Below, in pieces: positions 1-64,000 of a stretch of 64,000 nt of DNA. The position numbers were made by a program, and so were the translations under genes. The notes beneath the pieces are model-generated. The model saw only the letters and a program-made list of their open reading frames with translations, did not search any database and was not told where the DNA came from. Source of the DNA: Neocallimastix lanati (nom. inval.) (lineage: Eukaryota > Neocallimastigomycota > Neocallimastigomycetes > Neocallimastigales > Neocallimastigaceae); the NCBI GenBank assembly GCA_016946835.1, contig JACVTC010000086.1, positions 281,001 to 345,000 of the forward strand, in the 5' to 3' direction. How positions within the stretch are numbered: position 1 is the stretch's first letter; each line of letters starts with the position of its first letter.

Positions 1-942
1 CAGCTAGTGAAAGAATAATAATACTAACAGTAGAATTAATTTCGACATAATGAATTCTTCTTATATCTTCAACTTCAATTAAAATTTCTTTTGCTGATTG
101 ATCCGTTTCACCATAAATATATTTTCTGGCTAATTCACGGAATTTAGCTGAATAGTCATCATAGTTAATAGAAGAACTACTTGGTCTTACAATACTTTGC
201 ATTGAACTAAATTTTGGACAATTAATCTTTCCACAAATTTGAGGATCTGAGTAGGTGGAATGAATAGCACTTCTTAAATCATTTTCCATAACACCAAGTT
301 TTTGATGATCAAAGGAATGAATAAAGGACATAACTTCACCAGCAGCCTTCTTTTTTTCTTCTGAAATAAATCTATTCATAGATATATTACTTCCACCAAC
401 ACATGAAGCTGAAACTCCCTTCTTTTTACCAGGAAGTTGATTAAATGAAAGAGTAACGTTAGTTTGAGTTTTCATTTCATCCCCAATGTACCAGAATCTT
501 AAAAAGATAAAGTCACCATTTTGGAATGCACCACCCATAGTAATTTCATTAGCAGCAAAATCATCTGGGGTAGATGCAGTTTCCTTTATCTGTTTCATTT
601 TTTCAAGAGCAGCAATAGCATTATCACTAGTATATTCTGGGAATTTATCGTTACTAGCATCTCTAAAGGAATTAATAAATTCTAAAAGTACTACAAGACC
701 ATTTTCATATTCAGGGAAATGAGCTAAATACTTATGTAATTGAGGATTAGTTGGACTTTCTTTTTCATAGATATAATTGGTAGTTTCAATTAATTCATCC
801 CAGGTTTCTGGAACGGGTTTATTATATTTTTTTAATAAATCCATATTGGCGTATAAACCTCCATAATCTACCATAAGTGGCTAATGATGATATCATAAAA
901 AAAAAATAAAATAAAATTAAAATTTTTATAAAATTAATAAGA

Positions 943-975
<33 letters not shown>

Positions 976-1557
976 ACAGATAGATAGATAGATAGATAGT
1001 GTAAATTATTTAATTTATTTTTAAATACTTACTAAACCAACAAGTCTTGTATCAACAATACAAGTATTTGTGGCTGTACCTTCCTTATAAAGATCAATTA
1101 CTTTTTTATCAACATATCCATGAATATCTTCAAAATATTTTGAAAAACGACCAGTATAAACGGTATCAGTAATGTAAAGATCATATCCTCTATCTTCTTT
1201 TTGTAATAAATCTTCTACATAATTAGCAACATAATTTGGTTCACCTCTACTAGTATCTGGGGTTTCAAAATTGGTTTTTAAAGTTATATCTAAACCTTTT
1301 GATTTCATATAGGCATTAGTTCTTTCTGCCAAATTTTTATGATAATCACTATAGGCATAAAGGAATCCATGCATAGTAATTTCTATTCCGTTTACTATAT
1401 ATATATTTTATATTTTAATTAGAATTAATAAATTTTTTTATAAAAATATACAATAATAAAAGATAAATAAGTTTTTATTTATTTCTTTTTATTTCAATTA
1501 ATATTTACCCATCACAAAAATGGTAACAAATAATAAACTAACTAATAACGATTTCAT
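1..1557 (-). CDS. Receptor with periplasmic-binding-protein-like ectodomain (partial, 3' end beyond window)
   Basis: Three exons read as one frame: 1557-1509, 1394-1033 and 880-1 (continuing outside), with GTAAAT/AG and GTAAGT/AG introns of 114 and 152 bp. Exon 1 encodes a signal peptide (MKSLLVSLLFVTIFVM). About 400 residues follow that resemble bacterial ABC-type sugar-binding proteins (PBP type 2): the mature start EITMHGFLY, the conserved stretch RLVGLPLMVDYGGLYANMD that spans intron 2 exactly, then a PVPETWDELIE segment. The last visible residues (STVSIIILSLA, near residue 430) look like the start of a transmembrane helix. In gut fungi this domain is known fused to class C (GABA-B/mGluR-like) seven-helix receptors, so a plasma-membrane carbohydrate-sensing GPCR is the best guess. 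The seven-helix part is not in the window, so a single-pass or other architecture remains possible. Confidence 0.8.
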
Positions 1558-3159
1558 TTTATTATTTTTAAAATAAAAATTTTTATTATATTTTATTATA
1601 TTTTTTTAAAAATTATTTTTATAAATTTTTTTATTGTTCTATTTATATATATATCAATAAATATATATATTTTGTATAATTTTGTATATCCTTATTTTTT
1701 TTTTAAAAAAAAATTGAATGATTTTATTATTATATTTATTTATTTTAATGATATAATTTAATGGTAATTAATAATAATAATTATTCATTTTTTTTACTAC
1801 TTCTATAACTTTTTATATTTATTTAAATTAAATTTAGTATTATTTTTTTTTCATAATACTATTTTTCAATTTTATTTTAATTATATATATTTTAATATAA
1901 CTTATTCTATTCTATTTTATATTATTTTTATAATTTTTTTATTTGAAAAATTATAATAACTTAATAAAAAAAAAATAAAATATAATAAAATTAAAATTAA
2001 AAAAAAATAAAAGAGAAAAAAAAAAAGAATTTTATAATTATTTATATATTTTTTTTAATCAATATAGTGATAAATTCATATTAGACTATTTATTTGATTA
2101 AACCAATAAAAATCATTTAAAATAATAAATAAATATGAATATTCTTTTCACAGTCTAATTAGATATTTTAAAATAATAAACAAAAAATTATTTTTTTTTT
2201 TCTTTTTGTATTTTACTTAAACAACCTTAATTATTATTAATTATAATTTATATATATCTATATAATTTATATATATTTGGAAATAAATAAAATTTAATTA
2301 ATTAAAATTAGAAAATAAAATAAAGTAAATATTATATAATTAAAAAAAAAATTATTTTTTCTTTATTTAAGAATAACAATATTACTTTTATAATATAAAA
2401 AATTAGATATTATCTTCAAAAATTAAAAATAATAATGATTCACTTTGTACTTCTATTACTTTATTAATTAAACTTTTGCACGCGTATTATCTCAAATTTA
2501 AATAAAATGAGTATAAATTTTAATTTATTACCATCATTTATTATTTATGTAATTTTTAAAAAAAAAAAAAAAAAAAAAAAATTAATTTATTACTATATAA
2601 TTAAAAATAAACTTTAATCTATATATATTTAAATTAAAAATTTACCATAATATTAGCAATAAATAAAGATTAAAAGTACTTTTTAAAAATAAATTAAATA
2701 ATTTAATATTAAAATTTTATTAAATCTTAATATTATACTTTATAAAAAATAATAATAATTAGTTAATAATTAATGATTTATTTGATTATCCTTTTTTTTA
2801 TTGAATATCATTTTTTTTTTTTTTAAAGTTTTGATTATTTCATAATAATACCGTAAATAAATATATTAATGTACAATAAAAAATAAATAAATAAATAAAG
2901 TTTACTAAATAAAGAATAAAAAGGATGAAGAATACAAATAAAAATGAGTACTAAAATAGTTGTACAATTTTTCCCTTGTAATATTTTAATAATTACATAT
3001 CTGATTATCATGAATTTTTTTTTAAAAAAAAAAAGAAATAAAAATAAAAATAAAAAGTAAATTAAAAAATAAAAAGAATATAAAAAAGAAAAAAAGAAAA
3101 AAAAGACATTTCTATGAATTTAATATGCTGTAATTTCCATAAATAATCTATATTATATA

Positions 3160-3193
<34 letters not shown>

Positions 3194-3785
3194 CAAATAT
3201 TAGTCATTTATGAATATACGAAATATAACAATTAGTAAACTTCATAATTTTTTTTTATAATTTTATATATTATTTATATTTAGTTGAAATTATTAATATT
3301 TTTAATTATAATTTCTAAATTATTATTTAAAAAATATGTGAAAATAACTTTAATTATATATAAAAAAAAAATATGAAACTAAAAATATTAATCCTTATTA
3401 ACAAAAATCAATAAAAAGATTGTGAAAATAAAAGTAATAACTCTAATTATTAAAATAAAAAAAAGTTATAAAAATAGAAACAAAAACTATAATTATTATA
3501 ATACAATAAATAAAGAAAGAACATATGAAAATATATAATTAAATATATATATAATAAAATTATATTTTTTTTTTCATTTTCATTTTTATTTTTTTTAAAT
3601 TAAAATAAAATAAAATAAAATAAAAAAAAATTAAGAGTCAAGTTCTTAAATGCTTTAATATCTTTTATATTGATACATTTTGGCTTATTCATTTAACTAT
3701 ATTACAATATGTTTAAATATTTCATATATATATAAAATTTAATTTTCATATACTTTACATAATCTAACAACGATAAAAAAAATAG
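1558..3785. other. AT-rich intergenic DNA, no gene seen
   Basis: Spacer of almost only A and T with poly(A)/poly(T) runs (for example 2559-2580 and 3164-3191). No reading frame with protein-like composition was found on either strand. The proximal part should hold the promoter of the receptor gene that starts at 1557, but no distinct element can be picked out. Confidence 0.6.
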
Positions 3786-4310
3786 AAAAATAAATAAATA
3801 AATAAAATAAAATAAAATAAAATAAAATAAAATAAATAGTAGAATATAAATATAAGTACAGATTGAATAAAATAAAATAAAATAAAATAAATAGTAGAAT
3901 ATAAATATAAGTACAGATTGAATAAAATAAAATAAAATAAAATAAAATAAATAGTAGAATATTAAATTTAAAGTACAGATTGAATAAAATAAAATAAAAT
4001 AAAATAAAATAAAATAAAATAAAATAAAATAAAATAAAATAAAATAAAATAAAATAAAATAAAATAAAATAAAATAAAATAAAATAAAATAAAATAAAAT
4101 AAAATAAAATAAAATAAAATAAAATAAAATAAAATAAAATAAATAGTAGAATATGAATATAGAGTACAGATTGAATAAAATAAAATAAAATAAAATAAAA
4201 TAAAATAAAATAAAATAAAATAAAATAAAATAAAATAAAATAAAATAAAATAAATAGTAGAATATTAAATATAATGTACAGATTGAATAAAATAAAATAA
4301 AATAAAATTA
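3786..4310 (+). repeat. Compound minisatellite: (AAAAT)n arrays punctuated by a ~35-bp core
   Basis: Runs of AAAAT alternate with five copies of a core that begins TAGTAGAATAT and ends ACAGATTGAAT, at about 3837, 3890, 3952, 4144 and 4256. The core is well kept while the pentamer runs between copies vary greatly in length. The same core recurs at 22808-23335 and, inverted, at 34664-34700. Confidence 0.9.
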
Positions 4311-7300
4311 AATTTAATATTTTAATTTTAAAATTATTTATAGTAAATTAATTTTTATATGAAAATTATAAATCATTCTTGGATAGTACAAAATATATTA
4401 ATAGAATGATTCATTTATTTTAATCTTTTTTTTTAAAAGTTTTTTAAGAATAATGATGAAGATATTAAATAACACATGTGTATTTTAATAATTTTTTTTT
4501 TTTTTTTAAAAAAAGATAAAAATAAAAAGTTTATTTCATATAAAAATGTTTAATATATATGCAAATATAAAAAAATTAATGGTACTTATTAATGTTCCAC
4601 AAATTTATAAAAACTATTGTACAAAATTTTCCCTATTTCTAATAATATAACTAATAATTCATAAATTAATAAAAAAAAAAAAAAAACCAATAATTTATTT
4701 ATCTAAATATATAAATTATATAATTAATTATTTTTTTTTAATAAACAATTAATTTAATTATTTATATTAATGTTTATTTCTTTTTTATATTAATTTTATG
4801 TATATTAACTATTATTGAGTTTTTTTTTCAATTGTTTTTTTTTTTTTGTTGTTGTTATAAAAAAAAAAGATAAAAAAAAAAAAAAAAAAAACAATTGAAA
4901 AAAAATAATATTACATTATGATATTATTTATTTAAATTTTTAATTATCAAATTTAAATTTAAATAAAGTTCATTAGTTAATAAATATATTTATAATTTTT
5001 TTTATATTGTTATTCTTTTCATTATTTATTTAACAATATATAAAATTATAAATTAAAATTTTTATGAATAAAAAATTTTTGGTTTTGTTAATCATATTTC
5101 AAATTTATATATATATATTTATAATTAAAAAAATATCTTACTATTTATTTATTTATTTATTTATTTATTTATTTCATAAATTAAATTATTTTTAATATTT
5201 ATATTATTATAGATATTGATATTTGTAAGACTAAACTAATACTAAAGAAAAGAAAATAATTATAGTTAAATAGCATTACTATAAATCAGGATTGTTTCTT
5301 ATAAAATATATATATATATTATTTTTTTATTACTATTTTAAAAGTTTTATGTGAAACTCTTTATAAATTTTTTCTCAATGGCACACTTTCACTAAAAATA
5401 ATAATTTCATAAATTGAAAAAAAAATAAAATAAATAATTAAAAAATTATAGAAATAATAATAATTAAAAATATAAAAAATGTTAACTTTATTCATTAAAA
5501 AATAAATTAATTTAATTTATATATTTATATAATAAATATTTATAAAAATAATAAAAATAATATAAATAATATAAATAAAATAAATAAAATAAAAATAAAA
5601 AAAATTAAAAAGAAAATTTATATAATAAATATATATTATTATTACCATTTTTCTTTTTTCTTTTTTTTTTTTTTTTTAATTTAATTTTTTTTCAACTAAA
5701 TGCATTGTTTTGAAATGAAGGAAAATTCTTGAATGGTTATGGAAAATATTATTATCATTCAATAGTATTTTCAATATTTTTAAAATTAATAAATATCTAA
5801 AAATAGATTATTATATTAACTTAATGAGAATAGTTAATATTTAAATAATTCTTATTTTTTTTTTTAAAAAAAAAAATATAATATAATATAATATAATATA
5901 AAAATAATTATTACTTTTATAAGTAATAAAGTTGCATATATAGACCCTATCAAATTATTAATATACTTAATAAAAATAGATATCATTTCTTTAAATCTAA
6001 TTATAAAGTAATTTCAGATATATTTGTTAACAATGAATATTTATGAAAATAATACTATTTCCTTACAACCAATTAAAAATTGTTTCATATACAATTATAT
6101 AATTAAATGGATAAAATATTTTTTTTTTAAATATAATTTTTTCTATTGAAAGTATTATTAATAAAATTTTAATAGTTCTAATCATCTAATTATAATATAG
6201 CTTTTTTAAAAAAAAAAAAAACTTTTTTTTTATTTTTTATTACTATTATTCTATTATTAATTTTATATTATAATATTATTATTAATTATAATTTAATATT
6301 CTTTTATAATAGCATTACAATATATTTAAAAAGTATAAGATGAGATGATAAATTAAATATTAATTTTGAAACTAATTTATTTTATAATCAAATATTCATA
6401 AAAGCTAATTGAATTTTTAATTTTTTCAATTAAAATAATTAAAATTTTTCGTTTTTGTCTTTTGTTTCTTTTGTTTCTTCATTTTTTATAAAAAAAAGTT
6501 TTTCCAATATTATTCATAAATATTATTTATTAATTAATTAATTAATATAATTAATTTAAAATACTACCAAAGAACCAATGGAACAACTATTTTATCATTC
6601 AATTTTAATTATCTTATTATTATAAAAAATATTAAAATTTTCAAAAATTTAATAATATATATCTTCTATAAAATTTATTTTTGTTTCATCATTATAAATT
6701 TTTATATAAATTAAAAATTATATTAATTATTTATGAGATAATGTATTAATTTCATATAATATTATATCTAATTAAAAAAAATTTTTTTTTCTTTTATTAT
6801 TATTTTAATTATTTGAGCTATATTAAATATTACATATTATTTTAAAAAAAAAAAAAAAGTATCATCTATACAAGTTTAATATGTTTCATTTATATGGCAT
6901 AAATTACATTCCAAGAAGAAGTATTTTCAACAATTTAATATTAGTTTTCTTTGATGTAAGTTTTATGATTATTTATAGAAATATCAATATAATGCATAAC
7001 AATTTATCTAATATAAATTTTATCAAAATTTTACACCTCCCTATAAATGTTCATTAACAATGAATAATAACTTTCAAATATAAACTACCCCGTTCTAAAA
7101 TTAGATGGATAAACAATAAATAAATTTATAATTATTATTAGTATTATTACTATTAATTAATATTAACAACAATGGAATCACCCCAAAATTTTTTCTTTCC
7201 TATATTTATCACCTGACTCAATAATTCATTTAAAAACTTTTTAAGTGCACTTATAAACCATAGAATCATATATATATTTGAACTTCATGATATAGACTTT

Positions 7301-8716
7301 AAAAAGAATTCATTTTTAAAATTAATTTCTATATATATATATATATTAAATAATAATTTCAATGAATCTTTTTTTTTTTTTTTTTATGTATCAGAAAAAA
7401 AAATAATTTAGAGAAATATAATATTTATATTTATAAAAAATAATATATCATTCATCATTCTAGCAAAACTATTTTTTTTATTATTTTTTTTTTTCATTAT
7501 ATTTATTTTATTTTTTATATTTTATATCTTGCATAAAATAGCCAATAATAACATATACTTTTTTTCAATTATATTACAATGGGAAGAAATGGAATAAATT
7601 AAAATTATAAAAATTTTTAATTGATTTGGATATAAATATACAATACTTCATATCTTATTTTGCTAATACAATACATATATAATAAATTAAAATATTAATT
7701 TTTTTTTTTTTAGAAAAAAGATTTCTCAATTATATAAAATTTAAATATTATTAAAAAAAATTTTTCCTAAATAATTTATTTTCTATATAAATAAATAAAT
7801 AAATAAATAAAAGTAATATATACATTTAAAAACTATGTTTAAAAAATATATATAATAAATTTTATTATAATTTCTTTTTTAAATTATTTCTCTACAAAAA
7901 TTATGTTTCATATTCGAAGAAATAAAAAATAATATTATATTATAATTTTTAATATTATAATAATTCTTTCAAAACTTTTTAATATAAAAACAAAAAAAAT
8001 TATATAAATATTAAATTTTTCTTATAAATTAAAATTTCAAAAAAAAAAAAAAAAATATTCTATTAATATAAAATTTTAATATAAAAAAAAATTTACGGGA
8101 TAAAAAAATTTATAATTAAGGAAAAAAAAAATAGTTTATTAAATATAAAAATTTGATAAATCTTGATACTATTATTTTATTTAAATAAAATAATAGTAAA
8201 AAAGATTTATTTATTATATATTAAGATTTAACAAAAAAAAAAAATTATTAAAACATGATCTATCCATATTAAAACTATTATATCTTTGTTTTTCCCCAAT
8301 CTAAAACAATTAATAAAAAAAAAAAAAAACTTAATCTACTAAAATTTAAAATATCTTTTCTTTCTATTTCTTTTTTTGTAAATTAGGCAAATCAAAAGAA
8401 TAAAAATAAAAATAAACTCTAAAAATGATTATATATAATTAAAATTAAGTTTCATGTAGATTAATTTTTTATTTTTTTATTTGTTTATACATTTCCCTTT
8501 AAAGTTACACGAAAAAAAACTTTATTTTTTTTTTTTAAAATAAAAAAATTAAGATGATTAACTACTATTTAATATAATAACAAAATAAAAGTATATTCAC
8601 GAAAGTTTTAATTTTTAATTGTTTTATTGTATTAATATAGGTCAAAAAATAAATATTTATATCATTAACTGTGAAGATACAGATGATTTAACTTTTTTTT
8701 ATAAGAAACTATTAGT

Positions 8717-8747
<31 letters not shown>

Positions 8748-9559
8748 TTTAAATGTGGATACTTTCTATTACTATATAAGTAAAAAAAATAAAATAAAAT
8801 AAAATATATATATATATATTTATATATATATAATAGGTGTCACTTTAATTTAATAATATTTGAAATCAAATATTTATTAGAAAATTGGAAAATAGTAAAT
8901 CTACCATCAACAGGGGAAAATTAATTCATTCTCTTATAAAAGTAATAATGAAAATTGTAAAAAATTAAAATATTAAATCCAATGGAAGAACTGGTAGCTC
9001 TCTTTTCGAATAAAAATACAATAATAAGAAGAAAAATGTATCATTGATAGGGCTAAATATCAAAATGATTAATTTCAACAACTATTGATTATAATATTTG
9101 TTAAGGAGATATGAAAATAGAATATCAAAAATTCTTAATTCACTTTGATGTTTATTATTATAACTAATAAATATATTTTTTACATATAAAATAAATACAC
9201 AAGACTTAATAATTTCTTTTTATAATTATTTCTTTCTATTATTATTGTAATTATTATAAATATTACTATTTTCATTATTTTATTATTATAATATATATAT
9301 ATATTATTATTATTATTATTATTATTATCACAATTATATTTTAATAAATGAAATAATTATTAATCAATGAATACTAATTAAAATTTTATAATTTTAATAA
9401 TTTATAATAAATCAATATATCTATAAATAAATTTTAAATATATTGAAATATATTTATAGAAGTATTTATATAAAAGCATGCATTTTATAAACATTTATAA
9501 CTCATAATCATAAATTTATTAGTAAAATTAATACAATTCTAAACTCAAATTGAGAATTG

Positions 9560-9599
<40 letters not shown>

Positions 9600-9825
9600 T
9601 TTTAACTTAAACATTAATTTTGGTTATTTAATGACTTCAATCGATGATATTTAATATTTAGTAAGTTTCTAATTGTATACATATATGTATATATAATTCT
9701 AGCTTGATTGAATTAAAAATCTAACGAAACATGATGTGATGCTAATTAATAGTATTCAATTATTTTTATTAATAATTTATTTAAAATAATTAAATTTTTA
9801 TCTATTGTACCATTTTTTTTTAGCA
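4311..9825. other. Gene desert, AT-rich
   Basis: About 5.5 kb with no supportable gene. It holds short (TTTA)n and (AT)n tracts, and T-run/A-run palindromes at 8716-8747 and 9560-9599. A less AT-rich patch near 8980-9150 was checked in both directions and gives no recognisable protein. Confidence 0.6.
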
Positions 9826-9928
9826 TATTTCGAAGTTCCAATATATACCGTTTCCATTGAAGTGGTAGTAACTGTAGATTGCTTTTTTGTTTTTGTTTTT
9901 TTGCTTTTTTTTTGTTTTTCGTTTTTTC

Positions 9929-9964
<36 letters not shown>

Positions 9965-10533
9965 ATGGTTAAGCTTCTTCTCATAAGAATTATATTTTCT
10001 GAAGTTGACTTTTTATCAGTTATATTTTTCCCTTAAGTCAACATTTGTAAAAGCAATAAATTCCTCTTTTCCCGTATATTCAATTTTATAATTTTTATAA
10101 TTTAAAAATTAAATTTAAATATTTAAGAAAATATTAATTATGCTGTTCTATTTTGAAAAATAGTTGGGTTCTCAGCTTTTCTAGTAATTTTATTTTTTCA
10201 GCAAATAAAATATCTGGTCAATTGTATTTCGCTAAAATAAATTATGGGAACCTAAAGCACTTTTTATAAGTTGTTTTATTAAATTGATTGTTATTTTTTC
10301 ATATATATTATCACGTCACCAGTATAAGATGTTTCGGTTTTACAAACATTGTTAATTTTTGAATTTTGCTAAAAAAAAAAAAAAAAAAAAAAAAAATAAA
10401 TATGTTTAATATATAAGTAGTTCTGTGAAATTTTAAGTATGTGTGATCTTATTTTTTCTACTTTAATACCAACTAGATAGTTTAATTCTTTCAAAGTTTA
10501 AGATTTTGAAGTTTTTTTTTTAATTAATTTGAT

Positions 10534-10567
<34 letters not shown>

Positions 10568-12640
10568 AAAAAAAATTTTTTTTGGTAAAGTTACCTGTAA
10601 TAATCATTTCATTAGTGTAGATTCTTCAATGATGCATGATGTTTTTTTTTCATTGTTAACTTTTTTAAATATTCATGGTTCGAAGACTTGTTGAAATTCA
10701 ATATTTTCGAGGAATGTGGTTATAGTTTCATTCCATATTCTTTCTGATAATTTCAATCTATACAGATAGAGGGCTTTATTTAATTTTTATAAGTTCTTAC
10801 CATAATTTTTGTCCTCTTTGAAGAATAGTAACAAAAATGACCATACCTAATTTAACATTTAACAAGCAGCTTTAATATCATGTTGTTAAAGAATATTCCG
10901 ATGAAATTTTTTGCTATTAATGAGATAATAAATATTTTATACCTCCATTACTTAAAGTAGGAGAAAATGTTTAAGTCATAGTCGATTCCTCGAATTTTGG
11001 TTGAAACTTTCGGCTACTAGACATTCTTTGAATCTAGTAATTCATAATATTATTACCCTTCTTTTATAATGATAATCCATTTTGTCTTGATGTGTTTTTT
11101 TTTTTTAGTCTTCTAGTAATTTAGAGACGAATGACTTATTCTTATTATTATATAAAAATTATTTAATAGCATTTCATTTAATCATTCTTCTTTATTTTTG
11201 CCTGTGATAGCTTCATGGAATGATGATGAAGAAACATTTAGACTTATATTTGCAATTTCACTTATTTTTTTTTTTTTTTTGAAATTTAAAATCGTTTGTT
11301 TTTATTATTTTCATTATCAATGTTAATGCCAAGTTCCTCTACAGATAGATAATTGTGCATTTCATTTTCTCTAATTTCTTTCAATATATCAACATTCTCA
11401 TCATCAAAACTTCTTTTAGTGGAAAGATTTAGTGATATTTTCCAACATTTTTTTTCCTTTTATTGAGGATAACACCGTCAAAGTTATGTCTTCTTCTTTT
11501 TCCAATAGTATTACTGTTAGTTATAGATTTATGGTTCCAATGGAAATTATTATCACATGAAAATTTTAAATAAGTTTAAATTTTCTAAAACATTATAAAT
11601 GGAATAATCATTGCTTAAAGCTTTTTTCTTTTTTATTTATTATCACTATTATTATTTTGAACGTTGGTGGAATGATTATTAAGAGTTGAATCAACTATAT
11701 TATTATTATAGATAATGCTTCTTTAATTACTGTTATTATTGTTTTCTATACTCGTATCATCGAATTATTTCATTATTCATGGTTCCTTCGAATATACCAA
11801 TACCTTGAAATTCATAAATGAAATTATTTGTACATCTCATTTGAATCCTTTCATTATACGAAAAAATTTTTTAAAAAGATATTTTTATCATATGTAATAT
11901 GTTTTGAACACCCTATGTCGTAGGTACGAATAATATATTATCATTTGAATTGAATGAGTCCCTTCATTTGTAAAATAATCAATAGCTTTTTTTTTTGTTG
12001 TAATTAATTTAATTCATATTTTAATATTGTTTGTTGGACTTTCTTCTTTTTTCTTCAGCAATTATTTCAATATTTTCAATGCATTTATCCAATAATGGCT
12101 TCACTTCATCAAAACTGTTTTTTTTTTTTTTTTTTCATTTCCCTTATTATCAGAGATGTTGTTGTAATTTAGTTCTACATTTCCAATATATCTTCCTTTC
12201 TTATTTATTTATTTTATTATTGTTTTTGCTACACCAATAAAATTCTTTTCTTTTCCTATGAGGTTTTTAAAATTTTAATTTGCATCTGTCTGTAGTGTGT
12301 CTCTTTACAAATACAGCAGTAGTTATCTTCTTTTTTTTTAATTTTGTTTTTTCTTGAATAGGAATAGGATCTTCAATTTTATTAGAATTAGTTTCTTTTC
12401 AAAGGACCTTTTCCTAAAAAGTATTCTAAAAACATTGATTTGTTCTTTTATTTCATTAACCAAAGTATCTATTTCTGGTTTTTGGAACTTAACTTTAATT
12501 TACATCTAACTTCATTAGGTAATGCATAGTAGATTTCTAATTGATATTTCTTAACGTCAAAGGTTTTCGTAATTTCTCTTAATGTTTCAGATGAATCGTC
12601 AATAATAATCAATTATTAATTAACTATTAAAAAGGAATAA
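9826..12640 (-). pseudogene. Decayed Ty1/copia retrotransposon
   Basis: Read on the minus strand, the order is that of a copia polyprotein, broken by many stops and shifts. Gag-like coding lies at about 12600-12400, with a damaged zinc knuckle near 12310 (CCIC..H). A protease-like GCSKHITYDKN lies near 11900-11930. The reverse transcriptase relic at about 11070-10580 shows FKECLVAESFNQ, GIDYD, TFSPTLS, QHDIKAACLN and a damaged Y-DD box near 10600. ELNYLVGIKVEK lies near 10470, and RNase H relics TNVDL and STVTTTSMETVYIG lie at about 10060 and 9870. Most of the integrase expected between protease and RT is not visible, which suggests an internal deletion. No LTRs were recognised. It is unrelated at close range to the intact copia at 42440-48233. 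Confidence 0.75.
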
Positions 12641-13082
12641 AAATAACTATATAAATATGATAAGTACTTATCTTTATTAGAGAGTATATTATAAGAATTT
12701 ATAATAAACAATAAATATAATAATACAACAACACAACAATGTAAGAAAAGAATTATTAAACTATGTTTTATTAAAATATTTTTTTTTTATTAATTATTAA
12801 ACTATTAAAATTATTATTTATTGTTTTTTATAAAATCTTAAAAATAATAACTTTTCATTTCTATAAAAGAAATTAAAGAGGTATTTATATTTAAAATTAT
12901 AAAATAAATTTTATTTTCTAATTTTTGACAAAACCTTTTCTAAAAAAAAAAGATTAGAGGAAAAAACTTGAAACGTTTCAATCAATAATTTATACATATC
13001 AACCATTGTATTATTAAATAAAGCCCATTATTAATAAAGGATAAAACACCAATAATATATTTTATAAAAGTACATAGAATAC

Positions 13083-13116
<34 letters not shown>

Positions 13117-13299
13117 TGCGATTAACATTTTCTTATGACATAATAACTCTCCACATTAATTCTACATAAAATTTAAAATTTTTTAGTATAATTTATATTT
13201 TATATCCTTCATTAATTATTAAAATATAAATTATCTATACATTTAAATATAAATATTAATTGCCTTTACAATATCTATCTATTTCCTAGCAAACTCAAT
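12641..13299. other. AT-rich spacer with (AT)n tract
   Basis: No gene seen. A dinucleotide AT run lies near 13087-13113. The right flank of the copia relic lies here, but no LTR could be defined. Confidence 0.5.
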
Positions 13300-13662
13300 A
13301 AATAAGTGGTTCATAACCAGAACCCTCAGATAATATATACGTTCCTATTTCATTACAAAACAAAAATTGTATGATTAGGACCATCGTCATCTTTTGTATT
13401 CATTAATTAAATTATTTATAATTATTATCCTTCTTATAATAACCATTGCTACAAATATCATATCTTCATCACAACAACCACTTAAGCAATCTTCATTATC
13501 ATTACATTTATTATCAGATTTATAACATGGTTTACCCTTACAGAAAACTTCAAAGAGAGAAAAAAGTTGATTTATCACCATCTTTCCAATAAAAAGTTGT
13601 AATACATTTATTTCCAATACCACTTGCTTCTTCTGGACAATCATCAGAATTACATTTTCAGT
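13300..13662 (-). pseudogene. Broken cysteine-rich, probably secreted, protein fragment
   Basis: On the minus strand one frame reads KCNSDDCPEEASGIGNKCIT up to about 13567. A shift in a short homopolymer then leads to VFCKGKPCYKSDNKC and NEDCLSGCCDED. A second shift would recover ICSNGYYKK. The CxxxxxCLSGCC spacing resembles small disulfide-rich modules that are common in secreted gut-fungal proteins, but no precise family can be assigned. No signal peptide or intact start remains, so a relic or a badly sequenced exon is more likely than a functional gene. Confidence 0.45.
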
Positions 13663-13718
13663 CTAATATCATTATATATTAAAAGTTAAAGATAAAAGAA
13701 AAATTCTTTTTTTGAAAA

Positions 13719-13771
<53 letters not shown>

Positions 13772-14690
13772 AATGTTTTATAATAAATTTACATCGTCAT
13801 ATATAAAAGTTGAATAAATATCAAAAGTATTAGTTGAATTTCTTATATTTACATATTTATTCATTTATTAATTCATTTAGTTACATATTAATATATTTAT
13901 TTATTTATAAATCTATTTATTCATTTAGTTACATATTAATTTATTTATATATTTATTCATTCATTAATTCATTAATTCATTAATAATACTTGTTGTTAGT
14001 TAAAAAAAAAAAAAAAAAGAAAGAAAGAAAAAAAAAGAAAAGAAAAGAATGAATAGTAGTATAATAATATATGTATATGGCATTTTTCATTTTCCATCAT
14101 CATATTTATTTTTTTAAATAAATATAAAAATTATGAACTTTTTTATTAATAAAAATATTTTATTACTTATTTATGAATGGAAAGAAGAAATTAATAATTC
14201 GAATAATGATAAATAATGAATTCCTTCAATATCCTTGACTAAATTATAAGCAGGCGTGTTCCAGTATTAAAACTGAAAAATGCCAAAATTTCTATAAAGA
14301 ACCATAAATATACTTTTCCAAAAAAAAAAATTCTGAACTTTATTATTAAAATATTTTATTATTTATTTTTACAACTAATAATTGAAAATTTTTTTGTTTT
14401 TAAATAGAATAATAAATTTAAATTCATAAAATTTTCTTAAGTTTAAGTAACAGAAAAAAAAAATTAAATAACTAGAATATAAATAAATAAATAAATAAAT
14501 AGAATATAAATAAATAGAATATAAATAGAATATAAATAAATAAAATAAAAATACACTAGTATTATCTAGATATTACTATATTTTATTCATCTAAAATAAA
14601 TCATGTGAACTATGTTAATGCATGATTTTAATTAATTTACATTAATTTATGTATTTTTTGTTTTTTGCTTTATTTTTTTTTAAAAAGTAA
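13663..14690. other. AT-rich spacer
   Basis: Contains a (AT)n tract near 13728-13769, a pair of imperfect ~65-bp repeats with TTCATTTAGTTACATATTAAT at about 13870-13945, and (AATA)n around 14480-14545. No gene seen. Confidence 0.5.
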
Positions 14691-14695
14691 TTTTC

Positions 14696-14808
14696 TTCTA
14701 GAAATTTCAATTATAATTAAAATTACTATTAATAAATTTAATTTAAAAAAAAATAAAAATAATAAAAAAAAAAAAAAAAAAAAAGTGAATTTTTCGGATA
14801 TATATAAA
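14696..14808 (+). promoter_or_regulatory. Heat-shock element and TATA box upstream of Hsp20 gene
   Basis: TTCTAGAAATTTC at 14696-14708 is a perfect three-unit heat-shock element (TTCnnGAAnnTTC), with a further TTC just before it. A near-HSE GAATTTTTC lies at 14787-14795, followed by TATATATAAA at 14799-14808. The nearest downstream gene on this strand is the Hsp20 gene at 15180, so heat-shock-factor control is a natural reading. The long distance to the ATG implies a 5' UTR of about 350 nt, which is unproven. Confidence 0.6.
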
Positions 14809-15129
14809 GAAAAGAATTACTTTCATTTTTAACGAATTGAATTATTTAAAAATTTTTAAAATTTCTATTAAAAATAAAATAAAATAAAAATAAAATAAAA
14901 TAAGTAAGTATTTAAATAATAATCATTTACTAAGACTTATAATTTAAAATAAGTTAAAATTAAAATTATTATTATTATTTTTTTATATAAAAATAATACT
15001 TTTAACTATTCACTAAATTAATTACTAAATATTTATGTAATATACCAAATTAATTATTATTCAGACAAAAACTAACTTTTTAAACAATTTTTAATCACCG
15101 TTATATTCATAAAAGTTAAAAAATAATTT

Positions 15130-15161
<32 letters not shown>

Positions 15162-15179
15162 GTAATATATATTCTCAAA

Positions 15180-16090
15180 ATGCCTTTATTCTTTCCTTAC
15201 CGTTTATTTCCTGAATTGTTACTTCCAAGTACCATTTTCGATGCTGGAGACCACTTTTTAGAAATGGAAAAACAACAGGTCAAATATGATATTTCTGAAA
15301 ATGATAAAGAATATATTATTGAAATGGGTATGTAATTAAAAAAAATATATATATATATATATATAAAACTTTTTTTTTTTTCTGACAAATAATTTTATCC
15401 AAAAATTGTAATTCTTATTAATAAATACAAATATATATTAATATATAAATGAATAAATACAAATATTACGAATTATTTTTATTGAAAATAGACGTACCAG
15501 GATTTTCCCACGATGAAATTGTCATTGAATGTGAAGCCGATGGTACTCTTACTATTAAATCAGAAAAAAAGGAAGATAAAGAGGAAAAAGGAGAAAATGA
15601 TAAAAAAGCCGATGATGATAAGGATAAAAAGAATGTTATTGTGAAAGGAAGAAATTATCATAGTTTTAAATATTCATTTAAATTCCCAAGCTTAGATAAA
15701 GTTGAAGCTACTTTTAAGAATTCAGTTTTAACTGTAAATAGTTTTATAAATTATTATGATATATTAATAATATTTATTTTGCCATAATATATTTTATTAA
15801 CATTCATAATATACATATACTGTTTTTATATAATATTTTATTATATATTTACTATTATTATATTAACATATCGCGTTACCAAATCCAATTGTATTATTAT
15901 ATTTTAATATTATATCATTTTATCAAAATATGTACCACTATATTTTATTATTATAATTATACAATTAAATTACTATATTATATAAATACATTCAATATTA
16001 AATCAACTTTTTAAAATAAAAAAAAAAAATAAGGTAAAAATTGAAAAAATTAAAAAGCCAAAAAGACAAATATTCATTTCAAAACTCTAA
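15180..16090 (+). CDS. Hsp20 / small heat-shock protein (alpha-crystallin domain)
   Basis: Three exons: 15180-15327, 15492-15733 and 16034-16090, giving 148 residues. Intron 1 (164 bp, GTATGT/AG) splits a codon so that IIEM joins DVPGFS; intron 2 (300 bp, GTAAAT/AG) joins SVLT to VKIEK. The protein has a short N-terminal arm (MPLFFPYRLFPE), then the alpha-crystallin domain with DVPGF, an acidic/lysine-rich insertion (about residues 78-100) and the A-x-F-x-N-x-V-L-T-V motif. The final exon ends RQIFISKL, which supplies the I-x-I motif used for oligomer assembly. Small Hsps are ATP-independent holdases that keep unfolding proteins soluble in the cytosol. A perfect heat-shock element lies upstream. 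The exon-3 assignment is strong because it restores the family's C-terminus. Confidence 0.88.
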
Positions 16091-17325
16091 ACTTTCAACT
16101 CTCTTCTAAAATAAAATTTATAATAATAATAATAATAATTTATTTTCCTTTCATAATAATAATAATAATCATTCATATTTTTTTTTTCAAGATGTAAAAA
16201 CCATTTTATATACCACTTCAGAAAAAAAATTAAATAAATTAAATTAAATAATAATAATAATAAAAATTAAAATATATATACACATATATATAAATAAAAA
16301 AAGAGTACATGTAAATAATAAATAAAAATAAAACTATTAAAATAATTTAAAAAAAAATAAAAATAAAAATAAAAATAAAACATAAAATAAAATTATTAAA
16401 TTAAATTTAAAATAAAAATATTAAAAAGTATACTATTATGTTTATTATGTTTATATATATGTTAGTGTTAATTTGTTAATTTAAAAATTTTTTTTTATTA
16501 TTATTCAATATTCTTATTTTTATATTTATATATATTTTTATTATTATTATTTTTTTACAAATATTAAAATATTGAAACTGAAATTTACTAATATATTTAT
16601 AAAGTAAAAACGTATTATTAAATATTGTTTTAAATTGAATATTATTTTTAATAATAATATATTAATATAATATATTAATATATATTTCAAAATTACAATT
16701 TTTTTTTTTTTTTTTTTTAGAATAGTTTTGATTTTTTTTTTGGATATCGTTATTTTAAATTTTTTTTTTTTATCATATACTTTTATTTTTAGAAATTACA
16801 TATGTATATAAAGTATTTTATGAAAAAGAATAAAAAAAAAATATTAAATAAAATTCAAAAGTTCATTATTGGAATTGAAATTATAATATTATTTTATCAT
16901 AATATATTATTTATATATAATACTAATTACAATTATTTGATTTTTAAATCAAATAAATTATAATTAATATATATATATATATTATATATATTTTTTTTCC
17001 TCTTATATTTTAAAAAGAGAAAAAATAAAATGGATTAATTTTATATATATATATTTAATTTTTTCTTCAATATAAAATATAAAATAGTTATAATATATAT
17101 ATATATATAATATTTTATATTTTGTACTATAAATTTAAATTTGCCAAAATAGAAATAAAAAAATAAAAAGATATAATCCAATTATATATTTTATTATTTT
17201 ATCTCTTTTATTTATTTTTATTTTATTTAATTTTTTTTTTTTTTTGTACTGTTTATTTGAACTTTTTCTTTATTTGTTTGCTTGTTTTTTGTCTTTTATT
17301 TCGCTTTTATAATCTTAAGTTTTAT

Positions 17326-17360
<35 letters not shown>

Positions 17361-17433
17361 GTTTTTGTTTTATAATAAAAATATTACTATTGAATTTATA
17401 TGTGTATGGGATAGGGTCTCTGTTATTTATTAC
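16091..17433. other. Intergenic spacer between converging chaperone genes
   Basis: AT-rich, with (AT)n and poly(T) runs (17328-17359 is almost all T). It should contain the 3' ends of both the Hsp20 gene (+) and the J-domain gene (-). No gene seen. Confidence 0.6.
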
Positions 17434-18399
17434 TTATTTCTTCAATTTTGTAGCACGTTGTACAACTTCCTTTGTTAATTCAGATAAAATTTCAGCTTTC
17501 TTATTCTTGTCTAATTTTTTGAAAGCATCATATACACTACAACCTATTCCATACCATTGAAATAACGAAAAAGGATATTTCATAAAACATTTTTTTAATA
17601 TATAAATATATAATTAATTTGTTAGCTATTAAATATATATCCTATTATTTAGTTTTTTTTTTTTATTATTATTCTTTCATTTTAATTATAATTTTTGAAA
17701 TTTCTAATAATAACTCCTTCCAATATTTAATAGATAATATATATATATCCATATATTACTATTATTATTAAGATTATTTATTCTTTATTTACCTTTATTA
17801 TCTCTAATTTGACCAAGTTTAGCACCAGCGATACCACCAGCAACAGCACCAGGAACATTCATACAAATAAAACCAAGAACAATACCAGCAGCACCACCTA
17901 ATGGTTTCCAGAAAGTATGTGGTCTTGGAACGTCTGGTTGGAAGAGTTCTTCAAAGACATTACCAAAAATCTTATCTGGATCAGCATCTCTTTCATATTT
18001 GTAAATATTAGTGGTATCTGCATTTTTCTTACATTTCTTGGCATTGGCTTGTTCATTTTCAAAGTCGCCACTGGCAGCTATACAGTATTCATTATATTGA
18101 ACGTCATAAATTTGACGACGTTGTGGATCAGAAAGAATAAAATATGCCTGGTTAATTTGTTGGAAACGTTTCCTTACAATACGTTGATGTTCTGGATTAT
18201 CACCATTTTCACTGTATGCTTCATCTTCATAAACATTATCTGGATGATTTTTAACAGCAAGCTCGATGTAAGCTTCACGAATTTGTTCTGGTGAAGCTGT
18301 TGGTTCAACACCAAGAATAGCATAATAATCAACTAAACTGTAGAACTCATCATCGACATCTCTAGAGCTGCTATTATTTCTATTTTTATTGAAAAACAT
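17434..18399 (-). CDS. J-domain (DnaJ/Hsp40) protein with C-terminal Gly/Ala-rich segment
   Basis: Two exons, 18399-17793 and 17543-17434, joined across a 249-bp GTAAAT/AG intron give 238 residues. The J domain (about residues 24-100) starts DYYAILGVEPTASPEQIREAY, has the HPD tripeptide at 52-54 that stimulates Hsp70 ATPase, and ends LSDPQRRQIYD. A Gly/Ala-rich, weakly hydrophobic stretch (PLGGAAGIVLG... GAVAGGIAGAKLGQIRDNKG, about 165-203) follows, then a helical tail YDAFKKLDKNKKAEILSEL supplied by exon 2. No zinc-finger or G/F region is present, so it is a class C J-protein. The glycine-zipper-like segment could associate with a membrane, but this is unproven. It converges with the Hsp20 gene. 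Confidence 0.87.
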
Positions 18400-19948
18400 T
18401 TTTATTTATTTATATATATAATATTTATAATATTGTTTCAACTATTATATTTATATATTATTATTTATAACTTTTATTTCTTTTTAGTAAATCAAAAAAT
18501 TAAATATATATATATATATTTGAATACTTGTATATTTATATATATACTATCAAAATAAAAAAAAATTTCAATTTAAAATATTTAATTATTAAATAAATAA
18601 TAATATTTAATTTAAATTAACAAATTTATAAATCTTTTATGAGAATAAAAGCTTTATAAAAAAATAAAATTTTTTTATTACTTTTTTTTATTTTTAAATG
18701 AAAAAAAAAAAGTTTTTTTTTAATATAAAATAAAATTTATTTTTATAATTATTAAATTTAATATTTATTTATTAATTTACTTATTTATTTATTAAATTTT
18801 CCAATTACTAACTAACAAGAAAATAAAATTTTTTTAATATAAAATAAAATATAGTTATTAAATTTAATATTTATTTATTTATTTAATATTTATTTATTTA
18901 TTTAATATTTATTTATTTATTTATTATTTATTTATTTATTTATTATTTATTTATTTATTATTTATTTATTTATTTATTTATAATAAAATTTTTACCAATT
19001 ACTAATTAACAAATAATTTAGAAAATAAAAATTATTCTTTAATAAAACAAAAAAATTAAAACAAAAAAAGCAATATAATATATTATAATATATTTAAATT
19101 ATAAATTTATATATATTTATATAGAAAACTAATATATTATAATACATTATTAAATATAAAGAGAAAGAGTATATATTTAAATAGTTTATCTGAATTTAAT
19201 ATAAATATTTTATAAATATTTTATAGATCTTTTTTTTAAATACTTTTTCCAAATATATTATTTCATATTTTGTAATTTATTACAATATATATATTTAATT
19301 ATATTTCAATATAAAACATTATAAAATATTTATATATGTTTATAATAAAATTTAAAAATTGAATAATATATTGTCAATATTTGAATTAATTGATTTCAAT
19401 ATATTCATAAATATATACGTTTCAAAATTCAAAATTGGGAATGCCTAAAAAAAATTTTAATTAGAAAATACTTTTTAATAAGATCCATCTTAGAAAATAA
19501 TATATTATATCATTTAATGTTTATATTATATATATTAAATATAATATTATTAATCGTATTAATTATTATTTATAATTATATATTCCCATATTAATAAATA
19601 TATTCTATACATTATATATCATAAAATTAAAATATATCATTTCCTTTTATTATATATTTTTATTTAGTATTACTATTTATTTAATTATTTATTTATTACT
19701 ATTTATTTATTTATTTATTACTATTTATTTATTTATCTATTTATTTATCTATTTACTTATTACTTATTATTTATTACTTATTATTTATTTAATTATTTAT
19801 TTATTACTATTTATTTATTTATTTATTACTATTTATTTATTTATCTATTTATTTATCTATTTACTTATTACTTATTATTTATTACTTATTATTTATTTAA
19901 TTATTTATTTATTGCTTATTCTTTATTTATTTATTTATTGCTTATTCT

Positions 19949-19996
<48 letters not shown>

Positions 19997-20169
19997 AAAT
20001 TAAAAAATATTAATTATAAATAAATAATAATTATTCATAAAAAGAGATAAATAATATTTATTAATTATAAATAGAATTATTAATAATACCAATATATAAT
20101 TATATATTCATATTGAATTTATTTAAATACCATTATAAAATACATATACATATATATAGGTAATCCTAA

Positions 20170-20205
<36 letters not shown>

Positions 20206-20236
20206 TATTATTATTGTTATTATTATTATTACTTAA

Positions 20237-20271
<35 letters not shown>

Positions 20272-20880
20272 TAAAGGTTAATGTTGTAATGGTTTTAAGT
20301 ATTAATAAAACAATTGAGATAACAGCTATTAATAATAAATTAAAAGTAAAAAAAAATTTAATGTATTATTTCTTGTATTTAATTTTTATTTATTAATTAT
20401 TACTTATTTATTTTATTTTTTTTTTATAAATAAATAATAATTTACTCAACTTCATATATATTTAATATTATTTATAAAATTATTTGAATTTAGAATAATT
20501 TTATATATATATATATACATTATTAACATTATTTATTTATAGTGCTTTATTATATTATAACATTATAAATAATAATAATGAGAAATATGAATTAATTTAA
20601 ATGTATTTTAATTGTTGTTAAATATATTATAATAATTTTTTTTTTTTTTTAAGAAAAAAAATTATTTTCTTTTAGATAATACTTTTATAGTCAAAACCCA
20701 ATTAAATCATTGAACTATAGTATTTCGTTTTTGTTGTTTTTATTTCTTAATCAAAACAATAAAATAAATATATATTTATATTTATAAACTATTTATACAA
20801 TATTAAGTAAGGAATAATAACTCAATGATATGAGATAATATTTACTATTATAAAAATAGATAAATATATATATATATATT
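18400..20880. other. AT-rich intergenic region with tetranucleotide tracts
   Basis: Between the divergent J-domain start and the helicase 3' end. (TTTA)n-type tracts fill 18770-19000 and 19675-20000, and an ATT run lies at 20174-20270. No gene seen. Confidence 0.6.
19681..19920. repeat. 108-bp tandem duplication inside a TTTA-rich tract
   Basis: A 108-bp block starting TTAATTATTTATTTATTACT at 19681 is repeated at 19789, and a partial third copy starts at 19897. Each copy contains the same ordered series of TTTA, CTAT and CTTATTA variants, so it is a true unit duplication and not just slippage in the tetramer. Confidence 0.8.
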
Positions 20881-23800
20881 TTATTTAAAGTAACTTTTTG
20901 GGAATAAATTCTTTGGAAATCGTTTAGAATATTTAAAGTAATTATTGGCATTCTATTTTATAAAATATAAATTAAATATATATATATATATTTTTTTTAA
21001 TTAATAATTTATATTAAAAATTCAAATATATATTAATATATTTAACAAAAAATAAAAAATAATAATAAATAAATAAATAAATAACAATAAAAATTAAAAA
21101 TAAAAAAATTAAAAAATAAAAATAAAAAATAAAAAAAAAAAAAAAAAATACTTTACAGGTTTATAACATTTCATTTCTTTAATTTCAGAAATAATGTTTT
21201 CCCAATGCTGATTCTTACAGAGAGTTTCAGAATTTCCAAAAATAATAAGGGTATAACGAGCACGAGTGATAGCTACATTTAATCTTCTTTTATCAGCTAA
21301 GAAACCGACTCTCTTAGTATTAGATCGAACACATGATAATAATACAATATCACTTTCTTGACCTTGGAAACTATCCACTGTATTGACGTTAATATGATCT
21401 AAAATATTAATTTTTTTTAATATGTTTTTACTCTCCTGACTTAAAGTTATCTTATCACCAGAGAAATCAAATTCTTTGTTTTGATCAAGATGAAGACTAT
21501 CTAACATTTGTTTATAGTAAACTCTCAATTTGTTTCTGATCATAAGAACTTGAGCACGATAAGGAGAAATAATAGCAATTCTTTTATCAAAATTAATTTT
21601 TGGTGTTATTTGAAGAAGTTGAGTAATGAAATTCAAAACTTGATTTGCTTCATCGATATTATTCAATGAACTCTCACTATAGTTGGTAGCACCGTTTATA
21701 TCATAAAACATTAATGGTCCAAATTCAGTATTTTGACACCAGTCTTTTTGCCATGCTTTAGACTTAACATTTTCACCATTAATAATTTCATTAGAGTAAA
21801 AACAACGAGATGAAAGTTTACTGATACTAGGATGCATACGATATTGAATATTTAATAAATGAACGGATTGAGGTGAACCTTCTTGTAATCGTTGGAAAAG
21901 ACTTCTTCCATATTTGTTATTTTTCACTTCACTACTTAAAACCGTAGGTGGAAGTTGTTTTGGATCCCCGATTAATACTGCCTTTGGTATATTATGACAA
22001 AATGGAATTAAAGTGGTTAATTCGGAAGCTTGACTTGCTTCATCAACAATTAAAAGTGTAAATTTACTTGCAATTGACTTGAAATATTCATTATTACTAC
22101 TACTTAATGTCGTTACAATAACATCAGCTTCCTTAAATACTTCTTTCTTACATTCTTTGGCAGTTTTAATTATATATTCCTTATATTCCTCAAATTCATT
22201 TGATTCAATTAACAAAAGATTATCAATAAAAATTTGTATATATTCATCTAATTCATTTTCGATAAAACATATCTTTTCATAAATTTTATTGATAATTTTT
22301 TTAGTGTTTTTTGTAGTTTTTCCTGCCATTACTTTATTCAATTGATCTCTTCTTTCCAAAAGTTCATAAGTTTTATATTGAATATTTGAATTATGAATTT
22401 CTAATTTTTCAAGAATTTCTTTGGAAACATTCATTTTAGGAGCTTCTTCAAATACATTATACTGATTCACAATAAAATTGTATAATCTTCTAAATGAAAC
22501 TTTATCTACTGTAATATGACTTGTAGTAGTATCAACATTATCATCTACTACAAATCGAACTGTCATAATATCAGTATTTATATTTTCTAAGAGAAAACCG
22601 AAAGTATAATTTATCAATTTATTTTTATGTTATTTTATGTTATGTTTTGTAATATTACAAAAAAAAAAAAAAAATGATAATAATAATAATAATAAAATTA
22701 TTAAAATATTTTATTAAATAATTATTAAATATTATATAATATGTAAAATTATAAATTTTCATTAATTATTGTTTAATTATTTTTTTTTAATCGTAATATA
22801 TATATTTTAAAATAAAATAAAATAAAATAAAATAAATAGTAGAATATTGAATATAATCAAAGTACAGATTGAATAAAATAAAATAAAATAAAATAAAATA
22901 AAATAAAATAAAATAAAATAAAATAAAATAAAATAAAATAAAATAAAATAAAATAAAATAAAATAAAATAAATAGTAGAATATGAATATAAAGCACAGAT
23001 TGAATAAAATAAAATAAAATAAAATAAAATAAATAGTAGAATATGAATATAAAGCACAGATTGAATAAAATAAAATAAAATAAAATAAAATAAAATAAAA
23101 TAAAATAAATAGTAGAATATGAATATAAAGCACAGATTGAATAAAATAAAATAAAATAAAATAAAATAAAATAAAATAAATAGTAGAATATAAATATAAG
23201 TACAGATTGAATAAAATAAAATAAAATAAAATAAAATAAAATAAAATAAAATAAAATAAATAGTAGAATATGAATATAAAGCACAGATTGAATAAAATAA
23301 AATAAAATAAAATAAAATAAAATAAAATAAAATAAAATGAAAATGAAAATGAAAATGAAAATAAAATATTTCTATAATTAATAATTACTTATTTTATAAT
23401 AAATATATTTACCTTTTTTTAATCTTCGCGCAATTTCATTACAGGCTGCATTACTTGGAGCACAAACTAAAACTTTTGATTTCTTTTTTCCTTTTATTAA
23501 GGATTTACTTAATTCTTGATAAATTAAGGCTAAAATCATTTTAGTTTTGCCTGTTCCAGGTGGACCTTGAATTAAAGAAAGAAATTTTTCATCATTAATT
23601 TTAGCTAAAATGGTAGCTTGAGTAGAATTTAATCCGTATTGTTGAATAACTTCTTTAACAGTTTTACTCAATTTTGTTTTTTCATCGGTATTATATAATA
23701 AATTTTCAAGTTCAGGATCAAGCGTTTGATTTTCGGAGGATAAGATACGTTCATATAAAATTTTTTTATCTTCTAAAGGAAATGGAAAGATACCTTTTAA

Positions 23801-24706
23801 TATATTATTAATAATTCTAACAATATTTTTACTAATACTCTTTTTTCCTTCATCATCAGATGGCACTAATAAATTAATTAAATTTTGACGTTCATCATTA
23901 AAAAGAACAGAATTCTTATAAATTTTAAGCAATAATGAAGTTAATTGTTCATTTAAATTATAATTATACATAATGGTATCTAAAACTTCCTTGGAATGAT
24001 CTTTAAATGTATTATTTTCATTTCTACATTTACCGGAGGTAATTTCTTTTCGAATGTATAAATTTGGTTTTCTAACTAATAGATCCAATGTTTTAAATTC
24101 CTTTTTCACAGTACCAAAAGTCATTACATGATAAGCTATCCAAATACAATTCTTGCCTCTTTTTTTGCCCAATTCCTCTTGAAGATTGTCAATTTCAGCT
24201 TGGGTCATTAATTTTGTACAAATTACTGGAGAAACTTTATACAAATTGGTTCTACTAAACATAGAAACTAAATTTCGTTCGAAATCTTTGTTAATATTTG
24301 ACATAACAATTGTTTTATAGTACATTTTTTTTAAATCTTTACTAACTCTTGCAAGAAAAATGATATCATGTTTTTTAATATCTCCGGAAGTTCTTCTTTC
24401 AATATCAAAATCATCTTTGTTTTTTTCATTGAATTTCATTCCTTGATAACCATAAAGAAAATAATTAGGCATTAATATTTCAAAGTTGCAATTATACAAA
24501 TCACTCTCCTTATTTATAGTAGTTTCAGAAGGATAGAAATCTGATAAAGTTACTTGTACTGCACTTTCTTCAAAATTAATTTCTTTTTTAAAAAAACGAG
24601 TATTAAAATCTTTGAATGGTTCCCAACATTCTAAATAAAATAAAGGTTCCATTTTCTTATATATATATGAATATATATTATTATTATTATTTTTATTAGT
24701 AATTAC

Positions 24707-24755
<49 letters not shown>

Positions 24756-25153
24756 TTTCATTATTATTAAAATTATAATTATGATAATAATTATTTTATC
24801 TTAAATAAATTTTCTAATATAATTATAATAATATTGAAAATTTTATAAAAATTGTATTTAAAAATACATGAAAATAACAATATTAAGTAAATTAATATAA
24901 AATTATATTCAATTTTTAAATGCGTTCTGAATATAAAAAATAAATGAAACTTCAAAGAAAAGAATAAAATAAAATAATGTATAAATACCAATCTATAATC
25001 TTCAATTGTAATATATTCTTCTTGCAATGGTTTTATTTTATCCTTCGGAAAATTTTCTGGATATTCTTTCTGAGTGAGATTCCATTTTGAAATTTTGCTT
25101 ATTAATTCTGAATGATTATTTATTAAGAAGGTATGAATTGGGGTATTTGACAT
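20881..25153 (-). CDS. Sen1/senataxin-like superfamily 1B RNA/DNA helicase
   Basis: Four exons, 25153-24989, 24655-23413, 22586-21157 and 20952-20881, keep one frame for 969 residues. The junctions recover IEDYRL|KMEPLFYLECWEPF and RRLKK|ENINTDI; the last small exon ends NLFPKSYFK. All SF1B motifs are present: Walker A GPPGTGKT near residue 419, APSNAACNEIA (Ia), DEAS near 651 (II), GDPKQLPP near 676 (III), QYRMHP near 717 (IV), SFQGQE near 876 (V) and RRLNVAITRAR near 903 (VI). The N-terminal PLFYLECWEPF element is typical of the Sen1/IGHMBP2/Upf1 group. It lacks Upf1's Cys/His domain and Sen1's very long N-terminus, so it is a compact Sen1-like enzyme, probably nuclear, acting on RNA or R-loops. 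Intron 2 (826 bp) contains a compound minisatellite. The final exon is the least certain part. Confidence 0.9.
22808..23335 (+). repeat. Compound minisatellite within helicase intron 2
   Basis: (AAAAT)n runs with six copies of the core TAGTAGAATAT...ACAGATTGAAT, at about 22837, 22973, 23034, 23109, 23178 and 23262. Most copies have the variant GAATATAAAGCACAGATTG. It lies wholly inside the predicted intron 22587-23412. The array ends in a few AAAATG variants at about 23336-23362. Confidence 0.9.
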
Positions 25154-25394
25154 TTTTAATTTAATTAATTAAAAAAAAATTAATTAATATTCTTATATTA
25201 TAATACTGTTTATTTTTAATAGTTTAAAATTTAAAAAAAAAAAAAAAAATTAAATATATAAAAAAATTAAAATAAAAAAAAGTCAACCTTTAATTTATAA
25301 ATATATACAAGTATTGGACATTAAATATTAAAATATATAAAATTCATAATATAATATAAAGTTAACTATTGGACATATTATTTATAGTAATTTA

Positions 25395-25433
<39 letters not shown>

Positions 25434-26216
25434 GTTATTAATATTAAAAAAAATAATAATAATAATAAATTCTAATTTAAATGCAATTATAATGTATTAA
25501 TATATTATATTAAATAAATTATATTAAAGAAAAAACTATATTTTTTTATTTAATATAATTTTATTGAAGGAGCATCTAAATAACACTTCATTATTCTAAA
25601 TTAAATGATTTTATACTATTATATTGTGACTTGTTCATTAATTAACTTTCAATATATTTCATACATTTGAAATTTATTTTTCATATATTTCACAATAATC
25701 ACAGAAAATATAATTTATAGTAAATATGATAATTAATAGTTCATTCATTAACTAATAATATTGGTATAAAGAATAAAGAAACCGGACTATAAAATAAAAA
25801 TATTTAAATTTTGATTAAACTTTGAAAAGTTTAAAATTTTAAATCTTTTATTAGGCACTAGTAATTACCAATCATAACAAAGAAAATTAAAATTTTCATT
25901 TAAAAGTCCTATATTAACAACAATAATGGACATACAAAATTATATTTAAAGAAAAAAAGGTAAAATATAAATTATATAATTATAAAATTTTAAATATAAC
26001 TATTAAATTCTATATTTAAAGTCTATTTTAACTACTTTTATATTATTACGTTATATATTTATATTTTTATTAATTATTAAATATATTTAATATTTTATAT
26101 ATTTATACTAATAAATAACAAATAATATAATTTAAAATTATATATTTATTATATATAAATTTTAGATATATTTGTATAGTATATTTTAAAAATTACAAAA
26201 TAAATAAAAAATAAAT
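25154..26216. other. AT-rich intergenic region
   Basis: Promoter side of the helicase (-) and upstream side of the small broken gene (+). It holds an A-run near 25401-25431. No gene or clear regulatory site seen. Confidence 0.6.
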
Positions 26217-27012
26217 ATGGAAAATAAAATTTACAAAAAATTTGAAAATAATACAATTAGGTTTTATGAAGAATTGGAAAATGAATGTAATTTAGAAAAA
26301 TTATTAAATATTGCAAAAGATGGAATATTTTTATATAAACCATTATTTTATTATGATAAAATAAAAAAATATTAAATACAGTATTAGATGATCCTATATT
26401 TTTTCTTAAAAAAAATAATTATTATATTAATAATTGGGGTGATACTTATGATACTTATCCAATATTTATTTGTGACAATATTAATATTAACAATAAAAAT
26501 TCTTTAACAGGAAAAAGATTATATGAAGAATTTCATACAGAGAAAAATTTAAAGTTTTATGATAAATACATGGATATTAGATATATAAATAAACGTGAAA
26601 AAGAAAATAAAATTTTTATAAAGAAATTAAATAATTTCAATAATATATATAATAATAAAAAAGAAATTGAAAAAATATTAAAAGATCCTGAATATATAAT
26701 TAATTCTTGTCAAAATAATTATAAAGAATTTTTATGTATGGAAGCAATTTTTATATATTATGCTATTTCATTAATTCATAATAATTCTGGATATATATTA
26801 ATAAATATTATTGTTGAAAGGACAGATATTGAATATATATTTGATGATAATAATAATAAATTAAAATTTATTTTTGGAATTAATAAACCTCCATCTTATA
26901 ATAAAGATGATGAATATAGTAATTGTTATATAGACAAAAATAAACTTATATATATGATTCTATTATAAATTCACAATGCAAGATCTTAAAAAATTATGTT
27001 TGTTATGAATAA
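26217..27012 (+). pseudogene. Small Asn/Lys/Ile-rich hypothetical gene, broken by frameshifts
   Basis: The ATG at 26217 opens MENKIYKKFENNTIRFYEEL and stops after DKIKKY at about 26376. One extra A in the 7-A run at 26363-26369 would carry the frame into LNTVLDDPIFFLKKNNYY and on through GKRLYEEFHTEKNL and the intact stretch 26570-26968. A second shift near 26950 would extend it to CKILKNYVCYE, ending at 27012. The product would be about 260 residues, soluble-looking, with no signal peptide and no family recognised. Two breaks argue for a pseudogene, although both lie in low-complexity sequence where reads are error-prone. Confidence 0.5.
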
Positions 27013-27030
27013 GTTAATAAATATAGTAAA

Positions 27031-27608
27031 ATTATAAATTTATTGTATTATTTTATTTTTTAAAAGATATTTATAGTTTAATTTAATATTATAATAAATT
27101 TTATATAATAAAATAATATATATTATTAAATAATAGTATATTTTAAATAAATACTTTCAATATCTTGTTGTATAACAATTAACAAATGTATTTTTAAAAA
27201 ACGAGATTTTATTTTTTTTTATTAAAATAATTAAAAATATTTATTAAATTAATAAAAAATAAAAAATAAAAAATAAAAATTTTAATTTTTTTAAAATAAA
27301 ATAATTCTATTAGATTTTCAAAATTATAAATTTTTTGTATTATTTTATTTTTTAAATGACATTTATAGTTTAATTTAATATTTAATAAAATAATATATAT
27401 TATTAAATAATAGTATATTTTAAATTAATACTTTCAATATCTTGTTGTATAACAATTAACAAATGTATTTTTAAAAAACGAGATTTTATTTTATTTATTA
27501 AAATAATTAAAAATATTTATTAAATTAATAAAAATAAAAAATAAAAAATAAAAAATAAAAAATAAAAATTTTAAATTTTTTAAAATAAAATAATTCTATT
27601 AGATTTTC
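27031..27608. repeat. Direct tandem duplication of ~290 bp
   Basis: The block 27031-27319 is repeated at 27323-27608 (offset 292 bp) with small indels. Shared landmarks include CTTTCAATATCTTGTTGTAT, AACAAATGTATTTTTAAAAA and ATAATTCTATTAGATTTTC. Non-repetitive words are conserved in both copies, so this is a segmental duplication and not simple-sequence expansion. No coding capacity is visible. Confidence 0.85.
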
Positions 27609-27670
27609 TTTGTTTACATTATTGATTAATATGGTATATTATATTCTATTATTATTTAATATTGATGAAA

Positions 27671-27723
<53 letters not shown>

Positions 27724-28244
27724 AATTAAAAATTTTATCATTATCAAATAAATTTTAATTCAAAAAGTCTATGAGAAACTAATTGAAGAATAATCCTATA
27801 TATATTGATATAAACAAGATGTTAAATAAAATTATTTTAAATAAAAATTTATTACTATAATTCGAAAGTAATTGACAGTCAAAAAAACATCTTTTTTTAA
27901 CTAAAAAACTTTGTTAAACAAAAAATTAATTACTATAAAAAATAAACATTTATTAAAATCTTATATTACTCCTAAAACATTATTTCAATATTTTTACTAA
28001 TTTATAAAAGTGAAAGTTAAAAAAAATAGAATATATATTTACAAATCAGTAATTGCTATAATAAATATAGATACTATGGTATTTTATTGCAGTAATTGAT
28101 ATAAATCTAATTATATAAATTGTTATGTGATTTAAATATTGTAAAATAATATTTTTATATTTTTATATATATAATAATAATAATTTAAATATTTATTATA
28201 TTATATAATTTAAAATTTTATATATATCTTATTCGGAATCAATT
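27609..28244. other. AT-rich spacer with a ~50-nt poly(A) run
   Basis: A-run at about 27671-27721. The rest is AT-rich without genes; the downstream part should contain the 3' end of the AAA/PD-(D/E)XK gene on the minus strand. Confidence 0.6.
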
Positions 28245-30097
28245 TTATTTTTTGCTTTTTTTTGTTTTACTTCTTGTTCCTTGAAATACACTTTCAGATT
28301 CATAGTTAGAACTACTTTCCCTTTTTCTTTTTTTAGTTTTATCTTCTCCCTCCATTTCATCTTCAGCTGATTTAAGTTCTGAAACATTAGCATATTCTTC
28401 TATTATACATGTATATTTTTTTTTATTCTTATCTAAACTTATTCTTACTAAAAGAATATTTTCTTTAAATTCTTTTTCTTCAATTTTAAACCAATATTTC
28501 TTTTCATGTATTTGGTTAATTACATTTTCGGCTGAGCCATTTGTTTTTAATTCTATAATAATAACAGGTTTTTTTCCTTCATTTTCTATTTTTGGATAAA
28601 AAATATAATCTAAGTTACCCTTTTCACTGTTTTCTTCTTCTTTAATATCATAATAATCTTTTGCATTAAAATAGGCGTAATCAATAACACGTTTTAAATT
28701 ACCATGATCCATTTTATGGTTTGGTTTTATTGTTTTCATATGTCTATATTCTAATATTTTACACATTCCTTTAACATCTTTTTTTATTGTCAGTTCTAAC
28801 ATTTTATTAGAATTATTAATTAAATCATATAAATAATTCAGGTTTTTTTTTTTTTTAAAATTTTTATAAATTCTTCCTGTAATTCTTTATTAGGAATGGA
28901 AATTTTACCATTACAATAAGTTAAAAATCCATATGTAACCATCTTTGAATAGAGTTGCTTTTTCTTGTTAATATTATCTTCATCATTATCTTTTTTTGTT
29001 TTTTCTTGTGAATCATTCGTTTCTGTATCTTTTAATAGATCTTCCACTCCATACTTTTCTAATTCTATAGATATATCATCCCCTTTAATTAAATCTAAAA
29101 TATCATTTTTTACACCATGAATTTTAAAGTCAATTGAATCTACCACTTCATTAAATCGTCCTGTCTGTATCCAATAATTTTCAATTCTATTATTTTGTAA
29201 GGCATGATACACTGACCATGAATTAAAAATTTTTTTACCATTGTAACCTTTATATCCATTATACCAATTTTCTATATTTTCATATTCTAAAGTTTCATTT
29301 TCATTATATTTTGTTTTATTAATTTCGCATAGTTTGATAACTTCTTGTTCAGTAAAACCAAAATACTGGTAATAATCTTTGTCATTTAACATAGAATATT
29401 CATTAAAACAATTTATTGTGGACTGAGTCATTTGTTTTGCTATTGGTAATATTCCTGTCATATATACAAAAGCTACATATACTTGATCTTTGATTAAATT
29501 TTTTAAAAAAGCAATATACTTCTTTTGCTCTTTGGGAGTAAACAAATTATTACTAATTATATAGTCCCATTCATCAATAATAATAATAAACTTTTCTTTA
29601 ATAGCTACAAAAACTTCTTGTAAATTTTTATAAATTTTTCTACTATATTTTTTTAATATATTAGAATTTGGATATAAATCTTTAATATCTTTCTTTAAAT
29701 CTTTATTAATTGATTTTAAATAACCCTTTAAGGTTTTGTAGGAATCAACATCATACGAGAAATCAAAATATATTGTGTGATATTTTTTTTGAAATTTATT
29801 ATATTGATCTATTTCTACTTTATTTTCATTTTTATCAGAGTTTATTACTTTAGAAACTTTTAATTCATCAAATATTTTTTTTGAATTTATACCTTTACTA
29901 TAATATGTAACTAACATTGCAGCTATTGAAGTTTTACCAAATCTTCTTGGTTTTGTAATGCATACATATTTAGACTCATCTTTTTCTATTAATTTGTTTA
30001 ATTTATTTATTAGTTTAGATTTATCTACAAAGTAATCCTGATTTCGGATTCCTAGATATTTATTAAACATTTTATCACTATCAATAATCCTTCCCAT
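28245..30097 (-). CDS. AAA-ATPase-like / PD-(D/E)XK nuclease-superfamily protein, split by a frameshift at a homopolymer
   Basis: Two adjacent frames form one protein. The first (30097-28838, 419 residues) is a bacterial-type AAA-ATPase-like domain: YFVDKSKLINKL, Walker A-like KPRRFGKTS at 49-57, Walker B IIIIDEWDYI at 171-180, then GFTEQEV and NWYNGYKGYNG. The second (in frame from about 28840 down to 28245) is a PD-(D/E)XK fold domain with GNLDYIFYP and VIIIELKT supplying the D...E-x-K residues, and a basic tail (KKRKRESS) that resembles a nuclear signal. The frames meet at a 14-nt A run (28843-28856). From there the second frame is open without a stop through NLNYLYDLINNSNKM to the first Met of the C-terminal half, so a one-base indel explains the split. 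This architecture is abundant in gut Bacteroidetes and Clostridia and expanded in gut fungi, which suggests bacterial transfer. Substrate and role are unknown. Confidence 0.82.
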
Positions 30098-30789
30098 TTT
30101 TTTTAAAAAAAAAATAATTTTATTCTATTTTTACTTTTTTTTTTTTTTTTTAACTAGTAAAAAATAATTATATATAGTAAAATAAATAAATTATTGGTTT
30201 ATAATTGTTATATTATATGAAGTTTTATTAATGATTTATTTATGATAAATATGAATAGGTAATTAGCCATATTCAACATAATGAAATTTACATGTATTTA
30301 TTTTATACTAAATATGTGGCTTGTTCTAGAATATTTTAATTAATTACATTATATTATGTTTATATTGTAATAATTTATATTTTTATTATTCTAGTTAAAA
30401 ACTTTATTAAACTAAGTAAATAAAAAAAAACAACGTATTATAATGTAATACAAAATATTAATTAAAATATTATCCATAACATAGAGTGAAGAATTTCACA
30501 ATGAGGCATATTGCAATAAGTAGCGTATTAACTTTATATTTATAAGGAAATAAATAATTATCAAACTAATAAATAAATAATTTATTTTTAATATATTTTA
30601 TTATTTTATTGCAAATGAAGTAAATTATTTTTAAAATTATATAAATTATATTATTTCGTTATGTGTAAATTATTTTATAAAATTGAAATACATTATTTAA
30701 TTTATTGTTAAAATAATTTCATTATAATTTCATTATATTATTATCAAGCCTCGATTAATATAAATAAGTTTAATTTTATTAATCTTTTT
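30098..30789. other. AT-rich intergenic region
   Basis: Upstream of the AAA/PD-(D/E)XK gene. No gene seen; it begins with A- and T-runs (30105-30151). Confidence 0.55.
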
Positions 30790-31475
30790 TTTTTTTATTT
30801 ACCTATTTACCTTCATCTGTTCTTATTCATCTCTTTATTGGCAAATTCGTATTGAAGTCTAGTTGGATTTCTTGCCAATGCAAATCCACAACTGGAACTC
30901 TCACAGTGGTACCATTTTCCTTGTGTTGATCATCCTTCTTTATAGCGCGGGTTTCACAGGCTCTTACATAATCTGAAGTATCTTTCTTCATCTTTGGCCA
31001 GTAGAAGTTGCTTGACACTAGATCCGAGGTCTTGTCTATCCCTAAGTAACCTGCATATTCTAAGTTGTGGTTTAGTTGTATAATAGTTTTCCTAAACAAT
31101 GTGGGTACGTAAACTTGTTTAAGATTTTCCTTTCTTATTAGAAGACTATCTACCTCTAACTAATATTTCTTATTGAAGTTATTTCCTTCGTCTTCTGCTA
31201 GATCTTTAAATATTTTTTGAGCCATCTTGTCCTGTCGGTAGGCCTTCTTGAAATCATCCTTGAAATTGGTAGCTAAAGCCAAATAATTTGCTTTCACCTT
31301 CTAAATCGTCGAATCCTACCATTTGCTCTGGTTTCAAGAGACTATCCTTATCGTAGTCCTTACCCCCTGTCTAATCAGTTTCTACTCTTGAGAGAGCATT
31401 GGCTTTATTATTCCGCTTCCCATGTTTGTAAACTATTTCAAACCAGTACATGGCAAATAATTCTGGCCATCTAAT
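30790..31475 (-). pseudogene. Ty3/gypsy retrotransposon fragment (RNase H end to integrase zinc finger)
   Basis: Minus-strand reading from 31475 gives RWPELFAMYWFEIVYKHGK and ANALSRVETD, the characteristic end of a Ty3/gypsy RNase H. A connector with stops and a frameshift follows (QDKMAQKIFKDLAEDEGNN). Next comes an integrase H2C2-type zinc-binding region in an open frame at 31099-30827: AGYLGIDKTSDL, NFYWPKMKKDTSDYV, then a Cys-poor remainder and HWQEIQLDFNTNLP at the start of the integrase core. The element is cut abruptly at both ends and no LTR was found. The region is visibly less AT-rich than its surroundings. Confidence 0.8.
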
Positions 31476-31487
31476 AATGAATCATTC

Positions 31488-31691
31488 GTGATTAATATTC
31501 ATAAAGAAAATAATAAAAAAAAAATAAAATTAAATAATAAAAAAATAAAATATATTTATAAATATATAAATTCGAAAATAAAAGAAAAGTTTATACTAAT
31601 AATTGATGAATGGGATTATATCATTGGTAATAATAAATTTCATATGAAAAACAAAAATAATATTTATTTTTTTTTAGAAGAATTTAAATAA
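31488..31691 (+). pseudogene. Fragment of a second AAA-ATPase-like gene
   Basis: An open stretch of 67 codons contains INSKIKEKFILIIDEWDYII, a close match to the Walker B region of the gene at 28245-30097 but on the opposite strand. The sequence before it is low-complexity Lys/Asn, and the sequence after it (FHMKNKNNIYFFLEEFK) loosely follows the family. It abuts the gypsy fragment and lacks Walker A, so it is a truncated copy and not a gene. Confidence 0.6.
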
Positions 31692-31734
31692 AAGATCAAT
31701 CAAAGATATAACTTGAATCATTAAAAAATTGATG

Positions 31735-31860
31735 TTCGTGCTATTTATGCTGAAGATCTCTTTCCATTAAAGAATATTAAGAATCTTTCTGAATTAGAAA
31801 TTGAAGATGGATGTGATAAAGTTCCAGAAGAACTTATTTATGTGAGTAATTTATTTTATT
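31735..31860 (+). pseudogene. Possible leucine-rich-repeat exon fragment
   Basis: The reading AEDLFPLKNIKNLSELEI then EDGCDKVPEELIY fits the spacing of leucine-rich repeats (L..L..L.I..C..VP.E). It is followed by GTGAGT at about 31851, which could be a splice donor. No start, neighbouring repeat or acceptor was found. Call it a relic or stray exon; family assignment is tentative. Confidence 0.3.
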
Positions 31861-32437
31861 AATAAAAAAAATTTTGTAATATAAAATAAATAATTTGATA
31901 TTTGTATTAATTTAATGATCAACATACAAAATGTCTAATATGATTTTAATATTTTCATTATAATTTTATTAATAATAAATTTTAAATATAATAGTTGCAC
32001 TTCTTAAAACTAATAATAAAACCTAAACTACAAAAATTACATAATGCCTCATTATAATATCAAAAGTTATATAATATATCAAATGAACTTACTAACTAAC
32101 CTACTGAAAAAAAAATGTACAAAATAAAGAAAAACAAAATTTATACAAAAAAATTAAAATTATAATTAAAATTAAAAATATATAAAAATCTTCTAAAAAT
32201 TAAAAAGTAGTATTTATATGAAGTTCATTATATTTTTATATTTTAATCTTTAAAGAATTATTATAATAATTAACCTTTTTTAAATATAATAACATTATTA
32301 ATTAAAAAATTTTAATTGAATAGTATAATAAAATAAATCATTTAAATATTAATTATTATTACTTATGAAATAAATCATAAATCATAAATGTATTAGAATT
32401 TTATTATATCTTAAATTTTAATTTTAAAATCATATAA

Positions 32438-32484
<47 letters not shown>

Positions 32485-32957
32485 ATTTTAAAATACAAAT
32501 ATTATTATATTATTAGCATAAATATTAGAAATATGTAAAATTCAACCTGTAGTAAAATTTAAAATAAATGTATTAAATGTATTAATAAATATATTAATTA
32601 ATTAATTAATTAATTAATTAATCCAATAATTCATATAAATATTTGGTTTATATATAATCTTTATTATTTATGTGTATAAATTATTATTTTTTATTATAAT
32701 TTTTTTTTATTATAATTATTTATTTTTTTATTTAATTAAAAATAATTACAATAAATAATTATAGTCATGTTAGATTTTATTAAAAAATTTACTTCAAACG
32801 AGCTTGCCGTTTAATACTAGGAAATGCTCGTATATTTAATTATTTCTTTGGTTTTAAGTAAAGAAAAGGGAATGCATGTACAAGGTAATAAAATTTTAAG
32901 AGGAAAATGGTAATGAATTTGCTTTTTTTGTGGTGTTTATATTTCTCATGAAAATCT

Positions 32958-32999
<42 letters not shown>

Positions 33000-33722
33000 T
33001 TTTAAATAATGCTCCTAGGAATTACATCATGGCTTATACTATCAATAAATGAGTAGGAAGTACGGAAACAGGTAGATATTTATTCTATTGTAATTATATT
33101 ATTATGTGAAAATGGTATTGAATATGCTATTATGATTCATTTTTCTGGACATTTACAGGAAACAGAACCAATGGTTATGGATACAAGAAGAGTTCTTGAA
33201 TCTGATTCTAAATAGTAATATTATTTATTGATGTTATGTAAATGCTAAATTAGATAAAAGATGAAGAAACTATATTAATTAATTTTTAATGGCTTAAGGG
33301 AACAAGGAGTTTATTGGATTGTTAAAGAATTTGGACATGGCTATTTATGGTAATGACGTTTCATATAAAACATTGACTAATTATTATTAACATAATAATG
33401 TTAGATAGATAGTTTTTGGATAGGGATAAGTAATGGAAGAATTGATAGTTATTTTTGATTTAACTTCTTAAGCAACATTCATTAAGAATGATTTAAATTC
33501 ATGGAGTAAAACTTATTAAAAAACAAAAAAGAATTAGTGATTTCATAATTATATATTATAACATAAATTTAAATAAACTTTTTTTTATTAATTTATTATG
33601 ATTATTATTATAATTTTTTATTTTTTATTTTATTTTACTTTATTTTATTTTATTATATTTTTATTTTTATTTTTATTTTTATTTTTATGTTATTTCAATT
33701 TAACTATTATTTTTTTTAATGG
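31861..33722. other. Intergenic region with an unidentified decayed segment
   Basis: 31861-32760 is AT-rich with an A-run at about 32441-32483 and a TAAT tract near 32595-32622. From 32766 to 33520 the composition is less extreme and short protein-like pieces appear on the + strand (GMHVQGNKILRGKW, IMIHFSGHLQETEPMVMDTR, KEFGHGYLW), separated by stops. They look like an old coding relic, possibly a transposase, but I cannot name a family. Confidence 0.4.
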
Positions 33723-34745
33723 TATTTTATTTTATTTTATTTTATTTTATTTTATTTTATTTTATTTTATTTTATTTTATTTTATTTTATTTTATTTTAT
33801 TTTATTTTATTTTATTTTATTTTATTTTATTTTATTTTATTTTATTTTATTTTATTTTATTTTATTTTATTTTATTTTATTTTATTTATTTTATTTTATT
33901 TTATTTTATTTTATTTTATTTTATTTTATTTTATTTTATTTTATTTTATTTTATTTTATTTTATTTTATTTTATTTTATTTTATTTTATTTTATTTTATT
34001 TTATTTTATTTTATTTTATTTTATTTTATTTTATTTTATTTTATTTTATTTTATTTTATTTTATTTTATTTTATTTTATTTTATTTTATTTTATTTTATT
34101 TTATTTTATTTTATTTTATTTTATTTTATTTTATTTTATTTTATTTTATTTTATTTTATTTTATTTTATTTTATTTTATTTTATTTTATTTATTTTATTT
34201 TATTTTATTTTATTTTATTTTATTTTATTTTATTTTATTTTATTTTATTTTATTTTATTTTATTTTATTTTATTTTATTTTATTTATTTTATTTTATTTT
34301 ATTTTATTTTATTTTATTTTATTTTATTTTATTTTATTTTATTTTATTTTATTTTATTTTATTTTATTTTATTTTATTTTATTTTATTTTATTTTATTTT
34401 ATTTTATTTTATTTTATTTTATTTTATTTTATTTTATTTTATTTTATTTTATTTTATTTTATTTTATTTTATTTTATTTTATTTTATTTTATTTTATTTT
34501 ATTTTATTTTATTTTATTTTATTTTATTTTATTTTATTTTATTTTATTTTATTTTATTTTATTTTATTTTATTTTATTTTATTTTATTTTATTTTATTTT
34601 ATTTTATTTTATTTTATTTTATTTTATTTTATTTTATTTTATTTTATTTTATTTTATTTTATTCAATCTGTGCTTTATATTCATATTCTACTATTTATTT
34701 TATTTTATTTTATTTTATTTTATTTTATTTTATTTTATTTTATTT
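33723..34745. repeat. Giant (TTTTA)n pentanucleotide array with one inverted core unit
   Basis: About 940 bp of TTTTA (on the order of 188 units) runs from 33723 to 34663, interrupted only by about three single-base contractions to TTTA (near 33885, 34190 and 34283). Positions 34664-34700 hold one inverted copy of the compound-minisatellite core (ATTCAATCTGTGCTTTATAT... TCTACTATT), followed by a further TTTTA run to 34745. Open frames across it encode only Phe/Tyr/Ile/Leu repeats and are not genes. Confidence 0.93.
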
Positions 34746-35689
34746 AATTTTTTTTTTTAAAAAAAAAGCAATGTAGACCAATTAGATTTCATATATTTAC
34801 TTTTATTTAACTTTTATTTTATTATACAATTTTATTATATATTAAACTTTAATAATTAATCCGTAAATAATTATTTATACAAGAATTAATTATTATTTAA
34901 ATTTTAAAAATTAAATATAAATTAATTTAATATGAAATACAATGATTTATGATTTATGATTTACCATTTATTATATTAATTATGAATTATTAACTATTAT
35001 TATTCATTTATTCAGTAGGAGGTAAATTGCTTAATATTTTAATTATTTATTGATTATAATTAATTATTTATTGCTTATTATTTATATTATTTATTGCTTA
35101 TTATTTTTATTATTTATTGCTTATTATTTTAATTATTTAATTATTTATTTAATTATTATTTTTTTTTTTTTGAACAGTTTTTTTTTTTTTTTTTTTATTT
35201 TTAATATTTAAATATTTAAATATTAATAATCTTATTGTTCCTTATTAATTTATTATTAATAAATAGATTTATTTTATTTTATTTATTCATTAAAGTATTT
35301 TTTAATTTAATAAATGAAGTAATTTACATGATCAGAAATAAATACTTTTATGAGTTTTCTTATGAATCAAAGTTTTTTTTTTAGGATTTCATTCATTTAA
35401 AAAAGGAAAATGATTGACATTACATACATAAATAATAATGAATATCTAAATTATATTTCATAATAAATAAATAAATAAATAATACACAGATAATAAATAA
35501 TAATAATAATAATAATAAAAATTAACATATGAAATATATTAGCAAATTAATTAATAAAAAAAAAATATAAGAATATAATAAAATTTTATTTTTTAATAAA
35601 TAAGGAAAAAAAAAAAAAAAAAAAAAAAAAGATATTTACATGGCTCAACATATTTGGGGAGTTTGATTTTATATTATTACTCATTTATC

Positions 35690-35750
<61 letters not shown>

Positions 35751-35986
35751 GTATATAAATAAGAAAATTTCTTTTTGGGTTAAAAAATAAATTCTTTATC
35801 TTTAATGTATTTATTATAGATTAATAAATAATTAAGAAATAAGAAAAATAAAAAAAAAATATATATATATATATAGAAAAAAAAAAATAAAAAAAAAAAA
35901 TAAGAAAAAAAATAGAAAAATAATAAATTTATATATATAATATAATATAAATTTAAAAAATATCTATATTGAAATAAAATAAAAAA
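34746..35986. other. AT-rich upstream region of the endoglucanase gene
   Basis: No gene. It contains a repeated TTATTTATTGCTTATTATTT word (35065-35125), an AATAAT run at about 35692-35741 and poly(A) at 35606-35630. Promoter elements for the gene at 35987 must lie here, but none stands out against the A/T background. Confidence 0.55.
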
Positions 35987-36075
35987 ATGAAATATCAATC
36001 TATTGTAGGTCTTTTGGCAACTACCATTGTATCAGCTTTAGCTAAGATTCAATACGTAAATATTACTATTAAAAC

Positions 36076-36125
<50 letters not shown>

Positions 36126-37826
36126 TATTATTTATTATTATATTATAATGTAAAAATAATTGTATTAATATATATATATATATATATATATGTATTTTTA
36201 TATTTTATTTCTTATATACTTATCTATTCTTAATAGACTGGTGTCAATGAATCTGGTGCAGAATTTGGAGAAGGAAAATACCCTGGGGTATATAATACCG
36301 ATTATATTTATCCAGATGTCAAAGCTATTCAAGCCTCTATTGATCAAGGTATGAATATTTTCCGTGTTGGTTTTTCATGGGAACGTATGCAAAGAACATT
36401 AAATTCAGCCTTTGATACTACAGAATTTAAGCGTTTGGATGAAGTGATTAGTTACATTACTAAAAATGGAGCAGTCGCTATTCTTAATCCACATAACTTC
36501 GCTAGATATAGAAATAGTGTTGTTGGTTCCAGTCAAGTTCCAAATTCCGCCTTTGCTGATTTCTGGAAAAGAATGGCTGATAAATATAAGAGTAATAATA
36601 AAGTTTGGTTTGGATTAGTGAATGAACCCCATGACATGCCAACCGAACAATGGTTCTCTGCTGCACGTGATGCTGTCGATGCTATTCGTAAAGCAGGAGC
36701 GAATAATAATGTATTAGTTCCCGGTAATTCCTACACAGGAGCATGGTGCTGGACGAAGACACATTATGGATCACCAAATTCAAAAGTAGCACTTGAATAT
36801 TTTAATGCTTCCGATAAAAATATTATTTATGAAGTTCATCAATATTTTGATAGTGATTATTCTGGTACGCATGAACAATGTGTACAACGTCCATGTAATA
36901 AACTTTTCACTGATTTTGTTGATTGGTTAAAAGAAAATAATTTGAAAGGTTTCGTTGGTGAACTTGGAGCAGCTATCAATAATGACTGTAAAGCCTGTGT
37001 AGAAGAAGCCTTAAACTATTTAGAAAAGAATTCTGACTATGTTGTTGGTTGGACTTGGTGGGCAGCTGGTCCATGGTGGGGTAATTATATGTATTCCATT
37101 GAACCAAAAGGTAATGCATTCCCAGAACAAATGACCTGGTTAAAACCTCATCTTGTTGGTAACTCTATCCACAGCACTGTTCCTACTTTTGATTTTTCAG
37201 ATATGGCACCAAATGGTTCTCCTTATTGTGAAGGTTGTGAAGCTACTGCTACTAGTGGTGATGGTACTTTATGGGGTTGGGAAAATGAACAATCCTGTGT
37301 AATCAATACTTCACAATGTCAAGGTGGCTCTAAACCTTCTAATGGCAATAATAACAATAATAATAGCAATAACAACAATAATAACAACAACAATAATAAT
37401 AACAGTAACAACAATAATAACAACAATAATAATAATAACAATAACAATAATAACAATAACAATAACAATAACAATAATAGTAATAGTAGTAATTCAGAAA
37501 TTGCACCAAATGGTTATCCATATTGCCAAGGATGTGATGTTACAGCTACTGGAGGTGATGGTTCTAAGTGGGGATGGGAAAATAATAAATCCTGTGTCAT
37601 TAAATCATCTAGATGTAGTTCAAATAATGCCAGCAACAACAGCAGTTACAACAACAATAATAATAATAATAATAACAATAACAGCAACAATAACAATAAC
37701 AATAGTAATAAATCCAATTGTGCTTCTCAATGGGCTCAATGTGGTGGTATCGGTTTTAACGGTCCAACCTGTTGTTCCTCTGGAAAATGTGTTAAACTCA
37801 ATGATTGGTATTCTCAATGTCAATAA
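35987..37826 (+). CDS. GH5 endoglucanase with two fungal dockerins and a C-terminal CBM1
   Basis: Two exons (35987-36055 and 36237-37826; 181-bp GTAAAT/AG intron, phase 0) encode 552 residues. Exon 1 is the signal peptide (MKYQSIVGLLATTIVSALA). The catalytic domain (about 24-335) starts TGVNESGAEFGEGKYPGVYN, which favours subfamily GH5_5. NEPHDMP holds the acid/base Glu near residue 153, GFVGELGAA the nucleophile Glu near 265, and GWTWWAAGPWWG lies close after. Two fungal dockerin (CBM10-type) modules follow near 345-384 and 444-484, both with the PYC.GC and WGWEN..SC signatures, separated by poly-Asn linkers. A CBM1 (CASQWAQCGGIGFNGPTC) ends the protein. It is a secreted, cellulosome-docked beta-1,4-glucanase. 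Carrying both dockerins and a CBM1 lets it bind scaffold and cellulose independently. Confidence 0.95.
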
Positions 37827-38316
37827 ATTTAATATTATTAAAAATTAAAAAAAAAAAAAAAAAATATTAAATACAATAAATATAGAATTAGAATTTATGA
37901 ATAGACTAAGTAATTAATAGAATTTTAGGTATAGATTAACGAAATAGTTCTAAAAGTATATTAATTATTTTATATAAATTCTAAGCAATATCTCTATCTT
38001 TTTTTTTATATTGATAAACTATAAAAAGTATAGATATTAAAAAAAAATGTAAAGAAAATATTTTTCATTTCATATATAAATATGTATGAAAAAAAAAAAA
38101 AAAAAAAAAAAATTAGCGCATATCATTTTCAGAAAATAAATAAAAATAAATGAATAAATAAAAAAGTATTATATTAAAATAAATTGAATATTTTGAAATA
38201 TATTTTTTATAAAAATTATATTGTGCTATTGTAATTAGTATTATTACTTTCTTGATTAGTAGTTTTATGAGCTAATGTGATAACCAACTCTAATAATAAA
38301 AATTTTCATTATTTAT

Positions 38317-38348
<32 letters not shown>

Positions 38349-39770
38349 TTATTTTTTTTTTTTTTAATTTTATTTTGTTTTAATTTTTTAATTAATTTTT
38401 TAATTAAATATATATATTATACAAACTATTTTCTATTTAAAAATATATATGACGATTTTTAAATTGAAAATAATTATAAATTAGCAAAGAAACATATATT
38501 GAAAATATTAAAAAAAAATGTTTTTTTTTTTTTTTTTTTTTTTTTTTTGTTAAAAAAATGTTTTTTAAATAAAAAAATTTTTATTTTTAAATTTTGTATA
38601 AATGTATATTTATTAATAAATAAAGAAATAGAAGTGTATTTTCTTTTTAGTCTAATATATATATATGTATTTTATATTGAAAATAATATTGAGATAATTA
38701 TATATATAGATAAGTATTTTATATTGAAAATAATATTGAAATAATTATATATATGGATGTTTTTAATATTGAAAATAATATTGAAATAATTATATATATA
38801 GATATTTTTATATTGAAATTAACATTGAAATAATTATATATATAAGTTATAAAAATTTCTTCACAAATTTACTTTATATTATTATCAAATTTAATATATA
38901 ATATTTATTCTTTTTTTTACTCATTAATTTAGAATGATTAATAATAAATAAATATTATAAATACAAGTCTTTGAGATAATATTAATAGAAAATTTAGGTA
39001 AGATACAAATATTTTTTTATTTTATATATTAAAAGTTGATTTTTACAAAAATTTATACTTAAAATCTTAAATTTTCTAAATTTATTAATATCAATATCAA
39101 TTACTGTATTACATGCTTTATTACATAAAATTAATAAAACAAAAATAAAATATATTACATATAAATATATATTTCAATAAAAAAAATATATAAATATCCA
39201 AATATTATACAAAGGTAATATTTATTATGAGATATTAAATATTATCTATGTAGTTGTAGAGTAATATATTTATTGTATTGTATTAATTAAAGTTGAATAT
39301 TAGTTGTAAATAAGTATATATTAGAATTAATTGTTTGAAAAATAATTAATTTGTGTTTATACTTTGTAACAAATTAGTTTCTTGTAACATATATTCAAAA
39401 TATAAAATACATAGAGCAATAGTTATTCCATGGGCTCCAAGTTTGATCTCTCCCTATGACTATTTTCCAGGTTTTCCTGACAAGAGGTTTTTACGGAATA
39501 TGGTGGTTAGAGTTACAGGAAAGTATTTCCCCTTATATATATAATAACATTATTTTATTATTTTAAATATCCTATAAAGTAATATAGACAAAATACTCTC
39601 CTAACCATGGGCTTGAGAGGGATTGCGTAAGTACTGTCATTTAATATATTTAAGAAGGAATTATTTGCATTTGGATACATGATTCTATGTGTCAGTGTAG
39701 ATATATTCTATTTGGTGATATAGATATTCTACTGAATTGTAATCTTTCAAACATTTATGTAATATGTAAT
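37827..39770. other. Intergenic region downstream of the endoglucanase
   Basis: AT-rich to about 39350. From about 39400 to 39680 the composition becomes more balanced (for example CCATGGGCTCCAAG, ACTCTCCTAACCATGG) without a convincing gene; this may be part of an old mobile element. A T-run lies at 38521-38547. Confidence 0.45.
38655..38845. repeat. ~50-bp minisatellite, four imperfect copies
   Basis: The unit TATTGAAAATAATATTGAAA followed by TAATTATATATATAGAT occurs four times in a row (about 38675, 38719, 38769 and 38811), with small substitutions and spacer changes. Confidence 0.75.
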
Positions 39771-39961
39771 GGGAGAGTTGTATTTCCCCAAATTGCATTT
39801 CACCGAGTTGCATTTCGCCAAGTCGAGTATTTTGATATAAATAAATAATAATTTTTTTAAACTTGTTTTTATTCAATATTAATAATATTTAATTTTATTT
39901 ATTTATTTATTTAATAATTTTCAATTTGGCGAAATGCAACCTAGCGAAATACCCCACTCCC
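39771..39961. mobile_element. MITE-like element with terminal inverted repeats and TAAT target duplication
   Basis: A 191-bp block begins GGGAGAGTTGTATTTCCCC and ends ...GAAATACCCCACTCCC. Over the outer 34 bp the two ends match as inverted repeats at 26 positions, including a shared TTGCATTTC word. The left end carries a second TTGCATTTCGCC copy. The element is flanked on both sides by TAAT (39767-39770 and 39962-39965), as expected for a target-site duplication. It has no coding capacity, so it would be a non-autonomous DNA transposon. The superfamily is not assigned. Confidence 0.65.
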
Positions 39962-39965
39962 TAAT

Positions 39966-40240
39966 GTTATGACCAAGAGAGCAAGTACATACCTTTATTG
40001 GGTTAGGTTATACTGGCCTCATTTCAAAGGGAAGTTAGGAACGGGAGAAGCACTCCGAGAAGAAGCGTACTTGAAAATTTTTAAGCAATAGTATGGATGT
40101 TAGAGCGCCAATGTTGAATATTCAGTAAGGCTGTCCAGCAGGGATATATCAACCTATATGGAAGTGTTGTGACTACCTCATTATTCCCGCAAAAGAGCGT
40201 TATACGCCGGAAATAAATAAATAAATAAATAAAAATAATA
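39966..40240 (+). mobile_element. Possible retroposon 3' end with (AAAT)n tail
   Basis: About 250 bp of conspicuously balanced composition (for example GGAACGGGAGAAGCACTCCG, GAGCGTTATACGCCGG) ends abruptly in AAATAAATAAATAAAT at 40210. A unique block ending in a short A-rich simple repeat is the usual look of a LINE or SINE 3' end. No reverse transcriptase or tRNA-like box could be recognised, so the call is tentative. Confidence 0.35.
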
Positions 40241-40831
40241 ATAATAATATATATATAATTTTTTTTTTTAATTTTTTTATTTTTTATTTTGTATTTTCTT
40301 TTTTTTTTTTTGATTATTAAAATTGTCAAAATTATAATAATTTGTATAATCATTTTATATCTATGCGTACAAATATTAAAAAGATTTTTCTTTTATCCAT
40401 AATTTTTTTATGATTATGTATAATGATATTATTATGGAAATAGATAATAATACTATCTTTGATATACCTACTTTTAATATTAAAACTAAAATTGATGAGA
40501 AATGATTATTATTTTTTTAATAAATATAAATATATTTTTGAAAAGTTAAAATAAACAATTTTAATTAATGTATGTATATATATTTATTATGATCATAAGC
40601 AATAATATTATTAATGAAATAAATAAGAAATAATAATATAGATATATTTATTTTAAATATCAAAATTTGAAAAGTAGTGAGTAATAATTATTATATAAAG
40701 AAAAGATATTTAAAAATGGAGAATTTTTGACCAATTATGATAATAAGAAAAGAAGAAAAGAAAAAAAAAATATATTATTAAAATATTTGAAAATTTTATT
40801 ATTCCAAAATTCTTCCTTTTTTAAAAAACAA

Positions 40832-40913
<82 letters not shown>

Positions 40914-41743
40914 GAAAAATAAAATATATAATTGATAAATTCTAAAAAAAAAAAAAAAAAAAAAAATATGTCAATGGAACTCTGTAACTAAGAAAAAGAA
41001 ACCAAATAATCAGGAGAAATTAATGAAAGTCATTTCTATCATTATTATTATTTACATCATTAGCAAAAAATGAACAATAATAAATGAAAAGAAAATATAT
41101 ATAATTTTATTTTTTTTTCTAATTTTTTTATTTTTATTTTTACTTTATTTAAAATCAAATGTGATTATTCCTTTTAAAATTTTTATTTTATGATTTAAAT
41201 GAAGTATTATTTATAAAAAAGTTCAATATTTTTCATATCATTTAAATTTCGTTTATACATTAAATGTACATTAAAATAAAATTTTTAAAATGTACGTAAA
41301 AATAAATATATAAATAAATATAATATATATATATACATTTTTTTTTTTTTTTACAAATTCATATAATTTCTATTTGGTAATATTTCATATTAAATTTAAC
41401 AAATAAATAATAATTCATTTTTTTTCCACAACTATTAATGGATTTATTTATTATTTTTATCGAATAATTATTATTATTATATTTTTATTTTTATTTTTAT
41501 TTTCTAATTCATATATAAACTAAGTTAGGTCAATCCAGTACAAGACTATATTATAAAATTTTAAAATATATAATAGTATTCAAATAAATAAATAATAAAT
41601 ATAAAAAAAAAAGAGAAATTATTTAAAATATATGTATATATATATATACTACTTATTTAACAATATTTATTCCCATCAGAAATATTAATTAATCATTCAT
41701 GCTTTTATATATTATATGTATCGTAACTAAAAATGATATTTTT

Positions 41744-41798
<55 letters not shown>

Positions 41799-42434
41799 TA
41801 ATAGATTAAATAATTATAACTAATCATATTAATTACTATATTTATAAAAAAAAAATAATATAACAAAAATCTAAAAATCAAACAAATCGAAACAAAACAT
41901 GAACAATGCTATATATGTGCTCATAAATAATTTCAATAAATTTTCCAATTTTATGTATAGGTAGTAAAAATAAAAGTTTCTTTCATTTTCAATTATAAAT
42001 ATATAAAATAAAATTTTGAAAAATAAAATATAATTTTTATTCATTTTAAATATATTTAACAAGTCTTAATGGACAATCATGATCCACTTTATAAATTTAT
42101 GATATCCAAGCATAAAATTATGATAATGGTAATACACATGTGTAAACTTTTTTTTTAAAATATAATTAAAGTTTTTTTTTTTAATAAAAATTTAAATTTA
42201 TACTTTTTAGAAGTAATGCGGCATAATTTCTATAGATGGAATAAAAAAGTTGTCAATTGAAATTTAATATTAAATAAAGTTTATTATATTTAAAAATGTT
42301 AGCATCACTTTATATGAAATAGTGTTTATGAAACTGTAAATGATAATGTTTTCATAGATTTTAATCAAATTAAAAAAAAATTTTTTTTTCATTAATTAAA
42401 TTTGTCTTGTTAAAAAAATTTACCGTTTTAATTA
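40241..42434. other. AT-rich spacer with an (AAT)n array
   Basis: Holds about 26 AAT units (40831-40910), a T31A12 block (41756-41798) and several A-runs. No supportable gene. Confidence 0.6.
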
Positions 42435-42439
42435 TAAAT

Positions 42440-42678
42440 TGTTAGAAATTAAGTTTAATATTACACAAGTATAAATAATATAAATAATATAATGTATATA
42501 GTATAACATAGATATATGAGCTAGCGTACGTAATATTGGCGTAAAATAAGTCATATGATATATGTAATAAATGTATGTGAATCATGTGTAAATGTAATAG
42601 TATAAAATACATGTAAAATTAAAATTTAATATATGTACACCTTTGATATTTATTAATAAAGTTATATATTTCACAATA
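42440..42678 (+). repeat. 5' LTR of the copia element
   Basis: Begins TGTTAGAAATTAAG and ends TTTCACAATA. It differs from the 3' LTR only at the penultimate base (T instead of C), which makes this copy end TA instead of the canonical CA. Confidence 0.9.
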
Positions 42679-42759
42679 GATTAAGAGTCTCAATGACTCT
42701 AAGTGTACTAGAAGAGTTATAGTAAAGTTTAAAGAGGTTTTAATTTTGATTAATTTTAA

Positions 42760-42794
<35 letters not shown>

Positions 42795-42797
<3 letters not shown>

Positions 42798-43784
42798 TCC
42801 GAAGTCTTAAAAACAAAAGATCAGCTAAATAGCTCTAATTTTAAGTTGTGGAAACAACAATTGTATTTATTATTAAGGAGATTTAATTTAACGGATTATC
42901 TTAATAGTGTCAAAATTGAAAAAGTGGATGGTTCCACTTTAAAGGAAGAAGAAAAACAAAATTTAATTCTAGTGGATGACACTATAAACACTTATTATAA
43001 AAAAGGAACAAAAAGTGAGGTCCTCAAAAATGATGCTAAGGTCAAGGAAATTATTTTAAATAGTATTAATGAAGAACTAGCATCCAGTATAGATTTCATA
43101 TCTGGTACAGCATATGAAATCTATAGGATGATAGTAAACCTAAATTTAAGTGATGAAAAGGATAGAATTGAGGAAATTAAAGATTCCCTTAATCACTCAA
43201 AATACGACCCAGAAAGTGATCCATCGTTGTCCATATTTATCTCTAATATGAATTTAAAGTTTAAGGAACTTGAAAATCTCGGAGAAAAACTAGAATTTAA
43301 GGAAAAATTTATTTATCTATTTAATGCTATGCCAGAAGAATTAACTATAAAAACAAATTTAATAGACCTACAAACGGACTGGGAAGATACTACCAAAAAG
43401 TTAATTGAAAGGGTACAGCTACTAAAAAGAGTAAAAGAAAAGAAAGAAAAATCGGAAAATATTGTTTCAAATCTTAATACGCCAAATGTTCAAAGTAATT
43501 ATACCAATAAAAACTATAGTAATAATAATAATAAATATAATAATAAAAATTATAAAAATAATATTGAATGTTGGAGTTGTGGTAAAAAAGGTCACTATCA
43601 AAGTGAATGTAATAATAGAAAGAATTTTAATAAAAATAATAATAACAATTATTATAAATATAATAAAAATAAATTTAATAATAATAGAAATAATAATAAA
43701 AATTATAATAATAATAAATATTACAAAAATGATAAAAACTATGATGGGAGGCGAAACGCGTTGCCTAAACAGCACAGTAAATGA
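42795..43784 (+). CDS. Copia gag (capsid/nucleocapsid)
   Basis: 329 residues starting MSEVLKTKDQLNSSNFKLWK, right after a 33-nt A run. The central region (SIFISNMNLKFKELENLGE) is typical of copia gag. An Asn-rich linker leads to one zinc knuckle, CWSCGKKGHYQSEC (C-x2-C-x4-H-x4-C), at about 43567-43608, which binds the genomic RNA. A basic Asn/Lys tail ends at the stop at 43782-43784. Gag forms the virus-like particle in the cytoplasm. It is intact, so only pol shows damage in this copy. Pol lies in the +1 frame and overlaps the tail. Confidence 0.9.
43746..43765 (+). promoter_or_regulatory. Candidate +1 ribosomal frameshift site between gag and pol
   Basis: In the gag frame the codons GGG AGG CGA (43746-43754) form a GC-rich island just before the gag stop, in an otherwise A/T-rich gene. 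The arrangement NNN-AGG-C resembles the Ty1 site CUU-AGG-C, where a slow AGG codon makes the preceding tRNA slip +1. Slipping from GGG to GGA enters the pol frame exactly. A short AACGCGTT palindrome follows. The site is inferred and untested. Confidence 0.5.
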
Positions 43785-46700
43785 AGTAAATAAACAAGAT
43801 AAACACAGAGAATACTTTTTCAAAGACTATAATGATGCGTATAATATTGAAACAGGTAATGCATCAAGAAGTATTCTCCCATTCAACAAACCATCTTATT
43901 TTAAAGAAAATAAAAATAAACAAAATAAAAAATTAAATGATAATAATAAAAATAAATTAACCAAAAATATTAGTACATGGACACTAGATTCTGGCACCAC
44001 ATACCATATGATATGTGATCCAAATCTATTATCAAATTATAAAAAACACAATCGGAGAATTTATTTCGCCAATGGTGAATACGTTAAGTGCAGAGGAATA
44101 GGTACTTACATAGGTTATATAAATGACAACAAAATTACTCTTAAAAATGTATTGTATGTTCCCTCATTCAAGAAAAATTTACTCTCAGTAGACTGTTTAT
44201 CCGAACAAGGATACAAAACTGTTTTTTGTAAAAGAAATAATAAAAATTGTGTAATATTATTTAATAGTAAAAATAATAGAATCTGTACAACATATTCAAA
44301 TTATTCCAGAACTTATATTATTTGGACTTCCAAGAATAAAATAAATTTTTATAATAATGATATCAATTGTAATAATGCCAATAGTGAAGAAGAGGAAAGT
44401 CTCTACGTATGGCATAGACGTTTGGGACATTATAATCTAGGAACACTTAGGAAAACATTAAAAAGAATATATATAAAATGTAAATGCAAGACGTGTGCGA
44501 AAACAAAATTAAAAAGTTTCCCACATTACCCCTCAGATAGTCGCGCTACTGAACCATTTGAATTGGTTCATATGGACACTGTTACTATTAATAGTAGGTC
44601 CATGTATGGAAATAAATACTTTGTTTCTATTTTAGATGATTACACTCGTTTTGGTTGGGTCTTATTTATCAAATCCAAACGTGATGTTTTTAACGCCTTT
44701 TTAAATTGGTATAATAACATTAAAAACATATTTAATAAAAATATTAAAAGATTACGGACTGACAATGGAACAGAGTTTACTAACAATAAAATTATAGAGT
44801 TTTGTAATATTAATGGAATTACACATGAGTTTTCTGTCCCTTACGAACCTCAACAAAATGGACGTATCGAAAGGTTACACGGTTCTCTCCTTCCAAATGC
44901 TAGAGCGATGTTAGAGGATGCCCGCCTTAATCATGTTCTCTGGGAGGATGCCATTAGGACAGCTAACTATATCCACAATAGGATGCCACATAGAGGTATT
45001 GATAATAATGTTCCGTATGAACTTCTTTATAATGAAAAAGTCGATTATTCAAGGTTTAGAGTCTTTGGTTGTCAAGTCTTTTTCCTTGTCCCTAAACAGT
45101 TTAGAAATAAATTAACTAACTCTTCCCTCCCAGGTATCTTTCTTGGATACGATACCAACCCAACTGCTTATAGGATTTTTGATATCACTAATAATAAAGT
45201 TGTTATTTCTCGTTCTGTTGTATTTTTTGAAGATATTCCTGGTAATGGTTCTGCTCCTCCTTCTCCTCCGGATTTAATAAATTTCACTCCTTATTATGAA
45301 ATCGGGGGAAGTAATGATGATGAAGACGTTGTAGACTTTGAGGACAATAACGTAAATGATAAAAGTATAAATGAAAATAATAACAATATGGAAAATAGTA
45401 CAAACAATAATGTAGATAATAATAATAATATGAACAACAACATAAATGATAATATAAATGGGTACACAAACTATTACTACAATAATTTAGATTATCCACC
45501 TCCTAATAATTTATATTATTATAATCCATATGCATTTGTAAATTATCCAAATAATTTCCAAAATCATTATGCTCCAAATCAATATAATTTAAATCCATAT
45601 AATAATTTAAATTATTGTATTCCTCCAAATTATTATAATTATACAGCACAAAACTTTCCCTCTCCTGTTTTAAATTCTCAGAATGGACATCCCATAAATT
45701 ACCAAAATCTAAACGTTTCTAATAATTCAAATATTAATCAAAATAATTTAAATCAATTAAATTCAAATGATGTAGACCATTTAAATCAAAATAATTTAAA
45801 CAATAATTCAAATCAAAATAATTCAGACAATAATGATCAATTTAACTCGAACAATTTAAATCAAGGTAATTTAAATAATTTAAATCAAGTTATTTCGAAC
45901 AACAATTTAAAACAAGGCAGTCCAAATGACAACTTAAATCAAGCAATTCAAAATGATAATGTTAACAAGAATAATAGAAACAACTTAAATGACCAAACTA
46001 ATTCAATTAATAATGTAAATAATATCAATAATGTAAACCAGTTAACTCAAAATAATTCGAAATATAATAATACTAGGGTAGAAGAAATAATCAGTAAAAT
46101 ACCAAGAATTACAGATAATGGAGATTATAATAAGCGTGATGGAAAATCAATTGATTTAAATAATTTAACGAATAGAAATAATAATTCAAGCTCAACATCT
46201 GGAAATTCTAATGCGGAAATTAACCAAAATATAAACAAACAAAACATAAATAAACCATATGCAAGTAAATCAAATGTAAGTACTTCGGATAATATGAATA
46301 AAGATAAAGAAAGTATTTTATCTAAAAGAAAACATGTTGAAGAAATGAATGAAGAAGAATTAAATGATAGGAATGAAAGTAATAATTATAAGAAAAGGAG
46401 AGCAAGTAATTATTATAATTTAGTTGCATTAAATTGTAGTGAAATGGAATTACCGTTACCAAACTCGTATAAAGATATATTTGATAGACCTGATAAAGAG
46501 GAATGGTTAAAGGCAATTGAAACTGAATTAAATAACATGAAGAATATGGAAGTGTACACACTTGTTAAAGAAATTCCAAAAGGAAAGAATATAATTTCAG
46601 CTAAGTGGGTATTTAGCTATAAGAGAAATGACGTAGGTATAATTATAAGATTTAAGGCGAGGTTAGTTGCTCGCGGTTTTACTCAAATTTATGGAATAGA

Positions 46701-47742
46701 CTATATAGAAACATTTTCACCTACTTTAAAGCAAGATTCGTTAAGAGTCATTATAGCAATTTCAATTTATTATGGTTTTGAAATTTATCAAATTGATATT
46801 AAAGCGGCATATTTAAATGCTGACTTAGAGGAAGAATTATATATGGAAATACCTGAAGGTAGTGAAGATTATGGTAAAGGCTATTGGAAGTTGAACAAAG
46901 CGATTTATGGCTTAAAACAAGCTGGTCGTATGTGGAATAATAAATTAGATAGTGTTCTTACTGAAATAGGTTTTGAAAGATTAAAGAGCGAACCATGTGT
47001 TTATATATTGAAAGATAAGAATAAGAATATTATTTGTATAATTGCTATTTATGTTGATGATATCCTAATTTCTGGAAAGAAAAGTGTTATAGATAGAATT
47101 AAATTAGAAATTAAAGACAAATTCAATTTAAGTGACTTAGGAATGGTTGATTTCATAATAGGAATCAAATTTATTAAATGCAAGGATGGTTATATTATGC
47201 ATCAAATACAATATTTAAATGATATCTTAGACAGATTTGACATTGATAAATACAATGCGATATCAAATATGATGTATACTGAAAATGAGAAATTAAGAGA
47301 AACAAAGTTTGATAAAACTACATATATGCAGGCTGTAGGATGCTTACTATATTTAGCTATGGGAACAAGACCAGATATTATGTATGCGACAAGTAAAGCT
47401 ACTAGAAAGAATCAAGATCCTACTCTCGAAGATTGGATGAATGTTATCAAGATTTTTAGATACTTAAAAGGTACAAAACATTATGGTTTAAAGATTACTA
47501 AAGACATTAATATAAGAGTATATGTAGACGCAGATCTAGGTGGTGATAGAGAGACAAAAAGATCAACTACTGGTTTCGTAATATTTATGGGTTCAGCTCC
47601 TGTGACATGGTATTCAAAGTTGCAACACTGCGTAGCTATATCTACCGCTGAAAGTGAATATTATAGTCTGAATGAATGTGCTTTGAAATGTATGTGGTTA
47701 AGAAATTTACTGAATGAATTAGGCATAAAATTGATTGTATAA
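43750..47742 (+). CDS. Copia pol polyprotein (protease, integrase, RT, RNase H), truncated at the C-terminus
   Basis: Expressed by +1 shift from gag. The protease motif LDSGTTYHM is at about 43983. The GAG-pre-integrase zinc motif (WHRRLGH..., CKCKTC) is at 44409-44500. The integrase triad residues lie in HMDT (44569), RTDNGTEF (about 44753) and QQNGRIER (44850). A 1-kb Asn-rich linker spans about 45300-46400. RT runs from KWVFSYK through ARLVARGF, DIKAAYLNA and the catalytic YVDD (47049). RNase H includes YVDADLGGD and STAESEYYSL. The frame stops at 47742. A one-base loss in the A run 47727-47730 would account for this, because the remaining RNase H coding, including its terminal Asp-containing region, continues in another frame to 47981. 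This copy may therefore be non-autonomous, unless the break is a sequencing error. Confidence 0.9.
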   Translation, partial: GETRCLNSTVNEVNKQDKHREYFFKDYNDAYNIETGNASRSILPFNKPSYFKENKNKQNKKLNDNNKNKLTKNISTWTLDSGTTYHMICDPNLLSNYKKHNRRIYFANGEYVKCRGIGTYIGYINDNKITLKNVLYVPSFKKNLLSVDCLSEQGYKTVFCKRNNKNCVILFNSKNNRICTTYSNYSRTYIIWTSKNKINFYNNDINCNNANSEEEESLYVWHRRLGHYNLGTLRKTLKRIYIKCKCKTCAKTKLKSFPHYPSDSRATEPFELVHMDTVTINSRSMYGNKYFVSILDDYTRFGWVLFIKSKRDVFNAFLNWYNNIKNIFNKNIKRLRTDNGTEFTNNKIIEFCNINGITHEFSVPYEPQQNGRIERLHGSLLPNARAMLEDARLNHVLWEDAIRTANYIHNRMPHRGIDNNVPYELLYNEKVDYSRFRVFGCQVFFLVPKQFRNKLTNSSLPGIFLGYDTNPTAYRIFDITNNKVVISRSVVFFEDIPGNGSAPPSPPDLINFTPYYEIGGSNDDEDVVDFEDNNVNDKSINENNNNMENSTNNNVDNNNNMNNNINDNINGYTNYYYNNLDYPPPNNLYYYNPYAFVNYPNNFQNHYAPNQYNLNPYNNLNYCIPPNYYNYTAQNFPSPVLNSQNGHPINYQNLNVSNNSNINQNNLNQLNSNDVDHLNQNNLNNNSNQNNSDNNDQFNSNNLNQGNLNNLNQVISNNNLKQGSPNDNLNQAIQNDNVNKNNRNNLNDQTNSINNVNNINNVNQLTQNNSKYNNTRVEEIISKIPRITDNGDYNKRDGKSIDLNNLTNRNNNSSSTSGNSNAEINQNINKQNINKPYASKSNVSTSDNMNKDKESILSKRKHVEEMNEEELNDRNESNNYKKRRASNYYNLVALNCSEMELPLPNSYKDIFDRPDKEEWLKAIETELNNMKNMEVYTLVKEIPKGKNIISAKWVFSYKRNDVGIIIRFKARLVARGFTQIYGIDYIETFSPTLKQDSLRVIIAISIYYGFEIYQIDIKAAYLNADLEEELYMEIPEGSEDYGKGYWKLNKAIYGLKQAGRMWNNKLDSVLTEIGFERLKSEPCVYILKDKNKNIICIIAIYVDDILISGKKSVIDRIKLEIKDKFNLSDLGMVDFIIGIKFIKCKDGYIMHQIQYLNDILDRFDIDKYNAISNMMYTENEKLRETKFDKTTYMQAVGCLLYLAMGTRPDIMYATSKATRKNQDPTLEDWMNVIKIFRYLKGTKHYGLKITKDINIRVYVDADLGGDRETKRSTTGFVIFMGSAPVTWYSKLQHCVAISTAESEYYSLNECALKCMWLRNLLNELGIKLIV

Positions 47743-47994
47743 CAATTAACATTGATAATAGAGCTGCAATTTATAATAGTAAGAATGAAACAATTAATCC
47801 AAAATCAAGACACATAGATTTGAGATATCATAAAATAAGAGAATTGATAAAAGAAGATAAAATAGACCTCAAGTATATCAAATCACAATACAATATTGCA
47901 GACGGTTTTACCAAATACCTTAATGGTACTTTAACGAAAAAATTCAAGAACTCTTTACTATACAAAATTTATGAATATTAAACTTACGGGGGAA

Positions 47995-48233
47995 TGTTAG
48001 AAATTAAGTTTAATATTACACAAGTATAAATAATATAAATAATATAATGTATATAGTATAACATAGATATATGAGCTAGCGTACGTAATATTGGCGTAAA
48101 ATAAGTCATATGATATATGTAATAAATGTATGTGAATCATGTGTAAATGTAATAGTATAAAATACATGTAAAATTAAAATTTAATATATGTACACCTTTG
48201 ATATTTATTAATAAAGTTATATATTTCACAACA
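47995..48233 (+). repeat. 3' LTR of the copia element
   Basis: Begins TGTTAGAAATTAAG and ends TTTCACAACA, a canonical TG...CA LTR. It is followed by the TAAAT duplication. Essentially identical to the 5' LTR. Confidence 0.9.
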
Positions 48234-48238
48234 TAAAT

Positions 48239-51200
48239 TCATAATAAATATATTAAATAATAAAAAATAATAAAAAGTATAATTTAATTAATATATAAAC
48301 ATTAAAATAAATTATAGAAAATATAAGAAAACATAAGAAAATATAAAGAAAATATAAAGAAAAAATATAAAATATAAAGTATGAATTTAAATATAGAAAA
48401 TATAAAAAAAATATGAAAAAATATGAAAAAATATGAAAAAATATGAAAAAATATAAAGAAAATATGAAATTAAAAGTAGAAATAAATATGAAAATTAATG
48501 ATTAAATATAATATTAAAAAGAAAATTAATTCAATGCTCTAATTTATATATGGTTAATTTTTAATTTTACCGCTGCTTTTCTTTTAATTTATGCATTATA
48601 ATTAATTTAAAAGAAAAAATATATATATATATATTTTTTTTTGTATAATTTATATTTATATTTTTATTTATTATTACTTGAAAAAAGGAACATCATTATT
48701 ATAATTAATGATTAAGTATTAATCATTTTAGTAGTTATATATACATAACAAAAATTAATTATTGATCCTTTTAGTTATAAAACAATCAAAAATATCTCTG
48801 AATTTTGAAATAATTTAGTATAAATGATTAGCTTAGAATCAAAACAAACAACCAAATAAATAAATCATATATTTATATTTATATTTTATAATAAAATATA
48901 AAAAAAAAAAAAGAGAGAACAAGCCTAACAAATATTCATAAATATATAAAAGTTGCTTTATATTTCTAGCAATTGAAAGATTATTTTATAAATTAGTATT
49001 TATGATTATTTATGTGTATTATATATATATATTTATTCATCATTTTTATTTATTTAACTTTATTTGATTTTTGTATTTGTTAACATTTAATTATTTCTTT
49101 AAAGTAACACTTTTCAATAATAAAAATTTGAAAATATTAAAATAAGAAATTAAAAATTTTTTTTTTCTGTTCATTAATGCTTTAATTTAAAACAATTTTT
49201 TTTTCTCTTTTTAAAAATTTTTTTTTTAAATAATAATTAATAATTAATAATAATTAATAATAATTAATTCAATGATATTATGAATTATTTAAGTAGTATG
49301 AAATTAATCATTATTATTCATTATTATTATTCATTATAATTATTATTATTTTAATTCTCAAAGAATTAATATGATATAAAAAAAAAACCTATTATTATTA
49401 TTATTATTTTAATTCTCAAAGAATTAATTTGATATAAAAAAAAAAAAATACTTTTAAGGATTGACATTACTAATAAATTAAAAGATAATCCATTTATTTT
49501 TTATTTTATTTTATTTTTTTTTTTATTATTATTATTATTTATTAAATTTTATATTTTTATATTTTTAAATTTATTAATGTTTATACTATCAATTATTAAA
49601 TAGAATATTAAAAATATGTATCAATAAATTTTATTTAGTATTATTCTTTTATATTTTAATTAATAACTAATAAACTTTAAATTAACAAAAATTTCAATAT
49701 TAATCACATGATTATATGTGATACTGACATTTTTTATCACATTATTTTTGTTATTATAGATAAAAATTAATATAAAAAAGAATAATTGTAAAATTGAATA
49801 ATTGTTTAATAATAAATAACTGAATAATAAACAATTAAATAATAGATAATATTAATTGAATAAATAAATAAATATAAAAATAAATGAATAAATGAATGAA
49901 TAATTAGATAACTAATTAATAATAAATAATAAATAATAAATAATAAGAAGAGTATTTAATAAATAAATTATTATATACTATGAAAGATAATATATTATAT
50001 AAAAATGATGCCGTTTATTTTTTAAATTCAACCATAGAATTAACTATGAATTTAGTATTAAAACTTTTTTTTTTAATTTTCATTTTTTAGAGAATAAATG
50101 TCATTTGTTTCACAGAATTAAAACTTTACATATGTTAATTAACAACATGAAAACTATATATAAAACTTTTATATTATAATTAAATTATTCAAAGAAATAT
50201 CATATAGTTGAATATTTAATATGTATGAATAAACCTAATATTATTAACTATTTATAAGAATATTAGCTGGTAAAAGCTATTTATCTAATAATATATAATA
50301 TAAAATTATATTTGAAATATATATTTATAAATTGTTATTTGTTATCATTCATTATTAATGAATATTTACTATTAATAAAATTGAAAAGTGTTTATTTATA
50401 TAAATATTTATATGTTATCATCCATACATATAATTTACTATTAATAAAAATTAATAAAAATAATTGAGTTGAATATCAATGAATTAAAAAAATAATATAT
50501 ATATATATGTATTTTAATATGTAATTTATAATTTTTAATTTTAAAAACTAATAAAAGTTGATTATTCTTTCTCATTTCAAACTTTAAACATTTTTTTTTA
50601 TCATATATTATTATTATTATTATTCATTATTATTATTATTCATTATTATTATCATTTAAAGTTTTGGTATAACATCTATCTTATTTTTTATTTTTTTTTA
50701 TTCAAAGAAATATAAAATAAAAATAAAAATAAAAAGGGTTAAGTTATTAAATTTGTCAATTTAATTATATGAAATTATATGAAATAATATGAAATAAATT
50801 AAATAGAATATTTATAATAAAAGAGTCTTTGTATTAATTTTTCAATTTTGAAAACTTTATTTATTAATCAAAATAATTATTTTGTGTAACGATAAACAGA
50901 TTTTAATTTTGAGAGAAAAATTTTAATTTATATAAAAGAAACGGTTCATTATTTAAAATAGTGTAATAAGTTTTTAAATTTAAAAGTATCATTAGATATA
51001 TTATTAATATATATTAATTATATAATGCAATGATTTGTTAATATATATATCATTAATATTTAAATATATTTTTTGAAAAGCAAAAATAAATAATTAAGTA
51101 ATAAAAAATTAAATAATAAATAAAAAATAATAAATAATAAATAATAAATAATAAATAATAATAAATAAAAAATAATAAATAATAAATAATAAATAATAAA

Positions 51201-52559
51201 TAATAAATAATAAATAATAAATAATAAATAATAAATAATAAATAATAAATAATAAATAATAAATAATAAATAATAAATAATAAATAATAAATAATAAATA
51301 ATAAATAATAAATAATAAATAATAAATAATAAATAATAAATAATAAATAAATAGTAAATAATAAATAATAATTAAATAGTAAATAATAAATAGTAAATAA
51401 TAAATAAATGAATAAATATAATTAAATTCTTTTTCCAAGTGTAACCATTGGATCCTGGATGTCAAAGATTTATATTAAACTTATATATTATTTATTAATA
51501 GATTATTAATTTAATTTAGTCATTATTTCAGTTTATATATACTTCAATAGAATCAATAATTTTGAATTATTAAGAACAGAACAATATATATACCGGTAAA
51601 TCAATTAATTTAATAGAATTATATATTATAATATATAATAATATATATATATAATATTATAATTAAAACATAGAATGTATTAATATAATAAATTTATTAT
51701 ATTGTAAATATATATAATATATATAGAAAAAAAAGTCGAAAGTCAAAAGTCAAAAGTCAAAAAAAAAAAAAAAAACTTTTTTGTTCTATAATAAAGAAAA
51801 AAAAATTTAAATTAAAGTAATTTCAATATATAAGAAATTAATATAATATAAAAATAAAGCATTATGCTTTAATCTAATTTATTAATAATTAATTAAAACT
51901 AATAACGATTTTATTATTATTATTATTATTTTTAATTTATTTTTTATTTATTTTATTTATTTAGTTATTTTTATTTTTATTTTTTTAATTTTTTTTATTT
52001 TATTTATAATTTTTACTTTGATAATTTTTTTTTAAAATATTTCTTTTTTTAAAATATTTTTTGTATATAATTTTATTTTATTTTTTTTTGTAAAATTTAA
52101 ACAAGAAAAGTTAATCTATTTTAAAAATTTTAATTTTTTTTTTTTTAAAAAAAAGTCTTAGTGAATATAAAATTTATCAATTTTATTATTAATGTAACGA
52201 ATATTTACTAATATCAATAAAATATTATAAATCTTAAATAAAAAAAAAAAAAAAAAACGACATAGAATATTGATTTTTTCATATATAGTTAGAAACTCAG
52301 CAATTGTACATAAATTATATAAACAACGTTCACTATATTTGAAAATATCAAATATAATCATACTTATTTATTATTATATATATATATTTTTGTTCTTTTT
52401 TTAGAATAAATCAATTAATGAATTGTTTTTATTTTTAATTTCATAAATAAAAAAAGATTCAGTTCAGAAGAGAAAAAAGGAATATTAAATATATAATTAT
52501 TTTTTTTTCATTTCAATTATTTAAAATCAATTATTTAATATTATTTTTTGATATAAAAG
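48239..52559. other. AT-rich intergenic region, no gene seen
   Basis: 4.3 kb without a supportable gene. It holds (AAAATATG)n-like repeats at 48400-48470. A 58-bp direct repeat centred on the palindrome AATTCTCAAAGAATT occurs at about 49350 and 49410. Repeated ATTATTATTATTCATT words lie near 50610-50650, a triple AAAGTC repeat near 51731-51760, and poly(A)/(T) runs throughout. The 3' end serves as the promoter of the membrane-protein gene at 52560. Confidence 0.6.
51115..51392. repeat. (TAAATAA)n heptanucleotide array
   Basis: About 40 units of a 7-bp repeat TAAATAA, with a few irregular units at both ends. Because 7 is not a multiple of 3, a reading frame across it repeats every seven residues (IIYYLLF on the minus strand) and stays open by chance. 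Confidence 0.85.
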
Positions 52560-55500
52560 ATGAAAACTTTAATAATATCAGCTTTGATTTTATTTTTAAT
52601 AAACATTTGTAATGGTCTTTTAGTATTACCATTCAATAATGTTCCAAAAACAATTGCTTCTGGTGATAAAATCGGTATACCAATTTCAAATGATAAATTT
52701 ATTATTTCAAATTGTGCAGCTTTAGGTAACTCTTATTTATATACAGAAAATAATGAAGTTACTGAATATACACCAGTAGCTTATTTTAGAGATGGAACCA
52801 CTTTAGAAGTAATTATCAAAAAAAAAAAAAATTAATACTTAATTTTTAAAAAATATAAATATATAATATATATAATAAATAAATATATAAAATAAATTAT
52901 ATAAAATATGCTATTTTATAAAATTATATAATAAATAAATATATTATATAAATTAAAAGATAAAGTTATAAAAATGTAAAATTTGATTATTAATTTTAAA
53001 TTTATTTTAATTTTGTCAAATATTTATATATATATATTTAAAATTTTAAAGCTATATATTCCAGATGTTGGTAAGAATAATTCAAAGAAATATTTTGTTG
53101 TTGTTGAATTACCATTAGCTGAAGCTATTATTAAGACTGATCCATTTACTATTACACCTGGTTCAAAAATTGATTTACCAAAAACTGATGGTTGTGGTAA
53201 AACAGTAAAATTCTCAAATAAGGAAGATAGTAAAGCTAATGAAAAAAGTAATGATAACAAGCCAATTGAAGCAAAAGATAATGATAAAATAAGTGGTAAC
53301 AATAATGGAAATAAATTAGGCATTAATGTCAACAAAGGTAGCAATGATAGTATTAAAAATAACAATAGTACTGACACTAATGGTAAGTCTACCATTTTAA
53401 ATGCAGAAAATTCTGCTAAAGATACGCCAGAAAATGAAGAAGGAGGTTCAAAGAATGTTGTTATTATTGCTGCAGGGTAAATAAAATATTTAATATAAAC
53501 ATAAATATATTTTGTTTTTTGATAAATAAAAATGAAAATATTAATATTAATATGTTTTATTTTTTAATAAATAAATATGAAAATATAAATATATTTATTA
53601 TATATATTATTTTATAATTAAAAAACAAAAAAAATTAAAAATAAAAATAATAATTATATAGTACGAGCGTTGTTGCTTTAGTTGTAATTAGTGGATTAGT
53701 CTTTATGAGAGGAAGATCATACATGAAAACAGGTGAAAGTGAAATTTCATACAGTTCCTTAAATTATGTTAGTCCAAAACCATACAATCCAGTCGGTGGT
53801 TTATACGATAATTTAACTAATAATAATAGTGATGATTTTGATCGTGATTATCAATTAAGATGTTTACAAAATGATAACCATTCTCAAGTTAGTTATCCAG
53901 TTTCTTTAAGTGATGGTTCCTGTGTTAATATGGATAAGAATACTGATATCTTTGAAGCCGCTGACGATATTCCTGTTCCTGAAATACCAAAGGATATCCC
54001 AAGAGATTTACCAATGAATCAACCAAATGATTTAGAAATTACCAAGCGTGTTGTTGAAGAAATTGTTATTAACCCAGAAAAAGTTATGAGTGAAACCGCT
54101 AATGCTGCTTCTGCTGTTGTCACTACTGCTTCAGTAGCTTTAGCAATTAATGAATGTGGTAATCTTACTATTGAAAACTCTACTATGGATAACCAAAGTT
54201 CTATCGAAAAGTCTAACACTACTACAAGCAGTAGTAGTAGTTGTTCATCTTGTAGCTCCTGCTCCTGCTCTTCTTGTAGCAGCTGTTCATGTTCATGCTC
54301 TTGTAACGAATCTTCAAGATACACAACTACCACAGATAATGAATCCTCCTTGAAGTTACTTTCATTAAGTTTAAATAACGCCAATCCATTTACTTCCGTT
54401 GATTTTAGTGACAATTCAGCTCTGGGAGATACTACTCGTGGATACTCTGTATTTGTTGATCAAAATAATAATAATAAGAAGGATTCTGTTGCTTTGACTA
54501 CCATCACTGAAAATACTGGAATTGATGATAGCCGCAGAGACACTCAATACACTGACTACAGCGTTGATAGCCGTAGAGATACTCAATTCACTGAAGCTAC
54601 CGGTATTGATGATAGCCGCAGAGACACTCAATACACCGACTATACTGTTGACAGTCGTAGAGATACACAATACACCGACTATACCGTTGACAGTCGTAGA
54701 GATACACAATACACTGACTACACTGTTGATAGTCGTAGAGATACACAATACACTGACTACACTGTTGATAGTCGTAGAGATACACAATACACTGACTACA
54801 CTGTTGATAGTCGTAGAGATACACAATACACTGATTACTCTGTTGATAGTCGTAGAGATACTCAATACACTGACTACACTGAGGATAGTCGTAGAAATAC
54901 TCAATACACTGATTACACTGAAGGAACTAGTTACACTACTGATCGTGACAGTCGTAGATATACTGATTATACCGAAGGATCAAGTTACACTAATCGTGAT
55001 TCACGTTATACTGAATACACCGAAGGATCTAGTTACTCATCATGTTCATGCTCTGACTCTGAATGTGATTGTAGTCGTAGAAATACTCAGTGTTCTAAAT
55101 ATACTTCTGGTGATTACACTTCTGAATATACTTCTGAATATACTTCTGGATTTACTTCTGGATATACTTCATACACTACTGATAGTAGAAGACAAACTAC
55201 TACTACTGATTTCAGTAGTAGTCAATACAGTAGTGACTTCTGTGAGGCCCATGATGCCACAGAAAGTGAATCATCTAGAATTTTACCATTATCTACTATT
55301 GAACCATTCGGTGGATCAGCTAATACTAGTAGTTTCTTAGATGCTTTACAATCAAAACAAAATGTTATTCGTGAAAGTATTTGTGGTTTATTACCAACCG
55401 GTCCAATTACTGGTAAACCACCAAAGTTTGATATTGAATTTGTAGCTCAAAATGATTTAGAAACAGAAAAACCAGGAGAATTGAAAATAAAGAAAATGGA

Positions 55501-55609
55501 TGTTATTCGCATTCTTGAAAACTTAGAAGGTGGTTATTATATGGCTAACAATAGTACTTCTGGTGATTCTGGTAAAATCCCAGCTTTCAAAATACTTTCA
55601 TTACTTTAA
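52560..55609 (+). CDS. Single-pass membrane protein with repeat-rich cytoplasmic tail and SH3-like C-terminus
   Basis: Three exons (52560-52808, 53052-53476 and 53662-55609) keep frame for 873 residues. A signal peptide (MKTLIISALILFLINICNG) precedes an ectodomain of about 195 residues with few Cys and an Asn/Ser/Lys-rich stalk. The transmembrane helix NVVIIAAGTSVVALVVISGL (about 218-240) is assembled across intron 2 and is followed by the basic stop-transfer MRGRSYMK. The tail has a Ser/Cys-only stretch (SSCSSCSCSSCSSCSCSC), then twelve copies of a 13-residue unit DSRRDTQYTDYTV, more TSEYTSG repeats, and a C-terminal domain PGELKIKKMDVIRILENLEG...YYMANN...GKIPAF. That last part fits the SH3 pattern (ELxxxxxDxIxV...G..P). 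The layout resembles fungal surface sensors of the Fus1 type with a cytosolic SH3, but no family was identified. Confidence 0.78.
54527..55029 (+). repeat. 39-bp coding tandem repeat (DSRRDTQYTDYTV)
   Basis: Twelve units in the membrane protein's tail. Units 3-7 are identical at protein level, and units at the edges have diverged (FTEATGI, DSRRNTQ, DSRRYTDYTE, DSRYTEYTE). Each unit has two Arg, two Tyr and several Thr, which offers regularly spaced phosphorylation candidates. Confidence 0.9.
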
Positions 55610-56469
55610 ACCTAGAAAAAAAATAATTATAAAATTATGAATTTTTTTTAATATACATTTAAAATATCTATTATAAATTGAAATCATTTTTATTTTTTAT
55701 TTTTTATTAAATTTTTTTTTTTTTTAAAGAGAAAAAAAAAATAATAAAAAATAATTATATATATATATAAATATAAATTTATAAAAATTTTTAAAAACCA
55801 TTACTATTTTAAAAAAATAATTTTCTTTTTTCTTTTTTTTTTTTTTTTTTTATTATTTAGTATTATTATTTTTTTTTTATATACATTAATTAGGAATATA
55901 AGATAATTTTTTTTATTAATTAGTTTTTATTAAAAAAAGAAAAAAAGAAAATATCAAGATAATTTTTAATAATTTTAAAAATGATATACATTTTACACTT
56001 TTTTTTTAAAGTATGTGATAATTTTTTTTTTTTTTATTACTAAATAATTTAGTATAAGTTATTTTAATTTTTTTTTTTTTTATATATATATTAGCAATTA
56101 ATTTAATATTATATAATAATTATAATAATTAAAAATTATAATTATAATAATAACCATAAAAATAAATAAATAAATAAATAAAAAAAATTTAATTTCATCA
56201 TTTTATTTATATATTATAAAAAAAAAAATTTAAATAAAATAAAATAAAAATTAAATGTAGTAATAATATGATAAATAAGATATTATAAATTATTTATTTA
56301 CGTAAATATAAAGTTATTTTTTATTATTATTTTTATTTTATTTTATTTTATTTTATTTTATTTTATTTTATTTTATTATTTATTTTTTTTTTTTGAAGAT
56401 TATTATAATTTTTTTTTATTCATTAATATTTATGAATTAAAAACGAATTTTATTGTTTTGTTTTTATTT
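55610..56469. other. AT-rich intergenic region
   Basis: 3' flank of the membrane-protein gene, with T-runs of 10-18 nt and a short TTTTA array at 56330-56378. No gene seen. Confidence 0.6.
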
Positions 56470-58190
56470 TTTATTTTGATGGTTTTACTACATCGTCTCC
56501 TAATAAGAAAATTAAATGATCTAGTCGAATTTATAAGAATAAACATAAAGCGATTTTCTCTCATAAACAACTCACATGTTTACGAGTGGATGAATTTGAA
56601 TATAATGATAACGTGTTAGGGTAAAGATACTTCTTACAACCAATGAAAGAGGTGATGAAATTCAAGCAAGAGTAAGAGTTCCTAAAAATCTACATGGGTT
56701 TTGCATTCTATTGTCATGCTTACATTAAGAAATTATCTCATGAAACTTTTTATTTTATTTTTATATAAAAAGAAATAAAAATTTTAAATTTAAAAAGTGA
56801 TTTATCTAATCTTCAAGTGTTCTGTGATCTCTCCAAAGAATACAGTTTTTTTTTTTTTTTTTTTTTTTTTGATTATATCATTAATATTAAGATAATTATA
56901 TTAAAAAAATTTTTTTTTTGATTCATTCTATCGGCAAATGTTTCTTAAAAAATAACAGTTCAACATGGTTAGTCTGAATTTAAGAAAAGTGTCAGAAATT
57001 CACTCAACTGCTCTCTTAATGAATAAATAACAAAAGCACCTTAATCCTGATAGTATACCAACAGAATTTATTATTATTATTTTTTTTTTCAAAGCATTTT
57101 TCAACTATGAGAGTAGCATCTCTTCTCCTTCTCAGAATGATCCTAATCAAGAAGTAACTTGTTCCAATTGTGAATGAAGTCTAATTTTTATTAAATATTT
57201 AATAAAATTTGGAATGGTGACTTCCCTAATGAATGGAATTCTGCTTCTACTATTTTTTTTTTTTTTTTTTTTTTCAATCATAAGAAAGAGGATCTTTTGG
57301 ATTGCAATAATTACTATGGTATTTCACTACTTAACGTAGGATTAAAGAATATTTGTTAAAAAATTATCACTAAAAGTATTTCAGGAATATACTTTTTCTC
57401 ATGGAATGGTTAGACCAGAACAGTTTGGTTTTAGAAATAAAGAATAATGTATTAGTTTATTTGTCTCCATTGGTGAAATTTACTTAAATAGAAAATTTTA
57501 ATAATCAATTTACCTTTCTTTTATTTCTTCACCTCAAAAAAAAAAAAAAAAAAAAAAAAAGCTTATGATTGGAACTAAATTATAATATACTTATAACACT
57601 TTATTAATATTAGTATTTGAGGTAAATGCCTTCAGTTCATTACTAATCTATACCTTACTATGAAAGATCGTGAAAATTTTAAATAATGGTAAACTTTCAA
57701 ATGAATTTCCAATAGATTGTGGCGTTCGACAAGGGTGTGCCTTATCCCCTATTTTATTTAATATATTTATCAATGCCTTATTTATAAAATGTTAAAAAAT
57801 TTGGTACTCTGTATAAAAAAAAAAAAAAAAAATTAAAAAAAGAAATATCAAAAGTTAATGATGTTATTGAAGCATTTTGGTCAGATATTATGACAAAAAT
57901 AAAAGCATTAAAGAATCTAATTAGAATAAATCAAAAATTCTAAATTTATTTACTCCAGATTAAAAATTTCAGGTAAAACAACTATCAAGACCTATTATTT
58001 ACCTTTTCATGATTAAGTTATCCAGATAAAAATAATACGAGCATTATTTATTTCTTAAATCAGCAATATCCCTAATGAATAAAGACAACTTTATTAATAA
58101 ACTATTTATGAAGAAGAATTAACACCACAGAAAAATAAAATTTCATTTCCATTTAAAAGTTTATTACCTACTTGTATGTATACCCTTTTC
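56470..58190 (+). pseudogene. Decayed non-LTR retrotransposon (LINE) reverse transcriptase
   Basis: The + strand in shifting frames gives the ordered landmarks of a LINE RT: IWNGDFPNEWNSAST at about 57208-57252, KKEDLLDCNNYYGISLLNVG at about 57285, VRPEQFGFRNKE at about 57410, a KAYDW-like piece at 57560, and PIDCGVRQGCALSPILFNIF at about 57711-57770. The catalytic F/YxDD box expected next is not visible. Upstream to 56470 there is degenerate coding-like sequence without a clear endonuclease. Many stops and inserted T-runs (56845-56870 and 57251-57274) show old decay. The composition is less AT-rich than its flanks. Confidence 0.78.
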
Positions 58191-58730
58191 TATCACATTT
58201 TTTAAATAGTTTACTTTAAAAAAAAAAAAAAAAAAAAAAAAAGTTTAAGAAAAAGAAAGAAAAAAATAATAAAATAAAATTTATTAATTATAATTATGTT
58301 ACTATTAATTAATATTATAGAATCAATTCTATGATAAAAATAAATTAAATATATAAATATATAAATATATAAATAAATTACAAAATGAAAATATAATAAC
58401 TTGTTCTAAAAGATGTATAAATGATTAATGTGTTATAATTTATACATTTTTTATCTTTTTTATATTATTTAATATATATCTTTTTTTTTTTTGTTACATT
58501 TAAAAAAATAAAATAAAACTTAAAAATTAACTGTAAATTATTTTATTTGATTAATTCTATACTTTACATATTCAATATTTTATTTTTATTCATTCTATAC
58601 ATAATTGAAAATTATTTTTTATTATTTGAAATATTATTATGTAAATTCTTATGAAGTTTTACAAAATCTATTAAGATTAAATAAATTTTAAAATTATAAA
58701 TATTTTAATAAATATATAATTAAATATATA

Positions 58731-58766
<36 letters not shown>

Positions 58767-58930
58767 TCAGTTATGAAAGTAGAAATAAAGAAAAAATATT
58801 TTAATTAATGAGTGAAAATATAATGTCAATACATATATATATATTTATTTATTTGTATTTTTTTTTTTTTTTTTAAAAAAAAAAAAATATTAATAAATAT
58901 TATATTATAAATACTCATAATTAAAAAATG

Positions 58931-58965
<35 letters not shown>

Positions 58966-59605
58966 CATCATTAAATATTATTTATGTTCATATTTCGTAA
59001 AAAAGCTGGCATTCTCTGTAACAATAAATAAATGTTAAATTATATCAATAATGAGTGAATGTATTTGTTATAAAAAATATTAGTATTGAATATTTTATTT
59101 TTATATTTTTACTATGTGGCTAATACATTAATATATATAAATAATGTCAATACATTTGAAGCTTATTTCATATATATTTCACATATTCTAAATCATTTAA
59201 TTCCAATAATATATTTATTCCAGTACAAATTACAGGATTTTATGTTTTTACAATGTGGCTTTTGTATAATAATATATATTTATTATATTTTAATATTTTA
59301 ATTTTTTCATATTTTAATAGATGGCTTATACACATAAGTTATTATAATGTCAATACATTTGAAGCTTATTTTTCATGTTCTATATATAATTCATTGTTAC
59401 TATTATTAAACTTTTTTAATATCTTAATGCGTTTAATATAAAAAGAAAATTATGGACATAAAAAATTTTTAATATAATTTTTTTTTATATAAAAATGATA
59501 AATAAATTTTTAAAAAAAAATTCTTATTAAAAATTTTTTATTTATCACTTTTATTACTCTAACTAAAGATAATTATAAACAGTAATTAATATTCAGTTTA
59601 AATTT

Positions 59606-59636
<31 letters not shown>

Positions 59637-59836
59637 CATTAAAAAAAGTTCAATCAGTAAATTATTCGTTTAATTAAAAAATAAATAAATCTATCTAACT
59701 ATCTAACTATCTATCATACATTTAATCAATATAATAAAATATAATAAAATAAACAAACAAAAAAAAAAAAAATATATATATATATATATATTGTTTTTAT
59801 TATTATTATTATTTTTTTTTATAAATAAATTTAATT
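58191..59836. other. AT-rich spacer with short duplicated segment
   Basis: The word AATGTCAATACATTTGAAGC followed by TTATTT occurs at about 59142 and 59346, each near a TGTGGCT or TGGCTTA word, which suggests an imperfect ~200-bp duplication at 59100-59400. A-runs lie at 58736-58764 and 58929-58960, and a T17A13 block at 58858-58887. (AT)n and TTATTA tracts lie just before the gene at 59837. No gene seen. Confidence 0.5.
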
Positions 59837-62800
59837 ATGTTTGGTAGTACTAATAACACTTTTGGTAGCACTAATAATAATAGATCTTTTGGTACTACGA
59901 GTATTTTTTCAAATGCAAATGAAAATGATACTAAAAGAAATAAAATTAAATTATTAATTAAAACCAGCAATAACATTTCAGACATTGAAAAATGTATTAA
60001 GGAAAATAATATTGATTTGAAAAAAATAAATATTATAAATAGTTTTGATATTTTGATTTATGCAATTGAAAATAATGCTACCCTTAATATCATTGAATAT
60101 ATAATTAATAAAACACCTTATGATAAAATAAATTACAGTATTATGGAAAATTCAAAAGTGAAAAAACCATTTATTTCAGCTCTTACAACAAATAATTTTC
60201 AGATTGCAAATTATTTACTCACTAAATTTAAAATTAATATAAATAAAGACTATAGTGATATTATTAATAGTCTTCATCAATATAAAGATTTAAATAATAG
60301 AAATTTAAACTATATTTTAGATAAGGGTTATCAATTATCCAATATTGATAAAGTTCTTATCATTAGTTTATTAAATTCTGAGAATGACTTTATAAAAATA
60401 ATTTTTAGGCATTATGCCTTTGATAATGCATTTATAATTGAGATGCTGAAATGCCGTTCAAAATACAATAAATCGTTATCCAAACAAGAATTAGAAGAAA
60501 AAGTAGAAAATGAAAAAAGAAAAATTATTATTTATGATGAATACTATCGACTAGCTATTGATAAAAAATTTTATAAACAAGCCATGTGCTTTTTCGAATT
60601 TGATAATAGCCCTAAAGACATTTTAATTGATCGTATTCTTAATTATGATCTTTTAGAAGTTGCAGTAAAAGCCAATAATATAAAATTATTGGAAAAAATT
60701 TTACAATATAAAGTTTTTTCTTTCAAAAATATTATTGATGAAGATTTATTTAAAGAAGCAAATAAAAATAATAATATGAAAATTTTAAAATTATTAGTAA
60801 AAACATCTTTAGATCTTACTCTTGAAGGTAATGATTGTGAAAAAGTCCCAAGTGAAAAAGTCGAATCCGTTATAGAGACTACTAATTTGTTAAATTCTAA
60901 TAGAACTTCATTTGGTGGTCAACCAGTGAATTTAACATTTTCACCTTTAAATTCAAATCGTTTTTTAAAATCACAAAAAAGAGGAGTAAATTCACCTGAA
61001 CGCTTACGAGACAGAGATTATGGCTTTAAAATAAATGATGATATAAAAATTTTTAATTTTAGCCTTCTAAACACCCCAAATTCTGAACAAATAAATAAAA
61101 CTAAATCTTCAGATGATAATAAGTCCAATAAGTCTAATGGTTTTATTAATAGCAGTAACAATAGCAATTGGTTTAATAATAATATTAAACCAACTGCTTG
61201 CTTCACTAAAAGCAATACTGAATCCACTAAAGAAAATAGTGATGTTGGTAGCATTCCTACTGATGAAAAAATAAAAAACTTAAAAGGATCATCTGTTTTT
61301 CATAATACCACATTAACTACTCCAACTACAACATCTACTAATAGTAAAAGCGTTTTTAGTAATGCTATTCCAAATACTGTACCCGCTAATAGTGGTTTTA
61401 GTTTTGGTAAACCCTCAACAACAAAAACAACGACAACAAAAACATCTACTAATAACATCAACGTTTTTGGTAATGCTACTCCAACTAATAGTAGTTTTGG
61501 TTTTGGTAAATCTTCTACAGCGACAACAACATCCACTAATAACACAAGCTTTTTCGGTTTTGCTACTCCAAACACCGTATCAGCTAATGGTGGTAGTTTT
61601 GGTTTTGGTAGCCCTTTTGCAACAAAAACAACATCTACTAATAACACAAACGTTTTTGGTAATGCTACTCCAACTAATAGTAGTTTTGGTTTTGGTAAAT
61701 CTTCTACAGCTACAACAACATCTACTAATAACACAAGCTTTTTCGGTTTTGCTACTCCAAACACTGTACCAGCTAGTGGTGGTTTTAGTTTTGGTAAACC
61801 TTCTACAACAACAACAACAACATCTACTAATAATACAAGCGCTTTCGTTAATGCTACTTCAAATACTGTACCAGCTAGTGGTGGTTTTAGTTTTGGTAAA
61901 CCTTCTACAACAACAACAACATCTACTAATAATACAAGCATTTTCGGTAATGCTACTTCAAATACTGTACCAGCTAGTGGTGGTTTTAGTTTTGGTAAAC
62001 CTTCTACAACAACAACAACATCTACTAATAATACAAGCATTTTCGGTAATGCTACTTCAAATACTGTACCAGCTAGTGGTGGTTTTAGTTTTGGTAAACC
62101 TTCTACAACAACAACAACATCTACTAATAATACAAGCATTTTCGGTAATGCTACTTCAAATACTGTACCAGCTAGTGGTGGTTTTAGTTTTGGTAAACCT
62201 TCTACAACAACATCATCCACTATTAAAGCTGGATTGTTCGGTAATACTTCATATACTCGATATACTAATAACAAGGTTAAAGATGAAGAAATTGAAGAAA
62301 TGGATGAAGATGAGAAAATGAGTGAAGATGAAGAAAAGGTTGAAGATGAAGAAAAGGTTGAAGATGAAGAAAAGGTTGAAGATAAAGAAAAGGTTGAAGA
62401 TGAAGAAAATGTTGAAAATGAAGAAAAAATTAAAGATGAAGAAAAAATTGAAGATGAAGAAAAAGTTAAAGATGAAGAAAAGATTGAAAATGAAGAAAAA
62501 GTTAAAGATGAAGAAAAGATTGAAAATGAAGAAAAAGTTAAAGATGAAGAAAAGATTGAAAATGAAGAAAAGGTTGAAGATGAAGAAAAGGTTGAAGATG
62601 AAGAAAAGGTTGAAGATGAAGAAAAGGTTGAAGATGAAGAAAAGGTTGAAGATGAAGAAAAGGTTGAAGATGAAGAAAAGGTTGAAGATGAAGAAAAGGT
62701 TGAAGATGAAGAAAAGGTTGAAAATGAAGAAAAGGTTGAAAATGAAGAAAAGGTTGAAGATGAAGAAAAGGTTGAAGATGAAGAAAAGGTTGAAGATGAA

Positions 62801-64000
62801 GAAAAGGTTGAAAATGAAGAAAAGGTTAAAGATGAAGAAAAGGTTGAAGATGAAGAAAAGGTTGAAAATGAAGAAAAGGTCGAAAATGAAGAAAAGGTTA
62901 AAGATGAAGAAAAGGTTGAAGATAAAGGAAAAGTTGTTATTTTAAAATATGATATTCATTACATTAATTTAATATTAAACATAGCCATAAAATTTGGTAA
63001 TTTTGATTTAGTGAAATATTTAGTTGAAGATGAAAAATTTCAACCAAGTAATATTAATATGAATGATATTAATAAGGTATATCCATTAATTACCGCTATT
63101 CAATTTGGTGAATCCAAAATTTTCAGCTATTTATTAGATCATAGAACTTCCTCTTATAGTAATATTAGTGATGGAAACGGAAATAATCTATTATCTATTG
63201 CTATAGATAAAGATCAATGTGATATCGTACGATGCCTATTAAATCATAATATAAATATTAATAGAAGGGATGCAAATAATTGCTATCCTTTAAATAAGGC
63301 TATCTTAAAAAATCGTTCGAATATTGTAAAAGCCATGGTGAGATATGGTCTTCAAAAACATATTGATTTAAACATTCTAGATATTAATGGTAATCCACCC
63401 CTTATTATTGCCTATCGTCAGGGCCATCTTGAACTCTTTAAATTCCTTGCAAAATATCTAGATATCAATAAGAAGGATACCAACGGTAACTCAGTTCTTT
63501 TCTATACTGTATATAATGATGATTTTTCAAATATGAAATATCTTATTCGTTTAGGTGCTGATATGAATGGTAGAAATAAGGTCAGTCGTTCTCTTGTCGA
63601 TATTCTTCTTATGAAAAAAAATAAAGATATGCTTCTCTATCTTCTTCAAAAGAATTACAAAATTTCTGTAAATGCTAAGAATATTAAGGGTGAAACTATA
63701 CTCATTACTCTTATTAAGAGTACGGTATACAATGAACAGGATAAATTGGATATCCTTCCCATTTTAATTGAAAAGGGATCTGATGTTAATCAAGAGAATA
63801 GTGGTAGTGGAAACTTCACCCCATTATATTATGCCATTCAGATCAAATCCCTTCCTCTTGTCAAATTATTAGTTCAAAATGGTGCTAATGTCAACTACTT
63901 CCTTCATTCCAAGAATCAATCGCTACTTATGTATGCCATTGAAATTGGAGATCTTACCATTATCGACTATTTAATTGATTGTAATGCAATTGTTAAACAT
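59837..64000 (+). CDS. Ankyrin-repeat protein with FG-nucleoporin-like block and Glu/Lys repeat (partial, 3' end beyond window)
   Basis: One uninterrupted frame of 1388 codons runs to the window edge. It opens MFGSTNNTFGSTNNNRSFGT. Residues ~35-340 form degenerate ankyrin-like helix pairs (FDILIYAIENN, FISALTTNNFQIANYLL). Residues ~485-805 hold about nine FxFG motifs (GFSFGKPS, SFGFGKSS) with many FG and one GLFG in Thr/Ser/Asn-rich spacers; the last four units are 33 residues long. Residues ~812-1030 repeat EDEEKV about 33 times. Residues ~1031-1388 are clear ankyrin repeats (NLLSIAIDKDQCDIVRCLLN, TPLYYAIQIKSLPLVKLLVQ). FG repeats bind nuclear transport receptors in known nucleoporins and ankyrins bind proteins, so a nuclear-pore or transport role is possible, but no known nucleoporin has this full layout that I can name. 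No stop codon or intron was seen. Confidence 0.85.
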   Translation, partial: MFGSTNNTFGSTNNNRSFGTTSIFSNANENDTKRNKIKLLIKTSNNISDIEKCIKENNIDLKKINIINSFDILIYAIENNATLNIIEYIINKTPYDKINYSIMENSKVKKPFISALTTNNFQIANYLLTKFKININKDYSDIINSLHQYKDLNNRNLNYILDKGYQLSNIDKVLIISLLNSENDFIKIIFRHYAFDNAFIIEMLKCRSKYNKSLSKQELEEKVENEKRKIIIYDEYYRLAIDKKFYKQAMCFFEFDNSPKDILIDRILNYDLLEVAVKANNIKLLEKILQYKVFSFKNIIDEDLFKEANKNNNMKILKLLVKTSLDLTLEGNDCEKVPSEKVESVIETTNLLNSNRTSFGGQPVNLTFSPLNSNRFLKSQKRGVNSPERLRDRDYGFKINDDIKIFNFSLLNTPNSEQINKTKSSDDNKSNKSNGFINSSNNSNWFNNNIKPTACFTKSNTESTKENSDVGSIPTDEKIKNLKGSSVFHNTTLTTPTTTSTNSKSVFSNAIPNTVPANSGFSFGKPSTTKTTTTKTSTNNINVFGNATPTNSSFGFGKSSTATTTSTNNTSFFGFATPNTVSANGGSFGFGSPFATKTTSTNNTNVFGNATPTNSSFGFGKSSTATTTSTNNTSFFGFATPNTVPASGGFSFGKPSTTTTTTSTNNTSAFVNATSNTVPASGGFSFGKPSTTTTTSTNNTSIFGNATSNTVPASGGFSFGKPSTTTTTSTNNTSIFGNATSNTVPASGGFSFGKPSTTTTTSTNNTSIFGNATSNTVPASGGFSFGKPSTTTSSTIKAGLFGNTSYTRYTNNKVKDEEIEEMDEDEKMSEDEEKVEDEEKVEDEEKVEDKEKVEDEENVENEEKIKDEEKIEDEEKVKDEEKIENEEKVKDEEKIENEEKVKDEEKIENEEKVEDEEKVEDEEKVEDEEKVEDEEKVEDEEKVEDEEKVEDEEKVEDEEKVENEEKVENEEKVEDEEKVEDEEKVEDEEKVENEEKVKDEEKVEDEEKVENEEKVENEEKVKDEEKVEDKGKVVILKYDIHYINLILNIAIKFGNFDLVKYLVEDEKFQPSNINMNDINKVYPLITAIQFGESKIFSYLLDHRTSSYSNISDGNGNNLLSIAIDKDQCDIVRCLLNHNININRRDANNCYPLNKAILKNRSNIVKAMVRYGLQKHIDLNILDINGNPPLIIAYRQGHLELFKFLAKYLDINKKDTNGNSVLFYTVYNDDFSNMKYLIRLGADMNGRNKVSRSLVDILLMKKNKDMLLYLLQKNYKISVNAKNIKGETILITLIKSTVYNEQDKLDILPILIEKGSDVNQENSGSGNFTPLYYAIQIKSLPLVKLLVQNGANVNYFLHSKNQSLLMYAIEIGDLTIIDYLIDCNAIVKH
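61310..62250 (+). repeat. FG/FxFG coding tandem repeats
   Basis: Thr/Ser-rich units carrying FxFG. The last four are exactly 99 bp apart (the CCAGCTAGTGGTGG word at 61871, 61970, 62069 and 62168). An older higher-order unit of about 180 bp (NVFGNATPTNSSFGFG...) appears twice at about 61469 and 61648. Confidence 0.9.
62322..62932 (+). repeat. 18-bp coding repeat (EDEEKV)n
   Basis: About 33 units of GAAGATGAAGAAAAGGTT. The variants are mostly GAT/AAT and GAA/AAA changes that give ENEEKV or KDEEK. The predicted product is a long charged single alpha-helix or disordered spacer. Other frames (KMKKRL) are open only because of the repeat. Confidence 0.92.

Follow-up and report, generated by a model that had tools for sequence, protein, structure and literature searches.

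A putative nucleoporin-type FxFG domain between the ankyrin blocks of a gut-fungal protein

Introduction

Detailed knowledge of nuclear pore composition is limited to few lineages. In yeast, the asymmetric FxF/FxFG nucleoporins Nup60, Nup1, Nup2 and Nsp1 carry their motifs in disordered, S/T/N-rich regions, as does the protein described here, and have anchor parts of other kinds, whereas the folded parts of the present protein are predicted ankyrin solenoids. AGFG1/hRIP, which is not known as a pore component, likewise joins FG repeats to a non-nucleoporin domain, in its case an Arf-GAP domain and not ankyrin repeats. In excerpt, PMC12717009 names Nup60, Nup1 and Nup2 as carrying FxF and FxFG domains and describes yeast FxFG domains as deletable without disrupting pore function, so that an extra FxFG domain need not be important. 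A precedent for a lineage-specific FG-Nup with a new domain combination is TtPom82 of Tetrahymena, which, like TtPom121, joins FG repeats to other domains in one lineage (PMC5450191, in excerpt); these two have transmembrane anchors and an observed pore location, whereas the present protein has ankyrin blocks.

In Neocallimastigomycota, Ank_2-type ankyrin families are expanded, some with low-complexity regions (excerpts of PMC8778642 and PMC11878562), and PMC11878562 describes the phylum as the richest in low-complexity regions per genome, with Ank_2 proteins among those that contain them. The role of the family in fungi is called unstudied (PMC8778642), and an FG or FxF domain is not named in these excerpts. 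The excerpt of PMC5168858 speaks of gut-fungal nuclear pore subunits and not of ankyrin, and no description of an ankyrin-FG protein was found among titles and abstract openings, with few subscription journals covered.

Here, we report the architecture and FG statistics of such a gene at one end of a 64,000-nucleotide window of the Neocallimastix lanati genome, together with the structure of its paralogues and an FxF-tailed sister gene (Table 1). The best explanation, to which we give a probability of roughly 0.45, is that it belongs to the gut-fungal ankyrin family and that its inter-block linker has turned into a nucleoporin-type FxFG domain, which would bind transport receptors and/or enter the pore barrier while the solenoids hold a client or partner.

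Table 1. Features of the ankyrin-FG gene (positions within the window) and of its sister paralogue.
Feature	Residues	Position	Strand	Remarks
Open reading frame		59837..64000	+	1388 codons, cut by window end
N-terminal tip	1-30	59837..59926	+	three FG motifs; suggestive likeness to Nup98-like N-terminus
N-terminal ankyrin block	31-326	59927..60814	+	
N/S-rich linker	327-505	60815..61351	+	FG and FxF at no excess
FxFG/FG block	506-811	61352..62269	+	99-bp tandem units; Pfam Nucleoporin_FG
EDEEKV hexamer array	812-1030	62270..62926	+	net charge -84
C-terminal ankyrin block	1037-1388	62945..64000	+	runs past window end
Sister paralogue L011		C566:971316-968803	minus	complete, 838 residues; nearest paralogue by N block

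Results and discussion

Architecture of the reading frame

The earlier note had claimed that one frame joins ankyrin repeats on both sides of an FxFG block and an EDEEKV spacer of about 200 residues. The frame is indeed open throughout, in the order FG tip, ankyrin, linker, FxFG block, acidic array and ankyrin, with 710 residues separating the two ankyrin blocks, and the spacer came to 219 residues, comprising 33 hexamers in register. Two tandem arrays, one of a 99-bp unit and one of an 18-bp unit, lie between the ankyrin blocks. Three of the 12 paralogue frames with two blocks (L018, L019 and L021) reach a stop codon within their loci, and by comparison with these some 70-130 further residues, made up of ankyrin and tail, are predicted past the window end. 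A Pfam scan of the visible 1388 residues found neither a known nucleoporin anchor domain nor the Nup98 autopeptidase S59 (PF04096), the missing anchor weighing against the best reading, and a match to DUF5401 over residues 660-1030 (27.0 bits, cut-off 25) was discarded as low complexity.

An intron that excises the FG block appears unlikely: the insert contains no GTAAGT, GTATGT, GTACGT or GTGAGT (only GTAAAT, three times), its 710 codons remain in frame, and the GC content of its three parts is 28-35% vs 12% in the 1 kb upstream. Paralogue linkers are coding at the equivalent position, which also counts against such an intron.

Membership of a large ankyrin family

Ankyrin-repeat proteins are defined by tandem helix-turn-helix repeats of ~33 residues, and the protein belongs among them by its matches to Ank models. 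When the ankyrin HMM check proposed earlier was run, the C block scored 142.4 bits against Ank_2 and was upheld, while the N block on its own, at 21.7 bits, fell short of the cut-off (27.3); all 14 aligned family members nevertheless matched Ank_2 at E<=0.01 (best 1.6e-12). Among the predicted models of the C block, the best two had pLDDT values of 75.4 and 72.3 and the remaining three 30-35, and the best model resembled ankyrin structures, its matches to them having E values of 1e-9 or lower. Folded by itself, the N block reached a pLDDT of 56 with no structural match at E<=0.001, and this model was set aside.

Both blocks have homologues in paralogues of the same genome, with at least 109 matches for the N block and at least 179 for the C block at E<=0.001, the gene itself included, which places it in the genome's gut-fungal ankyrin family and in keeping with the expanded families described from the phylum. 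Both blocks occur in one frame in 12 of the 29 translated paralogue loci, 15-98 residues apart, and the linker of the present gene starts where these 12 have just that short stretch ahead of the C block. At the same place, several paralogues have unrelated low complexity (poly-S, S/P- or S/T-rich). With such variable linkers among its paralogues, the gene is a modified family member rather than an isolated oddity, and its FG and acidic stretches appear to occupy a linker that varies in length and make-up across the family.

These same linkers, the two tandem arrays and the abundance of low-complexity regions in gut fungi, some in Ank_2 proteins (PMC11878562, in excerpt), favor a neutral origin, in which a free linker was inflated by slippage of the 99-bp and 18-bp units and the FG motifs are a by-product. 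We consider this rather unlikely, because no F position varies between units and one of them shows synonymous change, the sister paralogue has non-tandem FxF motifs, and a separate FG-bearing N-terminal tip exists.

Composition of the FxFG block

The FG segment scored 43.7 bits against Pfam Nucleoporin_FG (PF13634, cut-off 32.2 bits), and the whole protein 33.7 bits, so that by this model the repeat region is of the FG-nucleoporin type. The non-randomness of the block, which the earlier note had asserted, was borne out, with residues 506-811 holding 20 FG vs 3.7 in shuffles and nine FxFG vs 0.38. The linker preceding the block (residues 327-505) showed no enrichment in FG or FxF, which weighs against the best reading.

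The claim that the phenylalanines and the FxFG spacing are kept across diverged units also holds: none of the nine repeat units departs from the others at its three phenylalanines or at the glycine of FxFG, while the residue varies in 22 of 33 columns, and FxFG starts are spaced by 29-34 residues. The first F exchanges TTT and TTC among the nine units. Seven more columns, without F or the FxFG glycine, are likewise invariant, and the glycine following the first F is kept in just seven of the nine units. The array repeats a 99-bp unit in tandem and its last four copies are nearly identical, so the units are not independent. This partly homogenised tandem DNA array weighs against the best reading.

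The block is T/S/N-rich, contains 13 positive and no negative charges, and adjoins the strongly acidic array. Such a composition, with few charges, would suit a cohesive FG block in a cytoplasmic or nuclear condensate scaffold, to which the ankyrin repeats recruit clients with no link to the pore; according to excerpts of PMC12717009, condensates or gels can arise from FG domains, and the cohesive examples include the human FxFG nucleoporin Nup153. On the other hand, Nsp1, Nup159 and Nup60 of yeast have FG domains that the same source describes as evenly spread without foci, and the present block, being of FxFG type with a single GLFG in the protein, is nearer to Nsp1 in motif type. A condensate scaffold seems quite unlikely.

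An FxF-tailed sister paralogue

In the sister paralogue L011, the ankyrin block is followed by a tail of 538 residues and no C block. The tail contains 14 FxF vs 2.22 expected, a number that none of 5000 shuffles reached, and three FxFG vs 0.04 expected. Its DNA holds short arrays only (period <=15, and <=3.4 copies above period 3), so the FxF motifs are not tandem copies. The N-block tree of 21 rows joined the two genes at 96/95, and the trees of 27 overlapping rows supported the pair at 96.3/98 (IQ-TREE) and 0.988 (FastTree), so that L011 was the sister in three of three tree runs.

The disordered-like stretches of L011 hold 14 FxF in 548 residues. Those of the 28 other paralogue loci hold 0-2 each; 17 of the 28 have such stretches, with five FxF in 1986 residues, and a background of 50 disordered-like stretches (5115 residues) contained seven FxF vs 8.3 expected. 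This indicates that F-x-F marks the sister-gene pair and is not one accidental microsatellite, and a tail whose motifs are not tandem copies speaks for selection on the phenylalanines. There are only three FG in the tail against 14 FxF, and Pfam gave no Nucleoporin_FG match in L011 (818 of 838 residues scanned, E<=0.1), both of which weigh against the best reading. No similarity was found between the FxF tail and the FG region of the present protein, which likewise weighs against this reading. The closest relative in the genome carries a different version of FG-type repeats, a hint that nuclear transport may have recruited one branch of this large, uncharacterised family of ankyrin proteins.

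Possible role at the nuclear pore

Under the best reading, the FxFG motifs would bind nuclear transport receptors, through pockets of the importin-beta type, NTF2 or Mex67, and/or give entry into the FG barrier of the pore, and one or both ankyrin solenoids could hold a client or docking partner. In this role it would be a peripheral and perhaps mobile FG adaptor, comparable to asymmetric yeast nucleoporins such as Nup60, Nup1 and Nup2. The array of acidic hexamers would serve as an extended polyanionic spacer, which could keep the weakly positive FG block off the second solenoid or tune receptor contacts.

A further and doubtful reading is that the FG-ankyrin proteins are lineage-specific nucleoporins or soluble FG carriers of gut fungi, in which the solenoid would take up Ran or a cargo while the FxFG arm has direct access to the pore, combining cargo adaptor and barrier component in one chain; an excerpt of PMC10636164 refers to Lu et al. 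2014 for a Ran-GDP ankyrin code. The fungal ankyrin family, described as unstudied in the excerpt of PMC8778642, would gain a first functional lead in one branch. If pore association is true, it would illustrate the grafting of FG domains onto a repeat scaffold and offer a natural test of the minimal features that admit a protein to the FG barrier.

FG motifs elsewhere in the genome

The FG motifs noted earlier at the N-terminus number three within the first 19 residues. The best alignment of the tip to the genome's own Nup98-like protein falls at the start of the latter with a score of 79, against 68 elsewhere in its FG region, and this score was reached by 44 of 5000 FG-preserving shuffles. 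By eye, the protein shares the MFGST start of the Nup98 family, and it differs in having a single GLFG and, in its visible part, no autopeptidase domain, which the Nup98-like gene on contig C223 contains (PF04096, 152.7 bits). The resemblance of the tip is suggestive only; the best DNA alignment did not show it and lay in AT-rich upstream sequence, which weighs against the best reading.

When all six frames of the 199-Mb genome were searched for Nucleoporin_FG (20 candidates scored), 11 matches at eight places were obtained. Six of the eight were above the cut-off: the present gene, at 33.2 bits and only together with its in-frame neighbours; the Nup98-like gene and a contig that duplicates it; and three sites where FG exons lie. 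Used as genome-wide queries, the linker plus FG segment (25 candidates scored) had no match but itself at E<=0.001, and the L011 tail (13 candidates scored) none but itself at E<=0.01. The idea that an FG domain was recently captured from a nucleoporin was rejected, no source gene having been found in such searches, which are weak for low complexity. The search for N-block relatives gave 168 pattern hits in viral contigs and 20 hits in prokaryote genome contigs, none of them confirmed, and the FG segment had no match among phages; the collections being viral and prokaryotic, this absence says little about fungi.

Neither FG nor F-x-F, both of them short, is confined to the pore, and FG-like runs also occur in proteins on contig C43 of this genome, an observation that weighs against the best reading. 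The F-x-F motifs might accordingly be short linear motifs for docking a non-nuclear partner, such as a trafficking adaptor, for which the FG-repeat-bearing Arf-GAP protein AGFG1 offers an analogue. We regard this as very unlikely, since the F-S-F-G/F-T-F-G flavour and the Nucleoporin_FG score indicate pore-type motifs.

The C43 proteins are apparently secreted, and their FG-rich runs, with NPFGQ repeats, score below the Nucleoporin_FG cut-off.

Architecture of the FG-ankyrin gene

The FG-ankyrin gene begins with an ATG at 59837 and stays open for 1388 codons up to the end of the window, whose GC content is 7–30% in 2-kb blocks. The window spans C748:281001-345000 in an assembly that comprises 762 contigs and 199 Mb. 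As the earlier note had described, this single frame carries ankyrin sequence on both sides of an FxFG block, an acidic spacer (a hexamer array) after that block, and FG motifs at its N-terminus (see the table below). In Pfam, the protein had an Ank_2 match (1.2e-42) and a Nucleoporin_FG match, which scored 33.7 bits for the entire protein and 43.7 bits for the segment alone (cut-off 32.2 bits). The N block, the N-terminal ankyrin block, scored 21.7 bits by itself, under the Ank_2 cut-off of 27.3 bits. Even so, thirteen paralogues could be aligned along the N block length at 36–46% identity, and all 14 rows of that alignment had an Ank_2 match at E ≤ 0.01. The C block was predicted to fold into helix pairs that match ankyrin structures, with a pLDDT of 75.4 in the best model and only 30–35 in three of the five.

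Features of the FG-ankyrin protein (residues), related loci and other features of the window (nucleotide positions)
Feature	Location	Strand	Remark
N-terminal tip	first 30 residues	+	three FG motifs
N-terminal ankyrin block (N block)	residues 31-326	+	
N/S-rich linker	residues 327-505	+	
FxFG block	residues 506-811	+	
Acidic hexamer array	residues 812-1030	+	
Second ankyrin block (C block)	residues 1037 onward, to window end	+	
L011 (with L060)	C566:971316-968803	-	best N-block match; ankyrin + FxF-tail sister gene
L047 and L049	C43:37317-48467		very similar protein pair, NPFGQNNN / NPFGQ repeats
Predicted AAA-ATPase	28838-30097	-	PF09820, 74.2 bits
ILFYF-repeat frames	33598-34776	+	
GH5 cellulase	36351-37826	+	CBM_10 and CBM_1 domains
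Retrotransposon-like frames	42795-47742	+	two overlapping frames
634-residue repeat frame	53705-55609	+	RRDTQYTDYT-type repeats

A variable linker between the ankyrin blocks

Including the FG-ankyrin gene, the genome matched the N block in at least 109 places and the C block in at least 179. Among 29 translated N-block loci other than the FG-ankyrin gene (L036 and L037 being one gene on two contigs), 12 (L012-L023) carried both blocks in a single frame by BLASTP, with 15–98 residues between the aligned stretches against 710 in the FG-ankyrin gene; the other 17, including L011, showed wider spacing, partial or scattered C-block matches, or no C-block match. The linkers of several paralogues consist of poly-S or are rich in S/P or S/T; others are short and plain. 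Judging from this variation in length and make-up, the FG and acidic stretches occupy a naturally variable linker.

Enrichment of the FxFG block

The FxFG block contains 20 FG, 11 FxF and 9 FxFG motifs, against 3.7, 3.45 and 0.38 in shuffles. At the DNA level a 99-bp unit is repeated in tandem 9.1 times, and the units are therefore not independent. Even in the less repetitive residues 506-650, FG (11 versus 2.1), FxF (6 versus 2.35) and FxFG (4 versus 0.25, reached by 0.0002 of shuffles) exceeded the shuffled values, which bears out the view that the block goes beyond chance low complexity. Conservation of phenylalanine across diverged units, also proposed earlier, is seen here too: residues differ in 22 of 33 columns of the nine units, and the FxFG glycine and all three phenylalanines stay the same throughout, with a TTT/TTC exchange at one F. 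Seven further columns of these non-independent units are likewise invariant. The G following the first F is present in seven of the nine. The preceding linker was not enriched (FG 1 versus 0.45, FxF 1 versus 0.49), which speaks against a broad FG character.

The main rival to the adaptor role proposed below is neutral expansion, in a lineage noted for low-complexity regions, which occur in its Ank_2 proteins too (PMC11878562). In a background of 50 disordered-like stretches (5115 residues), drawn in six frames from the loci and the remainder of the window, 16 loci comprising the FG-ankyrin gene, L011 and the nucleoporin loci being set aside, FxF occurred 7 times against 8.3 expected and FG 35 times. 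NPFGQ repeats also occur in the apparently secreted L047/L049 pair (a Cthe_2159 carbohydrate-binding domain was found in L047, the one scanned), which is a non-nuclear source of FG-like runs. FG alone is thus not diagnostic in this genome, and F-x-F elsewhere is at chance.

A sister gene with an FxF-rich tail

L011, the nearest paralogue by N block, is complete at 838 codons, with an ankyrin block, a 538-residue N/S-rich tail and a stop; the C block is absent from it. The tail holds 14 FxF (2.22 in shuffles; none of 5000 reached 14) and 3 FxFG (0.04), in contexts including KPFTFGSFSF, RPFTFSS, IFSFGS and FLFGT. Since the tail DNA contains only short arrays (period ≤15), these FxF motifs are not tandem copies. 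L011 was sister to the FG-ankyrin gene in three N-block-only tree runs with overlapping row sets (support 96/95 with 21 rows; 96.3/98 in IQ-TREE and 0.988 in FastTree with 27 rows). Each of the 28 other paralogue loci had 0–2 FxF and 0–1 FG in disordered-like stretches; 11 lacked such stretches, and the remaining 17 totalled 5 FxF in 1986 residues, compared with 14 in 548 residues for L011. The simplest history would be that the ancestor of the pair gained F-x-F motifs, which both sisters kept while the surrounding sequence diverged past recognition; alternatively, each of the two neighbouring branches may have acquired them on its own.

Relation to nucleoporins and a proposed role

A PF13634 search of the genome gave 11 matches, with C334, C738, C223 and its duplicate C510, C522 and the FG-ankyrin gene above the cut-off, C522 and the FG-ankyrin gene only when neighbouring matches were summed. 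C223 is Nup98-like (Nucleoporin2, 152.7 bits) and starts with MFGSTSFSFGNTSNTFGNSNNNKSMFG, and the FG-ankyrin protein with MFGSTNNTFGSTNNNRSFG. Their best local alignment (score 79) placed FG-ankyrin residue 2 opposite C223 residue 9, with scores of at most 68 elsewhere in the C223 FG region. This score was reached by none of 5000 simple shuffles, but by 44 of 5000 with FG kept as a unit; the resemblance of the tip to the C223 start is suggestive. The best DNA alignment between the two fell in AT-rich upstream sequence.

Docking motifs for NTF2 and importin-beta include FxFG (PMC10636164), yeast Nup60, Nup1, Nup2 and Nsp1 are named as having FxF/FxFG domains, which are removable with pore function undisrupted (PMC12717009), and a role in shaping FG coverage is proposed for the like-charge regions that FG nucleoporins contain (PMC4676729). 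On these grounds, we infer that the FG-ankyrin protein may be an FG adaptor, whose FxFG arm would engage transport receptors or the pore barrier, with the ankyrin solenoids binding a partner and the acidic array acting as a spacer. The ankyrin expansion of Neocallimastigomycota has been published, in a source that notes a lack of studies on what the repeats do in fungi (PMC8778642), and new-architecture FG-Nups are described in Tetrahymena (PMC5450191). Among the titles and abstract openings listed in a literature search for lineage-specific FG nucleoporins and for ankyrin-FG proteins, none concerned an ankyrin-FG protein.

Other features in the window

The GH5 cellulase, with poly-N spacers between its domains and a dockerin-like CBM_10, looks like a gut-fungal cellulosome gene and fits an anaerobic gut fungus. 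The predicted AAA-ATPase belongs to a class usual in bacteria. By eye, the two overlapping frames look like retrotransposon genes of the Ty1/copia type, gag and pol, with a long N-rich insert. The 634-residue frame carries many repeat copies, and its C-terminus matches SH3 weakly (20.2 bits, below the cut-off of 22.9). The long ILFYF-repeat frames derive from a short T-rich DNA repeat and are most likely not genes.
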